Shown here: one piece after another, positions 1 through 64,000 of the stretch | Layout of the letters: each line of letters starts with the position of its first letter | Position numbering within the stretch: the first letter of the stretch is position 1 | Source of the DNA: Vampirovibrio chlorellavorus | GTDB taxonomy: Bacteria > Cyanobacteriota > Vampirovibrionia > Vampirovibrionales > Vampirovibrionaceae | Length of the DNA stretch: 64,000 bases | Assembly: GCF_003149375.1 (NCBI RefSeq) | Contig: NZ_QFWH01000001.1 | Coordinates: 88,753 to 152,752 of the forward strand | Direction: 5' to 3' | The notes under the pieces: generated by a model | What the model was told of the DNA's origin: nothing | Database searches by the model: none | The model's input: the letters and a program-made list of their open reading frames with translations, nothing else | Translations under genes and position numbers: made by a program

Positions 1-1328
1 GGGCGCAGCCCACGGGATTGACCTTGGGGCTGATTTTAGTGCCGGTTCCCCTGTTGGCCCTCAGTGTGTGGTGGCCCTGGCTGAGCTGGGTGGCCGCTTT
101 CTACACGCCACTCCTCATGTTGCTTTTGATGATAGACGGCTTTTTGCTCAGTGTACCCGCGCGCTATCTCAGCCTGAGTCGCGCCATGGGGCAGAAGTTT
201 TCCATCGGCCAGAGACAAGGGATTCAGTTAAGTGTGGTCAATAATAGCCCTCAGCCCTTGGCCCTCACCCTGAGGGACAGTGTACCCGAAGGGCTGCGAC
301 ACGGCCAGACGGGAGCCACTCTGGACTTACAGGTGACCGTGCCAGCCTTCAGCCACGCGTCCGTCAATTATGAGGTACTGCCCACGCGCCGGGGTTTGTA
401 TCGTTTTGAGAGCATTCACGCCCGCTATAAAAGCCGACTGGGTTTGCTGTGGTTGACCTTGAGCGGCGGACGGTCGGAGACGGTTCAGGTGGTTCCCGAT
501 TTGCGGAGAATTCGACAAATGCGCCTGAAGGCCTCCAGGGCTCAAAACGCCGGGGAGTTGCAAAAGCGCTCTCTAGGGCTGGAAGGTACCCAGTTCAGTG
601 GACTTCGGCATTATTTCGCGGGCGATGATGTCCGTAAACTGGCCTGGCAGGCTACCGCCAAGCTGGATGCCCCGGTGGTGCGCACCTTCGCCCACGAAGT
701 GGAGCAGCCCATTCTGGTCTTGGTGGATGCCGGACGGGCCATGAATGTCCCGGTCAAGCACCTGCAAAAATTCGACTGGGCCTTGAACACCGCCCTGGCC
801 TTTATGGGAGTGGCCATTGATCGGGGAGACGCCGTGGGGGCAGGAGTTTTCGCCAACCGAATTTTGGCCAACATTCCCATGGGCAAGGGGCGGCATCATC
901 TCAGTCGTCTGCTGGACGCCCTGGGGCAGGTAGAAGTCCAGTCGGTGGAGCCGGATTATGAGAGCGTGATGCTGCAATTCGCCCGAGGGCTCAAGCGGCG
1001 CTCTCTGGTGGTGGTGCTGACCGATTTGATCGACCCCATGGCCTCTCGCAGTCTGATCAGAAGCCTGCGAAGTTTTTCCCGCAATCATGTACTAATGGTG
1101 GTCACGCTGGCCGATTCGCAAATTGCCAGCACCGCAAATATGCTGCCCTCATCGCCTTATGCGGCGTATCAAAAAGGGGTGGCTCTGGATTTACTGGCCC
1201 TGCGTGAAGAAACCCGGCAACTCCTGTGCAAGGGCCATCAGGCCATGGTGGTGGATGCCGCCCCGGAAACACTGGATGAGACGCTCATTGCCCGCTATCT
1301 GGACCTAAAGCGCCAAAACCGGCTTTAG
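1..1328 (+). CDS. DUF58 domain protein, 5' end cut by window edge
   Basis: The reading frame is open back to the window edge, and the first start-like codon inside it is TTG at 18, so the gene is probably truncated on the left. Two hydrophobic segments lie in the first 45 residues after that TTG. The DUF58 signature follows near residue 195 (GLRHYFAGDDVRKLAWQATA), then a VWA-like strand ILVLVDAGRAM near 232. DUF58 proteins are membrane-anchored and usually sit with MoxR ATPases and transglutaminase-like genes; those would lie off the left edge. The molecular function of the family is not settled. The family call is firm, the start is not. Confidence 0.85.
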   Translation, partial: AQPTGLTLGLILVPVPLLALSVWWPWLSWVAAFYTPLLMLLLMIDGFLLSVPARYLSLSRAMGQKFSIGQRQGIQLSVVNNSPQPLALTLRDSVPEGLRHGQTGATLDLQVTVPAFSHASVNYEVLPTRRGLYRFESIHARYKSRLGLLWLTLSGGRSETVQVVPDLRRIRQMRLKASRAQNAGELQKRSLGLEGTQFSGLRHYFAGDDVRKLAWQATAKLDAPVVRTFAHEVEQPILVLVDAGRAMNVPVKHLQKFDWALNTALAFMGVAIDRGDAVGAGVFANRILANIPMGKGRHHLSRLLDALGQVEVQSVEPDYESVMLQFARGLKRRSLVVVLTDLIDPMASRSLIRSLRSFSRNHVLMVVTLADSQIASTANMLPSSPYAAYQKGVALDLLALREETRQLLCKGHQAMVVDAAPETLDETLIARYLDLKRQNRL

Positions 1329-1365
1329 AAATTGTCGGTTCCACCGGATTGCTGGATAGCGCTTG

Positions 1366-1734
1366 TTAGCGCATCAAATTGTTGTCAATGAAATCGCCCA
1401 GCACCGGGATTTTAAAGTCTTTGCCGGTAAAAGCCATAATCATTAAGTAAACCCACGCACCAAGCAGGCCCAAACCAATGAAAAAGCACGCCAATCCGGC
1501 CAATATATTTACAAGCGGGATCATGGCAAAAATACCAAGAAGCGTAAAAATAATGAAATCTATCAGGCCAAAAAATATAGCCTGTAGACAGTGAAATTTA
1601 ATGTATGCGGATTCCCCTTTTTTCATCAGAAGAATAACAATGGTTGGAATCATGAAGAGGCCCAGGCCCGCATAACTCAACCCGGCCCACAATTTATCAT
1701 CACTGTTCGGCTCACTGGATACTGGATTGACCAC
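1366..1734 (-). CDS. DUF4870-type small membrane protein (122 aa)
   Basis: This is a small hydrophobic protein with a polar head (about 12 residues, SSEPNSDDK), then three to four predicted membrane segments and a short basic tail. The order of a WAGLSYAGLG segment, YIKFHCLQA and a C-terminal GAWVYLMIMAF segment is typical of the DUF4870/TIC20-like family. A longer upstream frame exists, but GTG at 1734 is preferred because AAGGAG stands seven bases before it. Function is unknown. It is convergent with the DUF58 gene and downstream of hpf, from which a terminator separates it. Confidence 0.7.
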   Translation of the reverse strand: MVNPVSSEPNSDDKLWAGLSYAGLGLFMIPTIVILLMKKGESAYIKFHCLQAIFFGLIDFIIFTLLGIFAMIPLVNILAGLACFFIGLGLLGAWVYLMIMAFTGKDFKIPVLGDFIDNNLMR

Positions 1735-1830
1735 GCGCTCACTCCTTAAAACGAATAAAACCCTGAATCGACTGGCAATACAACGGCTGGTTTGACCACC
1801 ACCGTGCGGTGCCCTAAAAAAGAATGCCGT

Positions 1831-1869
1831 AAAAAAGCACTCACCTTGTGTCAAAAGATGAGTGCTTTT
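1831..1869 (-). terminator. Intrinsic terminator of hpf
   Basis: An 11-bp perfect stem (AAAAGCACTCA with TGAGTGCTTTT) closes a 15-base loop and is followed on the minus strand by a run of T. It lies just past the hpf stop codon. The flanking A and T runs would also allow function on the plus strand. Confidence 0.8.
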
Positions 1870-1910
1870 AATAGTAGCCTTAAATAGGGTTTTTAGGAAG
1901 TTGGCCGAAT

Positions 1911-2369
1911 TTAACTGCGGTAACCCTCCGTGGTGGCTTCGGCTTCCTCTTGATCCTCGTAAGTCAGGAAGACGCCTTGTAGCAAGTCATCCTCATCCGG
2001 CCCCAATAAGCTCTCGGCCTCTTCTTCGATGCCAGCCTTGCGGATGGATTCGCCCTTGGCGGACTTGGCCCGGCCCAGCAGTTTGGTTTTATGACGGCTG
2101 AGAACCCGTTCCACCTTGTCCACCAGCTTGTCGATACTGCCATACAGGTCAATGGAGGAGACTTCTACCCGCAAAACCGCCCGGTTGACCACCACCGTGG
2201 CCTCCGCCAGCTGGCCTTCATTGATACGGGGGTTCTTTTCCACGCTTAGGAATACGTGAATTTCCTGAATAAAATCGTAATGATGCTCCAACCGTCCGAT
2301 TTTTTCGGAAACATACGCTTTAATCGCATCAGTTAGCTCGATATTACGACCGTTGACGATTAGTTTCAT
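1911..2369 (-). CDS. hpf: Ribosome hibernation promoting factor, short form
   Basis: The protein (152 aa from ATG 2369) starts MKLIVNGRNIELTDAIKAYV and carries the HPF/YfiA fold over residues 1-105, with the ETVKE-like basic helix region replaced by RVLSRHKTKLLGRAK. HPF binds the 30S decoding and mRNA channel to silence ribosomes. After residue 110 there is only an acidic tail (about 40 residues), and the C-terminal dimerisation domain of long HPF/LrtA proteins is absent. GGAG-type bases precede ATG 2369, and a TATAAT box lies about 30 bases upstream, so the gene has its own promoter. Confidence 0.9.
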   Translation of the reverse strand: MKLIVNGRNIELTDAIKAYVSEKIGRLEHHYDFIQEIHVFLSVEKNPRINEGQLAEATVVVNRAVLRVEVSSIDLYGSIDKLVDKVERVLSRHKTKLLGRAKSAKGESIRKAGIEEEAESLLGPDEDDLLQGVFLTYEDQEEAEATTEGYRS

Positions 2370-2397
2370 AGTCTCCCGCTCCTCTCTAGACTCCTCT

Positions 2398-2403
2398 ATT
2401 ATA
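2398..2403 (-). promoter_or_regulatory. -10 box of the hpf promoter
   Basis: A perfect TATAAT on the minus strand lies 28 bases before the hpf start codon. No good -35 is visible at 17 bases; the nearest candidate is a TTGA-containing stretch. The predicted 5' leader is about 22 bases. Confidence 0.5.
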
Positions 2404-2534
2404 CCCCTTTGGCATTTTTTCAAGTAGTCCTTCTACATGAGCCGGCCCCAGCAAAAGGGACCCAAAGCCAATGGCCGAACCATCCTGAGACGATTCGGCC
2501 ATTCGGCAAGTTTCAAGAAACGCTAGAGTCCGGT

Positions 2535-3895
<1,361 letters not shown>

Positions 3896-3938
3896 GCCGG
3901 AAGGCATTTTGAAAACCAATGCCTGAGGACGTTTTTGC

Positions 3939-4223
3939 CTATAGCGGGTTTTCCCGGGGGGCGGGTTGCAGCTGAATTTCCTGCACGACTTCGTACAAGG
4001 TGTCAGCCAATTGGGCGGGTACGGCTTTTTCCGGGGTTTGAGCAATTTTGACGGTGAGCAGGCGGTTACCGAAGCGCAGTTCCAGAGTTTGTCCGGGCTT
4101 TACTTCCGCCGCGGGCTTGGCGGTTTGCCCGTTGAGCTTGACGTGTCCGCCCTGGCACAATTCGGCGGCCACGGTGCGGCGCTTCACCAGACGAGAGACT
4201 TTGAGGTATTTATCCAGTCGCAT
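3939..4223 (-). CDS. S4-domain RNA-binding protein (Hsp15/RqcP type)
   Basis: This 94-aa protein begins MRLDKYLKVSRLVKRRT and continues ELCQGGHVKLNGQTAKP, a near-textbook S4 RNA-binding domain over residues 1-60, followed by a short alanine- and glutamine-containing tail. Relatives (RqcP/YabO in Firmicutes, Hsp15 in Proteobacteria) bind the 50S subunit carrying a stalled peptidyl-tRNA and aid ribosome quality control. A longer frame runs upstream, but the S4 domain starts at ATG 4223. It is downstream of, and divergent from, the glutamate dehydrogenase gene. The exact subfamily is not resolved. Confidence 0.85.
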   Translation of the reverse strand: MRLDKYLKVSRLVKRRTVAAELCQGGHVKLNGQTAKPAAEVKPGQTLELRFGNRLLTVKIAQTPEKAVPAQLADTLYEVVQEIQLQPAPRENPL

Positions 4224-4334
4224 AGGCAAGATTTCCAAATTGCAAAAACGGCTCATCCGCTTCATAATGCCAAAAACAAGGATTATCGGTGATAATCGAT
4301 TATGAGAGACGTCGTCCGCGTTTGAGAGGGAACC

Positions 4335-5588
4335 ATGCAGGAATTTTATAACGAAACATTTTTGAACGCTCAGAAGCAACTGGATCATGTGGCCCAATTG
4401 ATGAATCTGGATGCCGGGGTGCATGAGCGGCTTCGTTACCCTCGCAAGGCGTTGATCGTTTCGGTTCCCATCAAGCTGGACAACGGTCAAACCAAGGTGT
4501 TCAGCGGCTATCGGGTGCAGCACGATCAGACCCTGGGGCCTACCAAGGGCGGCATTCGCTTTCACCACGAGGTCAATCTGGGAGAGGTGGCCGCTTTGGC
4601 CATGTGGATGACCTGGAAATGCGCTCTCTTGAACCTGCCCTACGGCGGGGCCAAAGGCGGGGTCTGCTGCTTCCCGGAAGAAATGAGTGTGAACGAGATG
4701 GAGCGATTGGCCCGTCGTTACACCACCGAGATTTTATCCATGATCGGGCCGGAAAAAGACATTCCCGCCCCGGACATGTACACCAATGAAAACACCATGG
4801 CCTGGATTATGGACACCTACAGCAACTTTATCGGCTACGCCGTGCCGGGGGTAGTGACTGGCAAGCCGGTTTCCGTGGGCGGATCACTGGGTCGCAAGGA
4901 AGCCACCGGTCGGGGTGTGGCCCATACAGTCAAAATGGCTCTGGAAAAGCTGCAACTGGGCAAGGATGAACCCACCGCCGCCGTGCAGGGCTTTGGCAAC
5001 GTGGGTAGCATTACGGCCAAGTATCTGCACCAGCAAGGTATTAGAGTGGTGGCAGTGTCCGATGTGCAGGGCGGCGTGTACAGCGCCAAGGGACTGGATA
5101 TACCTCGCCTGCTCTCTTACGTGGCCGAACGAGGCACCGTGGTGGGCTTTGACGATCTGGACACCATTGAGAACAAGGATGTGCTGGAGCTGGAAGTGGA
5201 TATTCTGGTACCAGCGGCCTTGGCCAACGTAATTACCGAGCATAACGCCGATCGCATCAAGTGCAAAATTCTGGCGGAAGGGGCCAATGGCCCGGTCACC
5301 CCCGAAGCGGATTTGATTCTGCAAAACAAGGGCATTTTCATCATTCCCGGCATTCTGGCCAACGCTGGCGGCGTGGTGGTCTCTTACTTTGAATGGGTGC
5401 AGGACATTCAGCACCTGTTCTGGAGCGAAGAGCAGGTCAATGAGAAGCTGGGCTACCTGATGGGCCGGGCGTTTGAAGAGGTTTATCAGGTGTCCACCAA
5501 CAAAAAGGTGGACAATCGCACCGCGGCCATGATGATTGGGGTCGGTCGGGTGGCTTCCGCCAAAATGCTGCGGGGCCTGTACCCCTAG
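4335..5588 (+). CDS. gdhA: Glu/Leu/Phe/Val-family dehydrogenase, probably glutamate dehydrogenase
   Basis: The 417-aa protein catalyses reversible NAD(P)-dependent oxidative deamination of glutamate, linking nitrogen assimilation to 2-oxoglutarate. The substrate-binding motif GPTKGGIRFH (near 70) and the catalytic-lysine motif PYGGAKGGV (near 103) are intact. The Rossmann motif GFGNVGS follows near 217. The length is that of the ~420-aa hexameric class. GAGAGGGAACC precedes the ATG. It stands alone between the divergent S4 gene and minC. Preference for NAD or NADP cannot be read with confidence. Confidence 0.93.
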   Translation: MQEFYNETFLNAQKQLDHVAQLMNLDAGVHERLRYPRKALIVSVPIKLDNGQTKVFSGYRVQHDQTLGPTKGGIRFHHEVNLGEVAALAMWMTWKCALLNLPYGGAKGGVCCFPEEMSVNEMERLARRYTTEILSMIGPEKDIPAPDMYTNENTMAWIMDTYSNFIGYAVPGVVTGKPVSVGGSLGRKEATGRGVAHTVKMALEKLQLGKDEPTAAVQGFGNVGSITAKYLHQQGIRVVAVSDVQGGVYSAKGLDIPRLLSYVAERGTVVGFDDLDTIENKDVLELEVDILVPAALANVITEHNADRIKCKILAEGANGPVTPEADLILQNKGIFIIPGILANAGGVVVSYFEWVQDIQHLFWSEEQVNEKLGYLMGRAFEEVYQVSTNKKVDNRTAAMMIGVGRVASAKMLRGLYP

Positions 5589-5794
5589 CGGCTGGCGCTG
5601 CCTGCAACAGGCCGCCTTCATAAGAGTTTACATTCAAAAAGCGTAACAGTTATGGCTGTCTCGCTTTGTGCCTTGCTATGATACTCCCAAATCCTTAAAT
5701 GGAACGGCCCAGCTGATGCAGTCCCGTTACGCAGGCCTCAGTCAGTTCTTTTTTGAGATTTTGTCAGAGAGTTGCCTGATTCGGTGTCTTGAGT

Positions 5795-6853
5795 ATGAGC
5801 CCGAATATGGAAGAGAGGCCCCAGGATAGCACTATGGTTGAACTGCAGGATAGCCACCAAAATCGTGAAGCCGCATTGCTTTTGGATATTTCCTGGGCCG
5901 GTAATTCCGCACAGGCGTGTCAGGCCGCTGATGAATTCGTAGGCCGTCTGGCCAACGCCCCGGCTGGCGTTATGGTGGACATCAACGCAGGCGATTTGCT
6001 TTTAACCCGTGGAGTGTTGACCAAAATCAAACAGCAAATTCAGCGGGCGAATGCGGGGGTGGGCATTGTTTACGCCACTTTGCCCCAAACCCAGCAGGCC
6101 GCTCTTGATGAAGGCTTGTTCGTAAAAGAAAAACTCACCACCGGCTGGACGCCTTTGCGTCAGCCTTTGCCACTAAAGAAAACCAACGTGGGCGCTCAGT
6201 TGCCCCTGAAGTCCAAGCCTGCATCAGTGGGTGAAGTGCAGCTACCCAACTTTAATCCGCCAGAGGAAACCAGCGTAGCGGCCGCAACGGTCGAAACGTT
6301 CGCCGTAGTGGCACCGCAATCTCTGGAACCGCCAGAATTGCCGGAGGCGATTCTGGACACCCAGCCTGTGGAAGAGCAGCCACTGGAACAGTTAGAAGTG
6401 GTTTTGGATACGGAGCAGGTCGCTCTGACCGAGGGTGTCTTTGAGGCATTGGAATCGGGTCAGGTACAGGTGGTCGCTTATCCCGACTCTGCCGTGAATA
6501 CCCTGTATCTCCGGCAAACCTTGCGTTCCGGGAAAACGGTTCGCTTCAACGGAAACATTGTCATCGTGGGTGACGTCCATGCAGGTAGTGAAATCACTGC
6601 CGGTGGGGACATTGTGGTCTGGGGAGAACTGAGAGGCATTGCCCATGCGGGTGCCCAAGGCAACTACAAGTCTGAAATCCGGGCCATGAAGATTGAAGCA
6701 CTACAGTTGCGCATTGCCGATTATATTGCCCGACGCCCCGATCGTATCTACTACCACAAGGATGGCGCAGACCATCACATGCTGTCCCCCGAGGTGGCCC
6801 GGGTGGCTGATGGCGAAATTAAGATCTTTAAAACCATGCTGCCCAAAGGCTAG
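5795..6853 (+). CDS. minC: Septum-site determining protein MinC
   Basis: MinC inhibits FtsZ ring assembly away from mid-cell. The C-terminal domain (about residues 240-340) shows the right-handed beta-helix pattern GKTVRFNGNIVIVGDVHAGS, EITAGGDIVVWGELRGIAHAG, with the usual tail. The N-terminal domain (about 25-125, AALLLDISWAG to GVGIVYATL) is joined by a long Pro/Glu/Val-rich linker of about 100 residues, longer than in most MinC. TTG 5789, ATG 5795, ATG 5807 and ATG 5834 are all possible starts; the last has AGGA seven bases upstream. First gene of minCDE. Confidence 0.9.
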   Translation: MSPNMEERPQDSTMVELQDSHQNREAALLLDISWAGNSAQACQAADEFVGRLANAPAGVMVDINAGDLLLTRGVLTKIKQQIQRANAGVGIVYATLPQTQQAALDEGLFVKEKLTTGWTPLRQPLPLKKTNVGAQLPLKSKPASVGEVQLPNFNPPEETSVAAATVETFAVVAPQSLEPPELPEAILDTQPVEEQPLEQLEVVLDTEQVALTEGVFEALESGQVQVVAYPDSAVNTLYLRQTLRSGKTVRFNGNIVIVGDVHAGSEITAGGDIVVWGELRGIAHAGAQGNYKSEIRAMKIEALQLRIADYIARRPDRIYYHKDGADHHMLSPEVARVADGEIKIFKTMLPKG

Positions 6854-6928
6854 TCCTTTTGCCACGCGGCACCCCTAATTTTCCCAAGCATTAGCACTGA
6901 AAACAATCAAAGTGAGGTAGCTCTCTCC

Positions 6929-7750
6929 ATGACAAAATCCAAAAAAGAAAAAGGACGGGTCGTCGTCGTGACTTCCGGTAAGGGCGGGGTGGGTAAAACC
7001 ACCACCACAGCCAATATTGGAGCCGGTTTGGCCCGTATGGGGTACAAAGTGGTTCTGGTGGATACCGATATCGGCCTTCGCAACCTGGATTTGCTGATGG
7101 GCCTTGAAAACCGCATTGTCTACAACATTGTGGACGTGGTGGAAGAGCGTTGCAAACTCAGTCAGGCCTTGGTCAAAGATAAGCGGATGCCCAACCTCAG
7201 TTTGCTACCTGCTGCTCAAACCCGTGATAAATCGGCCTTGAACGAAGAGCAAATGAAGTCCGTCAGCGAACAATTGGCTGAAGAGTTTGACTTTATTCTG
7301 GTGGATAGCCCTGCCGGTATTGAGCAAGGCTTCCTCAACGCCACCGCTGGCGCCACTGAAGCCATTGTAGTCTGCACCCCCGAAATGTCTTCGGTTCGCG
7401 ACGCGGATCGCATCATCGGCTTGCTGGAATCCAAGGAAGAAATCACGAACTACAAGCTGGTTATCAACCGGGTACGCCCTGGCATGATCAAGAACAATGA
7501 CATGATGGATGTGGATGACGTCTTGGAAATCTTGTCCATCAAATTGCTGGGCGTCATTCCCGAAGATCAGGAAATCATTATCAGCACCAATAAAGGTGAG
7601 CCCATTGTGAACACCGAAAATTCCCTGGCTGGACAGGCTTACCGCAATATCGCCCGTCGGGTAGCTGGCGAGGATGTGCCTTTCCTGAACCTGGACGTTC
7701 CAACCTCATGGCTAGACAAATTGAAAGGCTTTTTTACCAAAAGCGCCTAG
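6929..7750 (+). CDS. minD: Septum-site determining ATPase MinD
   Basis: MinD is the membrane-cycling ATPase that recruits MinC and is released by MinE. The deviant Walker A motif GKGGVGKTTT (about residues 17-26), switch I DTDIGLRNLDLLMG and switch II FILVDSPAGIEQGF are all present. The C-terminal amphipathic membrane-targeting helix WLDKLKGFFTKSA is intact. The 273-aa length is standard. It lies 75 bases after minC and 44 bases before minE. Confidence 0.97.
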   Translation: MTKSKKEKGRVVVVTSGKGGVGKTTTTANIGAGLARMGYKVVLVDTDIGLRNLDLLMGLENRIVYNIVDVVEERCKLSQALVKDKRMPNLSLLPAAQTRDKSALNEEQMKSVSEQLAEEFDFILVDSPAGIEQGFLNATAGATEAIVVCTPEMSSVRDADRIIGLLESKEEITNYKLVINRVRPGMIKNNDMMDVDDVLEILSIKLLGVIPEDQEIIISTNKGEPIVNTENSLAGQAYRNIARRVAGEDVPFLNLDVPTSWLDKLKGFFTKSA

Positions 7751-7794
7751 GCCAAGGTTTATAAAAGTTTTGAGACAACAATAGGAGATTCAAC

Positions 7795-8100
7795 ATGGGT
7801 TGGCTACGAAAACTTGTAGACTGGGTGGACCCGCCTAAAAGAACTATTGAGCAGGATATGATGGCTGATATGAACTCGGCGCGCGGCGATGCCAAAAATC
7901 GCCTGCGTCTGGTACTTATGCACGACCGCACACAACTCTCCCCGGTGGTTTTGGGACAAATGCGGGACGATATGGTTGAAGTCATCTCAAAATATGTCGA
8001 AATCGACAAAGATGCCCTGGAAGTGAACCTGGAAAGTGAATCCAATACCATTGCCCTGGTGGCCAACATCCCGGTGTTGAGAACGCGAGCCGGGGTCTAA
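7795..8100 (+). CDS. minE: Cell division topological specificity factor MinE
   Basis: The 101-aa protein has a short N-terminal membrane-binding segment (MGWLRKLVDW), then the MinD-contact helix AKNRLRLVLMHDR near residues 38-50. The topological-specificity domain follows (VEVISKYVEIDKDALEV). MinE stimulates MinD ATPase and drives pole-to-pole oscillation. AGGAG precedes the ATG by seven bases. A terminator follows at once, so minE ends the operon. Confidence 0.95.
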   Translation: MGWLRKLVDWVDPPKRTIEQDMMADMNSARGDAKNRLRLVLMHDRTQLSPVVLGQMRDDMVEVISKYVEIDKDALEVNLESESNTIALVANIPVLRTRAGV

Positions 8101-8130
8101 TTCCAGACCCTAGGACTGAGAAAACCGTAA

Positions 8131-8158
8131 AAGACCTGGCATCGAGTCAGGTCTTTTT
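8131..8158 (+). terminator. Intrinsic terminator of minCDE
   Basis: An 8-bp stem (AAGACCTG with CAGGTCTT) and nine-base loop are followed by a T run, 31 bases after the minE stop. Confidence 0.85.
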
Positions 8159-8223
8159 ACATAGCAAGCCCAAATGAACAAAAATCAAAAGCAATGAAAT
8201 TAAAACATAATAAAAATGCGCAA

Positions 8224-8257
8224 TAAAAAAGACCCGATATGGTGGTCGAGTCTTTTT
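8224..8257 (-). terminator. Intrinsic terminator of the ribosomal protein operon
   Basis: On the minus strand a stem formed by AAAAAAGACTCGA and TCGGGTCTTTTTT (one mismatch) ends in a T run, 22 bases past the rplR stop. It marks L18 as the last gene of this operon. Confidence 0.8.
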
Positions 8258-8279
8258 TAAACAGAATGCTTGCTTGGGA

Positions 8280-8642
8280 CTAGAATTCCAAACCAGCTTC
8301 ACGGGCAGCTTCAGCCAAAGCGGCAATGCGTCCGTGGTAGAGATTACCGCCGCGGTCAAACACCACGCTGGTGATACCAGCAGCTTGCGCCCGGGTGGCA
8401 ACCAATTGGCCGACTTTGCGGGCCGCTTCCACGTTGGCGCCGGAAGCACTGCGGAGGTCCTTGTCCAAGGTGCTAGCCGAAGCCACAGTGACGGCTTTGA
8501 TATCATCAATGATCTGGGCGTAAATGTGCTTACCGCTACGGTAAACAGCCAATCTGGGACGTTCGGTGCTGCCAGTTAGGCGGCGACGAAGCCGGTAGTG
8601 CCGTTTACGAGTAACTTCCTTGCGATTGGGTTTACTGAGCAT
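8280..8642 (-). CDS. rplR: 50S ribosomal protein L18
   Basis: L18 (120 aa) binds 5S rRNA in the central protuberance. The N-terminal basic block [25 protein letters not shown] and the C-terminal [28 protein letters not shown] pattern are diagnostic. It is the last gene of the operon: S5, L30, L15 and SecY, which normally follow L18, are absent, and a terminator comes instead. Confidence 0.97.
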
Positions 8643-8667
8643 AATCCTGGTACCTGCTGCTTATTGC

Positions 8668-9219
8668 TTACTTCTTGCCTGCTTTACCGGCTTTACGGCG
8701 GATACGCTCTTCAGCGTACTTCACACCCTTGCCTTTGTAAGGCTCTGGCGGACGCTTGCTGCGAATCAGAGCAGAATACTGGCCGACCAACTCTTTGTCA
8801 GGTCCACTGACTTCCAGCTTAGTGTTGGCTTCAACCTTGAAAGAGATGCCTTCAGGCGCTTCGATCTCTACAGGATGGCTGAAACCCAAGGCCAGACTGA
8901 GCTTGCTGCCCTGTACCTGAGCTCGGTATCCCACCCCGATAATTTCCAATTTGCGGGAGAAGCCCGTACTGACACCAATGACCATGTTGTTCAACAAGGT
9001 ACGACTCAGCCCGTGCAAACCGCGTGCCATCCGACTTTCATCGCGACGCGCAACAACCAGCTCGCCACCCTCTTGGGTAATGCTTACCTCAGGACGAAAA
9101 ACGCGGGTCAAGGTACCCAACGGGCCTTTAACAATCGCCTTGGTACCTTCCGCGGTATTTTCGAGCTTGACTTCTACTTTATCCGGAATCCGGATAGGAG
9201 ATTTACCAATTCGTGACAT
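8668..9219 (-). CDS. rplF: 50S ribosomal protein L6
   Basis: L6 (183 aa) binds 23S rRNA near the factor-binding site. The start MSRIGKSPIRIPDKVEVK and the C-terminal motif RRPPEPYKGKGVKYAEE-like (here SKRPPEPYKGKGVKYAEE) are characteristic. It lies between rpsH and rplR with short gaps. Confidence 0.97.
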   Translation of the reverse strand: MSRIGKSPIRIPDKVEVKLENTAEGTKAIVKGPLGTLTRVFRPEVSITQEGGELVVARRDESRMARGLHGLSRTLLNNMVIGVSTGFSRKLEIIGVGYRAQVQGSKLSLALGFSHPVEIEAPEGISFKVEANTKLEVSGPDKELVGQYSALIRSKRPPEPYKGKGVKYAEERIRRKAGKAGKK

Positions 9220-9264
9220 GGTATAAAACCTTCTCTAATCTTTTCTGCTTCAGTGTGGCCGGGA

Positions 9265-9660
9265 TTAGTACACGTAGCAGAGTACTTCACCGCCAACGTG
9301 CGCCTTACGTGCTTCCCGATCGGAAAGCAGACCCTTTGGCGTACTAACGATGGCCGTACCACCACCACCTAAAATACGGGGCAGGTTATCAACCTTGTAG
9401 TACTTACGCAAACCTGGGCGGCTTACCCGCACCAGCTTACGAATCAGAGGATACCCTTCGCTGTCATATTTAAGCAGCACACGAAGCGTTTTGAAATTAT
9501 CCGCTTCACGAATTTCATAACTTCTGATATAGCCTTCCTTTTGAAGTACTTTTGCAAGTTCCGTCTTCAATTTAGAGGCGGGTACTTCCACCATTGGATG
9601 GCCGACATTCGAGGCATTCCGAATGCGGGTCAGCATATCAGCGATCGGATCATTGTACAT
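9265..9660 (-). CDS. rpsH: 30S ribosomal protein S8
   Basis: S8 (131 aa) binds helix 21 of 16S rRNA and in many bacteria also its own operon mRNA. The start DPIADMLTRIRNA and the C-terminal STPKGLLSDREARKAHVGGEVLCYV are diagnostic. Confidence 0.97.
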   Translation of the reverse strand: MYNDPIADMLTRIRNASNVGHPMVEVPASKLKTELAKVLQKEGYIRSYEIREADNFKTLRVLLKYDSEGYPLIRKLVRVSRPGLRKYYKVDNLPRILGGGGTAIVSTPKGLLSDREARKAHVGGEVLCYVY

Positions 9661-9695
9661 GGTTAGTTTACCCTTGTTCTTACTTCTATGGTTCG

Positions 9696-9902
9696 TTACC
9701 AGCTGGATTTGGTCACGCCAGGCAGTTTACCTTCACTGGCCAATTTCCGCAGACACAGTCTGCAAGTACCAAACAAGCGGTAGTAACTACGAGGACGGCC
9801 GCACAGGCTGCAACGATTGTGGAGTCTTACCTTGGGCAACTTGCCCTTAGCGACCTTTACAATGCGCTTTTCCTCTTTAACAATCATGGATGTTTTAGCC
9901 AA
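9696..9902 (-). CDS. rpsN: 30S ribosomal protein S14, zinc type
   Basis: This short S14 (68 aa) has two Cys pairs, C31-x2-C34 and C47-x2-C50, forming a zinc ribbon, and ends [11 protein letters not shown] as zinc-type S14 does. It stands at the classical place between rplE and rpsH. The N-terminal segment before the first Cys is a few residues longer than usual. Confidence 0.95.
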
Positions 9903-9938
9903 AATGGAATCTCCTGTTCCCTTTGAATGCTTTCGCGA

Positions 9939-10511
9939 TTACGATGCTTGTGCTTTGGGGGCTTCCGACTTGGACTTCTTCTGGAAAGGGAAACCAAACT
10001 GCTCAAGCAAGGCTCGGGCTTCCATATCCGTCCGGGCGGAGGTCACGATGGTGATATTCAAACCACGCATACGCTGAACCTTGTCATAGTTGATCTCGGG
10101 GAAAACCAACTGATCCTTCAGGCCCAGGTTATAATTACCCAAACCGTCAAAACCGTTGGGATTCAGACCACGGAAATCACGAATACGGGGCAAGACAATG
10201 CCGGTCAACTTTGCCAAAAAATCATACATCCGGTCGCCACGCAGGGTGACTTTCGCGCCAATGGGCATCCCCTGACGGATCTTGAAACCGGCAATGGACT
10301 GCTTGGCTCGGGTGATTAACGGCTTTTGACCGGTGATCATCTGCAGCTCTTCCACACCATTGTCAAACAACTTGGCATTTTGAGCGCCATCGCCCAGACC
10401 AACGTTGACTACGATTTTCAGAATTTGAGGAACCTGATACTTGTTACTCAGCTCCAGATCCTTTTGCAAGGCCGGAACGATTTCTTTTTCGTAACGCTCT
10501 TTTAATGTCAT
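9939..10511 (-). CDS. rplE: 50S ribosomal protein L5
   Basis: L5 (190 aa) contacts 5S rRNA and the P-site tRNA. Motifs [38 protein letters not shown]-type segment and [17 protein letters not shown] are typical. A short Lys/Ala-rich tail extends the C-terminus. Confidence 0.96.
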
Positions 10512-10530
10512 TGCTTAAATTCCTAACTGG

Positions 10531-10893
10531 TTATGCGTCAAACTGTTCGCCGGTTTTTTTGGCAACACGGACCCGTTTGCCGTCTACCATTTCCGTCTTG
10601 ATGCGGCTGGCCTGATTGTTCTTGGTATCGTACAACATCACTTTGGACACATAAAGCGGTGCTTCCATTTCCAATATGCCGCCACGCTGACCGACCATCG
10701 GATTAGGTTTAACCGCTTTCTTGATGATGTTGACGCCTTCTACCAGCACTTTTCCCTTACTACGGAAAACACGCTTGATCGTGCCGGTCTTGCCCTTGTC
10801 CTTGCCAGCGATGACCATCACCGTATCGCCCTTTTTAACACTGTAGTGGAGGGGAAGCGCAATGCGTTTCTTGGATGACTTGGCTTGTAACAT
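10531..10893 (-). CDS. rplX: 50S ribosomal protein L24
   Basis: L24 (120 aa) is an early 50S assembly initiator. A KOW motif (VKKGDTVMVIAGKDKGKTG) is present near residues 19-37, with EGVNIIKKAVKPN following. About 15 basic residues precede the usual start, so the N-terminus is longer than in E. coli. It lies 11 bases after rplN. Confidence 0.95.
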   Translation of the reverse strand: MLQAKSSKKRIALPLHYSVKKGDTVMVIAGKDKGKTGTIKRVFRSKGKVLVEGVNIIKKAVKPNPMVGQRGGILEMEAPLYVSKVMLYDTKNNQASRIKTEMVDGKRVRVAKKTGEQFDA

Positions 10894-10903
10894 TACTTTT
10901 CTC

Positions 10904-11266
10904 CTACAGAACTTCTGGGGCGAGGGATACGATTTTCATATAGTTCTTATCACGCAGTTCACGTGCTACAGGTCCAAAAACGCGGGTACCACGAGGATTG
11001 CCTTCTTTATTTACAATAACTGCCGCGTTCTCGTCAAAACCGATAGTAGAACCATCAGCCCGTTTGCGACGCGCCTTGGTACGCACTACAACCGCGCGAA
11101 CAATATCGGATTTCTTCACGGTGCCGTTGGGCTGAGCCTTTTTGACCACAGCAATGATAACATCGCCGATCCCTGCGTAGGTCTTGCCACCCAGAACCCG
11201 GATGCACAAGAGTTCCAAGGCTCCGGAGTTATCCGCTACTTGCAATCTGCTTTCTTGTTGAATCAT
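10904..11266 (-). CDS. rplN: 50S ribosomal protein L14
   Basis: L14 (120 aa) starts [16 protein letters not shown] and contains [19 protein letters not shown] and the end [16 protein letters not shown]-like (here [16 protein letters not shown]). It forms an intersubunit bridge with 16S rRNA. Confidence 0.97.
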
Positions 11267-11272
11267 GGCGCT

Positions 11273-11524
11273 CTATACCTCCTGGGTCCGTTCCAGAACA
11301 GCGGCTAGACACCAGGTTTTGTCTTTGCTGTACGGGCTGCTTTCGACGATACGTACCAAATCACCCTCGTGACATTCGTTTTTCTCATCGTGAGCCTTGA
11401 ACTTTACCGTCCTGTTTTGAATTTTCCCGTACTTGGGATGGGGGTGTTTCTCGGCAATAGCAACAACAATGGTTTTATCCATTTTGTTTGACACTACTGT
11501 TCCGACTTTTTCCTTCTTGGGCAT
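11273..11524 (-). CDS. rpsQ: 30S ribosomal protein S17
   Basis: S17 (83 aa) has the family core GTVVSNKMDKTIVVAI near the N-terminus and the DLVRIVESSPYSKDKTW motif. It is an early 16S rRNA-binding protein. It lies six bases upstream of rplN. Confidence 0.96.
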   Translation of the reverse strand: MPKKEKVGTVVSNKMDKTIVVAIAEKHPHPKYGKIQNRTVKFKAHDEKNECHEGDLVRIVESSPYSKDKTWCLAAVLERTQEV

Positions 11525-11555
11525 GGCTAAATAAATGTCCTTATTTGGATTGGGT

Positions 11556-11750
11556 TCAGACTTGCTGTGCTTTTTGAGTCAAGACCGTTTGCAGCTGGGC
11601 AATCTGGTGGCGCAGCTGGCGCAATTCAGCGGTACTTTCGAGCTGGTTCATCGAGTGCTTGAACCGCGCTTCAAACAACGCCTTACGGGCCTTTTCAATA
11701 TGCGTATTGAGTTCGTCCTGAGTAAGCTCGCGCATTTCAGTTATTTTCAT
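11556..11750 (-). CDS. rpmC: 50S ribosomal protein L29
   Basis: L29 (64 aa from ATG 11750) is a helical hairpin near the peptide exit tunnel. [14 protein letters not shown] and the mid-protein [18 protein letters not shown] are characteristic. A longer frame exists upstream but lies inside rplP. The L29 start overlaps the end of rplP by 14 bases, which suggests translational coupling. Confidence 0.95.
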
Positions 11751-12171
11751 GAGTGGAACCTCCCAGGATATCTTCTTTGCATAGAATTTTGGTCCGAACC
11801 GGTAATTTTTGAGCCGCCAAAGCCAAGGCCTTGGTAGCCAGTTCACGGTTCACGCCTTCCATTTCGAAAAGCAGTTTGCCCGGTTTCACCACGGCAACCC
11901 AGTACTCTTGGTTACCTTTACCGGAACCCATCCGGGTCTCGGCAGGTTTCTTGGTAATCGGCTTGTCTGGGAAAATACGAATCCAGATTTTTCCGCCCCG
12001 CTTGATACTCCGGGTCATGGCCCGACGAGCGGCCTCAATCTGACGACTGGTTAACCAACCTGGATCCAGGGTTTGCAGGGCAAAACTTCCAAACTCGAAG
12101 CTGGTGCCTCTGGTTTCGGTACCTTTCATGGTACCTCGCATCTGTTTGCGATATTTGGTTCGCTTAGGCAT
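11737..12171 (-). CDS. rplP: 50S ribosomal protein L16
   Basis: L16 (144 aa from ATG 12171) lies at the A-site and peptidyl transferase region. [13 protein letters not shown] at the N-terminus, [27 protein letters not shown] and [17 protein letters not shown] are typical. The reading frame extends a few codons beyond the usual end into the rpmC start. Confidence 0.96.
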
Positions 12172-12185
12172 TAACATATGGATAT

Positions 12186-13049
12186 TTACTCCTCGGATGG
12201 GGTTGTGTCGACCGAAGGGGATACAACCGGGTTATCTTTACGAGGCCCACGACCACGGCCTGGACCACCACCACGGTTACCACGGCTGGCTTCACCACCG
12301 CGGCCACCCGGAGCGCCACGACGTCCAGCACCTTGCAAGCCCTGATCGGAACGCTGCTGCTGACCTTCTTCGGGGCGGGCAGATTTCTGTTTCACATTAG
12401 AAATGGCTGTTTCACCCGGCATGACTTCGCCTTTGAAAATCCAGACCTTCACGCCGATGATACCAAACATGGTGAGCGCTTCGGCAACACCGTAATCAAT
12501 ATCAGCACGGAACGTATGCAGCGGGATGCGGCCTTCTTTGGTCCACTCGGTACGAGCAATTTCAGCACCACCCAAGCGTCCAGCGATCATAATCTTGATA
12601 CCCTTGATGCCTGCACGCATGGAGCGTTGAATGGCTTGTTTCATCGCCCGACGGTAAGCGATCCGTTTTTCCAGTTGCTGGGCAATGGATTCAGCAACCA
12701 ACATGGCATCAGCTTCGATCCGATTGACTTCCAGAACATCAATCTGAATGTCCTTACGGCTGGTCAGAGTTTGCAGTTCCTTGCGCAGGGTATCCAGACC
12801 TTGTCCGCCACGACCGACGACCATACCCGGGCGACCCGTGATGATACGAATGATCAGGCGCTGGGCCTTACGATCAATTTCAACGCGGCTGATGGAAGCA
12901 GCTTTCAGTTTCTTTTTAACGAATTTGCGAATTTTCTCATCTTCGGCAACGTTAATGGCATACATCTTCTTGTTGCCAGCAATCCAGGTCACTTCATGAG
13001 GCTGGATGATGCCGAGTCTGACGCTTTTCGGGTGAACCTTCTGTCCCAC
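12186..13049 (-). CDS. rpsC: 30S ribosomal protein S3 with RG-rich C-terminal tail
   Basis: S3 (287 aa) forms the mRNA entry tunnel with S4 and S5. The start [14 protein letters not shown], a KH domain with the [12 protein letters not shown] loop, and [13 protein letters not shown] near 175 are standard. After about residue 220 an extra ~65-residue tail rich in Arg-Gly, Gln and Pro follows (for example [13 protein letters not shown] and GGGPGRGRG). This makes S3 longer than the usual 210-240 aa. Such RGG-like tails bind RNA non-specifically; the role here is unknown. Confidence 0.96.
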
Positions 13050-13061
13050 GGTATCTTCCTT

Positions 13062-13421
13062 CTATTTGGCTTCTTTAACTTGCACTGCAACGGTCAGGTG
13101 TGAAGTCGGCTTCTCCCGCTTGTAGATACGCCCTTGAGCCCGAGGCTTGAAGCGACGATAAGAAGGACCTTCATCAGCGAACGCGCGGCTGATTACCAAC
13201 TGCGCCGGATCTTCAACGCCGAATTTCACCTGAGCGTTACTGGTCGCTTCGATCAGTTTCTTCAAAACAACCCGTGCGGCTTCGTAAGGCATTAAACGGA
13301 GCATGTTGTATGCTTCAGGAACTCGCTTGCCACGGATGGTATCTACCACGCGACGCAGCTTACGAGGGGACATAATGATGTACTTTTGTTTTGCTTGAGC
13401 TTCTAATGGATTGGTTGCCAT
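13062..13421 (-). CDS. rplV: 50S ribosomal protein L22
   Basis: L22 (119 aa) lines the exit tunnel. MSPRKLRRVVDTIRGK near residue 18, and the tunnel-loop region GPSYRRFKPRAQGRIYKREKPTS-type motif mark the family. It sits 12 bases upstream of rpsC. Confidence 0.96.
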   Translation of the reverse strand: MATNPLEAQAKQKYIIMSPRKLRRVVDTIRGKRVPEAYNMLRLMPYEAARVVLKKLIEATSNAQVKFGVEDPAQLVISRAFADEGPSYRRFKPRAQGRIYKREKPTSHLTVAVQVKEAK

Positions 13422-13432
13422 AATTGTTCGTC

Positions 13433-13714
13433 CTATCTCTTGCCAGCTTTCTTATCGCTGCCGGCGTGGCCGCGAAAGAAGCGGGTGGGGGCGAACTCGC
13501 CCAACTTGTGACCGATCATTTGCTCTGTAACGTAGACAGGCACATGCTTGGCGCCATTATGTACGGCGATAGTGTGACCAATCATATCCGGAATAATCAT
13601 GGAACGACGAGACCAAGTCTTGATAACTTTTTTATCACCGACCTTGTTGAGTGCGTCCACTTTCTTTTCCAAGTGGTCATCCACGAAGGGACCTTTTTTT
13701 AAAGAGCGAGGCAT
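13433..13714 (-). CDS. rpsS: 30S ribosomal protein S19
   Basis: S19 (93 aa) sits in the 30S head. [19 protein letters not shown] and the C-terminal [17 protein letters not shown] are diagnostic. It lies between rplB and rplV. Confidence 0.97.
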
Positions 13715-13729
13715 AACTGCGTATAACTC

Positions 13730-14560
13730 CTATTTCGTGCGTCGTCTGACGATGTATTTATTTGAGGCCTTGCGGCGGCTACGGGTCTTGTAACCCAAGG
13801 TGGGCTTGCCCCACGGGGTTACAGGGGTAGGACGACCAATGGGAGCGCGTCCTTCACCACCACCGTGCGGGTGATCCACAGGGTTCATTACAGAACCACG
13901 CACTGTGGGACGAATCCCCAAGTGACGCTTGCGTCCAGCTTTGCCCAGGCTCAAGTTCTTGTATTCGGCGTTGCTGAGACTACCAATGGTGGCATAGCAA
14001 TCAATACGCACCATCCGCATTTCGGAGCTAGGCAGACGCAACGTCGCAAAATCACCTTCCTTGGCAACCAGCTGGGCAGATCCGCCAGCCGAACGAACCA
14101 TCTGACCACCACGCCCTGGGATCATCTCAATATTATGGACAACAGAACCCAAAGGAATATTTCTCAAAGGCAAGGCGTTGCCGGGCTTGATTTCAGAGTT
14201 AATGCCCGCCATAACGGTGTCACCTACCTTCAAGCCTTCCGGCTTCAAGATGTAGCGTTTTTCACCATCGGCATACGTAATCAAGGAGATACGCACGTTC
14301 CGGTTGGGATCGTACTCTACGGTGCTGACAACCCCTGGAATATCACGCTTGTCCCGACGGAAATCAATCAGACGGTAATGTTTTTTATTGCCGCCGCCTT
14401 GATGACGGGTGGTGATACGACCATAGTTGTTACGGCCTGCGTGCTTCTTGAGCTTACGCAGCAGAGGCTTGTGGGGTTCATGAGTGGTAATGTCAGCTGT
14501 TTCCAGCTTGGACATACCGCGAACACCGGCAGAGGTTGGTTTGTATTGCTTAACGGCCAT
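13730..14560 (-). CDS. rplB: 50S ribosomal protein L2
   Basis: L2 (276 aa) is required for subunit joining and peptidyl transferase assembly. [16 protein letters not shown], the mid-protein [17 protein letters not shown], and the conserved C-terminal [19 protein letters not shown], containing the key histidine, are all present. Five bases separate it from rplW. Confidence 0.98.
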
Positions 14561-14565
14561 TACAC

Positions 14566-14871
14566 TTATACTCCTGTGAAGAGTTCAATTGGCTCACCGG
14601 TGATAGAAAACACGGCTTTCCGTTTTTCCTGGGTTTGACCAATTCTTTTACCGTAACGTTTGGTACGGGCAGGAACAGTAATTAAACGCACTGCACGAAC
14701 CTTGCGACCTGGGAAAGCCAATTCAAAGGCTTGGGTCAGTTCGATTTTGTTGGCATCCCGAGCAACTTCAAAAACGTATTGGCTTAGTTCAGCCAGCGAC
14801 GTAGTCTTTTCTGTAACAATCGGGCGCTTCAACAAATTGTAGAGTTCAGAACGCTGGGCTGTCTTAGACAT
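14566..14871 (-). CDS. rplW: 50S ribosomal protein L23
   Basis: L23 (101 aa from ATG 14871) surrounds the tunnel exit and docks trigger factor and [17 protein letters not shown] and [18 protein letters not shown] are typical. An upstream frame lies inside rplD; ATG 14871 is chosen because it gives the normal length and overlaps the rplD end by eight bases, consistent with coupled translation. Confidence 0.96.
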
Positions 14872-15517
14872 AAGAGGCATACCTTTCATTGATTTCCTGA
14901 ATCGCGTTGTTGCTGGCAATGACAGCATCAGCATCCAGTAGATCCTTGGCGCTGAGGTTGTGCGGGAGACACAACTTAACACCGGGAAGATTACGCGCAG
15001 CCAGGTAGATAAACTGGTTTTCGGTGGTTTTGTAGTCAGCCAAAATCAATACTTTCTTTTCCGCCACACCCAAAGCCGACAACAGAGTAGCCACATCTTT
15101 GGTTTTTGGACCTGTCAAGAAAGAAAAGTCATCGAGGACTTTAAATTTGCCTTGAGCCGCAGACAAGGAAGACCGCATTGCCAAAGCACGGACTTTGCGA
15201 GGCAGATTAAAGGAGTAATCACGTGGCTTGGGGCCAAACGTGACACCACCGCCAACCCACAGCGGAGAGCGAATGCTACCGGCACGGGCGCGGCCAGTGC
15301 CTTTTTGCTTCCAGGGCTTTTTACCACCGCCTCGCACTTCAGCGCGAGTCTTGCTGCAGGCAGTGCCAGCGCGTCCATTGGCCAGTTCACGACGCACCGC
15401 GAGGTGAAGCACGTGTACATTGGGTTCAATGCCAAACACTTCAGAGGAGACTTCCACCTGGCCAGCTTCTTTGCCTTCCTTTGAGAATTTTTTGAGAATG
15501 ATTTTATCTTCAGCCAT
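14864..15517 (-). CDS. rplD: 50S ribosomal protein L4
   Basis: L4 (217 aa) has the extended tunnel loop with GTACSKTRAEVRGGGKKPWK and KGTGRARAGSIRSPLWVGGG. In E. coli L4 also represses its operon; no such site could be assigned here. It overlaps rplW by eight bases. Confidence 0.97.
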   Translation of the reverse strand: MAEDKIILKKFSKEGKEAGQVEVSSEVFGIEPNVHVLHLAVRRELANGRAGTACSKTRAEVRGGGKKPWKQKGTGRARAGSIRSPLWVGGGVTFGPKPRDYSFNLPRKVRALAMRSSLSAAQGKFKVLDDFSFLTGPKTKDVATLLSALGVAEKKVLILADYKTTENQFIYLAARNLPGVKLCLPHNLSAKDLLDADAVIASNNAIQEINERYASYV

Positions 15518-15530
15518 GATGTCCTGCTCC

Positions 15531-16202
15531 TTACTTTCTCAGCTCGTTCCAGCGTTCCGGCTTGGCCTGAATCGTCAAGAAGCCGCCTTCCACACCGGGG
15601 ACAGCACCTTTAATCAGAACCACATTTTTTTCCGGAATAACGCGAACCACTTTCAGGTTACGGACAGTGACCTGCTCGTTACCCATGTTCCCGGCCATTT
15701 TCAAACCCTTAAAGACACGGCCCGGGGTGGTACCGGCACCGATTGAACCCGGCAATCTGTGAGACTTGGAACCGTGACTCATCGGCCCACGACCGTGATT
15801 CCAGCGCTTGGTATTGCCCTGGAAGCCCTTACCAATGGACTTTCCGGTTACATGAACCAATACGCCCTCGTTCAAGAAGGAACCATCGCCAGCCGGCTGA
15901 ATGGTGTCACCCACCTTGAAACCCTCTACCTGCTCTGCGGTCATGCGGAATTCCTTCAGCTTGCGCAGTAGTGGTAAGTTGTTTTTCAGCAAGTGCTGCT
16001 GTTGAGCTTTCGTTAAATGCTTGCCCTTCGCCGGGACAAAACCAACCTGGATTGCGGAATAACCAGCATCCTGCTTGGTTTTAACCTGGGTGACCGTTAA
16101 CGGCAAAAGCTCTACAACCGTTACGGGGACAGCGGACCCGTCTTCCACGAAGACCTGGGTCATGCCACGTTTTCTTCCAATGAGGTGTCTTGGAAAACTC
16201 AC
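15531..16202 (-). CDS. rplC: 50S ribosomal protein L3
   Basis: L3 (223 aa) reaches the peptidyl transferase centre. HLIGRKRGMTQVF opens the protein, and RWNHGRGPMSHGSKSHRLPG plus GRVFKGLKMAGNMGNEQVT follow. The start is GTG 16202, with an AAGG-rich site about ten bases upstream. It lies 112 bases downstream of rpsJ, the widest gap within the S10 cluster. Confidence 0.96.
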   Translation of the reverse strand: MSFPRHLIGRKRGMTQVFVEDGSAVPVTVVELLPLTVTQVKTKQDAGYSAIQVGFVPAKGKHLTKAQQQHLLKNNLPLLRKLKEFRMTAEQVEGFKVGDTIQPAGDGSFLNEGVLVHVTGKSIGKGFQGNTKRWNHGRGPMSHGSKSHRLPGSIGAGTTPGRVFKGLKMAGNMGNEQVTVRNLKVVRVIPEKNVVLIKGAVPGVEGGFLTIQAKPERWNELRK

Positions 16203-16314
16203 CTTGTTTACCTTTCCTTATCTAGTAAGTGGTATGAGTCTCAACTTATTCAGTTGTCTTTATCCACTGGAGGACTGAATGGGGTGTCTAACCTGAGGAG
16301 GAAAATTTAATGTA

Positions 16315-16650
16315 TTACAAGCGTACTTCGATATCAACCCCAGCCGGTAAATCTAACCGGCTGAGCAGACTGGCGAATTCTTGACCCGGATCAATAATGT
16401 CAATCAAACGCTTGTGAGTGCGGATTTCAAAATGTTCTCTGGATTTTTTGTTAACGTGCGGAGAACGCAGTACACAGAAAACCTGACGATGAGTAGGAAG
16501 GGGAATCGGGCCAACAACTTTCCCTTGGGCACCCTTAGCAACCTCAATGATCTTTTGGGCCGATGAATCAATCAAACGACTGTCATAAGACTTGAGACGA
16601 ATGCGTACCCGATTTTGTTTGGGAGCTTTCTTTTTTGCCGTTGTAGCCAT
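16315..16650 (-). CDS. rpsJ: 30S ribosomal protein S10
   Basis: S10 (111 aa) is a 30S head protein and also NusE, the NusB partner in antitermination. [20 protein letters not shown] and the loop [20 protein letters not shown] are characteristic. The N-terminus has about ten extra basic residues. It lies 35 bases downstream of tuf. Confidence 0.97.
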
Positions 16651-16685
16651 ATTCCTTCTTCCTACTCTTTCGTCAAATTCATTAA

Positions 16686-17870
16686 TTAGCTGATGATGGT
16701 GTCTACGACGCCAGCGCCAACGGTGCGTCCACCTTCACGGATGGAGAAACGCATCCCTTGCTCGATAGCGATCGGAGCAATCAGTTCTACTTCCATCACG
16801 ATGTTATCACCAGGCATAACCATCTCAACGCCGTCTGGCAATTTGATGGTACCGGTCACATCGGTGGTACGTACATAGAACTGAGGACGGTAGTTGCTGA
16901 AGAATGGCGTGTGACGACCACCTTCATCCTTGCTCAGAACGTATACGTTAGCTTTGAACTTGGTGTGAGGTTTGATGGAGCCGGGTTTCGCCAGAACCAT
17001 ACCACGCTCAACAGCGGTTTTATCGATACCACGGAGTAGAGCGCCCACGTTGTCACCAGCCAGACCTTCATCCAGCAATTTGCGGAACATCTCAATCCCG
17101 GTAACGGTGGTCTTGCGGGTGTCGCCCAAGCCGATGATTTCAACTTCATCGCCGACGTTGACCTTACCACGCTCGATACGACCGGTTACAACGGTACCAC
17201 GGCCGGTGATGGTGAATACGTCCTCAATGGGCATCAGGAAAGGCTGATCGATGGGACGCTCAGGGGTGGGAATAGAAGCGTCAACGGCGTCCATCAGTTC
17301 CTGAATGGATTTAACCCAGTTTGCGTCGCCTTCCAGGGCTTTCAAAGCGGAGCCACGGATGATGGAGATATTATCGCCGTCGAACTCGTATTTGCTCAAC
17401 AGTTCACGGGCTTCCATTTCGACCAGGTCGAGCAATTCAGGATCATCAACCATGTCACATTTGTTCAGGAAGACAACCAACTGAGGTACGCCAACCTGAC
17501 GTGCCAACAGGATGTGTTCACGGGTCTGGGGCATCGGACCATCAGTGGCCGCAATTACCAAAATAGCGCCATCCATCTGGGCGGCACCGGTAATCATATT
17601 CTTCACGTAGTCAGCGTGACCAGGGCAGTCAACGTGAGCGTAGTGACGGTTGTCGGTCTCGTACTCTACGTGAGCGGTAGAAATGGTAATACCACGGGCT
17701 TTTTCCTCAGGTGCCGCATCGATCTCATCGAATTTTTTAGCCTGAGCTTTACCTTCTTTAGCCAACACAGTGGTGATGGCTGCAGTCAACGTGGTTTTAC
17801 CGTGGTCAACGTGACCAATGGTACCGATGTTGACGTGCGGCTTAGTCCGGTTGAACTTCTCGCGAGCCAT
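16686..17870 (-). CDS. tuf: Elongation factor Tu
   Basis: EF-Tu (394 aa) delivers aminoacyl-tRNA to the ribosome. G1 [10 protein letters not shown], the effector region [14 protein letters not shown], and NKCD are all present, and domains 2 and 3 are complete. AAAGGAG lies upstream of the ATG. The gene follows a Thr-Tyr-Thr tRNA array and precedes rpsJ, while its usual upstream partner fusA lies about 8.8 kb away. Confidence 0.99.
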
Positions 17871-18053
17871 GTTTTTGTTGTCTCCTTTACGTGCTGATTA
17901 TTTCAAACAAGTTTGGATAACCTGTACCTACCTGGATATGCCCTGTGGTGGGAATCTCCGAGTTACGCGCCTGATTCTTTCTATTGAGCGGTGCCAAGTT
18001 ATGCTGAATAAGGACACGTGGAGCTAGATAACCACAAAAAAAGAAAAAAAAAT

Positions 18054-18125
18054 AGCCCATGACGAGATTTGAACTCGTGACCTTCCCCTTACCAAGGGGA
18101 TGCGCTACCCCTGCGCCACATGGGC
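18054..18125 (-). tRNA. tRNA-Thr(GGT)
   Basis: A full cloverleaf is readable on the minus strand: acceptor GCCCATG with CATGGGC, anticodon stem TCCCC with GGGGA around loop TTGGTAA, and a T-arm with GTTCAAATC. The anticodon GGT reads ACC/ACT threonine codons. No CCA is encoded. A long T-rich tract follows directly and could act as a terminator before tuf. Confidence 0.93.
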
Positions 18126-18309
18126 ATGTGTTTTGTATTTTGAGTTGCTTATTGAGGCTATCAGAATACTGGGGGTGAAATCTTGGAACTATAGAAAATC
18201 ACAAAGGGAATTGGTCTGTCTAGTGGTTAATCGGATCTATCCGTAATTTTTTTATCATTTGTAGGAACCAGCTGATTGGAAGCCGCTTCCATCCTACTTC
18301 AAAAAGAAC

Positions 18310-18335
18310 AAAACCGCCTCAAGAGAGACGGTTTT
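18310..18335 (-). terminator. Intrinsic terminator after tRNA-Tyr
   Basis: On the minus strand AAAACCG and CGGTTTT close a hairpin with an inner TCTC/GAGG stem, five bases past the tRNA-Tyr 3' end and followed by T-rich sequence. It separates the Thr(TGT)-Tyr pair from tRNA-Thr(GGT). Confidence 0.65.
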
Positions 18336-18339
18336 GGTA

Positions 18340-18420
18340 TGGGTAGGGTTGGATTTGAACCAACGTAGCTTTCGCAACGGGTTTACAGCCCGCCCCCTTT
18401 AACCACTCGGGCACCTACCC
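18340..18420 (-). tRNA. tRNA-Tyr(GTA)
   Basis: The acceptor GGGTAGG pairs with CCTACCC. The anticodon stem GCGGG/CCCGT encloses loop CTGTAAA with anticodon GTA. The long variable arm fits a class II tRNA, as expected for tyrosine in bacteria. Discriminator A, no encoded CCA. Confidence 0.94.
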
Positions 18421-18441
18421 AGGTGTGGGGATACTGTCATT

Positions 18442-18513
18442 AGCCGGTGATGGGACTCGAACCCGCAACCTACGGTTTACAAAACCGTTGCTCTGCCATT
18501 GAGCTACACCGGC
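18442..18513 (-). tRNA. tRNA-Thr(TGT)
   Basis: The acceptor GCCGGTG pairs with CACCGGC. The anticodon stem ACGGT/ACCGT holds loop TTTGTAA, anticodon TGT for ACA threonine codons. The T-loop GTTCGAGTC is standard. It is the first of three tRNAs leading to tuf, 21 bases upstream of tRNA-Tyr. Confidence 0.94.
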
Positions 18514-18614
18514 CCATTTTTATCCGAGATTGGATAAAGCGGGAATATGGCAGTCCATTTATCATAGGGCCTCAATCGTTGCTGTCAACATTCGTCTTTT
18601 ACAGCAAGGTCCAA

Positions 18615-18938
18615 TCAAAATTGAACGGGCAGACCGGCCTTTTGGGCCACACTCTGTATCTTGTTGTCCATCGTATTGCCGCGATCCCTGCGGTCATCTA
18701 TGCGGATGCTGGTTGATACCCGGTAAGCCCCTTGACTGAACTGAGCCTCGTGCATTCTGCGGATGAGTTCCAGGACACGGTCCAGTTCACCCGCCAGGGT
18801 GGTGGACATGGGATTGATTTTGAACGCCACATCCGGGAATTCCTTGATGAGCCGTTCGCTGGCGGCCACGTAGTCGCTGATACTGGTATTGGCTGTCCCA
18901 ATGGGCACAATGGTCACGTCGGCAAAAATCTTGGGCAT
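18615..18938 (-). CDS. MTH1187/YqgV-family thiamine-binding-like protein
   Basis: This 107-aa protein starts MPKIFADVTIVPIGTANTSISDYVA and includes NPMSTTLAGELDRVLELIRRMHEAQF, matching the MTH1187 (DUF77) ferredoxin-like family. Relatives bind thiamine or HMP-like ligands and form tetramers; the physiological role is uncertain. ATG 18938 has AGGAG eight bases upstream and is preferred over GTG 18944. The C-terminal third, with RIDDRRDRGNTMDNKIQSV, is also typical. It lies downstream of a YkgJ-type gene on the same strand. Confidence 0.85.
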   Translation of the reverse strand: MPKIFADVTIVPIGTANTSISDYVAASERLIKEFPDVAFKINPMSTTLAGELDRVLELIRRMHEAQFSQGAYRVSTSIRIDDRRDRGNTMDNKIQSVAQKAGLPVQF

Positions 18939-18982
18939 GGACACTCTCCTGATGGTAGTTCCGGGGTTCGTTGACTCCCTAT

Positions 18983-19456
18983 TTATTCAAGCATAGATTG
19001 CAGCCTTTTCAATTCGGCCAGTTCCTCCCGAAGGGTCTGAATTTTCTGCTGACAGTCCTGCTGAATAGGGTAGTATCCACAGCACTTTGGAATGGCCCCA
19101 AAGGGGGATTCGGGAAAATCCCGGCACAAGGTGGGGCGATCCTCATAAATTTGACACTGATTTCTGCCTTGCAGGTAGATGCAACGATAAAAGACGAGCG
19201 AGTCCGGAGCGTCTCCCCGTTGTTCGGCGATCAGCCGGGAGGCGGCCACCGCGTCGGGAGCGTTGGCAATTGCGTCCCGCAGCGACGGGTAGGGCTGATA
19301 CTGATTCAGAAAGGCACGAGCGACCGGCTCCCCTTGCGCTGCCTGCACCAGAAGATTATTCCACGGCGTTTTTTGGGCGGCTCCCCGGCAGCATTCGCCC
19401 GATTGATCGCAAGCGCTCCGGGGCCAGCGGATTTCCAATAAGGTTTCCCAATCCAT
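18983..19456 (-). CDS. YkgJ-family cysteine-cluster protein (copy 1)
   Basis: The 157-aa protein has the spaced cysteines of the YkgJ/UPF0153 family: CDQSGECCRG near 16-25, YRCIYLQGRNQCQIYEDRPTLCR near 90-112, and a final PKCCGYYP. Family members are thought to chelate zinc or an iron-sulfur cluster; biochemical function is not established. One of three such genes in the window (others at 39301 and 39910). It is closely spaced with the MTH1187-type gene. Confidence 0.85.
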   Translation of the reverse strand: MDWETLLEIRWPRSACDQSGECCRGAAQKTPWNNLLVQAAQGEPVARAFLNQYQPYPSLRDAIANAPDAVAASRLIAEQRGDAPDSLVFYRCIYLQGRNQCQIYEDRPTLCRDFPESPFGAIPKCCGYYPIQQDCQQKIQTLREELAELKRLQSMLE

Positions 19457-19519
19457 GCGGCTACTTTAACCTCGCCCTCTCTCTGATTACTAATTCGCTA
19501 CCTGCCGGAGCTGGCCTTT

Positions 19520-20560
19520 TCAGGGCCTTGGCAGGGGTGGGTAAAGAACTTGATAGTGCCCCACAGCTTTACCCGCCGTGTTAAACCGCTGTCGCTCCTG
19601 AAACGGGGCCAGTCGCTCGTCCTGAACAGCCCGGGCATCCAACCAGCCCAGCCGGGTGAGAATTTCCACCACGGCCATGTTACGCACCGCTTCGTTGCCA
19701 TCGGCAATTTTCACGGCCAAACCCTCGCCAGCATCAATTTGACTCACGCACAACACCCCATCGGCGCCGACCTTGGCCAGTAACCGACCCCGACTGGCCT
19801 GCATGATGACCGTGTCCACCCGCCCTTCCCCGCCCACAATCTCTGGATAACGGATCATGGCGTCCCTCAAGGGCGCGAAAGGCTCGGCAGATCCCAAATG
19901 GGCGTACAACAGGGCCATGGTCTGCAAAGGCAGATAAAAAACCGGGGCTCCGCAGCCATCAATGGCGGTTGGAATGACCTCAACCCGCCCCCACTGCCGA
20001 AGGTAACTGAAAATCCTTTGTTGTAACGGGTGATCCACGTGCAGATAACTATCGACAGGAAGGTCTTTTTGCTGACAGTAGAACAGCATACCGGCATGCT
20101 TACCCGAACAGTTGTTGTGAATGGCCGTGGGAGTCTGCCCCGATAGCCTCAAATCCTGGCGCATGGTGGCATCAATGGGATTATGCGGACCACAGCGCAG
20201 GCAGTTCTCATCCAATCCAGCCTTGCGCAGAATACTACGGGCCAAGTCCAGGTGCTGACTGCCCCCCACGTGGGAGGCACAGGTCAGGGCCAGCTCCGCC
20301 TCCGTGAGTTGATGGTGTAACTCATCGGCAACCAAAGGATAAGCCTGAAAGGGTTTGGCTGAGGAGCGAAAAAAAGTAGCGGTTTCCAAAGCTCCCGGTG
20401 TAGAATACAGTAATCCGCGTTGGTAATGGCTAACCACCAGCCAGCCCAAGTGGATGTTTTCAATCAGGCTTTCGCGATTAGAGAGTTCTCCATCGCTGGT
20501 GTTCGTTAAATAACGGTTCGCCGTTACCAGTACGGATGGTTCAATAGATGGGGGCGTCAT
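19520..20560 (-). CDS. Asparaginase of the PF06089 (AnsA-like) family
   Basis: The 346-codon frame encodes a protein with AVRFRSSAKPFQA-like (here FFRSSAKPFQAYPLV), ALTCASHVGGSQHLDLAR, and the hallmark HNNCSGKHAGML near 150-160. A DGCGAPVFYLPL segment and a C-terminal ASRGRLLAKVGADGVL follow. This family hydrolyses asparagine to aspartate and ammonia and is unrelated to classical L-asparaginases. ATG 20560 is chosen because the conserved part begins soon after; an upstream frame to 20629 lacks similarity. It is divergent from the TonB-like gene. Confidence 0.88.
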   Translation of the reverse strand: MTPPSIEPSVLVTANRYLTNTSDGELSNRESLIENIHLGWLVVSHYQRGLLYSTPGALETATFFRSSAKPFQAYPLVADELHHQLTEAELALTCASHVGGSQHLDLARSILRKAGLDENCLRCGPHNPIDATMRQDLRLSGQTPTAIHNNCSGKHAGMLFYCQQKDLPVDSYLHVDHPLQQRIFSYLRQWGRVEVIPTAIDGCGAPVFYLPLQTMALLYAHLGSAEPFAPLRDAMIRYPEIVGGEGRVDTVIMQASRGRLLAKVGADGVLCVSQIDAGEGLAVKIADGNEAVRNMAVVEILTRLGWLDARAVQDERLAPFQERQRFNTAGKAVGHYQVLYPPLPRP

Positions 20561-20711
20561 TGTTTTTTCCGAAAGCGGTTTGTAAAAATTTATTCTAGAA
20601 TAGAAACACCCCGGTGCAAAAGGCGTCATTCATACTCAAGTTTATGGGGACGGCTGCCAGGACAAATCCAGAATACTTATCCAAAACAGTTATATGGTTG
20701 ATTGATAATAA

Positions 20712-21953
20712 GTGCCATCAGTGAAAACACCCTATTCACAACCTGCCATCACCAGCCAAGCACCGCCTTCCACTGGGCTGGGGCTGTATTCCAGCAAGGA
20801 ATATGACTCCAAATTATGGAAATGGCTGGGGTTGGCCGCGTTTCTGCACGTGGCCCTGGTTCTGCTGCTGGTGGCCTTTATTCAGCTGATGGCCTTTTTT
20901 GGCTTCAAGATCCCCTTGTTTTCCGCACAAATGAAGCAACCCGATGTGGAATTCGTGCTGGTGGATAACCAGCCCGCCCAGCCCCCACGTCAGCCCACCA
21001 ATCGCCGGGCCGAGCGCAATAGTCGTTCTGGCGGCAAGCGCATTGCCAACCGTCCGGTACAAGTCTCTCAACAGGCAGCAGGCTCCCCTGCGAAAAAATC
21101 AACGCCACGCCCTGCCGTGGCCCCTCAGCCCAAGGCCAACCCGGCCCCGCCGTCTCGTTCGCAATCTCGGCCACAGCCAAGGCCTCAACCAAAACCGACC
21201 CAGCAGGTCGCCCAAAAGCCATCACCAACGCCCAAACAGGCGCCCTCTCCCACGCCAGCGCCCAGCCCCACACCGGCTCCAACACCACCGGCACCCAAAG
21301 CCCCACGGCCTGTCAAAGTGGCGAGCGCGGCTCCCAGCTTGCCACCCAATCCCATTGCGCCCACCATCAAAACGCCTGCCCCAAAAAATCCTTCAGCCAC
21401 CCTGGGCGGTGGCCCTGTAGCCAACACCAGCGGTGGCGGGTCCACATCCGGCAGCACCAGTGGCGGTAGTGCCAGTGGTAGCCCCAGCTCCAGCTTTATT
21501 GGCGGGAGTCCCTCACGGGGAAGCGGTAGTCCTGGTAGCGCTGGCAGCCCCGGTGGAGGGGGTGGCGGAAACGGTGGCCGTGGTTCATACAACCAAAGCG
21601 GTTCGCCTGGTGGCGGTGGTGGCCGAGATGGCGTGGACGCCATGGCGGAACCCGATTTCGGCCCTTATATCGCAGAATTGCAGCGACGCATTCGTCGCAA
21701 CTGGGCTCCCCCGGTGGAAGATCGCAGTAAGCGAGTGGTCGCCCTCTTCAAGGTGTCCCGCGATGGCCGCCTGTTAAGCCTGCGCCTGCAGCAGTCCTCC
21801 GGTTCGCCCGCTGCCGATCAGGCAGCCTTGGCGGCCGTGCGTGCTTCTGCCCCCTTTAAGCAGTTGCCGCCCAATTATCGGGGCAACGATATTGATGTGC
21901 AGTTCATCTTCGATTACGAAATCTACGGTCACGGCAGCGCCCAGCGTCGCTAG
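20712..21953 (+). CDS. TonB/TolA-like energy-transducing protein
   Basis: The protein (413 aa, GTG start at 20712 or 20721) has one membrane segment near residues 38-62, a long Pro/Gln/Lys-rich then Gly/Ser-rich periplasmic linker (about 85-310), and a C-terminal TonB-like domain (about 315-405: IAELQRRIRRNWAPP, VVALFKVSRDGRLLSLRL, VQFIFDYE). Such proteins couple proton-driven ExbB/ExbD motors to the outer membrane. No ExbB/ExbD lie next to it; it resembles the gene at 43220 in its C-terminal domain and could share that motor. Confidence 0.85.
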   Translation: MPSVKTPYSQPAITSQAPPSTGLGLYSSKEYDSKLWKWLGLAAFLHVALVLLLVAFIQLMAFFGFKIPLFSAQMKQPDVEFVLVDNQPAQPPRQPTNRRAERNSRSGGKRIANRPVQVSQQAAGSPAKKSTPRPAVAPQPKANPAPPSRSQSRPQPRPQPKPTQQVAQKPSPTPKQAPSPTPAPSPTPAPTPPAPKAPRPVKVASAAPSLPPNPIAPTIKTPAPKNPSATLGGGPVANTSGGGSTSGSTSGGSASGSPSSSFIGGSPSRGSGSPGSAGSPGGGGGGNGGRGSYNQSGSPGGGGGRDGVDAMAEPDFGPYIAELQRRIRRNWAPPVEDRSKRVVALFKVSRDGRLLSLRLQQSSGSPAADQAALAAVRASAPFKQLPPNYRGNDIDVQFIFDYEIYGHGSAQRR

Positions 21954-21995
21954 GCTGAATTTTCGCTGAAGGAGACCTGAGCAAGCCGTTTTAGG

Positions 21996-22090
21996 CAAAA
22001 AAAAAGCTGACTTGTGAAAAGCCAGCGATTTCGAACACTTGAAGTCACATAGGGGTAGGAGTGTGAGTGTAAGTAGGATTACCTTACTCT
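21996..22090 (-). ncRNA. Candidate small RNA B (downstream copy)
   Basis: Bases downstream of the promoter-like element at 22120-22091 run about 90 nt to a strong terminator: stem GCTGGCTT with AAGTCAGC (22026-22006), then nine T. A C-rich stretch (CACTCCTACCCCTATGTG, within 22046-22063) resembles an anti-Shine-Dalgarno seed. The same stretch recurs in candidate A. There is no reading frame with a ribosome binding site. The 5' end is inferred from the promoter position only. Confidence 0.55.
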
Positions 22091-22120
22091 AATAAAAACA
22101 ATACAAAAGATATAATTGCC
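22091..22120 (-). promoter_or_regulatory. GGCAATT-N14-GTTTTTATT element before small RNA B
   Basis: GGCAATT (22120-22114) and GTTTTTATT (22099-22091) are separated by exactly 14 bases on the minus strand. The same arrangement occurs at 22318, 60291 and 61351. It does not match the sigma-70 pattern. Confidence 0.55.
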
Positions 22121-22202
22121 TTATACGTTGTCACGCATTCATAAATCTTTAAAGTGACAGGCTAGGCTGATACGGGTCAGCACCTTGGCTCAACATTTTC
22201 CT

Positions 22203-22285
22203 GAAGAAAAAAAGAAGTCACCTCAATGAAATCGAGGTGACATTACGTCTTATGACACAATAGGGATGGGAGTGGAAGTTTCTAT
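22203..22285 (-). ncRNA. Candidate small RNA A (upstream copy)
   Basis: About 75-80 nt follow the element at 22318-22289 and end in a terminator: stem GTCACCTC with GAGGTGAC (22241-22217) and a T-rich tail. The stretch ACTTCCACTCCCATCCCT followed by ATTGTG aligns with that of candidate B, so the two look like diverged duplicates. No coding frame. The unit lies about 100 bases past the serA stop and on the same strand. Confidence 0.55.
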
Positions 22286-22288
22286 ATT

Positions 22289-22318
22289 AATAAAAACAAA
22301 ATATTAAGCAGAATTGCT
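22289..22318 (-). promoter_or_regulatory. AGCAATT-N14-GTTTTTATT element before small RNA A
   Basis: AGCAATT (22318-22312) and GTTTTTATT (22297-22289) are 14 bases apart on the minus strand, oriented toward the candidate RNA. One base differs from the GGCAATT of the other copies. Confidence 0.5.
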
Positions 22319-22382
22319 AAGCTCCGTTCCTTTGTGCCGGGTAAGCGTCTCCAGAATGTTGCCCCATGCAGATGCAGTGGGC

Positions 22383-23984
22383 CTATAAACTGATGGCCAG
22401 ACTGTCGTAAATGCCTTCAAGTTGCCGAATTTGGCTGAGCAGTGCTTCGGACGGGGCATTATCCAGATTGAAGACCATGATGGATTCTCCGCCCGCTTCA
22501 GGGCCACTGCGGGCCACCTGCAAAGCGCTGATGTTGATGCCAGTAGCTCCCAAGACGGTCGCCACCTGCGCAATCATCCCCGGACGGTCATGGTGCGGGG
22601 TGATCAGCACATGAGGGGTGGCTTTCAGGGCCATTTGGTAGCCGTCCATATCCACAATGCGGAAAATCTCATCCGAAATAAGCGTTCCGGCCACCGTGTA
22701 AGTGCGATCTTCGGTTACCATCTTCACTTCCAGCAAGTTCAGGTAGTTGCCGGCGTTTTTGGTGGTGGCCGTTTTGACCTGAATCCCACTTTCCTCGGCA
22801 ATGCTGGGGGCGTTGACGTAGTTTACCCCCTCTTTGGCGGTGGATAACAGCCCCTTTAACACGGCCAGACTCAAGGGCTCGATAGCATGCTTGCCCAAAT
22901 CGCCTTTGGCTGTGATTTCAATGGCCTGCGCTGCCCCCTGGGCCCGCTGTCGGATAAAATTCCCAAGCACTTCAGCCATGGGCATATAGTGCTTGATGGG
23001 GTCCAGCAGCTCTTGCCGCAGCAGCGGAATATTGACCGCGCTTTTGGCAAAACCGTGAGCAAAAAAGTCCTTGATCTGCTGGGCCACGTCCAAAGCCACA
23101 TTGACCTGGGCTTCCTCGGTGCTGGCCCCCAAGTGCGGCGTGAGGACCAGCTTATAGGCGTGATCGCCCAACTGAAAGAGCGGGCCGTTCATATCCGGCG
23201 GCTCCTGCTCGAACACATCCAAAGCGGCCCCAGCCACCTGACCGGTCCTGATGGCCTCCGCAAGATCGGCTTCATTAATGATACCGCCCCGAGCGCAATT
23301 GACGATTCGCACGCCGGGCTTGCAGCGGGCAAAGGTGTCCCGGTTAAACAGATTCTGGGTGTCCTTGGTCTTGGGGGCGTGGATGGTAATGAAATCCGAT
23401 TTTTCGATGATGTCATCAATACTGACCACCTGTACACCCAGCTCTTCCGCCATGGCTTTGGAGAGGAACGGATCGAAGACGTTGACCTTCATCCCCATGG
23501 CCAGACAGGCTTTGGCCACCCGGCGACCGATTTTCCCCAGACCCACCACGCCCAGGGTTTTGCCGTAAACTTCGACGCCGACCAGTTTGTTGCGAATCCA
23601 CTGCCCGCTTTTCAAGGAAGCGTCGCCTTGTGGAATGTGCCGGACCAGGGCCATCAGCATGCCGATGGTATGCTCGGAAGCGGCAACGGTATTGCCTTCC
23701 GGGGAGTTGATGACGATGACGCCCTGCTTGGTGGCCGTGGTCACATCCACGTTATCGGTGCCCACGCCAGCCCGGCCCACAATGCGCAAACGCTGGGCCC
23801 GGGCTAACACATCGGCGGATACGGTGGAGGCGCTGCGAATCATCAGGCCATCCACGGTTGCAATCTTTGCTAGTAATTCTTCATGGCTGAGTTTGGGCTC
23901 AAAAATTACCTCGCAGCTCTCCGCCAGAATGTCTTTGGCCTTGGGGTTGATGTTATCGGTAATCAGGACAACGGGTTTAGGCAT
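22383..23984 (-). CDS. serA: D-3-phosphoglycerate dehydrogenase
   Basis: SerA oxidises 3-phosphoglycerate to 3-phosphohydroxypyruvate with NAD, the first step of serine synthesis. This is the long form (533 aa): catalytic and Rossmann domains with VGLGKIGRR near 147, active-site R232 (NCARGG), E261 and H284 (TPHLGAST), then the intervening ASB domain, then a C-terminal ACT domain (HVLITPHHDRPGMIAQV, about 458-533) that often binds serine for feedback. Its start overlaps the end of the aminotransferase gene by eight bases, so the two are one operon. Confidence 0.97.
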   Translation of the reverse strand: MPKPVVLITDNINPKAKDILAESCEVIFEPKLSHEELLAKIATVDGLMIRSASTVSADVLARAQRLRIVGRAGVGTDNVDVTTATKQGVIVINSPEGNTVAASEHTIGMLMALVRHIPQGDASLKSGQWIRNKLVGVEVYGKTLGVVGLGKIGRRVAKACLAMGMKVNVFDPFLSKAMAEELGVQVVSIDDIIEKSDFITIHAPKTKDTQNLFNRDTFARCKPGVRIVNCARGGIINEADLAEAIRTGQVAGAALDVFEQEPPDMNGPLFQLGDHAYKLVLTPHLGASTEEAQVNVALDVAQQIKDFFAHGFAKSAVNIPLLRQELLDPIKHYMPMAEVLGNFIRQRAQGAAQAIEITAKGDLGKHAIEPLSLAVLKGLLSTAKEGVNYVNAPSIAEESGIQVKTATTKNAGNYLNLLEVKMVTEDRTYTVAGTLISDEIFRIVDMDGYQMALKATPHVLITPHHDRPGMIAQVATVLGATGINISALQVARSGPEAGGESIMVFNLDNAPSEALLSQIRQLEGIYDSLAISL

Positions 23985-25167
23985 GGGTCACCGCCTGTTT
24001 CAGTTCAACCGACGCTTCGGCGGCTTGTAGGGCAGCAGCCACCCCTGTCCCCGGGGAAACAGAATGGCCCAAGCCCAGCAATACCGCCTCCAGCGCGGAC
24101 AACGTGGTCAACACCTCCCGCTCGGAGACATGCCCCAAATGACCGATGCGCATGATTTTGCCTTTCAGCTCCTTCTGACCATCGGCGATAACAATGCCGA
24201 AACGCTTTTTGAGCCCGGCCCGGATGGCATCGACCGTGAGTCCGGCAGGCGGCAGGAACGAGGTAACCGAGGGGCTGGCCAGTGCCGGATCAGAAACAAA
24301 CAGGGACAGTCCCAACGCCTGAACACCGGCTCGGGTCATCCGGCTCAGGCGAGCGTGCCGCTGGATGATGTTTGCCAGCCCTTCCTCCTGCATCAGGGTC
24401 AGGGCCACATCCAGACCCAGAATTTGCGGGGTGGCCGGGGTATAAGGTGTGGTGCTTTCCAGTTGGGCCTTTTGGTAACGGGTGAAATTAAAGTAATAGC
24501 CGGGTTGATGGCATTGCTGGTGCGCTTTCCAGGCCCGATCGCTCAGGCCCAGAAAAGACAGCCCCGGCGGCAACATAAAACCCTTTTGGCTGCCCGAAAC
24601 AGCAATATCCACATCCCAGTCATCCAGCGAAAAATGGGTCGCGCCCAGACTGGTAATGGTATCCACAATGGTCAGGGCCTCGGGATGGGTTTGACGACTG
24701 ATCGCCACCAACTCCCGGATGGGGCTGAGGACCCCGGTAGAAGTTTCGCTATGATTCAGCAAAATCGCTTTGTAGTCCGTACTCCGGCGGGCCTCCAGAT
24801 ATTCCTGCAGCATGGCGGGAGTATGCGCTTCACCCGGAGGAACATCCAGCGTTTCCACCTGCAAGCCCAGGGTCTTGGCGATTTCGGCCCAGCGATGGCT
24901 AAATACGCCATTCACCAGCGCCAACACTCGATCCCCCGGGTTCAGGGTATTGGACATCGAGGCTTCCATGGCCCCGGTGCCACTGGCTGTATAAAGAAAC
25001 ACCTGATTTTTAGACCCGAAAATCCATTGCAAACTGGGGAAAACACGCTTCAGCACCTCTTTGAATTCGGCGCTGCGATGCCCAATGGCCGGACGACTCA
25101 TCATCTCACGTACCGGCTCCGGAAGTGGGGTCGGTCCGGGGATCATCAACAATTCAGCTTTTTTCAT
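23977..25167 (-). CDS. Class V PLP aminotransferase (alanine-glyoxylate / serine-pyruvate type)
   Basis: The 396-aa enzyme starts with the MIPGPTPLPEPV motif, has ASGTGAMEAS near 61-70 and the PLP lysine in SGSQKGFMLPPG at K195. Annotated relatives are alanine-glyoxylate or serine-pyruvate aminotransferases. Fused translationally to serA, it may supply the transamination of phosphohydroxypyruvate to phosphoserine, since no serC is seen nearby; that role is inferred from context. It is the first gene of the pair. Confidence 0.9.
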   Translation of the reverse strand: MKKAELLMIPGPTPLPEPVREMMSRPAIGHRSAEFKEVLKRVFPSLQWIFGSKNQVFLYTASGTGAMEASMSNTLNPGDRVLALVNGVFSHRWAEIAKTLGLQVETLDVPPGEAHTPAMLQEYLEARRSTDYKAILLNHSETSTGVLSPIRELVAISRQTHPEALTIVDTITSLGATHFSLDDWDVDIAVSGSQKGFMLPPGLSFLGLSDRAWKAHQQCHQPGYYFNFTRYQKAQLESTTPYTPATPQILGLDVALTLMQEEGLANIIQRHARLSRMTRAGVQALGLSLFVSDPALASPSVTSFLPPAGLTVDAIRAGLKKRFGIVIADGQKELKGKIMRIGHLGHVSEREVLTTLSALEAVLLGLGHSVSPGTGVAAALQAAEASVELKQAVTHA

Positions 25168-25393
25168 GGCTTCCCTTCCAAAAAATTATCGGTGACAAGC
25201 AAACCCACACCATCGGTCGTTGGCTCAGAGCAGATACAAATGATATCGAGATCTACAGCATGCTTGTGTTACGCTCATTCTAATTCAAACATTCCAGTCG
25301 CACAGCGCCAACGTTCTCTCATCAATGTTCTGTAACCCGCAATCCTACCTTGCCATTACCCCCACCCACCGGCCTCCTTTTTGAGAATAAATC

Positions 25394-26560
25394 ATGATTT
25401 TGCCATCTTTCAACGTGCCTTTGATTTCAACACCCCTTCCACTACCACAACGACCTGCCCGCAAGGCTCACACCCATGCTTCCTTCAAATTTCAGGGGAA
25501 CGGCAGCGATGCCAACGCGGTGGACACCGTTGAATTTTCAGCAGGCCCTCAGGCCTCTCGCCCTGAATCGCATCAGCAGCATCTGGAACGGCTGCAACGC
25601 CACGCCCAAACGGCGGCCCGACTGGCCCCGAACTATTCCGGCAGGCATTACGCCGCGCTGGTCAAACTGGCCGATGGCACCGAGGGCATAAGCGCCAACG
25701 TGGAAGCCAGTCGCCAGTTGACCCTGTGCGATTTGCGTCTGGCCATTGGGGCCGCCCAAAATCAGTGGATTCAAAAACAAAGTCAGCATCAGCAAGGGCC
25801 CACTTCGCTGCCCCCGGTGAAAACGATTTATCTGGTGAGCGCCAACCTGAAAGACGATCACCCCATCCCCTGCGCGGATTGCCAGGAGTGGCTGGCCAGT
25901 CCCATCTGCCCGCCGGACACGTCGGTCATCAGCCTGGAAAAAAATGCCGCAGGGCAGCCTCCCATCATGCGCCAGCGCTCTGTCCGGGAAATGTTGCCGC
26001 TTTACAAGGGACGCACAATCCTTTCCAAAACCAATCGGCCCATGGCGGATTTACCGGTCACCTTCAGCACATTGGCAAATACCCACCCCCCGGATCAGTA
26101 TCCGTCCCTGTCCCCAAAAGCCGCCCGAGATCTGATGGATCAGGCCCAGAACGCCTACCTTGCCAACCGGTCTTTGGCCCGGGATTCCAGAGTGCCGACC
26201 GGTGTGGCCATGTTGCTCTACCCTTCAGGACGATTAATTACCGGGGCTCGGGTGGATTGGTCCACTCGCTGGCATGTCCCCGCTGATTTGGCAACAGTGG
26301 CCGCTGGGCTGACCCGAAAGAGCCCGGAAGCGCCTGCCGATGAGAATGGGCCAAGCCCAAAACCGGAAAAAATTCAGGCGGTGGCCTATTATGGGGATGA
26401 TACCCAGCTCCCCCCCATCACCAGCTTGGGGCGAATTGCCCGTAACCGGGGCTCTGCGGAAACCCGTATTTTGACCATTGAGGACGACACCCTTCAGGTG
26501 CGCACCATCAAGGATTTTTTGCCGGAACTGTACCGGGACGGAAAAGGCAAGACAAACTGA
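25394..26560 (+). CDS. Degenerate tandem cytidine-deaminase-fold protein
   Basis: This 388-aa protein has no obvious full-length relative that I recognise, but two halves resemble cytidine deaminase. Half 1 (about 75-205): YAALVKLADG, NVEASRQLTLCDLRLAI, IPCADCQEWL and RSVREMLP parallel the family's AALLTKDG, NIENA...CAERTAL, SPCGACRQ and TVEELLP. Zinc-ligand cysteines C112, C160 and C163 are kept, but the catalytic Glu after C112 is Leu114. Half 2 (about 245-375): RVPTGVAMLLYPSGRLITGARV and IKDFLPELY match, with all zinc ligands lost. It is probably non-catalytic. No signal peptide. It is divergent from the aminotransferase. Confidence 0.6.
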   Translation: MILPSFNVPLISTPLPLPQRPARKAHTHASFKFQGNGSDANAVDTVEFSAGPQASRPESHQQHLERLQRHAQTAARLAPNYSGRHYAALVKLADGTEGISANVEASRQLTLCDLRLAIGAAQNQWIQKQSQHQQGPTSLPPVKTIYLVSANLKDDHPIPCADCQEWLASPICPPDTSVISLEKNAAGQPPIMRQRSVREMLPLYKGRTILSKTNRPMADLPVTFSTLANTHPPDQYPSLSPKAARDLMDQAQNAYLANRSLARDSRVPTGVAMLLYPSGRLITGARVDWSTRWHVPADLATVAAGLTRKSPEAPADENGPSPKPEKIQAVAYYGDDTQLPPITSLGRIARNRGSAETRILTIEDDTLQVRTIKDFLPELYRDGKGKTN

Positions 26561-26642
26561 GTTCGAGCGCGCGCCCTGCTTGTAGGCGAGTAAACAGGCT
26601 GCCTTCTAGTGCAGGTGTCATTCACTATCTGCTTTCATCATA

Positions 26643-26673
26643 AAAAGACCGGGAAGCATATTCCCGGTCTTTT
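26643..26673. terminator. Bidirectional intrinsic terminator
   Basis: A 13-bp stem, AAAAGACCGGGAA with TTCCCGGTCTTTT, and a short loop lie between the convergent deaminase-like gene and fusA. Both arms have A/T runs, so it can end both. Confidence 0.85.
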
Positions 26674-26696
26674 CAGGTATTTAGCCGTTTACCAAT

Positions 26697-28793
26697 CTAG
26701 TTGGCGGCGGCAGCCTGCCCTCTGAACTTGGCGATCAGAGGTTCGGCGATGTTGTTCGGCATGGGCTCGTAGTGAGCGAATTCCATTGCGAAGGTACCAC
26801 GGCCCTGGGTTTTGCTGCGGATGTCGGTAGCGTAACCGAACATCTCAGCCAGAGGCACCATGGAGCGAATTTTTTGGGTACCGGTGCCCGGAATGGGCTC
26901 CATCCCTTCAATCCGGCCACGACGGCTGGACAAGTCACCAATGACATCGCCCATGAAGTCCTCGGGCACTTCAACGTCCACCTTCATCACAGGCTCCAGC
27001 AATTGCGGACCCGCTTTGGGAACGCCCGCTTTAGCGGCCATAGAACCGGCGATTTTAAAGGCCATCTCGTTGGAGTCCACATCGTGGTAGCTACCATCGA
27101 ACAGGGTGGCTTTCACGTCGATCACTTCAAAACCAGCGATTACGCCGCCTTGCAGGGCTTCTTCAATCCCTTTGGAGGCAGGGCCCACGTATTCTCTGGG
27201 AACGGTACCGCCCACAATCTTATTTTCGAAGACGAAGCCGGTGCCACGCTCTTGGGGCTCCAGACGGATCCAGACGTGACCGTATTGACCACGACCACCG
27301 GACTGACGGACGTATTTGCCTTCCACTTCCACGGTTTTGGTAATGGTTTCACGGTAGGCCACCTGCGGTTTACCGACGTTGGCTTCCACCTTGAATTCAC
27401 GCAACAGACGGTCCACGATGATTTCCAGGTGAAGCTCGCCCATCCCGGCGATAACGGTTTGACCGGTTTCCTGATCAACACGTACCCGGAAGGTGGGATC
27501 TTCCTCGGCCAGCTTGGACATGGAGTTGCCCAGCTTTTCCTGGTCAGCCTTGGTTTTGGGCTCAATGGCAACTTCAATTACCGGATCGGGAATGTGAATC
27601 GACTCCAGAATAACCGGTGCGTTCTCAGCGCACAACGTGTCGCCGGTGGTGGTGTCTTTCAAGCCCACTACCGCGCAAATGTCGCCCGCGCGGATTTCAT
27701 CGATCTCTTTACGATCATCGGCTTCCATCTGAACCAGACGGCTGATGCGCTCTTTTTTGCCCTTAGTGGCGTTAGAAACATAGCTACCGGATTGCAGCAC
27801 ACCGCTGTAGACCCGGCAGAACGTCAAACGACCCACATAAGGATCGGTCATAATTTTAAACGCCAGTGCGGCAAACGGTTCGTCATCGCTGCTCTTGCGC
27901 TCAGCGTCACTGCCATCCAGGTTTTTACCCTGAATGCTGGGAACGTCGATGGGGGAAGGCAGGTAGTCGATGACGGCATCCAGCAACAACTGGACACCCT
28001 TGTTCTTGAAAGCGGTACCGCAGACCACAGGCACGATTTTTACGTCGCAAACTGCTTTACGCAGGGCTTTTTTCAATTCTTCGACGGAAATTTCTTCGCC
28101 ACCCAGGTATTTTTCCATCAAGACGTCATCATGTTCCACGATGGCCTCTACCAAACTTTCACGGGCAGCTGCGGCTTGGTCGGCGTAATCGGCGGGGATT
28201 TCAGTGACTTCAATGTCGGTTCCCAAATCGTTTTTATAGATATGGGCTTTCATTTCGATCAGATCGATGATGCCGGTCATTTGGTCTTCAGCGCCGATGG
28301 GCAACTGAATGGGATGGGCATTGGCACCCAGACGACCGGTGATCTGGCCGACTACCCGCTCAAAGTTGGCGCCGGTACGGTCCATTTTATTCACAAACAC
28401 CATGCGGGGAACCTTGTAGCGATCCGCTTGACGCCACACGGTTTCGGACTGGGACTGGACGCCACCCACGGCGCAGAATACGGCAACCACGCCGTCCAGT
28501 ACCCGCAAGGAACGTTCTACTTCAATGGTGAAGTCTACGTGGCCAGGGGTGTCGATGATATTGATCTGGTGATTTTTCCAACTGGAGGTAATGGCGGCGG
28601 AAGTGATGGTAATGCCACGCTCCCGTTCTTGCTCCATCCAGTCGGTTACAGCTGTTCCTTCGTGAACTTCACCAATTTTGTGGACTTTACCGGTGTAGTA
28701 TAAAATCCGCTCGGTGGTGGTGGTTTTACCAGCGTCGATGTGCGCGGCAATCCCGATGTTGCGGACTTTTTCGAGTTGAATTTTTCTGGCCAC
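26697..28793 (-). CDS. fusA: Elongation factor G
   Basis: EF-G (698 aa) catalyses ribosomal translocation. G1 [15 protein letters not shown] near 18, [17 protein letters not shown] and NKMDRTGA are present, and domains II to V are complete through the C-terminal [16 protein letters not shown]. It follows rpsG on the same strand, but a strong terminator lies between them, so it may have its own promoter. Confidence 0.98.
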
Positions 28794-28874
28794 GGTTTAA
28801 AACCTCTTTTTCATTAAAAAACTTTGGATTCAAGGACTTGGATCAATTGAGAGAACAGGGATGTAAAAACGGTG

Positions 28875-28914
28875 AAAAACCGAGTGACACCTGTCGGAGA
28901 CAAGTGCCACTCGG
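28875..28914 (-). terminator. Strong intrinsic terminator between rpsG and fusA
   Basis: On the minus strand a 16-bp stem with two G-T pairs (CCGAGTGGCACTTGTC with GACAGGTGTCACTCGG) and a three-base loop is followed by TTTTT. It lies 11 bases past the rpsG stop, inside what is normally one operon. Confidence 0.85.
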
Positions 28915-28924
28915 TACATTGGAT

Positions 28925-29395
28925 TTAGAAGCGGTAGTGGGCAAAGGCCTTGTTGGCTTCGGCCATTTTATGGGTTTCTTCCCGCTTTTTGACGGTAGCG
29001 CCAGTACCACGGTAAATGTCCAGAAGCTCGGCAGCCAGCTTTTCGGTCATGGAGCGACCTTTACGCTTTCTGGCGTATTCAATCAACCAGCGGGAGCCAA
29101 TGGCCAACCCTTCATCTTCACGAACTTCGATGGGCACCTGGTACGTAGAACCTCCCACCCGGCGAGCTTTTACCCGAACCAGCGGCTTGGCTTTGCGCAA
29201 GGACTTGCGGAATACATCGATCCCTTTATCGTCGGTCTTGCCTTCCAGCAGCTCGATCGCATCGTAGAAAATACGCTCAGCGACGCTTTTCTTGCCCTTC
29301 ATCATGAGGCGGTTGATAAATTTGGCCACTTCCACATCGTTGTAAATGGAATCAGGCATTGGGATGCGTTTTTTCGGTTTCGAGCGACGCGACAT
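28925..29395 (-). CDS. rpsG: 30S ribosomal protein S7
   Basis: S7 (156 aa) nucleates 30S head assembly. MSRRSKPKKRIPMPDS, FINRLMMKGKKSVAERI and the end HKMAEANKAFAHYRF are diagnostic. It lies 40 bases after rpsL. Confidence 0.98.
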   Translation of the reverse strand: MSRRSKPKKRIPMPDSIYNDVEVAKFINRLMMKGKKSVAERIFYDAIELLEGKTDDKGIDVFRKSLRKAKPLVRVKARRVGGSTYQVPIEVREDEGLAIGSRWLIEYARKRKGRSMTEKLAAELLDIYRGTGATVKKREETHKMAEANKAFAHYRF

Positions 29396-29435
29396 AAACG
29401 GAAAACTCCTTGCTTCTTACTTCTGAATGCTATTG

Positions 29436-29828
29436 CTATTTCTTGCCTTTGGCAGCGGGCTGATTTTTCTTGGCGCCGTATTTGCTGCGGGATTGCTTGC
29501 GATCCTTTACGCCAGCGAAATCCAGGGTGCCACGTACCGTGTGGTAGCGAACACCGGGTAAATCCTTAACCCGACCACCGCGAATAAGGATCACGGAGTG
29601 TTCTTGCAGGTTGTGGCCAACGCCGGGGATGTAGGTGGTTACTTCAAACCCGTTAGTCAAACGCACACGAGCGACCTTGCGCAAAGCAGAGTTCGGTTTT
29701 TTTGGAGTGGTGGTGTAAACACGGGTGCAAACGCCACGCTTTTGGGGGTTGGACGCCAAAGCGGGGGACTTGGTTTTGCGTTTGAACTTGGTCCGTTCTT
29801 TCCGAACGAGCTGTGCGATTGTGGGCAA
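29436..29828 (-). CDS. rpsL: 30S ribosomal protein S12
   Basis: S12 (130 aa) shapes the decoding centre. [20 protein letters not shown], the loop [18 protein letters not shown] and [17 protein letters not shown] are present. The lysines of both loops, where streptomycin resistance mutations occur in other bacteria, are wild type. AGGAGGT precedes the start. A long leader (over 200 bases) separates it from a sigma-70 promoter at 30087. Confidence 0.98.
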
Positions 29829-30218
29829 GGGATGACCTCCTGAAATGGTTTATTGAATGACTAAATCTGCATTGGGTATACGCTTTTGCTCCGAAAGCGA
29901 TTGCCGAATCCTTGGAAGGCGTTTGCGGGAAGGCATTGGCGATACCGCAATATGCTGGGGCGCTTCGTGAGGTTGACCAGAGTGACCACTACTTTTTTTT
30001 GACTCCAAATCGAAGGATTTAAAATCAAACCATGGGACTGGCACTTTCGTGGATGATCACTGTAGCCAAAGCAAAAATCAATGTCAACTTGTGCGGCGGA
30101 AGCCAAGGAAGATCGAAGTTACGGACAACAGGGGAGAAAACGTTTGCCGTGTGGCATTCTCACCGAGCTAAAACAACTTATAACAAGATAGGCAATGCCT
30201 TTTGAAGGAAACAAACAC
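29829..30218. other. Gene-free gap with rpsL leader and promoter
   Basis: The 390-base gap between rpsL and the response regulator holds a sigma-70 promoter at 30087-30059 and about 220 bases of untranslated leader for rpsL. A 64-codon frame (30044-29850) ends just before rpsL but has a GTG start without a ribosome binding site. Nothing else was seen in the remaining ~100 bases. Confidence 0.5.
30059..30087 (-). promoter_or_regulatory. Sigma-70 promoter of rpsL-rpsG
   Basis: A perfect -35 TTGACA (30087-30082), a 17-base spacer and a -10 TACAGT (30064-30059) face rpsL on the minus strand. Confidence 0.7.
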
Positions 30219-30941
30219 CTACTTGCTTTTGTTTTTGAGCAATCCTTCCGGGATAAGGCGGTAGCCTCCCCCGTAGATGGTCTCCACATAGCTTTTTCCA
30301 CCGGAAACCTTGTCCAGCTTACTCCGCAGGTGCCGAACATGCACCCGAATGGTCTCCACGTCATCATCGGGAGAATAGCCCCAGACATCTTGCAGCAGCT
30401 TACTGAGGGAAATGGCCTGATGGTGATTTTGCACCAGACAATTCAGGATTTCAAACTCCGTGGGGGTCAATTTGGCAATGCTGTGCTGGATTTTAACTTC
30501 CAGGTTTTCCGGAATCAGGGTGATATCACCCACAGACAGGATTTCCGTGGCGGTGGCCGACTTGGGCAATTGACCGCTGCGACGGAGCAAGGCCCGCACC
30601 CGCACTTGCAGCTCTGGCAGCTCAAAGGGCTTTACCAGATAGTCATCGGCTCCCACATCAAAGCCTTTGACCTTGTCCTCCACCACGCCCAGGGCCGTCA
30701 ACATCAGCACCGGGATATGTTCGGTGGCCGGATTTTTACGCACCCGCTGGCACACCGTGTAGCCGTCCGCGTTGGGCATCATCACATCCAGAATAATCAG
30801 GTCTGGCAGCTCTTGCTGAATAAGGGCGTAGCCTTCCACACCGTCGTTAGCGGTTAAAACCCGATGCTTTTGCAGCTCCAGATTGACTTTAATAAGAGTC
30901 TGGATGGCCAAATCGTCATCCACCACAATAATTTTAGCCAT
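30219..30941 (-). CDS. OmpR/PhoB-type response regulator (RpaA/RpaB-like)
   Basis: The 240-aa protein has a receiver domain (1-118) with acidic VVDDD, phospho-acceptor D52 (LIILDVMMPNADG) and K104 (YLVKPF), then a winged-helix domain (about 135-235) with LTPTEFEILNCLVQN and DVETIRVHVRHLRSKLDK, ending with the GGGYRL wing. It binds DNA when phosphorylated. No histidine kinase lies beside it. It is 25 bases downstream of the HtrA gene and probably cotranscribed, suggesting an envelope-stress role (inference). Confidence 0.93.
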   Translation of the reverse strand: MAKIIVVDDDLAIQTLIKVNLELQKHRVLTANDGVEGYALIQQELPDLIILDVMMPNADGYTVCQRVRKNPATEHIPVLMLTALGVVEDKVKGFDVGADDYLVKPFELPELQVRVRALLRRSGQLPKSATATEILSVGDITLIPENLEVKIQHSIAKLTPTEFEILNCLVQNHHQAISLSKLLQDVWGYSPDDDVETIRVHVRHLRSKLDKVSGGKSYVETIYGGGYRLIPEGLLKNKSK

Positions 30942-30966
30942 GGGCGTTCCTTGTTAAACGTGAGGG

Positions 30967-32220
30967 TTAGCGGGGCCGTTCTGCCAGTTTGACGCTTAAA
31001 CTGAGCGGTGTTCCATTGCGATTGATCTTAAGGCTCAGCGTATCGCCGGGACGCTTGGACTCCACGTAGTTCATGAAGCGATCGGCACTTTCAGCCGGTT
31101 TGCCATCGTAAGCCACAATGATGTCCCCGCCCACCGGAATCTGGCGGTTCCCAACAACCAGCACCTGATTGGCCGCCTTCAGGCCCGCTTGAGCCGCTGG
31201 CCCGTTGGGCACAAGCCGGGTGACCAACAAGCCCCTGGAGACTGGGAGTTGTAGCGCTTTTGCCATGTAAGGGTTGATTTCCATGCCCACTTCCACGCCC
31301 AGAAAAGGACAAATGACCCGGCCATAGGCAATCAGGTCTTCGGCGATGCGCCGGGCGGTATTGGCGGGAACGGCAAAGCCGATGCCCGCATTGCTGCCTG
31401 AGGGGCTGAAAATGGCTGTATTAATGCCAATCAGCTGCCCGGAACTATTGAGCAACGGCCCCCCTGAATTGCCAGGGTTAATGGCGGCGTCCGTCTGAAT
31501 AATCCCTTCAATCAGGCGACCATTGGGCGCCTTGAGGGTTCGCCCAAGACTGCTGATCACCCCGGTGGTCAGGGTGCTGTTCAGGCCAAAGGGGTTGCCA
31601 ATGGCGTACACATTCTGCCCCACCTCCAGATGATCGGAATTGCCCATTTGAATGGTGGGCAGCTTGACAGCGCCCGGATCGATCTTGATCAGGGCCACAT
31701 CCTTACTCAAATCGCCGCCAATCAGTTTGGCCTTGAAGACTTTACCGTCCAGCAGGGTCACTTCCAGTTGCTGGGCATCTTCCACCACGTGCCCGTTGGT
31801 CAGGATGTAGCCGTCCGGGGTGATGATCATCCCGGAACCCGACCCTTTCTCCGGGATGATGTTGGAAAACATGTCCAGGGACAACACGGTGCTACTGATA
31901 TTGACCACCGCAGGGCTGGTGTTGCGGTAAATATTGATGTTGATTTTTTCATCGGGGGTTAATGTCGCGGCCTCCGGGGCGGCCAGAACAGGGGCAGTTC
32001 CTGTGGGAGCGCTGGCGTGATCTCCCCACGGCCATTGCCACACACAGCTCATCAGGGTGCTGAGTACGGTAACCCCAAAAGAAAACGCCACCAGCTTCCC
32101 CAGTTTGATCAGATTGAATTGCCAACCAACGTGCTTGAAGTGATTGGCCCGTTCCGAAGCGGACGAAGCGGTCAGGGATTCAGAGGCATCAGAAGGGGTG
32201 GGCTGTTCAGGATGGCGCAT
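30967..32220 (-). CDS. HtrA/HhoA-type serine protease with PDZ domain
   Basis: The 417-aa protein has an N-terminal membrane anchor or signal (about residues 38-62), then a trypsin-like domain with catalytic H144 (TNGHVVEDA), D174 (LSKDVALIKI) and S252 (NPGNSGGPLL). One C-terminal PDZ domain (about 310-410; GLLVTRLVPNGPAAQAGLK, GDIIVAYDGKPAES) follows. Such periplasmic proteases degrade misfolded envelope proteins. A single PDZ and this architecture match cyanobacterial HhoA/HhoB/HtrA. First gene of a pair with the response regulator. Confidence 0.95.
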   Translation of the reverse strand: MRHPEQPTPSDASESLTASSASERANHFKHVGWQFNLIKLGKLVAFSFGVTVLSTLMSCVWQWPWGDHASAPTGTAPVLAAPEAATLTPDEKININIYRNTSPAVVNISSTVLSLDMFSNIIPEKGSGSGMIITPDGYILTNGHVVEDAQQLEVTLLDGKVFKAKLIGGDLSKDVALIKIDPGAVKLPTIQMGNSDHLEVGQNVYAIGNPFGLNSTLTTGVISSLGRTLKAPNGRLIEGIIQTDAAINPGNSGGPLLNSSGQLIGINTAIFSPSGSNAGIGFAVPANTARRIAEDLIAYGRVICPFLGVEVGMEINPYMAKALQLPVSRGLLVTRLVPNGPAAQAGLKAANQVLVVGNRQIPVGGDIIVAYDGKPAESADRFMNYVESKRPGDTLSLKINRNGTPLSLSVKLAERPR

Positions 32221-32437
32221 GGGCTATAATCTCTTTTAACTCTGCTTTAACGCTGCCTTTTAACGTTTTTGTTTCAGCTTTTTTGTTTTCGTTCTTGTGT
32301 TTTAGTTCTGCGTTTTTTAACCGGCAATTTTTAAACTTTCACTTGGTTTCGTGATTTAGGAATGGCTTTCTTTTCAAGCAGGCTACATTTATGCGTCAAT
32401 AGTTACCAGTCAGCATTTTACATCAAGCAATCAGGAA

Positions 32438-33367
32438 ATGGTGCTGCTTATGGCAAGCGGTCTTTCAAAGTCCACACTTGGGGCTCGTTTGGCGGAATAC
32501 GCCGAACTGGTCAAGTTTGAGCATACCGTATTTGCCTTGCCCTTTGCCTTGTCCGCCATGCTCTTGGCGGTGCCCGATTCCCAATGGCCTTCCCCCTGGA
32601 CGGTTTTATGGGTGGTGCTGTGCATGGTGGGTGGCCGCACTTACGCCATGGGCCTGAATCGGTTGATTGACGCCCCTATTGATGGCCAGAATCCACGCAC
32701 CCAAAACCGTTCCATTCCGGCCGGGCGGGTAAAAGCACGGGAGGCGTGGCTGTTGGTTTTTGCCTCCGCCCTCCTGTTCATAGGCGCGGCCTGGCAACTA
32801 CCGCTGATTTGTCGCCTGTTGCTGCCAGTGGCTTTCGCCATTTTGACCCTTTACTCCTATATGAAGCTATTTTCGCCCCTGGCCCATTTGGTCTTGGGGG
32901 TGGCCTTGGGCTCTTCAGCGGTAGGAGGCTGGCTGGCGGTGACCGGGGCCCTTGCCTGGCAACCTGTGGTGTTCGGCTTTGCGGTGGTTTTTTGGGTGGC
33001 TGGCTTTGATGTGATATACGCCTGTCAGGATTACGAGTTTGATAAAGAGGCCGGGTTGAAAAGCATCCCGGTGGCCTTGGGATTGACCGGAGCCTTGCGC
33101 CTGAGCCGGATTTTTCACAGCTTAACGGTGGCCTTACTGGTTGGTTTCGCCCTGGGCTATGCGGTGGGGCCACTATTCTGGGTGGCCATTGCCTTGACTG
33201 CCGGTATGTTGATCTACGAACATCGCCTGATTCGCGGGGACGCCCAAAATCCGATTCGGCTGGAGAAGGTCAATGAGGCCTTTTTCACCATCAACGGGCG
33301 AATCAGCATGGCGGTTTTTGCGCTGGTATTACTGGATAAGTGGATCTCCGGGCTGACAGGGCCCTGA
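32438..33367 (+). CDS. UbiA-family polyprenyltransferase (4-hydroxybenzoate/MqnP type)
   Basis: The 309-aa membrane protein contains both Asp-rich prenyl-diphosphate motifs: N74-x3-D78-x3-D82 (NRLIDAPIDGQNPRTQNR) and DVIYACQDYEFDKEAGLKSIP near 190. About eight hydrophobic segments surround them. It prenylates an aromatic ring for quinone synthesis. Sequence features suit the UbiA/MqnP branch (futalosine menaquinone route) more than MenA, but the substrate cannot be fixed. ATG 32438, GTG 32441 and ATG 32450 are all possible starts; AGGA lies close before the first. Confidence 0.9.
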   Translation: MVLLMASGLSKSTLGARLAEYAELVKFEHTVFALPFALSAMLLAVPDSQWPSPWTVLWVVLCMVGGRTYAMGLNRLIDAPIDGQNPRTQNRSIPAGRVKAREAWLLVFASALLFIGAAWQLPLICRLLLPVAFAILTLYSYMKLFSPLAHLVLGVALGSSAVGGWLAVTGALAWQPVVFGFAVVFWVAGFDVIYACQDYEFDKEAGLKSIPVALGLTGALRLSRIFHSLTVALLVGFALGYAVGPLFWVAIALTAGMLIYEHRLIRGDAQNPIRLEKVNEAFFTINGRISMAVFALVLLDKWISGLTGP

Positions 33368-33417
33368 ACCGGAAGGACAGGCCGGGTCGCTCTGCTGATT
33401 CGACGGGGAAAACACGC

Positions 33418-33430
33418 TAAAATAGAATGA
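33418..33430 (+). promoter_or_regulatory. -10-like TAAAAT six bases before mlaE ATG
   Basis: TAAAAT at 33418-33423 is followed after six bases by ATG 33430, with no Shine-Dalgarno. That spacing predicts transcription starting at the ATG. No good -35 is visible, so the call is tentative. Confidence 0.35.
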
Positions 33431-34251
33431 TGACCAAACCTCAGCCAGAAAAACTCCGATTATTTCCGTTCACCCGTCGCGCCTTAACGGCGATGGGTCG
33501 AGAGTGGAGCGTGTTTCTGGACACCCTGGGCACGGCCGTTTACAACGCCCGGGAAATTGGCGGATTCTTCCTCACCGGACGGTTTGGCTTCAAGCAGTTT
33601 GTACAGCAGCTGGCCTTTGTGGGCATCGATACCATTGGGATTTCCCTGATTATGGTGGTTTTCTCCGGGATGGTTATTTCTCTGCAAATTTCCAAGGAAA
33701 TGGTTCGCCAAGGCGCGGCGGACTATGTGGGCGCTTTGGTTTCTCTGGCCATGATTCGGGAATTGGCCCCCATTATGACCTCCTTTTCCGTGATCGCCAT
33801 GGCCGGTTCCGCTTACGCCGCCGAGTTAAGCACCATGCAGATTACCAACCAGGTCAGTGCCCTCCGGGTGTTGCACGTCAATCCCATCCGCTATCTGGTG
33901 ATGCCCCGGGTGCTGGCGGGTATTGTGGCCCTGCCGCTCATGACGGTGATTACCGCGGTGGCCGGTATTGCGGGCGGCATGATCATCGCCAGTCTGGTGG
34001 CCGATTTGAGTTATGGCAAGTATCTGGATTCGGTCTGGCATCAGATTGAATTGCGGGATATTATCGCCATGATGCTGAAATCGTCTGTTTTTGGCTTTAT
34101 TGTTTTCTCCATGGCCACCACCATTGGCATCAACACCACGGGAGGCTCCCGCGAAGTGGGAGTGGCCACCACCCGGGCTGTGGTATGGTCATTTGTATTA
34201 ATGGCCATTTTCGATTATGTCCTGACCTTTTTAATTTATGGAACCAAATAA
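33427..34251 (+). CDS. mlaE: MlaE-type lipid ABC transporter permease
   Basis: This 274-aa permease belongs to the MlaE/YrbE family, which moves phospholipids between inner and outer membrane with an MCE partner. IPGLLTG-like start region aside, the conserved core GMVISLQISKEMVRQGAADYVGA-type loop and the ELSTMQITNQVSALRVLHVNP segment are clear, with five hydrophobic stretches. Two ATGs are adjacent (33427, 33430). No ribosome binding site is visible; a -10-like box sits six bases before the second ATG. mlaF follows after two bases. Confidence 0.92.
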   Translation: MMTKPQPEKLRLFPFTRRALTAMGREWSVFLDTLGTAVYNAREIGGFFLTGRFGFKQFVQQLAFVGIDTIGISLIMVVFSGMVISLQISKEMVRQGAADYVGALVSLAMIRELAPIMTSFSVIAMAGSAYAAELSTMQITNQVSALRVLHVNPIRYLVMPRVLAGIVALPLMTVITAVAGIAGGMIIASLVADLSYGKYLDSVWHQIELRDIIAMMLKSSVFGFIVFSMATTIGINTTGGSREVGVATTRAVVWSFVLMAIFDYVLTFLIYGTK

Positions 34252-34253
34252 TC

Positions 34254-35060
34254 ATGTCGGATGAGGCAGTCAGCCAGCAGCCACCAATTTCCCCTTCCTC
34301 GGATGATGTGTTAATCCGGGTCAGTAACGTGCGCAAGTCCTACGGCAACAAGGTGGTGCTGAAGGACATCAGTTTTGAGGTCCGGGCCCACGAAACCCTG
34401 GGCATTATCGGCATCAGTGGCTGTGGGAAAAGCACCCTGCTCAAGATCATCAGCAATCTGGAAACACCAGACAGCGGCTCCGTAGAGCTATCTGACCCGA
34501 ACTACAGCCTGGTATTCCAGTACTCGGCCCTGTTTGACTCCCTGAACGTTTTTGAGAACGTGGCCTTTTCACTGCTGGAGCGCCCCGATCGGGATTATGA
34601 AAAAGCCCTCATTCAAAGCAATCGAGAGCATCGAAAGTATTCGCAGCAGGAAATCAAGGCCATTGTGGCTGAAAAACTGCAAATGGTTGGGCTGGAAGGA
34701 ATTGAGAACCGCTATCCCAACGAATTATCGGGCGGCATGCAGAAGCGGGTCAGCTTTGCCCGGGCCATTGTCAGTCGTCCGCGGATTATTTTGTACGATG
34801 AGCCCACGGCGGGATTGGACCCCATTGCATCCACCGTGATTGAGGACTATATTCGCAAGCTGCGGGATGACCTGAGTGCGGCCAGTGTGGTGGTAACCCA
34901 CCAGTTTTCCACCATCCATCGCACCGACCGCCTTATTTTGCTGCATGATGGCGAAATTTGCTGGGAGGGCACCCCGCAGGAGTTGTTCCGCTCCCGGAAT
35001 CCCTATGCCCGCCAGTTCTCTCAGGCCAGCCTGGAAGGCCCCATGACCGACCAGGAGTAA
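34254..35060 (+). CDS. mlaF: MlaF-type lipid ABC transporter ATPase
   Basis: The 268-aa ATPase has Walker A GISGCGKST (53-61), signature LSGGMQKR near 160 and Walker B RIILYDEPTAGLDP near 178. These energise MlaE. The longer upstream frame is inside mlaE; ATG 34254 is two bases past the mlaE stop. The C-terminal end is short. It is followed at about 115 bases by an MCE gene, giving the E-F-D order. Confidence 0.93.
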   Translation: MSDEAVSQQPPISPSSDDVLIRVSNVRKSYGNKVVLKDISFEVRAHETLGIIGISGCGKSTLLKIISNLETPDSGSVELSDPNYSLVFQYSALFDSLNVFENVAFSLLERPDRDYEKALIQSNREHRKYSQQEIKAIVAEKLQMVGLEGIENRYPNELSGGMQKRVSFARAIVSRPRIILYDEPTAGLDPIASTVIEDYIRKLRDDLSAASVVVTHQFSTIHRTDRLILLHDGEICWEGTPQELFRSRNPYARQFSQASLEGPMTDQE

Positions 35061-35083
35061 TGCGGCTGCTAGCCAAGTCGCAT

Positions 35084-35112
35084 CTGACGGTTTCCCTTGG
35101 CTGCAGTATAAT
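35084..35112 (+). promoter_or_regulatory. Sigma-70-like promoter before the MCE gene
   Basis: CTGACG (35084-35089), a 17-base spacer and a perfect TATAAT (35107-35112) lie in the gap between mlaF and the MCE gene, suggesting an extra internal promoter. Confidence 0.5.
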
Positions 35113-35177
35113 ATGCTGAAGCGTGGCTTTTCCACGCATTTCCATTCAACATTGAAGATAGAGCGACACAGCTTGCA

Positions 35178-36530
35178 ATGAATACGGCAAACCGACAAAG
35201 AACATCCACAGTCAAGGTAGGCTTATTAACCTTAGTCAGCATTACATTACTGGTGATTTCCTTGATTTGGCTGCGCGGACGGGGCCTGGACAGCGGCGAG
35301 CTTCGCACGGAATGGTTTGAGGATGTGAATGGGATGAAGGAAGGCGCCCCGGTGCAGATGATGGGCATTCGGGTGGGCTTTGTGGAATCGGTCAAGGCGG
35401 CCAAGCGTGATGGTGAATATGGGGTGCAGGTGGCTTTTCGGCTGAATAAAAACCTGGGCGTCCAAATCCCCAGAGGCTCCATGCTCTCTATCGAGCAATC
35501 CGGTCTGATTGGTGAGCAATTTCTGGAAATTACCCCCCCTCGGTTGCGAGAAGTGACCCTGACCACGTTCAAGGAGCCTGCCAAGGCCATTAACGCAGGC
35601 ATTCCGGTCAAGTTCCTCTATGAAAAAGGTTATATCCGGGTGGGTACGGTGGAAAACATCGAGCAGACCCGGGATGGCAATCTGGTGCGTCATCGCCTGT
35701 TTTACAGGGTCACTCTGCCGGGGGCCGTCATGCCGGAAGATCCCCTGTTTGAACTGACGCTGGATAAAAACGGGCAGTACTACCTGCGCATCTTGCCCAA
35801 GGAGCCCTATTTGGCCCAGGTACCGGATAAAAACCTGCAATTCACGGTGGAAGAGCCCCTGCGTCTGAAGCGGTTCCTTGAAATCCAGATGGATTCCGCG
35901 GAAGCCCTGCGCTTGACCAACGAGAAAATTAACGAGCTTTTATCCGATGAGACCATTGAAAGCCTGCACAGCACCGTTAAAAATACGGAAGTCCTGACCG
36001 CCCAGGCCCATGAAGTCATGAACACGGCCAACGCCCTGTTCCAGACCACCCGGGTAGATCTGGATCGGCTGGTGGGAGTCAGTGAGCAGCTGGCCCAGAA
36101 TGTATCGGATGTCAGCACCAACATCAACCACATTATTGGCGATCCAAAATTAAAAAGTGAGCTGGGCTCCACCATTGCGTCGCTTCGGGAGTCCTCCAAC
36201 GCCATGAAGCAACTGCTTAACGATCCGGCCCTGAAGGAAACGCTCTACGCCACGCGAGACACCTCTAAAAACGCCAGCCAGTTAATGATGACCCTGCGCA
36301 AAACCGCGCAGGACACCGATCTGCAAAACCGGGTGGATAGCATTACGGCCAAGCTGGATAGCTCCCTGACCCGGTTGAACACCGTGCTGAACAATGTCGA
36401 TGCCCTGACGGATGATGAAGATAAGCAGGTGGACGCCATTTTGAATGATACCCGGGAAGCGGCCCGAAACCTGAAAGTCCTGACCAAGAAATTCAACGGA
36501 CACTTTACCCTGTTCAAACTGCTGTTTTAA
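35178..36530 (+). CDS. mlaD: MCE-family lipid-transport protein (MlaD-like)
   Basis: The 450-aa protein has one N-terminal membrane segment (about 12-33) and an MCE domain (about 40-115, VNGMKEGAPVQMMGIRVGFV, then IEQSGLIGEQFLEIT). A long helical C-terminal region (about 235-440) is rich in Asn/Thr/Leu heptads. This is much longer than E. coli MlaD (183 aa) and resembles tunnel-forming or cyanobacterial and plastid TGD2-like MCE proteins. It follows mlaE and mlaF. Another MCE protein is encoded at 50905. Confidence 0.9.
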   Translation: MNTANRQRTSTVKVGLLTLVSITLLVISLIWLRGRGLDSGELRTEWFEDVNGMKEGAPVQMMGIRVGFVESVKAAKRDGEYGVQVAFRLNKNLGVQIPRGSMLSIEQSGLIGEQFLEITPPRLREVTLTTFKEPAKAINAGIPVKFLYEKGYIRVGTVENIEQTRDGNLVRHRLFYRVTLPGAVMPEDPLFELTLDKNGQYYLRILPKEPYLAQVPDKNLQFTVEEPLRLKRFLEIQMDSAEALRLTNEKINELLSDETIESLHSTVKNTEVLTAQAHEVMNTANALFQTTRVDLDRLVGVSEQLAQNVSDVSTNINHIIGDPKLKSELGSTIASLRESSNAMKQLLNDPALKETLYATRDTSKNASQLMMTLRKTAQDTDLQNRVDSITAKLDSSLTRLNTVLNNVDALTDDEDKQVDAILNDTREAARNLKVLTKKFNGHFTLFKLLF

Positions 36531-36583
36531 GCCCTCTGCGCGCCGTGCCTGAGATATCGGGCCAGAAGCTGTTGAAAAACACT

Positions 36584-36620
36584 AAAAAGCCCCTCTAACA
36601 AAGTGTTGGAGAGGCTTTTT
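36584..36620. terminator. Bidirectional terminator between MCE gene and rpsU
   Basis: AAAAAGCC-CTC and GAG-GGCTTTTT arms close around a ~12-base loop, with A and T runs on both sides, between the convergent genes. Confidence 0.8.
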
Positions 36621-36644
36621 AAATTTTAGTCGAGTGAGAAAAAA

Positions 36645-36818
36645 CTAGCTTTTACGCTTACGGGCGGACTCGGCTTTTCTTTTCTTTTTGACGCTGGGTT
36701 TCAAGTAATGCTCCCGCCGTTTGATTTCGGACAGGATGCCCGCTTTCTGAATTTTCTTTTTGAACCGTTTCAGTGCGCTTTCAATACTTTCACCAGGTTG
36801 TACCTGGACTTCTGCCAT
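36645..36818 (-). CDS. rpsU: 30S ribosomal protein S21
   Basis: S21 (57 aa) starts [19 protein letters not shown] and ends in a Lys/Arg-rich tail ([18 protein letters not shown]). The GTG at 36830 is an alternative start, but ATG 36818 gives the standard N-terminus. S21 contacts the anti-Shine-Dalgarno end of 16S rRNA and aids initiation. Confidence 0.95.
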
Positions 36819-36959
36819 TTCGGATTTCACCCCGCTTTCAAATAGGCGTTAAATTTTTAATGTCTTGTGAGGGTAACATAGAAAAAAAGTCATTACAATC
36901 CGTTGAGCTAGGGAAGAACATCCCGGCATCCCCGGACTTTAATGTCGCACAATTTCCGC

Positions 36960-37295
36960 TCAGCCCGGCGGCCAGTGCAGGGGGCGACCGGCCAATATAT
37001 GGGCATGCAGGTGAAAGACGGTTTGTCCGGCTTGGGGGCCATTGTTAATCACCAGCCGATAGTCCGTCAGGCCCTGCTCGGTAGCCACTTGCCGAACACC
37101 CGCCATTAACGCTCCCAGCAGGGTTGCATCTTCGGTTTCCGAGAGGCTGGGAGTGTGGGTTTTTGGGATCACCAGAATATGGGTAGGCGCTTGGGGATGA
37201 ATATCGTGAAAGGCCAGCACCTGATCATTCTCTCCCGCTTTTTGGCAGGGAATGGCCCCGGCCACCATGTTGCAAAACAGGCAATTTTCAGCCAT
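36960..37295 (-). CDS. HIT-family nucleotide hydrolase
   Basis: The 111-aa protein has Cys-x2-Cys near the N-terminus (NCLFCNMVAG), DIHPQAPTHILVIPK and the histidine triad H95-H97-H99 (FHLHAHIL). It matches the HINT branch, which hydrolyses AMP-lysine and related adenylates. GGAGG-type bases precede the start (37295). Confidence 0.95.
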   Translation of the reverse strand: MAENCLFCNMVAGAIPCQKAGENDQVLAFHDIHPQAPTHILVIPKTHTPSLSETEDATLLGALMAGVRQVATEQGLTDYRLVINNGPQAGQTVFHLHAHILAGRPLHWPPG

Positions 37296-37336
37296 AAAGT
37301 CTCCCTCCTGAGTCCGACTGCGTTTAGGGAACCCGA

Positions 37337-38230
37337 CTATAATGCGGGGAAGATGGCGGGCTGTAAAGCCTGCGTGACGGGGATGATGGGACGAATGGGC
37401 GGCGATGCCTGTTGCAGCCAGTAAGCCGTTTTAATTTGTTGAGCCAGCGGAGTCGGGACGTTCATGGGGCCTGTTGAGCGAGGCGCCCAAGCCATTCCCG
37501 GCCCCAGATAGGGCACCGGATGACCCGGGCTTTCCAGAGGCAGATCGCCATATTTTTGCACCACCCGCCGAATGAGGGCCCGCTTTTGGGGGTCTGAATC
37601 AAAAAATAGTTGGGCGTACAGGGCCACCCCATCGGAAAGCAGGGGACTGTGGGTGGCCGTTTGCCCGTAATACGGATTAATGGCCCGGTGGTAGCGGTGT
37701 GCCAGCGTATTCAGGGCCAGACAGTTCAGCTCTTCCTGAATGGAGGACTGGTCATCCCCGTTTCCGGCGGCGTGTCCAGCCTCGTGGTAAAGGGCCTCAG
37801 AAATGGCATACCGCGTGGCCGGACTGCTATCGCCCCGGTAGCGCTGGTTAATCATGATGCGGTTTTGCTCGGCTATCCACTGGGCGTGGGCTGGGCTGTC
37901 GCCCATGTCCCCAAATTCCACCCGAATCCCTTTTTGCAGAATGGTCTGCAAGGCCTGCTGACCATTCTGAAAGACCGGCCAAACGCCCATGCCCCTCAGA
38001 TACGCATCATCACCCGGCAAGTGACGCACCTGCCCCAGTAGAATCAGGGACTGCTGTAATATGGCCTGATCCTGAACGGTGTGGGCGACAAGCCCTGCCT
38101 GCTGATAGGCGCTAAGGGGGGCAAGCCCGGCCGCTACACCCATGGTCACAGCGGGCTTGCCCTGTGGGTAAGGTGGCAGAGGGAGGGACGGGGTATAGCG
38201 AGGCGTAGGGGGGATGGGGATGCTGCCCAT
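37337..38230 (-). CDS. Unknown protein with HExxH zinc-metalloprotease motif
   Basis: This 297-aa protein is not one I recognise. It has a Pro-rich start and an HEAGH motif (H149-E150-x2-H153) in ALYHEAGHAAGNGD. E166 or E167 follows in IQEELNCLAL, at a gluzincin-like distance. Otherwise there is no transmembrane segment beyond a weak one near residues 30-45. ATG 38230 is the first start and 38143 an alternative; neither has a clear ribosome binding site. It is convergent with no partner and divergent from upp. Proteolytic activity is inferred from the motif only. Confidence 0.55.
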   Translation of the reverse strand: MGSIPIPPTPRYTPSLPLPPYPQGKPAVTMGVAAGLAPLSAYQQAGLVAHTVQDQAILQQSLILLGQVRHLPGDDAYLRGMGVWPVFQNGQQALQTILQKGIRVEFGDMGDSPAHAQWIAEQNRIMINQRYRGDSSPATRYAISEALYHEAGHAAGNGDDQSSIQEELNCLALNTLAHRYHRAINPYYGQTATHSPLLSDGVALYAQLFFDSDPQKRALIRRVVQKYGDLPLESPGHPVPYLGPGMAWAPRSTGPMNVPTPLAQQIKTAYWLQQASPPIRPIIPVTQALQPAIFPAL

Positions 38231-38402
38231 GGGTCTGCGGTCTGCCTTTGATTGGGGTTGTTGTAATAAATCCCCTCAAGCCAGGGTGTTGCCCCTGTGT
38301 TGTGAGAACATTCGTTTTGAGATCTTGGCCGTTCCGTGGCGGCAGGCTTTTTGCTACTATGAAAAACTACCTTGTCCAAGCAATCGCCATCAGGAGCTTT
38401 CC

Positions 38403-39062
38403 ATGACCGCCACCGTCCACCCCGCTGTCAATGTTTCCAATCACCCGTTGGTGCAGCATAACCTCAGTATCCTGCGAGATAAAAACACCTCGACCGAGCA
38501 ATTTAGAGCCACCATGACCCGTTTGGGCAAACTGATTTTCATGGATGCCACGGCCAGCCTGCCCACGGCCAAAACCATCGTGGAAACCCCCATTACCAAG
38601 GCCGAATGCAAAATTCTGTCCCCCGATGTGCCCATTTTAATTGCCCCCATTCTGCGGGCGGGCCTGATTTTATCCGAATTGGCCATTGATATTTTGCCTT
38701 CGGCCAGCGTGTACCACATCGGCCTGTACCGGGATGAAGAGACCTTCAAGCCGGTGACCTACTACAACAAACTGCCCTCCACCATTGACTACAGCGTGGC
38801 CCAGATTTTTGTACTGGACCCCATGCTGGCCACCGGCGGATCAGCGGTGGCTGCCGTGGATATTATCAAGAAATTGGGTACCAAGGCCTCGAACATTCGC
38901 TTTGTCAGCATTATTGCCGCCCCGGAAGGCATTCAGCATCTGACCGAACAGCATCCGGGCATCCAGATTTTCACTGGCGCGGTGGATGAGCGGTTGAACG
39001 ACAAGGCCTACATTGTGCCCGGCTTGGGCGATGCGGGCGATCGAACCTTTGGGACTGTCTAG
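38403..39062 (+). CDS. upp: Uracil phosphoribosyltransferase
   Basis: Upp (219 aa) converts uracil and PRPP to UMP for pyrimidine salvage. NHPLVQHNLSILRDKNT, ILRAGLILSELAIDILP, and the PRPP loop VLDPMLATGGSA near 140 are diagnostic, as is the C-terminal YIVPGLGDAGDRTFGT. AGGAG precedes ATG 38403; the frame upstream is non-coding. Confidence 0.97.
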   Translation: MTATVHPAVNVSNHPLVQHNLSILRDKNTSTEQFRATMTRLGKLIFMDATASLPTAKTIVETPITKAECKILSPDVPILIAPILRAGLILSELAIDILPSASVYHIGLYRDEETFKPVTYYNKLPSTIDYSVAQIFVLDPMLATGGSAVAAVDIIKKLGTKASNIRFVSIIAAPEGIQHLTEQHPGIQIFTGAVDERLNDKAYIVPGLGDAGDRTFGTV

Positions 39063-39129
39063 CGGGACTGTTGAACAGCGCTTTATATTCTGGGCGAAGC
39101 GGCCTTCACCCTCATTCTTTTGGGATCTG

Positions 39130-39168
39130 AAAAACCGAAGTCTGACCGACGGGTGGGACTTCGGTTTT
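39130..39168 (+). terminator. Intrinsic terminator of upp
   Basis: AAAACCGAAGTC pairs with GACTTCGGTTTT around a ~14-base loop, about 70 bases past upp, with flanking A and T runs. Confidence 0.8.
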
Positions 39169-39300
39169 CCGTTAGGAAAGCCCGATCGCTCCGGGAGGGA
39201 ATTGTACGCTATGATTTTTAAAGATTCTTCGGGATGTGCCGATGAAGGAAACAGGTTCGCTTTGGGCCCGGTGAATCGGATGTAAGTTGAGGCTGATTCC

Positions 39301-39909
39301 ATGTTTGACCTGAATTACTATGGCACCGCAGACGACTTAAAAGCGGAATCACCCAGTCTGCCCGATTTGTGCCATAAATGTGGTCGCTGCTGCCGCTCTG
39401 CCACCACCTTTCATTCTTATAAAAAATTAAAAGCACTGGTGGAAGCCGGTGATAAAGAGGCCATCGACTTTCTGGAAGTGTTTGAGCCGTATGACTCCAT
39501 TGAGGATGCCCGCCAGGTGGAACCGGAGCAGGTGGAGCAGGTACTCAAGGCGGTGGCCGACCGGGAGGATATGGATGTCAATGAGGTGACCTTCTACCAT
39601 TGCCGTTACGTCAGCCCGGAGGGTTTGTGTACCATTTATGAGCGCCGTCCCCGTTGCTGCCGGGAGGCACCGGGTCACGGCTGGTCGGTGATGCCGCCGG
39701 GTTGCGGCTTTGAGGGCTGGCAATTTGAGCAGCGGGAAAAGCAGAAGCGCATGATTCGGGATTTGAAAACCAGCGCCTACATTATGGAGCAGCTTTCCCC
39801 GGATGGGGTGCATCATCCGGTTCGCCCCGAAACCACGTTGGCCGATCTGAACGCCCTGGTGCTGGAAAAAATCAAGCCCTGGAAAATGTTCGGCTCCCAT
39901 TACTGGTAA
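39301..39909 (+). CDS. YkgJ-family cysteine-cluster protein (copy 2)
   Basis: The 202-aa protein has clustered cysteines CHKCGRCCRSATTF near 24-37, FYHCRYVSPEGLCTIYERRPRCCRE near 98-122 and PPGCGFEGW near 133. This is the YkgJ/UPF0153 pattern of eight or so metal-binding Cys. GAGG lies upstream of the ATG. Its stop codon directly abuts the start of the next, related gene (TAA then ATG). Confidence 0.85.
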   Translation: MFDLNYYGTADDLKAESPSLPDLCHKCGRCCRSATTFHSYKKLKALVEAGDKEAIDFLEVFEPYDSIEDARQVEPEQVEQVLKAVADREDMDVNEVTFYHCRYVSPEGLCTIYERRPRCCREAPGHGWSVMPPGCGFEGWQFEQREKQKRMIRDLKTSAYIMEQLSPDGVHHPVRPETTLADLNALVLEKIKPWKMFGSHYW

Positions 39910-40443
39910 ATGACCATGAGTGAACAGAGCCCACCCCAGCCATCCTCCGCGTTGCCCTCTCCGTTGGGGTTGGCCCATCAGGTGGAACAGTTGATGAAAC
40001 TGCCCCAGCATCTGTGCAAGCAGCGGGGGCAATGTTGTCGGGTGGCCACCTTCAAGGGCTCTTTGTCCTATGAGGAGATTCTGGCGCTGGCGGCCAACCC
40101 GGAAGCTGAAGGGCATGAATCGGCCCGGGATTTTGCCTCGGTCTTTTTACCCTATGAGAGTCAGACCCAGGTCCGGGAAATTGCGTCCGAATTTGTGGAC
40201 AAGGTGCGCACAGCAGCCCGGTCCAAGGGACAGGACCCGGATCAGGTGTCTTTTTTCAAGTGCAAATACGTGTTAGCGGACGGTCGCTGCGGGGTGCATG
40301 AGGATCGACCGGTGGGTTGCCGCATGTATCCATTTCCCCATAAAAACACCATTTATCATCCCGGCTGTGGGTTTGAGCAACAGGGACAAGAAAACTGGGC
40401 CAAAATTGATGCGATCTTGAAGCAGTTGGGACTGTCTCTTTAA
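39910..40443 (+). CDS. YkgJ-family cysteine-cluster protein (copy 3)
   Basis: The 177-aa protein parallels copy 2: LCKQRGQCCRVATFKG near 36-51, FFKCKYVLADGRCGVHEDRPVGCRM near 115-140 and YHPGCGFEQQ. It starts at ATG 39910 or 39916 directly after the copy 2 stop. The pair looks like an old tandem duplication; identity outside the Cys regions is modest. Function unknown. Confidence 0.85.
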   Translation: MTMSEQSPPQPSSALPSPLGLAHQVEQLMKLPQHLCKQRGQCCRVATFKGSLSYEEILALAANPEAEGHESARDFASVFLPYESQTQVREIASEFVDKVRTAARSKGQDPDQVSFFKCKYVLADGRCGVHEDRPVGCRMYPFPHKNTIYHPGCGFEQQGQENWAKIDAILKQLGLSL

Positions 40444-40632
40444 ATACCCCAAAATTGCACTTGTTTTAAACGACCAATGACGCTGGATTGGGAAGAAGCA
40501 CCAATATGGCGCATGAAACAATGCACCTGCAAGCGGCCACGAACCGGACGAGCCACACTGCGAACCCAAAGGATCGGGGCCATCCTGACCTTGAACTGGC
40601 AAGGAAAGTCACCAGCCTGATAGAGCCGACCC

Positions 40633-40962
40633 TTAGCCCATTAATTTAAAGCTACTGTCAATGTTTTTGGAGATGACTTTCTGAACAGAGTCAATCTCGG
40701 TTTGAACCGCCTGGTGTTGGGTATCCAGTCGCTTGGATTCCAGCTCCAATGCTTTATCCCGCTCCTGAATGGCGGAAATGGTGGATTGCAAACGCTTGGA
40801 ATCAGCGCTATCCGGCTCCAGGTTTACCTGACGACCGAACAAGGCGGACACCATATTGGAAATCTGCATTCTGGCCTGATTGACCATTTGCAACTGCAAT
40901 TCCGTATCGGATTTTCGCGCGGTCAGCATTAATAGCCGCGCCTGGCTTGCCCCAAGTCCCAT
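40633..40962 (-). CDS. Small coiled-coil protein of unknown function
   Basis: The 109-aa protein starts MGLGASQARLLMLTARKSDTE and is almost wholly helical, with heptad-like Leu/Gln/Glu spacing over 20-105. Similar small helical proteins occur in deep-branching bacteria, but I know no assigned role. The short, paired-helix build recalls secretion-needle or flagellar-chaperone proteins; this is speculation. AGGGGG lies ten bases before the ATG. A GTTTTTATG element lies about 115 bases upstream on the same strand. Confidence 0.6.
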   Translation of the reverse strand: MGLGASQARLLMLTARKSDTELQLQMVNQARMQISNMVSALFGRQVNLEPDSADSKRLQSTISAIQERDKALELESKRLDTQHQAVQTEIDSVQKVISKNIDSSFKLMG

Positions 40963-41078
40963 AACTAATAATCCCCCTAAGTGTGTCCCAGTCGTGAAAT
41001 GGTTAGACTATGAACTTCCCTAATGTCCCGTAATTGGCAATATATCCCTACTAAGTCCCTAAACACATCCCGTATCAG

Positions 41079-41108
41079 CATAAAAACAAGGACGATGCTT
41101 TTTGTGCT
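41079..41108 (-). promoter_or_regulatory. GTTTTTATG element upstream of the coiled-coil gene
   Basis: GTTTTTATG (41087-41079) is preceded after 14 bases by AGCACAA on the minus strand. The 3' half matches the repeat-unit promoters; the 5' half only partly matches GGCAATT. Confidence 0.35.
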
Positions 41109-41152
41109 ATCGCCATCCTGTAATCAGGGAAAAAGAACACAAACCCTGTTGT

Positions 41153-41896
41153 TCAGCCCTTTTTTTGCAGCTGATAGTTCAGGGTTTCCAAATCCTTGAT
41201 GCGCTGCATGGCCTGGGTCAATTGCCCCTGAAGTCGGGCCACGGCCTCGTTCCCTCCACCGGGCAGTACATTGGGTAGCCCCGTAAACGGCTTTTTGCTC
41301 TCTTCCTTCAAAAACAAAATGGCTTCACTGTCTTCCTTTTTGATATAGCCCAGATTGATCAGGACATTGGCAATCCCGGTGCGCTCCCCCATGGCTTCCG
41401 CGATGGCCTGCTGGGTACGCAGGGCCTGATCCAGCTGCTGAATGTTGAGGCGGTTGATTTTGACCAGATATTCTCCCAACCGGGTACGACCGGCCAGATA
41501 GTCAATGGTGCCGGAAATGACCATGGAGCGGGGCGGGGAAAGCAATTCCTTGGCAATGGCTTCCAGTAGAAAAATGGCGGTTTGCTCCAGCGTCCAGTTG
41601 TTAAGAATGGTGATACTCAGCACATTCTTTTTAAACCGGGACAGGTGCAGGATTTTCAGAATGCTTTGAGGAACATGGCCACTGTGCTTTTCCAGCTCGA
41701 CCAAACCCTGCCGGGTGATTTCAGGGATCCACAGTTGCAAGGTATGCTCTGGGCCAAAGGCTTCCAGCGTGGGCTTGGAGAGGGTGGCTTCCAGTTCATG
41801 ACGAAGCTGGGTATAGATAACCTGCTTAACCCACAAGGGCAATCCACTGAGCTGTTGCATCAGATTGTCAAACGCTGTGGGTGGCAGTGCGGTCAT
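41153..41896 (-). CDS. Protein with MshEN-like (GspE N-terminal) domain
   Basis: The 247-aa protein has a C-terminal half (about 130-200) of the form RTRLGEYLVKINRLNIQQLDQALRTQQ followed by LGYIKKEDSEAILFLKEE. This is the helical repeat seen in GspE/PilB N-terminal (MshEN) domains, which bind c-di-GMP in some ATPases. There is no ATPase domain. The N-terminal half (1-125) is unassigned. A C-terminal coiled coil follows. The gene stands alone between two divergent or convergent neighbours; start ATG 41896. Confidence 0.6.
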   Translation of the reverse strand: MTALPPTAFDNLMQQLSGLPLWVKQVIYTQLRHELEATLSKPTLEAFGPEHTLQLWIPEITRQGLVELEKHSGHVPQSILKILHLSRFKKNVLSITILNNWTLEQTAIFLLEAIAKELLSPPRSMVISGTIDYLAGRTRLGEYLVKINRLNIQQLDQALRTQQAIAEAMGERTGIANVLINLGYIKKEDSEAILFLKEESKKPFTGLPNVLPGGGNEAVARLQGQLTQAMQRIKDLETLNYQLQKKG

Positions 41897-42098
41897 TGGC
41901 CAATGGGTCCTGTCACTCTATAAAATACTCTGGATGCTCCTGGTAGCATTATGCCAAACTTCTTGCCAATGTGCCTACTTTAGGAGTTGTATAATTGGAA
42001 CATTCTTGCGCTGCTGCAAGTCATGAATAAAATAGTTTGGGCCCATTGCATACAAGCGCCATTCCCCATCTGTGGCTAAGTAAAAAGGAGATTATTCG

Positions 42099-43070
42099 GT
42101 GAAAGCATCTTGTCAGATTGCGGCTTCCATAGCGTTGGGTATGCTGATGCCCGGCCTGGTCATGGCCGCGTCACCCGTCGATTATTCTCCGGCCTACTCG
42201 CAACCCGTGGCCCAAATCAGCCAGAGTTTACCGCCCATGCAAGGCGGGGGCTACCAACCGGGCGGTTATCCTTCCTACAACAATACTTATAACAACGCCA
42301 ATGGCGGATACCAGACTTACGGACAAAATCAGTCCCAGTATTCAACCACCCCGTATGGCGGGCAATCGTATCAGCAACCACCCTTGCAAGGCTACGTGGT
42401 GACCGCCCCTCCCGGCACCGTGGTTTCTGCCACGCTCAGCAGCCCTGTTTCCAGTGACTTTGCCCGTGTAGGCGATCGTTTTAACGCCACATTAGGCTCT
42501 CCCATCGCGTCGGGCTCCAATATTATCCTGCCCGCCGGAAGCCAGATGGAAGGGCAAGTGGTGATGGTCAAACCCGCTGGCCGGGCCGGTAAAAACGGAG
42601 AGCTGGACATTCGGTTCACCTCAGCCATTTTGCCCAACGGACAACGGATTCCTTTATCCGCCCGTATTCAAACCGAAGATGGCACCGGCATTATCAGAGG
42701 CGGCTCTACCGCAGGCCGTCTGGGTCGGGCCGCGGTGACCACCGGTGTGGGTGCTGGCCTGGGCGCTGCCCTGGGAACCGCTATGGGACCCTTGTCTGGT
42801 GGCGGCGTGGGCCGAGGCGCTATATACGGAACCGCTCTGGGTGCCGGGATGGGGGCTTTGGGCTCTGCCGTTCAAAAGGGAAGACCTGCCGTGGTGGAAT
42901 CCGGCCAACCCCTCAACATCGTGCTGGATCAGCCTTTAACCACCTCACCGGGCGCCATGGGCGCACCCGGCTACAATCAGCCTCAGTCTCAGCCGGATTC
43001 GGGCTTTCAGTATTATGGGCCCAATAATTCACCCCAAAATCCCCAACCTTACCAGAATTACGGTTACTAA
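42099..43070 (+). CDS. Secreted glycine-zipper protein of unknown function
   Basis: The 323-aa protein has a signal peptide (residues 1-23, cleaved after VMAA). A Tyr/Gln/Asn/Gly-rich low-complexity segment (about 30-105) leads to a beta-rich domain (about 110-205, PPGTVVSATLSSPVSS, ILPAGSQMEGQVV). A glycine zipper (about 208-262, VGAGLGAALGTAMG, GTALGAGMGALG) and a Tyr/Gln/Pro-rich tail follow. The start is GTG 42099 with AAGGAGA eight bases upstream. It precedes tonB-exbBD by 150 bases and may be envelope associated. Function unknown. Confidence 0.65.
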   Translation: MKASCQIAASIALGMLMPGLVMAASPVDYSPAYSQPVAQISQSLPPMQGGGYQPGGYPSYNNTYNNANGGYQTYGQNQSQYSTTPYGGQSYQQPPLQGYVVTAPPGTVVSATLSSPVSSDFARVGDRFNATLGSPIASGSNIILPAGSQMEGQVVMVKPAGRAGKNGELDIRFTSAILPNGQRIPLSARIQTEDGTGIIRGGSTAGRLGRAAVTTGVGAGLGAALGTAMGPLSGGGVGRGAIYGTALGAGMGALGSAVQKGRPAVVESGQPLNIVLDQPLTTSPGAMGAPGYNQPQSQPDSGFQYYGPNNSPQNPQPYQNYGY

Positions 43071-43219
43071 ACTGGCTGAATTCAGTGAATCACGGCATCA
43101 AGACCTGCGATCCGCAATTTTGGAGGTGGTCTGGTTTCTTATGATTTATTGAATTGCATATCCCGCCAACGGGTGTCCGTTTCCCTCCACTCAAGCGCCA
43201 TGAAGAGGCCGGTTAAACT

Positions 43220-44353
43220 ATGTCTCAGTCTGAAAAACCAGCCCCCCACCTTTCCACACACAGGGAAGCATCCGAGGGTGCTGGCAAAAAGGCCAGTTGG
43301 GCAAAACGCCCCGGCCCCAACATCACGGTAGAAGACCTTCAGGCACGCTTTCAGAAAGGCGTCAGCCGGGTGGGAACCATACACACCGAGCTGGACAGCC
43401 TGCCCCTGAGCCGGGCCACCAGCCTGTCCGCGTTGTTGCATGTGGTGGGGCCAGTGGTGTTAACGGTGGTGACCTTGGCCTTATTGTGGCTACTCTCGTG
43501 GTTGTTGCATTTCAACTTCTGGGATTTGTTCCAGTCCCATCAAAAGCCGGATCTGGAATTTACCCTGGTACAGGACACCAAGGCCACCCGCCCTGATAAG
43601 CCCAAGTTCAAGGGGAATTTCAATCAGCGGGCTGGTGGCACCCCCAAGAAAAGCCAGCCGCTGAAAGCCATTGAGGAACCTCCGCAGGCAGCCGCCAAGA
43701 AGTCGGAGCCGCCCAAGCCCCAACAGCCCGCAGTGAAGCCGCAGTCGACTCAACCGGCGGTTCAGCCAAAGCCTTTAGCCGAGAAGGCGCCCGATCCCCA
43801 GAAAACCGCTGAAAAACCTGCCGTTACGCCTACCATTAAAACTCCCTCCAAGGAGAAGCCTGCCTCCGATGCCTCGGCGGTTTCAGGTTCCACAGCTCCT
43901 CCTGCCACGGCTGCCAACGGACAGGCCGCTCAGCCTGCTTCTCAGGGGAGTCAGTTTTCTGGCAGCGATATTGGAAACTCGTCCATGGGCAATCCTCAGG
44001 CGGGTAATTCTCCCAGTCCGGGAGTGGATGTGGCGCAGGATATCGACTTTGGCCCTTTTATGGCCGACCTGGAGCGTCGCATCAAGCGCAACTGGGTCCC
44101 CCCCCGCGGATCGGAAAGTCGGAAAGTCGTCCTAATGCTTTTTATCGCTCGGGATGGTAATGTGATTAGAATCGATGTGAAAAAGTCTTCCGGGGACACT
44201 GAGGCGGATGAGTCGGCCAAGCAGGCAGTGGTGGCTTCCCTGCCGTTTCTAGCCCTTCCTCCCCAGTTCAAGGAGGACATACTACCGGTAGAATTCGCGT
44301 TTGATTATAATGTTCTTAACCCAAAGAACCCGAAGCAGGCTTTGAAATGGTAA
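43220..44353 (+). CDS. TonB-like energy-transducing protein
   Basis: The 377-aa protein has one membrane segment near residues 75-98 and a Lys/Pro/Ala-rich linker (about 120-240). A C-terminal TonB/TolA-type domain follows (about 270-370, FMADLERRIKRNWVPP, VVLMLFIARDGNVIRI, LPVEFAFDYNV). Unlike classical TonB, about 70 cytoplasmic residues precede the membrane segment. It heads an operon with exbB and two exbD genes, 16 bases before exbB. Partner outer-membrane proteins are not in the window. Confidence 0.87.
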   Translation: MSQSEKPAPHLSTHREASEGAGKKASWAKRPGPNITVEDLQARFQKGVSRVGTIHTELDSLPLSRATSLSALLHVVGPVVLTVVTLALLWLLSWLLHFNFWDLFQSHQKPDLEFTLVQDTKATRPDKPKFKGNFNQRAGGTPKKSQPLKAIEEPPQAAAKKSEPPKPQQPAVKPQSTQPAVQPKPLAEKAPDPQKTAEKPAVTPTIKTPSKEKPASDASAVSGSTAPPATAANGQAAQPASQGSQFSGSDIGNSSMGNPQAGNSPSPGVDVAQDIDFGPFMADLERRIKRNWVPPRGSESRKVVLMLFIARDGNVIRIDVKKSSGDTEADESAKQAVVASLPFLALPPQFKEDILPVEFAFDYNVLNPKNPKQALKW

Positions 44354-44369
44354 GAGGAGATACCGATTA

Positions 44370-45044
44370 ATGGATTTTCAATTATTATGGTTCGCCATTG
44401 CTAATGACTGGATGGTTTTGCTGCCAATCCTGGTATGCTCCGTTCTGACCGTGGCCGTAACCATTGAGCGTCATTACTTCTACAAAAAGAACTCCCGGGA
44501 CGTGGTGCAGTTTATCCACCGTCTGCAACGGGAGTTACAACGGGGCAGCCTGGAAAATTCCCAGTTGCTCAGCGCCCAGTTGGGCGGCATCATCGGGGAA
44601 GTCTCCGAAGAGGGCATTCGGGTTCTGGCCGAACAACCGGAGAGCTTTGAGCGCTCCTACGATATTACCGCTTCTTTGGCCACCCGTAAGCTGGAGAAGA
44701 ACCTGCCCATCCTGGGAACCATTGCCACTATTTGCCCTTACCTCGGTTTGTTTGGCACCGTTGTGCGGATTCTGATTACCTTTGGCGATTTGTCCAAAGC
44801 GGGCGGCCAAAGCGGCGCTCCAGAAATCATGTTCGGGATTGGTTCCGCCCTGATCGCTACCGCCTTCGGTTTGGGCGTGGCCATTCTGGCAGTAGCCCTG
44901 AACAACTACTTCCAAAGCATCGTGAACCGCTACGAAGACGACTTCCAGTTGCTGAAGCTGCTGTTCCTGAGCTTTGCCGATGAGCGTGACCCAATGGCTG
45001 TGGCGGGTACCCAGGAGCGTCGTCCGGCTCAACCCGGTTACTAA
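44370..45044 (+). CDS. exbB: MotA/TolQ/ExbB-family proton channel protein
   Basis: The 224-aa protein has three membrane segments, near 8-30, 115-140 and 150-180. The MotA/TolQ/ExbB core includes LPILGTIATICPYLGLFGTVVRI and GIGSALIATAFGLGVAILAV. It forms a pentameric stator with ExbD that uses proton flow to drive TonB. AGAGGAG lies before the ATG. TolQ and ExbB cannot be fully told apart here; the neighbouring TonB-like protein favours ExbB. Confidence 0.92.
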   Translation: MDFQLLWFAIANDWMVLLPILVCSVLTVAVTIERHYFYKKNSRDVVQFIHRLQRELQRGSLENSQLLSAQLGGIIGEVSEEGIRVLAEQPESFERSYDITASLATRKLEKNLPILGTIATICPYLGLFGTVVRILITFGDLSKAGGQSGAPEIMFGIGSALIATAFGLGVAILAVALNNYFQSIVNRYEDDFQLLKLLFLSFADERDPMAVAGTQERRPAQPGY

Positions 45045-45069
45045 TAAGCCAAGTTAGGATTCTGAACGA

Positions 45070-45591
45070 ATGAAAACCGGTTCCAAACAGGTTTTTAACG
45101 AAATCAACATTACCCCGCTGACCGATATCTTTTTGGTGCTGCTGATCATCATGATGGTGGTAGCCCCCATGATGCAGCAAGTCCGCAAGGATATTAAGCC
45201 GCCCAGCCTGCAAAGCGGAGCCCCTGTCGAACAGAACAAGCTGACTGTCGAGATCGCCAAGGACGGCCAGATTTACGTGCAGGGGCAGCAGGCCAACCCG
45301 GATCAGTTGACGGAAACGCTCAAAACGGAAGAAGCCAAGTTGGTCAGCACCGCCGGGAGTGCCACGGTGGAGTCCGCGGCGGCTAACCCGGAGCAGCCGG
45401 CGGAGAAAAATATCATCATTCGGGCGGACAAAGCCACCAAAAGCGGTCAGGTCCTCAAGATCTTTGAAGCGGCCCGGGATGCCGGATTCACCAAGGTAAC
45501 GGTGGCCGGGGAACCGTTGCAAGAGGCCCGCCAGGAAGAATTGCGGCAAACCTCCATGGGTGGGCGACCCCTAACGCAGGAAGGAGCCTAG
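45070..45591 (+). CDS. exbD: ExbD/TolR-family protein 1
   Basis: The 173-aa protein has a single membrane helix with the conserved Asp in ITPLTDIFLVLLIIMMVVAP, near residue 17, then a periplasmic domain. A ~45-residue insert (about 90-120) with Pro/Ala-rich sequence distinguishes it from the next gene. Its first ~100 bases are nearly identical in DNA to those of the next gene. ExbD couples protonation to rotation with ExbB. Confidence 0.92.
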   Translation: MKTGSKQVFNEINITPLTDIFLVLLIIMMVVAPMMQQVRKDIKPPSLQSGAPVEQNKLTVEIAKDGQIYVQGQQANPDQLTETLKTEEAKLVSTAGSATVESAAANPEQPAEKNIIIRADKATKSGQVLKIFEAARDAGFTKVTVAGEPLQEARQEELRQTSMGGRPLTQEGA

Positions 45592-45594
45592 ATC

Positions 45595-46008
45595 ATGCGA
45601 AGCGGTGGACGAAAACAGGTTTTCAACGAAATCAACATTACCCCACTGACCGATATCTTTCTGGTGCTGCTGATCATCATGATGGTGGTGGCCCCCATGC
45701 TGGACACCAAGGGCTTGAAAGTGGCGGTTCCTTCCGTGGGCCCCTCTCAGGACACCAAGGAAGAGCCCAAGACCATTCAGCTGTCCATTGACGCCTCCGG
45801 GCAGTACTCCATTGACGGGGCTGGGGTTTCCCCAATGGCCCTGATTACCAAGTTCAAGGAACTGAAAGGCGAAAAGCCCGACGGCCTGATTATCAAGACC
45901 AATACCGAAGCCACCCACGAATCCCTGACCCGGGTGATGGACGCCGCCCAGACCGCAGGCATCACCAAAGTGGCAGTCACCGCCGATGAGGCACCCCAGG
46001 GCGGCTAA
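45595..46008 (+). CDS. exbD: ExbD/TolR-family protein 2
   Basis: The 137-aa protein carries the same INITPLTDIFLVLLIIMMVV helix as the preceding gene, then a periplasmic ExbD domain (about 40-135, KGLKVAVPSVGPS, LVIKTNTEATHESL-like). Three bases separate the two. It may form a heterodimer with ExbD 1, as seen in Bacteroidota-type and Tol-like systems with two ExbD genes. Last gene of the operon. Confidence 0.92.
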   Translation: MRSGGRKQVFNEINITPLTDIFLVLLIIMMVVAPMLDTKGLKVAVPSVGPSQDTKEEPKTIQLSIDASGQYSIDGAGVSPMALITKFKELKGEKPDGLIIKTNTEATHESLTRVMDAAQTAGITKVAVTADEAPQGG

Positions 46009-46089
46009 TTGTCTACGGCTGGGTAGTAGCTCCTTGGATGTGTTTGGCATATAACGAGCTTGTTAGTGTTCATTCAGGGGTATCCCACC

Positions 46090-47493
46090 ATGAAAATTGC
46101 ATTCTGTTCCGCGGAAGTGGCGCCGTTTTCTCAAGCGGGCGGCTTGGGGGATGTGATTGGCAGTTTGCCAAGGGCCATTGCCGAGCAACAGGACACCCAG
46201 GTGGTGATTATTACCCCGTTGTACGGTTTGGTGGACACGGCGGCCCACGGGCTGGAAAAAACCGATATCGCCTTTGACATTCATTTTCACGGTAAAAAAT
46301 ACCCCATTAGCATTTGGCAGGGGGTACTGCCCCGCAGCGACGTACCCGTCTACTTTGTGGATAACTTCGATTTGTTCGGGGCCCGCAAGCAGGTTTATCC
46401 ATATGGTCAGCCGGAATGGGAGCTGGAAGGCTTTCTGGTGTTCAACCAGGCCGTGTTTGAGTTGCTGCGCCGGGTACACTACCGCCCGGATGTGTTGCAC
46501 GTCCACGACTGGCACACCGGCTCGATTGCCACCACCTTGGCTGAAATCCGGCCTTACGATCAGTATTTCTCCCGCACAAAGTCGGTGCTGACCATTCACA
46601 ACCTGCACTATCAGGGCTTGTACGGCGATATCAACTGGCTGAAGGAAGGCATTCTCAAGGCCGATGCCATCACCACGGTCTCTCCCACTTACGCGCAAGA
46701 GATTCAAACCCCGGAGTTCGGGGCAGGTATGGATGCGGTCATTCGGGAGGTGTCCGGCAAGGTGTCTGGCATCCTGAACGGCATTGACACCACCCTGTAC
46801 AACCCGGAAACCGATGCGTTTATCACAGCGCACTACAACCGCGGAAACTTTGCCGACGGCAAGGGCAAGAACAAAGAGGCCCTGCAAGTGGAAATGGGCC
46901 TGCCCATAGACCCACAAGCCCCATTGCTGGGCTTTATTGGGCGTCTGGCCGATCAGAAAGGGCTGGATCTGATTTTACCCACCATGAAGGCCATGGAGGC
47001 CGAAGGTCACAACTGTCAGTGGGTGCTGCTGGGCACCGGCGATCCGAAAATGGAAGAGGCGCTGAAGGCCTTAAACGCCCAAGCCCGCAATATTCGCAGT
47101 TTTATTGGCTTTAATACGGCCATGGCCCAGAAGATTTACGCGGCCAGCGACATGTTTGTGATGCCCAGCGCTTTTGAGCCCTGTGGTTTGGGCCAGTTGA
47201 TTTCCTTGCGCTACGGCACGGTGCCCATTGTGCGTGGCGTGGGTGGCTTGGTGGACACCATTACCGATGTTCGCAACCAGCCGCACCGGGGGAATGGCTT
47301 TAAGTTCGCCGAATACAGCGCCGCCAAGCTGAAAGAAAACGTGCTGGCCGCTGTAGAGTATTACCACAACAACCCCCTGTGGTCGGAACTGGTCATCCGT
47401 GGCATGGAAGCGGATCACAGCTGGAAGCCCAGCGCCGAAGCCTACAAGGTGTTGTATCAACGTCTGGCCAACCCCGCGCCAGTTTCAGCCTAG
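46090..47493 (+). CDS. glgA: Glycogen synthase
   Basis: GlgA (467 aa from ATG 46090) extends alpha-1,4-glucan using ADP-glucose. KIAFCSAEVAPFSQAGGLGDV at the N-terminus carries the KxGGL-type motif, with Ser-Gln-Ala in place of the usual Lys-Thr-Gly-Gly. HVHDWHTGSI near 140, GFIGRLADQKGLDLI near 278 and PSAFEPCGLGQL near 360 are typical GT-B/GT5 motifs. The longer upstream frame lacks a start signal. The enzyme implies glycogen storage; no other glg gene is in the window. Confidence 0.95.
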   Translation: MKIAFCSAEVAPFSQAGGLGDVIGSLPRAIAEQQDTQVVIITPLYGLVDTAAHGLEKTDIAFDIHFHGKKYPISIWQGVLPRSDVPVYFVDNFDLFGARKQVYPYGQPEWELEGFLVFNQAVFELLRRVHYRPDVLHVHDWHTGSIATTLAEIRPYDQYFSRTKSVLTIHNLHYQGLYGDINWLKEGILKADAITTVSPTYAQEIQTPEFGAGMDAVIREVSGKVSGILNGIDTTLYNPETDAFITAHYNRGNFADGKGKNKEALQVEMGLPIDPQAPLLGFIGRLADQKGLDLILPTMKAMEAEGHNCQWVLLGTGDPKMEEALKALNAQARNIRSFIGFNTAMAQKIYAASDMFVMPSAFEPCGLGQLISLRYGTVPIVRGVGGLVDTITDVRNQPHRGNGFKFAEYSAAKLKENVLAAVEYYHNNPLWSELVIRGMEADHSWKPSAEAYKVLYQRLANPAPVSA

Positions 47494-47516
47494 AAGCGCC
47501 CGGGCCGTCACTGGCT

Positions 47517-47550
47517 TTGACAAGGGCTAGGGCTGGGTTAGAATAGTGCC
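47517..47550 (+). promoter_or_regulatory. Sigma-70 promoter of pgsA predicting a leaderless mRNA
   Basis: A perfect TTGACA (47517-47522), a 16-base spacer and TAGAAT (47539-47544) stand six bases before the ATG at 47551. The predicted transcription start is the ATG itself. Confidence 0.65.
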
Positions 47551-48171
47551 ATGGCAAATTTGGTTTCCCTCATTCGTACCCTGCTGGGCCTACTGGTCGT
47601 GGGCTTGTTGTTCATCCAAACCCAGTCCATGTACTGGATCTGCTTTGTGCTGACCATCGTGGTCATCTCTATGGACGCTCTGGATGGGTATCTGGCCCGC
47701 AAATTCAATGAGACCTCCAAGATGGGGGCGGTCATTGACATTCTGGGGGATCGCATTGTGGAGCAGGTGTATTGGGTCACCTTTCTGGCCCTGGGCTGGT
47801 TGCCCCTGTGGGTGCCGCTGGTGGTCATCGTGCGGGGCATCGTGGTGGATGGTTTGCGCTCTATGGCCCTGGAGCAAGGCTTTACCGCCTTTGGGCAGTC
47901 CAGCATGCAGCAGTCCAAATTGGGTTGGCTGCTGGTTAGTTCCAACTTCAGCCGCACCACCTACGCCGTGGCCAAAGCGGCCGCTTTTGCCTTTATGATT
48001 CTGGGCCATACCCCCGGTTTTGCCCCGGACGTGGCCACGCCCATCACTGGGTTGGGGCTGGGTTGCACCTATATTTCGGTGGCCTTTTGCGTGATCCGTG
48101 GCTTGCCCGTCCTGATTGAAGGGCGTCGCTTCCTGTCGGATGATACCAAGCCTGCGGCGCCCTCCGCATAG
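47551..48171 (+). CDS. pgsA: CDP-diacylglycerol-glycerol-3-phosphate 3-phosphatidyltransferase family protein
   Basis: The 206-aa membrane enzyme has several hydrophobic segments and the CDP-alcohol phosphatidyltransferase motif D-x2-D-G-x2-AR-x8-G-x3-D-x3-D (DALDGYLARKFNETSKMGAV, then DILGDRIVEQ) near 45-72. The last Asp positions are DILGDR. The product is probably phosphatidylglycerol phosphate, the precursor for cardiolipin and PG. Substrate is inferred. There is no ribosome binding site; the ATG appears to be the transcript start. Confidence 0.88.
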   Translation: MANLVSLIRTLLGLLVVGLLFIQTQSMYWICFVLTIVVISMDALDGYLARKFNETSKMGAVIDILGDRIVEQVYWVTFLALGWLPLWVPLVVIVRGIVVDGLRSMALEQGFTAFGQSSMQQSKLGWLLVSSNFSRTTYAVAKAAAFAFMILGHTPGFAPDVATPITGLGLGCTYISVAFCVIRGLPVLIEGRRFLSDDTKPAAPSA

Positions 48172-48194
48172 ATGACAGTGCAGGATTTGTTGTG

Positions 48195-49796
48195 ATGGCC
48201 CAGTCAACTTCTGAAAACCAGCCGCCTGAACTCAAGCTGTTCAATACCTTGACCGGCCAATTAGAGCCTTTTGCGCCGCTCGATCCGGCGGGAAAGCAGG
48301 TCAAGCTGTACGTGTGCGGCCCCACGGTCTACGATGACGCCCACCTGGGCCATGCCCGCTGCTACATCACCTGGGACGTGCTGTATCGCTTCCTGAAGTT
48401 TCTGGGGTACGACGTGAAGTACGTGCGCAACGTAACCGATGTGGACGATAAAATCCTGAACCGGGCCAAAGAGCGGGGGGAAACGCCTGCAGCGCTGGCT
48501 GAGCGAAATTATGAAAGTTTTGCGGCGGACATGAAAGCCCTTAACGTGCTTCCTCCCGATGAGGAGCCCCGAGCCACCCAGTATATTGGGGACATGCTAC
48601 AAGGCATTCAGGCTTTGATGGACAAAGGGGCGGCCTATCGCACCGTCGATGGCAGCGTGTACTTTCGGGTTTCCACCAAGGCCGATTACGGCAAGCTGAA
48701 ATTTGGCACCCATGACCCGGAAGCGCTCAAAAAGCATCTGGAGGATTTAAAATCCGGGGCCCGGGTGGACGTGGATGACGAGAAAGAATCGCCGCTGGAT
48801 TTTGCCCTGTGGAAAGCGGTGCCCTTGAGCGATCCCCATGGCTGGGAATCCCCGTGGCCGGGCGACGGTACGGACAAAGGCTGGGGTCGTCCCGGCTGGC
48901 ATATGGAATGTTCCGCAATGAACCACGCCGTGTTTGGGGCGCAGATTGATATTCATGCCGGTGGGGCCGATTTGATTTTTCCGCACCACGAGAATGAAAT
49001 TGCCCAAAGTGAAGCCTGGACAGGCTGTACGCCCTTTGCCCAATATTGGCTGCACAATGGATTTGTGAATGTCAGCGGGGAGAAAATGTCCAAGAGTCTG
49101 GGCAATTTTTCCACCATTAAAAAACTGTTAGAGCGCTACGACGCCAATACCATCCGCTATTTTTTGCTGACCAACCACTATCGTATGCCGGTGGATTTCA
49201 ACGATGAAGCCTTGCAAGCCGCGGAAAACTGGGTAAAAGATCGGCATAAAGCATTAAAAATGATTTGTGACGCATTTAATATGGATGCGTTCCATTTGCG
49301 GTCCTGGTGTATTGAAAATTATTCGCCTGATGTGTCAGTGCAATATAAAAATATGTACGCATTATGTCTGGCAATGGCAGAAGACTCCAACACGCCTCGG
49401 GCTCTGAGTTTTCTGAATGCCTCTTTGGCTGAATTGCGGGATGCATTCAGAGAAGGGCGTTCTGAGGCTGTAAAAATTAAATTAAAAGAATGCGTATCCA
49501 TTTTTACACTTCTTGGTTTTAATCTGAATCTTATATTTCAAAAGAAAAGTTTGCCTTTAGATGAAATTAATACAATCTACCGGGAAATGACCGGAAAATG
49601 GTTAGAGCCTGATGCAGAGCCAGAAGTGATGTTCACAGAAATCATTGAGATGCGCAAGCAAGCCAAAGTCACTAAAAACTGGACTCAAGCCGATGCCATT
49701 CGGAAGCATTTTACAGATATTGGCTTGCAAATCCTCGACAACAAGGACGGCACCACCACGGTGGAAAAAGACGGCGTGGAAATTCTGCGTGTCTGA
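48195..49796 (+). CDS. cysS: Cysteinyl-tRNA synthetase
   Basis: The 533-aa class I synthetase charges tRNA-Cys. The zinc-site Cys in [18 protein letters not shown] near 40 with the HIGH motif variant [25 protein letters not shown] and the KMSKS loop EKMSKSLGN near 300 are intact. ATG 48195 has AGGA nine bases upstream. The segment about 49236-49640, coding the anticodon-binding region, is visibly richer in A and T with different codons (AAA, TTA, ATT) than the rest; the frame is intact. Overlaps mrnC by eight bases. Confidence 0.96.
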
Positions 49797-50199
49797 AGCG
49801 GCGGATTCCGCATTCCACAACCTGCCCCATCCCCGGGCGCTGGCGTTTTTGGGCGATGCCGTGTTTGAGCTGTTTCTGCGGGAGTTGGCCGTGGCTCAAG
49901 GGTTATCCCAGTCCCGGGACCTGCACGACTTTACCACCCGCCACGCCAAGGCCAGCGCTCAGGTGGCCTTGTTTCATCAGCTCAAACCCCATTTAACGGA
50001 AGCGGAATTGGAGCTGGTGCGTCAGGGGCGCAATGTGGGGGTGGGCACCGGCCGTCGCTCGGATCAGGCGGCTCATCGGCAAGCCACCGGCCTGGAGGCC
50101 TTGCTGGGGGCCTTGGCCCTGCAACAGCCATCCCGACTCTCTGAACTTTGGGCGTTGGCTCGGCCCTGGCTGTTCAATCCCCCGGGCGCTGAAGGGTAA
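49789..50199 (+). CDS. mrnC: Mini-ribonuclease III
   Basis: This 136-aa RNase III-like protein has the catalytic motif ALAFLGDAVFELFLREL near 18-35 and RQATGLEALLGAL near 100, and lacks a double-stranded RNA-binding domain. Mini-III matures 23S rRNA in Firmicutes, where it also follows cysS. The start is GTG 49789, inside the end of cysS; the long upstream frame is a shadow of cysS. The last gene before the repeat region. Confidence 0.88.
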   Translation: MSEAADSAFHNLPHPRALAFLGDAVFELFLRELAVAQGLSQSRDLHDFTTRHAKASAQVALFHQLKPHLTEAELELVRQGRNVGVGTGRRSDQAAHRQATGLEALLGALALQQPSRLSELWALARPWLFNPPGAEG

Positions 50200-50229
50200 A
50201 ATGGCAGCCTCAGCGCTTTAGGGCCCTCT

Positions 50230-50249
50230 TTGTAACGATGTGTTTACAA
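50230..50249 (+). promoter_or_regulatory. Inverted-repeat box of unit 1
   Basis: TTGTAA and TTACAA arms, eight bases apart, form a perfect inverted repeat about 25 bases upstream of GTTTTTATG. Unit 2 (50481-50500) is the same; in unit 3 (50734) the second arm has decayed to TTACAC. This is likely a regulator site. Confidence 0.5.
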
Positions 50250-50252
50250 GAC

Positions 50253-50282
50253 GTTCCAAGGTGAAAACTAATTGTTTTTATG
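50253..50282 (+). promoter_or_regulatory. GTTCCAA-N14-GTTTTTATG element of unit 1
   Basis: GTTCCAA and GTTTTTATG are exactly 14 bases apart, just before the putative RNA. The same spacing holds at 50504-50533 and 50757-50786. The 3' half matches the GTTTTTATT elements elsewhere in the window. Confidence 0.5.
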
Positions 50283-50284
50283 CA

Positions 50285-50379
50285 ATCACAAGGACAAGGC
50301 TGGATAAATTTAAAACTCTCAAATTTCAAATTTGCGCTTTAACGCCCACCGTACCGGTTGTGGCGTTTTTTATTTTTTT
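50285..50379 (+). ncRNA. Candidate small RNA, unit 1
   Basis: About 95 bases follow the promoter-like element. They begin with the conserved CAATCACAAGGACAAGGCTG and end in a terminator (AACGCC-CAC-CG paired with CG-GTTGTG-GGCGTT, then a T tract). AATTTGCGCT at 50329-50338, before the terminator, is complementary to the leader of two genes near 60 and 61 kb. Near-identical to unit 3 over 78 bases. The 5' end is not known. Confidence 0.55.
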
Positions 50380-50380
50380 C
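50341..50380 (+). terminator. Intrinsic terminator of unit 1
   Basis: An 11-bp stem with two bulged T and a three-base loop is followed by a long T tract. The same structure recurs at 50596 and 50845. Confidence 0.85.
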
Positions 50381-50480
50381 ACAACCCACGCTTCTCATTG
50401 GGTACCCTATTAGAAATCAAGATTGGATGCCCATAAATTGCGCCCCTAGAAAGCCTCTATTTTCAGCATTTCACCCCCAC

Positions 50481-50733
50481 TTGTAACGATGCGTTTACAA
50501 GACGTTCCAAGGTGAAAATTGATTGTTTTTATGCAATCACAAGGACAAGGCTGGATTTAATTTAAATCAACTTTCTTTCTTTCATATTGCGCTTTAACGC
50601 CCACCGTACCGGTTGTGGCGTTTTTTATTTTTTTCACCGCACACGCTTCTCATGCGGCATTCTATTTGAAATCAAGATTGGATGCCCGTAATTGCGCCAC
50701 TGGAAAAGGGTTTATACCGGCATTCAGCTCCAG
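50481..50733 (+). repeat. Tandem repeat unit 2 (about 253 bp)
   Basis: The same layout as unit 1. The middle of the putative RNA (after CAAGGCTGGAT) has diverged to T/A/C-rich sequence, while the 5' CAATCACAAGG block, TTGCGCTTTAACGCC and the terminator are conserved. Confidence 0.9.
50536..50634 (+). ncRNA. Candidate small RNA, unit 2
   Basis: This copy has the same 5' block and terminator (50596-50634) but only TTGCGCT of the complementary stretch. GCAAT near the 5' end and ATTGC before the terminator could pair to close the middle. The middle of the molecule differs from units 1 and 3. Confidence 0.5.
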
Positions 50734-50877
50734 TTGTAACGATACATTTACACACTGTTCCAAAGTAAAAATTAATTGTTTTTATGCAATCACAAGGACA
50801 AGGCTGGATAAATTTAAAACTCTCAAATTTCAAATTTGCGCTTTAACGCCCACCGACTCGGTTGTGGCGTTTTTTAT
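50734..50877 (+). repeat. Tandem repeat unit 3, 3' truncated
   Basis: The third copy starts at TTGTAACGATACATTTACAC and ends at its terminator (50845-50877). The spacer after the terminator is missing because the MCE gene begins. The terminator loop is changed (ACT in place of TAC) but the stem is kept. Confidence 0.85.
50789..50877 (+). ncRNA. Candidate small RNA, unit 3
   Basis: The sequence is identical to unit 1 from GTTTTTATG through the first terminator arm (78 bases), including AATTTGCGCT at 50833-50842. Retention of this block while flanks diverge suggests selection or recent gene conversion. Confidence 0.55.
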
Positions 50878-50904
50878 TGCCTTCAGAAAAAACCGGAAAG
50901 AACC

Positions 50905-52161
50905 CTACGAAAAGAAGAAGAGAATAATGTCCCACACCGGCTGCCAAAAAGTGGCATCCGATACCTGGGGCAAGGCCCGGTCAGCCTCGGGGGAGACAAT
51001 ACCCGGCCTCGCTTGATCCGACGGGCTCCAATGGCTTGAATTACCGGCTCCGGACGATGCGTCTGGCTTTATAACCCCTTTTTGTATCAAGGTATCCGCT
51101 GTCTTGTGCCCGTCCAGCAGAATCTGGTTAAACTGTTGTACCTTCTGCCGGGCAGGGGCCAAATCCCAGGTTTTACCCGCAGGAAAGGTTTGCTCCAGCC
51201 GAGCCAGGGCCCCATCCATGGTCTGCTGACCCCGTTCAATATCATCCAGCCACTGGGGCAAAGGCTTGCGCAAAACAACTTGCCCCACACGAGTCAAACT
51301 GTTGTTAAACCGGATGACGCGCTGGTTAAAGCGATTCAACTGATGGGTAATTTGATGCGCCAATTTGCCTTCACGGACAAACGCATGATGAAAATGGTCG
51401 AGATCATTGTCGAGCGATAACAGCAATGGTCGCAGTTGGCTGGGCTGGGTGATCGCGTTGACCTTGTTGGCACCCTCATAAAAGGTCTGAAAAGTTTTGA
51501 TGCCTTCTTGCGTGTAAGTATTAACATCCTTTTGCAAGCTGCCCAGGGCCCGGTTCAGGCTGGCCGTATTGCGCGTGGCCACCGTGGACATTGCCAGGGC
51601 TTCCCTGATATTAAATTGCAGTTCTTCCACGGGTTTTCGCTTCCCGAAAAAGTCAGAGATATTTTCAGAGCCTTTTTGCAAGGCCTGCACGCTGTCCAAA
51701 CTGGCGTTCAGGGTATCCCGCATGCTAATGGGTTCTTTGACCCGATAGACCGGCTTCCCATCTTTTGGGGGTTCAGGGGTCTCTGGTAAGGTCACCTCAA
51801 TACTCTTGGCCCCACCCAGTCCGGTAAACAACACCGTAAAAACGGAGCCTGAGGGAATCTGGATGGCGTCCGGATCGGTTTGAATGGTCACATCCACGTG
51901 ATCCCGCTCAATCCGAATGTTATCCACAAACCCGATATCAGTGCCCATCAGGCGAACGGGAGCCCCCCGACTGATCTCGTTGGCGTTCAAAAATTCCAGA
52001 TGAATGGTCTGGCCCCGCTTGGCGGGCAGCACAATGGCCACCATGTACAGGCCGTAAAGCAGCAATGCGGCCATCAGCGCCCACAGCAACAGGTCTGATA
52101 TAATAGCCCTATCCAGGGGCACTTTTTGGTTGATAGATTTTAGAAAACGATTGATCTTCAT
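50905..52161 (-). CDS. MCE-family lipid-transport protein, stand-alone
   Basis: The 418-aa protein (ATG 52161; ATG 52182 also possible) has one membrane segment (about 20-45) and an MCE domain (about 50-125, LNANEISRGAPVRLMGTDIGFVD, FTGLGGAKSIEVTL). A long helical region follows (about 160-370). The C-terminus is a proline/serine-rich stretch and a hydrophobic end (FWQPVWDIILFFFS). It resembles the MCE protein at 35178 but has no adjacent permease or ATPase; it may use those of the mla operon. It is convergent with the repeat RNAs. Confidence 0.85.
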   Translation of the reverse strand: MKINRFLKSINQKVPLDRAIISDLLLWALMAALLLYGLYMVAIVLPAKRGQTIHLEFLNANEISRGAPVRLMGTDIGFVDNIRIERDHVDVTIQTDPDAIQIPSGSVFTVLFTGLGGAKSIEVTLPETPEPPKDGKPVYRVKEPISMRDTLNASLDSVQALQKGSENISDFFGKRKPVEELQFNIREALAMSTVATRNTASLNRALGSLQKDVNTYTQEGIKTFQTFYEGANKVNAITQPSQLRPLLLSLDNDLDHFHHAFVREGKLAHQITHQLNRFNQRVIRFNNSLTRVGQVVLRKPLPQWLDDIERGQQTMDGALARLEQTFPAGKTWDLAPARQKVQQFNQILLDGHKTADTLIQKGVIKPDASSGAGNSSHWSPSDQARPGIVSPEADRALPQVSDATFWQPVWDIILFFFS

Positions 52162-52208
52162 GACACTAGGATACAACACCATGCTTGTGCAGAGAAAAGT
52201 AAGCATCG

Positions 52209-52958
52209 ATGCCCCCAGTTAAGTCAGCCCTGTCTCCGGGGACAGTGTCCGCACCGAGTTCCGACCAGCTGCCCCCCTGGGATTTATATACGGTTTTTGT
52301 ATGCCTTTTATCAGGCTATATTCTGGTACCCTTGCTGTTGTCCAACATACTGCTGCTGATTGATCCGTTTATGGGGCCTGTACGCAAGGTGATACTGGAG
52401 CAAGGGGTCACCGTGCTGACCTGGCTGATCATTTTTGGTGGACTGCACTGGCGGTATGGGCATTTGCCCCATTACCTGGGACTTTCCATGACCCGACCCC
52501 GGCAATACTACCAATGGGAAACGGTCTTGCTCATTTTGCTGAGTGGTGGGCTGACCCTGCTATTAAGCCTGTTGTGGGCGGCCCTGACCCAGTGGTGGCC
52601 GGGGCTGAATCTGGGCACCGATCCCTTTGCCGATTTTTCCCGCTCCCAAATCTGGGCCATGTCGCTTTTCGCCGTTTTTACGGCCCCAATTCTGGAAGAA
52701 TTAATTTTCAGAGGGTTGGTGCAATCAACCCTGCATCAGCGCTGGGGACGGATAGGATCGGTTTTTTACGGCAGCCTGATTTTTATGCTGTTTCACGGCA
52801 GTTACCTGAATAACGCAAAAGCCTTGACCCACGTGATCGTCATTGGCCTGTGTTTCGCCATTTGGCGGGAGCGCACCCGTTCCCTGATTCCGGGCATGGT
52901 GGCCCATTGGTTTAACAATTTGCTGGCCACGGTCTTAATGTTGTCCGGTTCAGGTTAA
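52209..52958 (+). CDS. CPBP-family intramembrane metalloprotease
   Basis: The 249-aa membrane protein has about seven hydrophobic segments and the CPBP (CAAX/Abi) motifs: ILEELIFRG near 162, FMLFHGSY near 193 and a final AHWFNN near 235, with Glu-Glu, His and His/Asn as the predicted active site. Such proteins cleave prenylated or membrane peptides, but many have unknown substrates. It is divergent from the MCE gene, 47 bases from its start. Confidence 0.87.
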   Translation: MPPVKSALSPGTVSAPSSDQLPPWDLYTVFVCLLSGYILVPLLLSNILLLIDPFMGPVRKVILEQGVTVLTWLIIFGGLHWRYGHLPHYLGLSMTRPRQYYQWETVLLILLSGGLTLLLSLLWAALTQWWPGLNLGTDPFADFSRSQIWAMSLFAVFTAPILEELIFRGLVQSTLHQRWGRIGSVFYGSLIFMLFHGSYLNNAKALTHVIVIGLCFAIWRERTRSLIPGMVAHWFNNLLATVLMLSGSG

Positions 52959-53008
52959 TTCCGGCAAAGGCAGTCTTATCCGAATGCCAGTGGGCCTTGA
53001 ACTGAACC

Positions 53009-53039
53009 AAAAGAAAACCGCAAGTCGTACAACTTGCGG
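53009..53039 (-). terminator. Intrinsic terminator of the flagellar operon
   Basis: On the minus strand CCGCAAGT pairs with ACTTGCGG over a six-base loop and is followed by TTTTCTTTT, about 35 bases past flgE. Confidence 0.85.
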
Positions 53040-53074
53040 GATTGGTTCAAGGAAGAGTGGATTTAACTGAAAAA

Positions 53075-54295
53075 CTAGACGATCTGAATAATAGTCTGCA
53101 TCACTTCGCTCTGGGCGCGTACCACCTTGCTGGCAGCCTCTAGTCCTCGCTGTGAGACGATCATGTTGGTGAACTCACCGGCCAGATCCACGTTGGAGGA
53201 TTCCAGGGCACCGGCGTTGATGTTGCCGCGAGAACCACTACCCGCCACCCCGAATTGGGTTTGGCCGCTGTTGGCGCTTTGCAGGAAGTTGTTGTTTCCA
53301 TCGTACAAAAGACCGGCGGGGTTAATGACACTGGCCGTTTGCAACTGCATCTGCATCCCTTCCATCGGGTTTACACCGGCAGGGGTTGGGGTAATGCCGC
53401 TGGTAAACACTTCTTGTCCGGTTGCCTGAGCCACCTGTCCGCCATAGGGGTTATCCGTGGCGGAATAGGTGCTGGCCGGATAGGAGCCCCCTTCGTAGGG
53501 GCGGTGAACGATCTCCCGACGAACCAGAGTTGGGTCGCCCGCCGCGTTGGCCGCAGTCACACTGGCAGAGTCTGTTCTGACGCTGATTTGGTCGCCGTTG
53601 GAATAGGTGGCGGAAATGGAACCGTCGGTTCCCACGCTGAAGCTACGCAATTGAACGGTGACCGTACTTAAAGAGTTGCCGACCGGGGGAGCCCCAAAGG
53701 CTGCCGCGTAATCGGTGGCAATGTTGGCAGCACTTCTGCCAATAGGCGAGTAGAAAACGTTTTGAACCTTACCGTCGGCATCCAGCTCCTTGGTAATCTG
53801 AAATTCGGTAGGCACCTGGATGCGACCCAGGGTGGCTGTGCTACTGCCGGAAATCTGGGAACTGCCACGCAGACGGTTACCGGAGGCGGTGACCAGATTC
53901 CCATTGGAGTCCAAGGTAAAGTTACCGGCCCGGGTCAGGTAATAATCGGTGGAGTTATTGCCGTTGTTGGTGTCCACCCGTTCCACGGCGAAGAAACCAT
54001 CGCCGTTGATGCTTAAATCCGTATTTCTGCCGGTAAACTGGGTACCGCCCTGACCGAAGTTGGAGGCAATCTCAGACACCAGCGCGCCGTTGCCGATTTG
54101 TCGGGGGTTGGTACCGCCCAAAATACCGTTGGGGGCTGAGCCACCGCTGAGGGTGCTGGCAAACACCGTGGCAAAGTTGGCGGAACTGGACTTGAACCCC
54201 AGTGTGTTAACGTTGGCCACGTTGTTAGAAATGACGTTCAATCGGGTTTGGTTGGCCCGAATACCGGATACGGCGGTAAACATACCTTGACTCAT
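53075..54295 (-). CDS. flgE: Flagellar hook protein FlgE
   Basis: The 406-aa protein has the FlgE/F/G N-terminal motif FTAVSGIRANQTRLNVISNNVANVNTLGFK-type segment (1-35), the LSINGDGFFAV domain (about 97), a variable middle (about 180-330), and the C-terminal helix VDLAGEFTNMIVSQRGLEA. It assembles the flexible hook. Downstream of flgD by about 130 bases in the fliJ-fliK-flgD-flgE order. FlgE is favoured over FlgF/FlgG by length and by the linked fliK and flgD. Confidence 0.9.
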   Translation of the reverse strand: MSQGMFTAVSGIRANQTRLNVISNNVANVNTLGFKSSSANFATVFASTLSGGSAPNGILGGTNPRQIGNGALVSEIASNFGQGGTQFTGRNTDLSINGDGFFAVERVDTNNGNNSTDYYLTRAGNFTLDSNGNLVTASGNRLRGSSQISGSSTATLGRIQVPTEFQITKELDADGKVQNVFYSPIGRSAANIATDYAAAFGAPPVGNSLSTVTVQLRSFSVGTDGSISATYSNGDQISVRTDSASVTAANAAGDPTLVRREIVHRPYEGGSYPASTYSATDNPYGGQVAQATGQEVFTSGITPTPAGVNPMEGMQMQLQTASVINPAGLLYDGNNNFLQSANSGQTQFGVAGSGSRGNINAGALESSNVDLAGEFTNMIVSQRGLEAASKVVRAQSEVMQTIIQIV

Positions 54296-54428
54296 AAAGT
54301 TTCCTCCACGTTATCTCTCTGATTCTCTTTCACACACTTAAAAAACTGGATTTGATAAAGACTGATAAACCGGAATGATTTGGGATGAGATGACCCGTTA
54401 AATTTGGAATACTTGTTTTTAGCTTTGG

Positions 54429-54956
54429 TTATGGTTGGCTGGATGTTTCAGCTGGGGGCGGGGTGCCGGGTGTTTGGGCGGGTGGTGTGGCCACTGACAG
54501 TTGCTGGATGGCGTCCGCGTCGTAGTAATTGCCATTAATGCGCACCAACGCTTTGCCCAGCTGCGCGTCGAATTGAACCGCCTCGATAATGCCCGTCACG
54601 GTTTTAGGCTGGTTGGTCTGGAAATCCCATTCCGGGGTGCCCGTGGTTTTGTTGGTAAAGTCCCACCGAGCATCCATCAGGGTGGCTTGTTTGCCCACCA
54701 TACTGCCCGCCTGGGAAAACTTGGTGGCGCTGACAATTTCCTTCATCTGATCGGCCTGTTCCAGCTGGAGTTGCTGGCTGAGCATCTCGGCGTTGCCTTT
54801 GGGTTCGGTGGGATCCTGATACTGCAATTGGGCCATAATCAGCCGGATAAACCCTTCCCGATCCAGCTTGCCGCTCCCCAGATTTTTGCGACTGGCCTGG
54901 TATTGCACCTGGTTGGTATTGTTTTGCATCTGGATGAGGGTTTCGTAATTACTCAT
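54429..54956 (-). CDS. flgD: Flagellar hook assembly scaffold FlgD
   Basis: The 175-aa protein has the conserved N-terminal FlgD region LDREGFIRLIMAQLQYQDPTEP (about 30-52), followed by the QQLQLEQADQM region. FlgD caps the growing hook and is released once FlgE subunits are in place. The usual C-terminal Tudor/FnIII domain is short, and the end is a Pro/Thr-rich tail. Located between fliK and flgE. Confidence 0.93.
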   Translation of the reverse strand: MSNYETLIQMQNNTNQVQYQASRKNLGSGKLDREGFIRLIMAQLQYQDPTEPKGNAEMLSQQLQLEQADQMKEIVSATKFSQAGSMVGKQATLMDARWDFTNKTTGTPEWDFQTNQPKTVTGIIEAVQFDAQLGKALVRINGNYYDADAIQQLSVATPPAQTPGTPPPAETSSQP

Positions 54957-54994
54957 CGGTTCTCTCCTTTGGGCTTCCCGGATGGATTTGAGGG

Positions 54995-57124
54995 TTAGGC
55001 CAACACACTCACATGACCGTTATCATTCCGCCTCACGGGCTCAGCCGATCGACTGCTGCTCTCTTCAGCGCCGTGACCGGTTCCGTTGTTCATGCCGCCG
55101 GGGTTCTGGGCAAATCCCTGCTTATTTTGGTATGCCCCGTTATTGGCCTGAAAAAACGGGCTAAATGACTGATTTGATTGCTGGAATGCCTGCTGCTGGG
55201 ACTGAGGTTGGGCCTGAGCGTTGTTGGATGATTGCTGCTGAAAATGAGAGGGTTGGTCCTGTTTGTTGGGATTGGCCCCGTTGTCGGCATGCCCGGCCAG
55301 CAGGACACTGAGCTTCTCAATACGGATTCCCTGAGCTTCCAGTGAGGCCTTCAGGGTTTCCGATTGGGTTTTCAGCAATTCGTGGCTTTCCTGGGTGCTG
55401 GCGATCAGTCGGGCACTCACTTCGTTGTTGCCAAGGCTGGTCAGGCGAATGCGCACTTCGCCCAAATTATCCGGGTTGATTTTTAAAATCAGTTCTTTTT
55501 GCCCGTTTTTAACGCTGTAAACGGTGCCATCCACCACTTGATCCACCGGGTTTTCAGCCAGCGAGGCAAAATATGGCAGTTTGTCCGGGCTATTGGCTGC
55601 CGGGTTTTGATGAATCGCGGCAGAGCCGGGCAAAGGGCCTGCCAAAGCGGCGGACGGCAAGGGATCGCTGGCTAGATGGGCTTGGCCTGACATCTCGAAT
55701 ATAGGTTCTTCTGACAGTCCCTGCGGGCTTTCGAAATCCGGGTCCTGGCTGAGGCTTTCAACGGTACCGTTCAGGGCGCTGAGGGATTCTTGCAAGTCGG
55801 CCATTGGTTTGAGCAGTTCGTTCATGGGGGACCCAGAGCGGTTCCCAGAAGGAGTCTTGGAACTGCTGTCGGCCATCCTGCCAGCCCCTTTGGAACCGGA
55901 GGCGTTTTCCTGCGTGAAGCTGTCCAAAGGCACACTCAGGGGGGTGGAGGCAGCCAGCGTATCTTCCGCCGCTTTGACAGAAGGCCCGTTGAATGCGGCG
56001 GGCAACCCTTGCCCCGCTGGGTCTATTCCCTGCGCCAGCAAGCTGAAGGGGGTGGCCAGGGTTTGCGTATTTGGGGTCATTTGCGGTGATGAGGGGGTGA
56101 GGGGTGAGGTAGCGGGTTCAAAAGTCCCCAAAACAATGCTTTGGGTCGGGTTCTGAATATTACTTTGGGGAGGACTCGAAGCCGTGGAAGCATCCGGTGT
56201 GCTGATTGGGCCGGGCGTTTGGGGCAACTCCGGTATTTCCACCGCCGCAGAAGGCGCCAGGGCGTCTGGCGATTTGGCAGACCGATTTTCAGGGGAGGCG
56301 CCCGCCTGCGCCACAGGAGCCGCCTGAGTCTGGGACGGGAAGGCCGATTGCAGGGCTTGTTCAAAGCCCGGCCCTTGTTTGTCCAGCGTGTCTGGAGAAG
56401 CTGAAGCAACGGTAAAACCGGTTTGCATAACACTGGCCGGGTTATTGAGCCGAGCGGCAGGGTTGCTGTCAGAGCTAGCGGGCTCAATGCCCAGACTGGT
56501 TTGCACCGTGCTATCTGGCTGGGGTATGGGTGGCAAATCCACGGAAGTTATGGGGCCTTGTGCCTGCAACGTGGGGGGCAAACCCATCATCAGCAGGGCA
56601 TCCGGGGACAGCGTCCCAAAGCCGACAGACAGGGCCAGTCGTGTGCTGTTGTCCTGCATCAAGGCGGTTTGCGGATCGGACTCGTCCGAAATGGACTGGG
56701 TTTCGCTTTGGCCAGCCTCATTCAGTAGGCTAATCGCCTCTGCGGGAGCCTGCAAGTCATCGCTGAAGAGCGTGGGACTGTTTAGCCCCCCGGCCATGGC
56801 CAGCTCGATTGTAGCGTCCTCTTCGGCCTTTTTACCAATCTTGCGGCCAGAAGGATCGGCCTGCCCGGCTTGGCCCGACCCGGTCCGTTCTACGTCCAGA
56901 CCACTGGACAGGTCCTTGGGTTTCTCGGTGCCAGCAGGGCTGGATGGCTCCGCTTTGTTTAGCTTGCTATTGACCTGATTCAAGGCCTGATTGAAGGCGG
57001 CGGAAAAGGCTTCGCCCGTTGGGGTGCCGCTTTCATCAGCAGCCGCTTTGGTCTCCAGTTCAATTCTGGAGCCAGCCGGGGCTGGGGGCGCTGTGGTCTG
57101 GATGAAGTCAAGTGGGCTGGGCAT
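54995..57124 (-). CDS. fliK: Flagellar hook-length control protein FliK
   Basis: The 709-aa protein has a long Pro/Ser/Ala/Gln-rich disordered N-terminal region (about 1-520) and a C-terminal substrate-specificity domain (about 535-610, KELILKINPDNLGEVRIRL, ARLIASTQESHELLKTQSE). A glutamine- and asparagine-rich tail follows. It measures hook length and switches the export gate. Length is above the usual 350-500 aa, as the N-terminal region varies freely. Confidence 0.92.
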   Translation of the reverse strand: MPSPLDFIQTTAPPAPAGSRIELETKAAADESGTPTGEAFSAAFNQALNQVNSKLNKAEPSSPAGTEKPKDLSSGLDVERTGSGQAGQADPSGRKIGKKAEEDATIELAMAGGLNSPTLFSDDLQAPAEAISLLNEAGQSETQSISDESDPQTALMQDNSTRLALSVGFGTLSPDALLMMGLPPTLQAQGPITSVDLPPIPQPDSTVQTSLGIEPASSDSNPAARLNNPASVMQTGFTVASASPDTLDKQGPGFEQALQSAFPSQTQAAPVAQAGASPENRSAKSPDALAPSAAVEIPELPQTPGPISTPDASTASSPPQSNIQNPTQSIVLGTFEPATSPLTPSSPQMTPNTQTLATPFSLLAQGIDPAGQGLPAAFNGPSVKAAEDTLAASTPLSVPLDSFTQENASGSKGAGRMADSSSKTPSGNRSGSPMNELLKPMADLQESLSALNGTVESLSQDPDFESPQGLSEEPIFEMSGQAHLASDPLPSAALAGPLPGSAAIHQNPAANSPDKLPYFASLAENPVDQVVDGTVYSVKNGQKELILKINPDNLGEVRIRLTSLGNNEVSARLIASTQESHELLKTQSETLKASLEAQGIRIEKLSVLLAGHADNGANPNKQDQPSHFQQQSSNNAQAQPQSQQQAFQQSNQSFSPFFQANNGAYQNKQGFAQNPGGMNNGTGHGAEESSSRSAEPVRRNDNGHVSVLA

Positions 57125-57185
57125 AGAAACGCTTTACCTTGAATACTTACTTTCAGGAATGATTATTTTTAGCGAGGGGCAGTGC

Positions 57186-57653
57186 TTACCGTGAGGAGAC
57201 CGGGTTTTTGCGGCAGGCCCGGGTCAGGGCGATTTCCGCCAGGAATTCTTCTTCGGCTTTTTCAATACTTTTCTGGTATTTGGCAAAATCCTTTTCACGC
57301 AAGGTATCCAGAGATTTCTTTTTAATCAGGGCTTGTTGCAGGAGCCCCCGCAGTTGGGACAGTTTTTGTTCCTGAGCTTGCAGGCGCTGGGTTTCCTGAA
57401 AGCGGTTTTGCTTCAGACTCCAGACGAAGTGAGGAAATTGCTGTAATTGATCAGGATTCAGGGCCCCTCCGGTCATTTGCTGTTGCTGGTCGATAAAAGC
57501 CTGAGCGATGACCGTATCAAAGTCCTGAATGCGCTTTTGAATCAGGAGCTTTTGATGTTCCGCCTCGGCCACCTGTTGCTGAATCATGTTGAGCTGTTCA
57601 GCCCGGTAATCCAGAACGACCTGTAACTTGAAACGGTATTGCTTGAGAGCGAT
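57186..57653 (-). CDS. fliJ: Flagellar export protein FliJ, probably with an ATC start
   Basis: From ATG 57587 the protein is 133 aa, but the frame continues upstream through YRFKLQVVLDYRAEQLN, the conserved FliJ N-terminus. That extra part contains no ATG, GTG or TTG. AGGAG sits seven bases before an ATC (57653), giving 155 aa, the normal FliJ length. FliJ is a coiled-coil chaperone that links the FliI ATPase to the export gate. ATC initiation is inferred; a sequence error is possible. First gene before fliK. Confidence 0.8.
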   Translation of the reverse strand: MALKQYRFKLQVVLDYRAEQLNMIQQQVAEAEHQKLLIQKRIQDFDTVIAQAFIDQQQQMTGGALNPDQLQQFPHFVWSLKQNRFQETQRLQAQEQKLSQLRGLLQQALIKKKSLDTLREKDFAKYQKSIEKAEEEFLAEIALTRACRKNPVSSR

Positions 57654-57860
57654 GACCGTATCTCCTATCCGATGTTTTATAAAAAGTGGATTTCTCTTTC
57701 CGATTGCGGACGGGTTGCCAAAAACAGCAACTAGTCACACACCCTTCGAACCGGTTCCCCGGGGAGGGGACTCGTTCTTTTCACAAGATAGGGCATGCCG
57801 GATGTTGATTTCCTCGTTCATGTGGTTTATTTCGGCCAAACTCATCCGGGCGGGGGAATT

Positions 57861-58181
57861 TCAAACCCAGAGGCCCATAAGCCACGCTAGCAGGCTTTTT
57901 TTCTTTTGAGCGCGCGGCAAGCAAGACAAATTAGATAAAGGAGACCCAAGGGGTAAAAGGCCGCTCCGCAGCAGCATTGCTTTTTCCTGTGGCGTTGAAT
58001 AGTGCTTCAGCGGATCAGGTTGCCTGTAATAGGCCGGGAAGCCTTGCCGAAAACGTTCCTGACGCAACAGACTGTTTATAAACCGGCTGACAGCGCCGGG
58101 CCGGTGACTCCCCTGTGCCATGTGCAGAAACTGGGCGGTGTCCTCATCCAGAAGCACATAAATTTCGCGCTGTGAGCCCAT
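57861..58181 (-). CDS. Small protein with ribbon-helix-helix-like N-terminus
   Basis: The 106-aa protein starts MGSQREIYVLLDEDTAQFL and continues GAVSRFINSLLRQERFRQGF, like a ribbon-helix-helix or antitoxin-type DNA-binding fold (residues 1-50). No toxin partner lies nearby. The C-terminal half has Pro/Leu-rich sequence and a hydrophobic end (LLAWLMGLWV). ATG 58181 has AAGGAGG and GGAGGG upstream. The gene may regulate, or be cotranscribed with, the flagellar genes downstream; unproven. Confidence 0.55.
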   Translation of the reverse strand: MGSQREIYVLLDEDTAQFLHMAQGSHRPGAVSRFINSLLRQERFRQGFPAYYRQPDPLKHYSTPQEKAMLLRSGLLPLGSPLSNLSCLPRAQKKKSLLAWLMGLWV

Positions 58182-58306
58182 ACCCTCCCTCCTTCCCCTG
58201 TGCGACGGCCACTTTTTGTATGGTAATACCATCCCGTCCGGGCTGCTATTGGATAGTTTGGCAGGCGCCGGGTGCCAGGGCGGGGCTTGACCGAGGCAGC
58301 ATGCCA

Positions 58307-58335
58307 TTGGCCCCCTTGGGGCCTTGTGCTAGGAT
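58307..58335 (+). promoter_or_regulatory. Promoter of tRNA-Arg
   Basis: TTGGCC (58307-58312), a 17-base spacer and TAGGAT (58330-58335) lie just upstream of the tRNA. The -35 is a partial match. Confidence 0.45.
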
Positions 58336-58345
58336 TTTAGCTAAT

Positions 58346-58419
58346 GCCTCCGTAGTTCAGTTGGATAGAACACTTCCGTCCTAAGGAAGGTGTCGGGCGT
58401 TCGAGTCGCTCCGGGGGCA
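58346..58419 (+). tRNA. tRNA-Arg(CCT)
   Basis: Acceptor GCCTCCG pairs with CGGGGGC (one T-G pair). The anticodon stem CTTCC/GGAAG holds loop GTCCTAA with anticodon CCT. The T-loop GTTCGAGTC is standard, the discriminator is A, and no CCA is encoded. Confidence 0.94.
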
Positions 58420-58499
58420 TTTTCCAGCTTCCATCGCATTTTTTCAGAATCGCACTACGCAAAGCGAGCGCCTGCCGCCTGAGCCAGTCTCTAAGCAAG

Positions 58500-58523
58500 A
58501 AGGTGACTCATCAGAGTCACCTT
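58500..58523. terminator. Intrinsic terminator after tRNA-Arg
   Basis: AAGGTGACTC pairs with GAGTCACCTT around a four-base loop. T runs exist on both strands, so it may also stop the minus-strand gene ending at 58628. Confidence 0.75.
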
Positions 58524-58627
58524 TTGCGGTGTTGAATGGTTGTTTCAGATTTTTCTTGGGCGGTCATCAATCCTCTTTGCTTACTACGTTTTAGCGATTT
58601 CTGATATTTTCAGACAAGCTGGCGATG

Positions 58628-60022
58628 TTAGCAGTCCTCGGCATCACCAGCATCACCGGCATCACCGGCGTCACCAGCATCACCGGCATCACCAGCATCC
58701 GCTTGAGCGTCTTTAGCACCACCGGCACCACCGGCATCCGCTTGAGCGTCCTTGGCATTACCCGCATTACCGGCATTGCCCGCATTGCCAGAATTGCCCG
58801 CATTACCGGCATTACCCGCGGGGCCTGAAGCAGCAGGGGCAGCGGCAGCAGGAGCAGGGGCAGGGGCAGGGGCAGCGGCGCCAGGGGCAGCGGCGCCAGG
58901 GGTAGCAGCCAGAGTACCACTGAAGGCATTCGGGGCAGCGCTTCCCATGAACGCTTGCAGAATTAATATAATCAGGTTGATCAAGGCAACGATGAGTGCC
59001 TGTTGACCACCCGCCGCAGCCGCAGCATCCAGAGTTGCGGGAGCCCCAGTAGCAGGAGCAGGAGCAGCACCAGGAACAGGGGCAGCAGCACCCGGAACAG
59101 GGGCAGCAGCACCAGGAACAGGGGCAGCAGCACCCGGAACAGGAGCAGCAGCACCCGGACCAGCAGGGGGTGTGGTACTTACGCCCACAGGAGCACCCCC
59201 ACGGCTCTTTTTGGAATTACCAGAGTTACCAGAATTACCAGAATTACCAGAGTTGCCGGAATTACCAGAGTTGCCGGCATCTCCGCCATTTTGATCACTG
59301 GGCAGCACAGAGTTGAGATCACCACTATTGACGGCCGCAATAGCCTCCTCATAGAGATCAGTGTTCTCAACAGCATCATCCGGACTATCTTTTACGTAAA
59401 TATCAGACAAATCCACTGCACCGCGCCGCACGGCCTCAGTCATAGCACTTATCGTTTCAACGTCCGTATCACCCACACCCGGGCGATTAGCCAGATCGGG
59501 CGCTTTTTCCTCTAAAATTTCTTTCATTCTGTCATTATCGTAGTTGCCACCAGAGTTTTTATACCGAGAGGCTACCAATGCGAACGTAGCGGCGCTTTTG
59601 GCTCTGGGATCAGCCGAGTTGAGATCCGTGTAGAGCCGCTGCACATTTGCCTGCACCTCTGCGCCAGATCGAGCGCGGCGCCCACCATAAAATTCTGCCG
59701 CATAGGATTCCACGACGATGCCTTTGTTTACACCCTTTTCATCGGCCTCATCCTGATCAATGTTTCCACCCTGATCGACCACCTCGGTATAAGCCTGGTA
59801 GAGATTCGTGTTACCAATGGGATAGCGGGGGGGTGCCGGGGGCGCGGTCCCTGCAGCAGCTCCCGGAGCCGGGGCTACTGGCGTAGTACCCGCAGGCGTT
59901 GGTGCAAAAGGTGCGGCCGGTGCCCCTTGCAATCGACCTAAAGCGGCAAGTGCAGATTGCAACCGGACCATTAAATTTTGTGGGGACTGCATTTGCAGAA
60001 GACTGCTCGTTGACAAAGCCAT
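58628..60022 (-). CDS. Low-complexity Ala/Gly/Pro/Asn-rich protein, large paralogue
   Basis: The 464-aa protein is not recognised. Residues 1-245 form a normal-complexity region with a Pro/Ala-rich start (to about 60), then a mixed acidic/basic helical domain (about 68-240). This is followed by Gly-Asn-Ser repeats, four copies of PVPGAAA, a hydrophobic stretch QQALIVALINLIILILQAF near 345-363, then Ala/Pro, Gly-Asn-Ala and Gly-Asp-Ala repeats ending in Cys. AGGAGA lies eight bases before the ATG. A GGCAATT-N14-GTTTTTATT element lies about 240 bases upstream. Function unknown; surface location possible. Confidence 0.55.
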   Translation of the reverse strand: MALSTSSLLQMQSPQNLMVRLQSALAALGRLQGAPAAPFAPTPAGTTPVAPAPGAAAGTAPPAPPRYPIGNTNLYQAYTEVVDQGGNIDQDEADEKGVNKGIVVESYAAEFYGGRRARSGAEVQANVQRLYTDLNSADPRAKSAATFALVASRYKNSGGNYDNDRMKEILEEKAPDLANRPGVGDTDVETISAMTEAVRRGAVDLSDIYVKDSPDDAVENTDLYEEAIAAVNSGDLNSVLPSDQNGGDAGNSGNSGNSGNSGNSGNSGNSKKSRGGAPVGVSTTPPAGPGAAAPVPGAAAPVPGAAAPVPGAAAPVPGAAPAPATGAPATLDAAAAAGGQQALIVALINLIILILQAFMGSAAPNAFSGTLAATPGAAAPGAAAPAPAPAPAAAAPAASGPAGNAGNAGNSGNAGNAGNAGNAKDAQADAGGAGGAKDAQADAGDAGDAGDAGDAGDAGDAEDC

Positions 60023-60030
60023 AGATTAAC

Positions 60031-60046
60031 TCTCCTAATTTGCGCT
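60031..60046 (-). promoter_or_regulatory. Ribosome binding site with complementary box, 60022 gene
   Basis: AGGAGA (60036-60031) lies eight bases before the ATG. Directly upstream stands AGCGCAAATT (60046-60037), the exact complement of AATTTGCGCT in the repeat RNAs. Confidence 0.6.
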
Positions 60047-60261
60047 CATCTCTTTCAAAAACTGGGGCTAAAAATTAAATTCTCTGGGTGTAAACGCTTC
60101 AAACCTCAAGGATTTTGCAAACTCGATACTCTCTCAAAGATTAATTGAATAAACACTTGCAGCTATTTAAAACACTAAACAGAGGGAACTTTCTCAAAGT
60201 CAATGCCTGACCCTGTTGAGTTTAGGTACTAACGGGCATTTAGACATTACGCTTACATTGA

Positions 60262-60291
60262 AATAAAAACATTGAACTGGGGAGAATTGCC
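60262..60291 (-). promoter_or_regulatory. GGCAATT-N14-GTTTTTATT element of the large low-complexity gene
   Basis: GGCAATT (60291-60285) and GTTTTTATT (60270-60262) are separated by 14 bases, facing the 60022 gene. Confidence 0.55.
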
Positions 60292-60606
60292 TTTTTATTG
60301 GGTTTATAAAATTTTGTTAAACAATTGGATCGATATACCGTCTCAACACGTTTCTAAACGGTGTATAACTCAAATCGTATCGATCAGACCGTGCGGATCA
60401 GACCAGACAGGAAGCCGCCCTGGGCCAAGCCACACAACCTGATTTTTTGAACTCACTGGACTCAAACAGATGCAAACGTATTGAGACGAGGCACTGAGCA
60501 AAAATTTTTTGGGCGTAGAATTTCCCAATAGCGCTAATCCGCTACATCAAGTTATAGCGCTGTTTAACCATTCCAAAACCATAGAAAGATTCCACTTCCA
60601 ATTTTA

Positions 60607-60652
60607 CAGGACAAAAATACTTCAAGAGGCAGCCCTGGTATAGAGCCGCCTC
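60607..60652 (-). terminator. Possible terminator of the small low-complexity gene
   Basis: GAGGCGGC pairs with GCTGCCTC (one G-T) on the minus strand. A T-rich stretch lies about nine bases further, which is late for a classical terminator. Confidence 0.4.
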
Positions 60653-60685
60653 CTGGATTAATGTGATATTGCAGAAGAGAGAGTA

Positions 60686-61201
60686 CTAGTAACCTCCGCC
60701 GGCACCACCCGCACCACCTACAGGGGCAGCAGCGCCTGCCGCTCCGGCAGCAGGGGCAGCACCCGGAACAGGAGCAGCTCCCGGAACAGGGGCAGCTCCA
60801 GCAGCAACACCTGCACCTGCACCTGCACCTGCACCTGCGGCAGCATCCTGTGCAGTGCCTGGCTGACCACCCTGACCGGAAATCCAACTGGCCACCGCTT
60901 CCAGTAATGTGACAAGCGCTGGCAGGAGGGCCCCCAGGTCTGGAGCAGCACCCCCTAACTGAGGAGCCGCGAAAGAACTGGCTGCACTTTGACCAAATGG
61001 CGGCAAACCACCGATTGTCGGCATGGTAGGCGGGGAAATGGCGCCTGCTCCGGCTAATGGCATGGAACCCACAATACCAGAGGTGACTCCGGCGGGCATG
61101 CCGGTGATAGGCATAGCGCCCAAACCGGGGGTAGCAGTCTGTAAGACAGTAGGCATGGCTAATGTCTGGAATTGGGGTAAACCGCTAGAAATGGGAAGCA
61201 T
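60686..61201 (-). CDS. Low-complexity Ala/Gly/Pro-rich protein, small paralogue
   Basis: The 171-aa protein (ATG 61201, AAGGAG eight bases upstream; TTG 61204 is less likely) has a Met/Pro/Gly-rich N-terminal half. It then has a short hydrophobic stretch LLPALVTLLEAVASWISG near 92-110 and an Ala-Gly tail with PVPGAA repeats and a Gly-rich end (GGAGGAGGGY). The hydrophobic core plus PVPGAA tail parallels the protein at 58628. Both share a promoter element and leader box. Function unknown. Confidence 0.55.
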   Translation of the reverse strand: MLPISSGLPQFQTLAMPTVLQTATPGLGAMPITGMPAGVTSGIVGSMPLAGAGAISPPTMPTIGGLPPFGQSAASSFAAPQLGGAAPDLGALLPALVTLLEAVASWISGQGGQPGTAQDAAAGAGAGAGAGVAAGAAPVPGAAPVPGAAPAAGAAGAAAPVGGAGGAGGGY

Positions 61202-61210
61202 CAATATTTC

Positions 61211-61225
61211 TCCTTAATTTGCGCT
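61211..61225 (-). promoter_or_regulatory. Ribosome binding site with complementary box, 61201 gene
   Basis: AAGGAG lies eight bases before the ATG, with AGCGCAAATT (61225-61216) immediately upstream. The 10-base box is identical to that of the 60022 gene. Confidence 0.6.
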
Positions 61226-61321
61226 CTCTCTAAAATTTCAAATCAACTCTCAGGAATGAACTTGCAAACGGCTATAATGATTGTGTTAGAAAAAACTTCT
61301 TAATTTACGCTAACTTGATTA

Positions 61322-61351
61322 AATAAAAACAATCAAAAGATTTCGATTGCC
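61322..61351 (-). promoter_or_regulatory. GGCAATC-N14-GTTTTTATT element of the small low-complexity gene
   Basis: GGCAATC (61351-61345) and GTTTTTATT (61330-61322) are separated by 14 bases, about 120 bases before the ATG. Confidence 0.55.
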
Positions 61352-61454
61352 TTTTGTTGCCAATTGTTAAAGCGCTTGTCAAAACCCTTTTCAGCACTAT
61401 GATGAACCAGGGCAAGCCAGTCCGCATGCTTCTGCCACCCCCAATCCCATTTTT

Positions 61455-62591
61455 ATGAAACGGTTCTTTTCAATGCCCACCCCAGCCACCCCGCCTTGTC
61501 TCAAAACAGGATTCGCCCAAGCCCTGACGGATTGGTACAAAGCGGATCATCGACAGCTTCCCTGGCGGGAAACCACCGATCCGTACGCCATCTGGCTTTC
61601 GGAAATCATGCTGCAACAAACCCAGGTCAAAACCGTACTGGATTACTACCGACGCTTTTTGGCCCAGTACCCCACCCTGCAGGCCCTGGCCCAAGCCCCG
61701 CCGGATGAGGTCATGAAACTGTGGGAAGGCTTGGGCTATTACGCCCGTTGCCGCAATCTACAAAAAGCGGCCCAGCACATTGTGGAAAAGCACAACGGTA
61801 TTTTCCCCAACTCCATAGCGGAAGTAGAAGCCCTGCCCGGCATTGGCCGCAGCACGGCGGGAGCCATTTTGACCTTTGCCTACGGGCAAAAGCATCCTTT
61901 ATTGGATGGCAACGTCAAGCGGGTACTCAGTCGCGTTTTTGATGTGGATCAAGAGATTCAGCAAACCGCTGTGGTCCATCAACTGTGGCAGGCCTCGGAA
62001 ACCCTGCTCTCGGAAAGCGAAGAGCCCCACTTATACAATCAGGCCATTATGGAATTGGGGGCTACGGTGTGTCTGCCGCAAAATCCCCGCTGCCTGCTAT
62101 GCCCGGTCAAATCCTTTTGCCAGGCCTGCGATCGGGGTACGCAACATGAGCGTCCGGTGAAGGCGGCCAAGGCCAAGACCCCGCACCATACCATTGCCGT
62201 GGGGGTCATCTGGAAAGACAATCAGGTGTTCATTCAGCAACGCCCGGAAGGCGGTTTGCTGGGCGGCCTGTGGGAATTTCCCGGTGGCAAGCAAGAGGCG
62301 AGGGAAACGCTGACCGACACAGTGGTTCGAGAAATTGATGAAGAGCTGGGCATAAAAGTGCAAGTGGGCGAACTGATTACCAGCGTAAAGCACGCCTACA
62401 CTCATTTTAAAATCACCCTGCACGCCTATCATTGCCAATACATCAGCGGCGATGTGCAACCCAAAGCGGCCCAAGCCTGGCGCTGGGTAACACCCGATGA
62501 ATTACCCCAATTCGCCTTTCCCAAGGCCAATAAAACGGTGCTGGAAAAAATGCTAACTGAATGGCAAGCCAATCAGGCCCAGCCTGTCTAA
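61455..62591 (+). CDS. mutY: A/G-specific adenine DNA glycosylase
   Basis: MutY (378 aa) removes adenine mispaired with 8-oxoguanine. The catalytic Glu is E50 (SEIMLQQTQV), the helix-hairpin-helix LPGIGRSTAGAI spans 128-139, and the catalytic Asp is D151 (LLDGNVKRVL). The iron-sulfur ligands are C206, C213, C216 and C222. The C-terminal NUDIX-like lesion-recognition domain (about 240-370, GGLWEFPGGKQE) is complete. ATG 61455 and ATG 61485 are both possible. It is divergent from the low-complexity gene. Confidence 0.95.
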   Translation: MKRFFSMPTPATPPCLKTGFAQALTDWYKADHRQLPWRETTDPYAIWLSEIMLQQTQVKTVLDYYRRFLAQYPTLQALAQAPPDEVMKLWEGLGYYARCRNLQKAAQHIVEKHNGIFPNSIAEVEALPGIGRSTAGAILTFAYGQKHPLLDGNVKRVLSRVFDVDQEIQQTAVVHQLWQASETLLSESEEPHLYNQAIMELGATVCLPQNPRCLLCPVKSFCQACDRGTQHERPVKAAKAKTPHHTIAVGVIWKDNQVFIQQRPEGGLLGGLWEFPGGKQEARETLTDTVVREIDEELGIKVQVGELITSVKHAYTHFKITLHAYHCQYISGDVQPKAAQAWRWVTPDELPQFAFPKANKTVLEKMLTEWQANQAQPV

Positions 62592-62598
62592 ACCCGAT

Positions 62599-63183
62599 CT
62601 AAGCCCGGAAAGCCTGACGGAAGCCTCGCAAAAAAGCGATGAGTCCCAACAACCGCAAGCCCTGCCCCAACACGTACAAGGTGCTGGAAGTGCCGGATAC
62701 CGCCGGATCGCTGGCGGCGCTGCTGATGACAGACCACAGCATCCCCAGTTCCGATTGAATGGGCGCGGCCAGGAAGGCCCCCAAAAGGGCGCTACTGAAT
62801 GCCAGCCCCGCCAACCCCCGGTGGCGCTTGTGGCCGGACACCCGATGAGAGAGCCTGCCCGCCTGCTGGCCCAGGGCATAGGTGACCAACACGGCCAATA
62901 TGGGCAACCCCAAAAACCACAGTAATCCCACGCTCATTAACACGGGATGCAGCCAGCCGTATAGCCAGCCGAAGCCTAGGCTGCTGAATCCTGCGGCCAG
63001 CCAGTGTCTGGTCTGAACCTGCTCCAGGCTATTGGGGCGCTTTCGGGCGCAAACCAGACATTTAAAGCCCACCTCGTACATCACCATGCACCGGGGGCAA
63101 ATGGGGGTTTCGCACTCGGTGCAGCGCAAGCGGGTCAGCGTTTGCGGATGGGTGGTACAGGGCACATTGCTGGAATCGGTCAA
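62599..63183 (-). CDS. Membrane protein with N-terminal zinc-finger-like cysteines
   Basis: The 194-aa protein (TTG start at 63183 with GAGG six bases upstream) begins with Cys/His ligands CTTHPQTLTRLRCTECETPICPRC and KCLVC (about 9-45), like the B-box/zinc-ribbon of some rhomboid proteins. Four hydrophobic segments follow (about 60-190). No rhomboid catalytic Ser/His is visible. It is convergent with mutY, seven bases from its end. Function unknown. Confidence 0.6.
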   Translation of the reverse strand: MTDSSNVPCTTHPQTLTRLRCTECETPICPRCMVMYEVGFKCLVCARKRPNSLEQVQTRHWLAAGFSSLGFGWLYGWLHPVLMSVGLLWFLGLPILAVLVTYALGQQAGRLSHRVSGHKRHRGLAGLAFSSALLGAFLAAPIQSELGMLWSVISSAASDPAVSGTSSTLYVLGQGLRLLGLIAFLRGFRQAFRA

Positions 63184-63314
63184 ATCAGGCCTCTTTTAAA
63201 GATCAATGGCAAGGCTGCCTTGCCCAAATAAATGATCCAAATCAATGATCAGGAACCCTTCTACTGTAGCGGATTTTGGCAATGGAAGGAAAGCCTGAGC
63301 CCGGGAATCGGCAT

Positions 63315-63348
63315 TTGCATCGGCCCCTTTTAAAGCTACAATAGCAGT
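63315..63348 (+). promoter_or_regulatory. Promoter predicting a leaderless small gene
   Basis: TTGCAT (63315-63320), a 16-base spacer and TACAAT (63337-63342) stand six bases before the ATG at 63349. The spacing is the same as at pgsA. Confidence 0.55.
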
Positions 63349-63561
63349 ATGTTTTTCATAGTGCTTTGCTTAGGAATTGCCGCTTTATTAGGCACCGGTC
63401 ATCCGCCCGATCAGTATGGCTGGATGGTTCTATTGGGTCTGGGCTGGTTTGCCGGATTTCTGGATTGCCGCCTGTTTGCCAAGTCCGATCAGGACCGCAA
63501 GCGCGTTTTGCCCCCTGATGTGGATGAACCATCCAACGATCAAGCCCTATTCAAATCCTGA
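63349..63561 (+). CDS. Small membrane protein (70 aa), unknown
   Basis: Two hydrophobic segments (about 1-18 and 25-42) precede a charged tail (KSDQDRKRVLPPDVDEPSND). There is no ribosome binding site, but a sigma-70-like promoter ends six bases before the ATG, so the gene is probably translated leaderless. It precedes glcD by 11 bases and probably shares its transcript. No family recognised. Confidence 0.55.
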   Translation: MFFIVLCLGIAALLGTGHPPDQYGWMVLLGLGWFAGFLDCRLFAKSDQDRKRVLPPDVDEPSNDQALFKS

Positions 63562-63572
63562 GATTTTTCACC

Positions 63573-64000
63573 ATGTCGCAAGCCCTGGTTCACACCCTCC
63601 GCAGTATTCTGGGGGCCAGATACGTTCTGGATCAACCCGAAGAACTGATGGCTTACGAATGTGACGCTTGCACCCTCATTCAGAAAAAACCGGACATTGT
63701 AGCCCTCCCCAAAACCCCGGAGGAAGTGGCTCAGATGGTGCAAGCCTGCATTCAGGCCGGTGTCCCCTATACGGCCAGAGGCGCTGGCACCGGGCTCTCC
63801 GGCGGGGCCTTGCCCATGCAGGGCGGGGTACAAATCGGGTTGAATCGCTTGAACCGCATTGTGGCCATTGATCCCAAAAACCGCACCGCCACGGTGGAAG
63901 TGGGGGTGATCAACGCCAGCCTGAACAACGCTTTAAAGCCCTACGGCCTGTTCTACGCCCCCGATCCCTCCTCCCAAAGCGCCTGCACCTTGGGCGGTAA
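63573..64000 (+). CDS. glcD: GlcD-type FAD-linked oxidase, 3' end cut by window edge
   Basis: The first 142 residues are present. The flavin-binding motif VPYTARGAGTGLSGGALP, LNRIVAIDPKNRTATVEVGV and YAPDPSSQSACTLGGN match the FAD_binding_4 domain of glycolate oxidase subunit GlcD. It oxidises glycolate or another 2-hydroxy acid. It follows the small membrane protein with an 11-base gap; ATG 63573. The C-terminal domain lies beyond the window. Confidence 0.92.
   Translation, partial: MSQALVHTLRSILGARYVLDQPEELMAYECDACTLIQKKPDIVALPKTPEEVAQMVQACIQAGVPYTARGAGTGLSGGALPMQGGVQIGLNRLNRIVAIDPKNRTATVEVGVINASLNNALKPYGLFYAPDPSSQSACTLGG

Follow-up and report, generated by a model that had tools for sequence, protein, structure and literature searches.

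Vampirovibrio is a non-photosynthetic, predatory and alga-killing relative of the cyanobacteria, and a search of the titles and abstracts of the literature found no paper on small RNAs of the Vampirovibrionia. In one of its genomes, a short array of three tandem units raises the question of what these units might produce, and why they are kept in several copies. The array lies between the gene of a Mini-III RNase (mrnC) and a convergent mlaD gene, within a window of 64 kb, that is, the whole stretch of DNA that was analysed (G000:C1:88753-152752, in a genome of 2.79 Mb). Here, G000 denotes the genome carrying the window and G001 to G004 the other four Vampirovibrio genomes compared. The best explanation of the array as a whole, to which we give an even chance, is that it comprises three paralogous sRNA genes of a new, Vampirovibrio-specific family acting by base pairing. 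That the units are real, terminated sRNA genes is very probable judging from their sequence; base pairing as their main action falls slightly short of even. If real, they would count among the first sRNA families from a cyanobacterial lineage that is predatory and non-photosynthetic, encoded at a compact and conserved locus.

The three head-to-tail units occupy 50230-50875 on the plus strand and start at 50230, 50481 and 50734, with spacings of 251 and 253 bp; since the repeat is long and its copies are in exact register, no statistical test is needed to establish it. Each unit contains, in this order, TTGTAA-N8-TTACAA half-sites, a GTTCC box, the core TTGTTTTTATGCAATCACAAGG, ACAAGGCTGG, an A/T-rich or pyrimidine-rich middle, TGCGCTTTAACGCC, a hairpin and T6; the conserved segment at the 5' side closes with GGCTGG. 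In the 64-kb window, GTTTTTATG is found on the plus strand only at 50274, 50525 and 50778, and CAATCACAAGGACAAGGCTG only at 50283, 50534 and 50787. The initial annotation had described three tandem units, each with promoter, RNA and terminator, and this layout bears it out, with promoter-like regions in each. The 78-base identity it reported between units 1 and 3, counted from GTTTTTATG, is contained in an identical run of 83 bases (50269-50351 and 50773-50855), and the middle of unit 2 is indeed unlike that of the other two. Its inverted-repeat box is perfect in units 1 and 2; unit 3 has an imperfect version (TTACAC), and relatives have a degenerate one. The features are as follows.

49645-50199, plus strand: upstream neighbour, Mini-III type RNase with a Ribonuclease_3 domain; the true start is probably nearer 49791
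50230-50249, plus strand: unit 1, inverted repeat TTGTAA-N8-TTACAA, a possible activator site ahead of the promoter (sequence; half-sites at equal distance in relatives)
50253-50257, plus strand: unit 1, GTTCC, -35-like box (invariant in 18 of 18 aligned type I copies, with fixed spacing to the core)
50272-50293, plus strand: unit 1, promoter-like core TTGTTTTTATGCAATCACAAGG (found family-wide; control with the reversed pattern about 0)
50287-50371, plus strand: unit 1, predicted sRNA of 85 nt, variant A (putative 5' end)
50298-50303, plus strand: unit 1, GGCTGG motif (invariant among aligned type I RNAs)
50341-50371, plus strand: unit 1, terminator hairpin and T-run (folding)
50481-50500, plus strand: unit 2, inverted repeat TTGTAA-N8-TTACAA (sequence)
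50504-50508, plus strand: unit 2, GTTCC box (alignment)
50523-50544, plus strand: unit 2, promoter-like core (pattern match)
50538-50626, plus strand: unit 2, predicted sRNA of 89 nt, variant B, with the middle CTTTCTTTCTTTC (counterpart: first unit of G004)
50596-50626, plus strand: unit 2, terminator hairpin and T-run (folding)
50734-50753, plus strand: unit 3, imperfect inverted repeat TTGTAA-N8-TTACAC (sequence)
50757-50761, plus strand: unit 3, GTTCC box (alignment)
50776-50797, plus strand: unit 3, promoter-like core (pattern match)
50791-50875, plus strand: unit 3, predicted sRNA of 85 nt, variant A (sequence comparison)
50845-50875, plus strand: unit 3, terminator hairpin and T-run, the loop unlike that of units 1 and 2 and the stem kept (folding)
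50905-52206, minus strand: downstream convergent neighbour, MlaD/MCE protein (domain annotation)

Transcription would run from near CACAAGG, the predicted 5' end, to the T-run, giving RNAs of 85, 89 and 85 nt that are predicted to have little secondary structure outside the terminator. The terminator hairpins fold at -12.5 kcal/mol (z -2.7 to -3.1 relative to dinucleotide shuffles, which reach -5.8 to -6.4 kcal/mol), and T6 comes after them, in agreement with the intrinsic, poly-T terminators noted initially in all units; a simple terminator scan did not pick them up, most likely owing to bulges in the stem. All 13 terminators taken from different loci fold into a stem adjoining the T-run (-11 to -26 kcal/mol), and these stems change in sequence between loci without losing the fold, while GGCTGG and TGCGCTT are kept, which is the pattern that selection on a terminated RNA would leave. 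An intrinsic terminator of its own, conserved in relatives, is what is expected of a free-standing sRNA gene, and each array unit has one.

BLAST and pattern searches found about two dozen relatives of the unit across all five Vampirovibrio species compared. The mrnC-mlaD locus holds three units in G000, two in G002, four in G004 and one in G001; a further copy lies upstream of dnaX in G000, G002, G004 and G001, and the dinB-DUF3228 locus has copies in G000, G002 and G004 and a diverged one in G003. The count of three thus stands for the array, but a Vampirovibrio genome carries about four to six RNA genes of this kind, some dispersed and some in tandem. When 19 copies are aligned, the middle and the terminator arms vary, and little or no variation is seen in the core, AGGCTGG, the GC of TGCGC and the T-run. 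GGCTGG occurs 26 times in the 19 RNAs, one to three times in each, compared with 0.4 in shuffles. AGGCTGG, TGCGCTT and the terminator are the marks specific to the predicted RNAs, and RNAs of this GGCTGG type (type I) were seen only in Vampirovibrio; outside the order, the scores from a class-wide model search were weak throughout and looked like chance. The counterpart of variant B is unit 1 of G004, with which it shares 85% identity; between that G004 unit and the other array units the identity is only 71-79%, and the paralogues of the array are therefore probably older than the species split. The relatives keep both the terminator and the 5' block, the two parts whose absence from relatives had been named at the outset as speaking against an sRNA. 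The reading as a multi-copy regulatory RNA remains the best one, given the lack of a conserved ORF, the 5' block and terminator in every relative, the synteny, the variable middle and the lack of an Rfam match.

The GGCTGG RNA upstream of dnaX has a tandem companion, another short RNA, which is rich in C and U (CUCCCUCCCUC), shares the core and has a terminator to itself (L073:112 in G000; L079, minus strand, G004:C26:316189; L124:255 in G002:C241). A separate observation concerns the only phage record with an array-type RNA, MW495066.1 ('Microcystis phage MaAM05', PhiMa05, a 'jumbo phage'), where the RNA lies at 81625-81716 (locus L200:15001-15092; see L201, L202) between dinB and a gene that aligns with DUF3228. 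The gene order at this point is that of the Vampirovibrio chromosome, with 77-86% DNA identity over kilobases, and the stretches examined hold mainly bacterial housekeeping genes; those seen include rpsA, rplU-rpmA, secE-nusG-rplK-rplA, trpS, proS, aspS, ftsH, lepA, ruvA, fliA, purF, purL and a type III secretin gene. A 2026 paper presents MW495066 as the phage with the largest set of ribosomal proteins and the Vampirovibrio copies as prophages, and its main text has 'contamination' only in a reference title (PMC13157829). As a lead from the stretches examined, the record is more simply read as being, probably for the most part, Vampirovibrio chromosome, in which a small prophage may lie near 207-217 kb; its origin bears on the claim of a phage with six ribosomal proteins (PMC13157829).

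The region ahead of the predicted RNAs has a wider distribution. When up to three mismatches are allowed, each of the 10 genomes of the family has 4-22 occurrences of the 22-bp core TTGTTTTTATGCAATCACAAGG, and 0 or 1 of the reversed pattern; a limit of two mismatches leaves the core in 10/10 of these genomes, in 3/4 genomes from a second family and in 0/4 from a third. Exact matches in GTDB genomes are confined to Vampirovibrio assemblies, one 'Cyanobacteria bacterium' and one Formosa record. In a gap-free alignment of the sites, the core stands at fixed spacing from a GTTCC, AACATC or GCACAAAA box, and the GTTCC and AACATC sites have TTTACA-like half-sites further upstream. A terminator follows within 210 nt at 25/25 GTTCC sites with a full core, compared with 17/52 other sites (Fisher 2e-9, or 2e-5 once orthologues are collapsed) and with 14/77 control stretches; the -35-like box tracks the predicted type of transcript. 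The core also precedes CU-rich short RNAs and glycine/tyrosine-rich protein genes, and some GTTCC promoters with a weaker core (62-position model) precede protein genes in other genera. The GTTTTTATG element of the initial annotation is accordingly present in each unit, but as part of a promoter-like core common to many genes of the family and not specific to the RNAs, with start sites that are predicted; it could instead be a conserved leader. A promoter scan found no sigma-70 consensus on the strand of the array. A SigF-like sigma factor (G000:C2:217929) seems to follow the distribution of the core better than FliA, as far as scores judged by eye can tell; FliA as its reader has no support, being present in 18/18 genomes including those of the third family, which lack the strict core.

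Several observations touch on the genes behind this core. Promoters with an AACATC or a GTTCC box precede predicted short transcripts that are CU-rich and have terminators, in the genus, in other genera and in the second family (L114, L119, L129, L095, L098, L100, L145); these transcripts are probably a wider class of pyrimidine-rich RNAs. Most GCACAAAA sites stand ahead of genes for proteins that are glycine/tyrosine-rich or otherwise of low complexity, and most of these proteins lack a Pfam family; the glycine/tyrosine-rich ones have this composition at the N-terminus, followed by hydrophobic stretches (L074:1130-2791, L081, L089, L093, L116), gave no Pfam family in those scanned, and are candidate secreted or contact proteins. 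Leaders of low-complexity protein genes contain repeated GGGACA (20 vs. 2.0 expected, orthologues counted separately; L072, L074, L081, L083, L089, L126), in part overlapping the ribosome-binding site, as candidate sites for CsrA or for other contacts between RNA and protein. In another genus, a near-identical GTTCC promoter precedes each of three protein genes arranged in tandem at intervals of about 710 bp (L184; G005:C1:1413756, 1414467, 1415177), the same putative promoter amplified with proteins instead of RNAs. We tentatively propose, as a possibility that is less likely than not, that Vampirovibrionaceae and the sister family share an undescribed promoter type, in which a constant core TTGTTTTTATRYAWWCACARGG is combined with an exchangeable -35-like box (GTTCC, AACATC or GCACAAAA) that assigns each gene to one of three groups: GGCTGG sRNAs, CU-rich sRNAs, or contact or secreted proteins of low complexity. 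The tandem array would be the dosage-amplified sRNA arm of a regulon serving predation. If the RNAs are real, the shared core also yields a short list of genes likely to be switched on together in the life cycle.

How might the RNAs act? Every gene is equipped with a separate promoter-like region, made up of half-sites, GTTCC box and TTGTTTTTATGCAATCACAAGG core, and with a separate terminator. The RNAs would be produced alongside the other members of a regulon behind this core, namely short CU-rich RNAs and surface or secreted proteins of low complexity. The array RNAs may then act in trans on mRNAs by base pairing. The pairing part would be the 5' stretch with GGCUGG, the variable middle, which is rich in pyrimidines (CUCUUCUUUCAU, CUUUCUUUCUUUC), or both, since structure outside the terminator is weak and would leave them open; the partners would be purine-rich translation start regions. 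The common ends and different middles of variants A and B suggest sibling base-pairing RNAs, which could have partly different targets, while extra copies would raise dosage. Outside the sRNA loci, no near-complement of the 5' segment with fewer than two mismatches was found across the genus, and the duplex energies of the array RNAs with the translation starts of three co-regulated genes were unremarkable. The genome gave no match to the Hfq family PF17209 in Pfam, control genomes having matched, though a divergent Hfq could escape such a search.

The main rival to base pairing is binding of CsrA through the 5' ACAAGGA, the core of an ANGGA site, which would make the RNAs small sponges or CsrA-controlled transcripts, tied to co-regulated mRNAs with repeated AGGGACA leaders. 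CsrA is present in G000 and in 5/5 Vampirovibrio genomes, ANGGA is enriched in type I RNAs (18 vs. 7.2, reached in 0/200 shuffles), and the CACAAA-class leaders are rich in ANGGA (23 vs. 12.3) and GGGACA (20 vs. 2.0). Yet the array RNA carries a single ANGGA outside its only stable hairpin, whereas CsrB and RsmX are defined by several GGA in hairpin loops; the dnaX-type RNAs have lost the site (CACAAGGCTGG) and kept AGGCTGG, the more conserved motif, and CsrA also occurs in the third family, in which the search for the strict element gave nothing, so that we consider this reading unlikely. Titration of another protein, one that recognises AGGCUGG or pyrimidine tracts, is improbable: GGCTGG occurs one to three times per RNA, the sister RNAs have CU-rich bodies and G000 encodes a tandem-RRM protein, but this protein is missing from G001 and G003, which have the RNAs, and from G007, which has the promoter element. 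A decoy for the RRM protein was rejected as the general explanation on account of this phylogenetic mismatch. The protein itself, a bacterial one with two tandem RRM domains (G000:C2:383124-383627), is found in part of the order, and the third family has single-RRM proteins.

The array might also be a byproduct, a cassette of promoter and terminator duplicated by unequal crossing-over and yielding a functionless short transcript. The rapid shifts in copy number (1-4) and the two target searches that found none, by near-complements and by duplex energies, fit this view, but it is distinctly unlikely given that GGCTGG, TGCGCTT and the terminator fold are kept across species with diverged middles and stems, that synteny is conserved at three loci and that variant B is conserved between species. 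It is barely credible that the units encode a small peptide (ATGCAATCACAAGGACAAGGCTGG..., MQSQGQGW...): many copies have an ATG within the core, and units 1 and 2 an AGGTGA upstream, but the latter is broken in unit 3, the frame stops after 9 codons in unit 2 and after 20 in units 1 and 3, and unit 1 of G004 and members of G003 and G001 no longer have the ATG, with TATATA or TATACA in its place in several members. A small-protein gene was thus rejected, there being no conserved start or frame across the aligned relatives. A mobile or palindromic repeat element (MITE/REP-like), to which the dispersed and tandem copies could point, is equally remote: the order is always promoter then terminator, orthologous copies occupy the same places in different species, a synteny on which such an element was rejected, and the plasmids searched gave no match.

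Altogether, three paralogous sRNA genes acting by base pairing remain the preferred reading, and known systems offer partial parallels. The initial annotation had not recognised the family, and a search of Rfam 15 (4227 families) at gathering score found only three tRNAs in the window. The best weak match at the locus, to ncS54 of Burkholderia (RF02871), overlaps the terminator half with 15.5 bits, against a gathering score of 43, and an E of about 1.2, as expected by chance. The Yfr sRNAs of cyanobacteria, a sister lineage, are likewise short, with terminators and some in multiple copies, but no Rfam match to them was found in the window at gathering score, nor at the locus up to E 5, save chance matches to another family. 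With the CsrA-sequestering RNAs CsrB, CsrC and RsmXYZ the array shares the ANGGA motif, the multiple copies and a CsrA in the genus; its RNA differs in having one motif, placed outside any stable hairpin loop, in the loss of the motif in one subfamily and in the lack of an Rfam match. The sibling sRNAs Qrr and OmrA/B differ from the array RNAs, which have no sequence match to them and come from a genome in which Pfam detects no Hfq. Their features are general knowledge and the resemblance does not come from a test; like the array, these siblings comprise several similar genes with their own promoters and terminators, sometimes in tandem, with common ends and variable segments.
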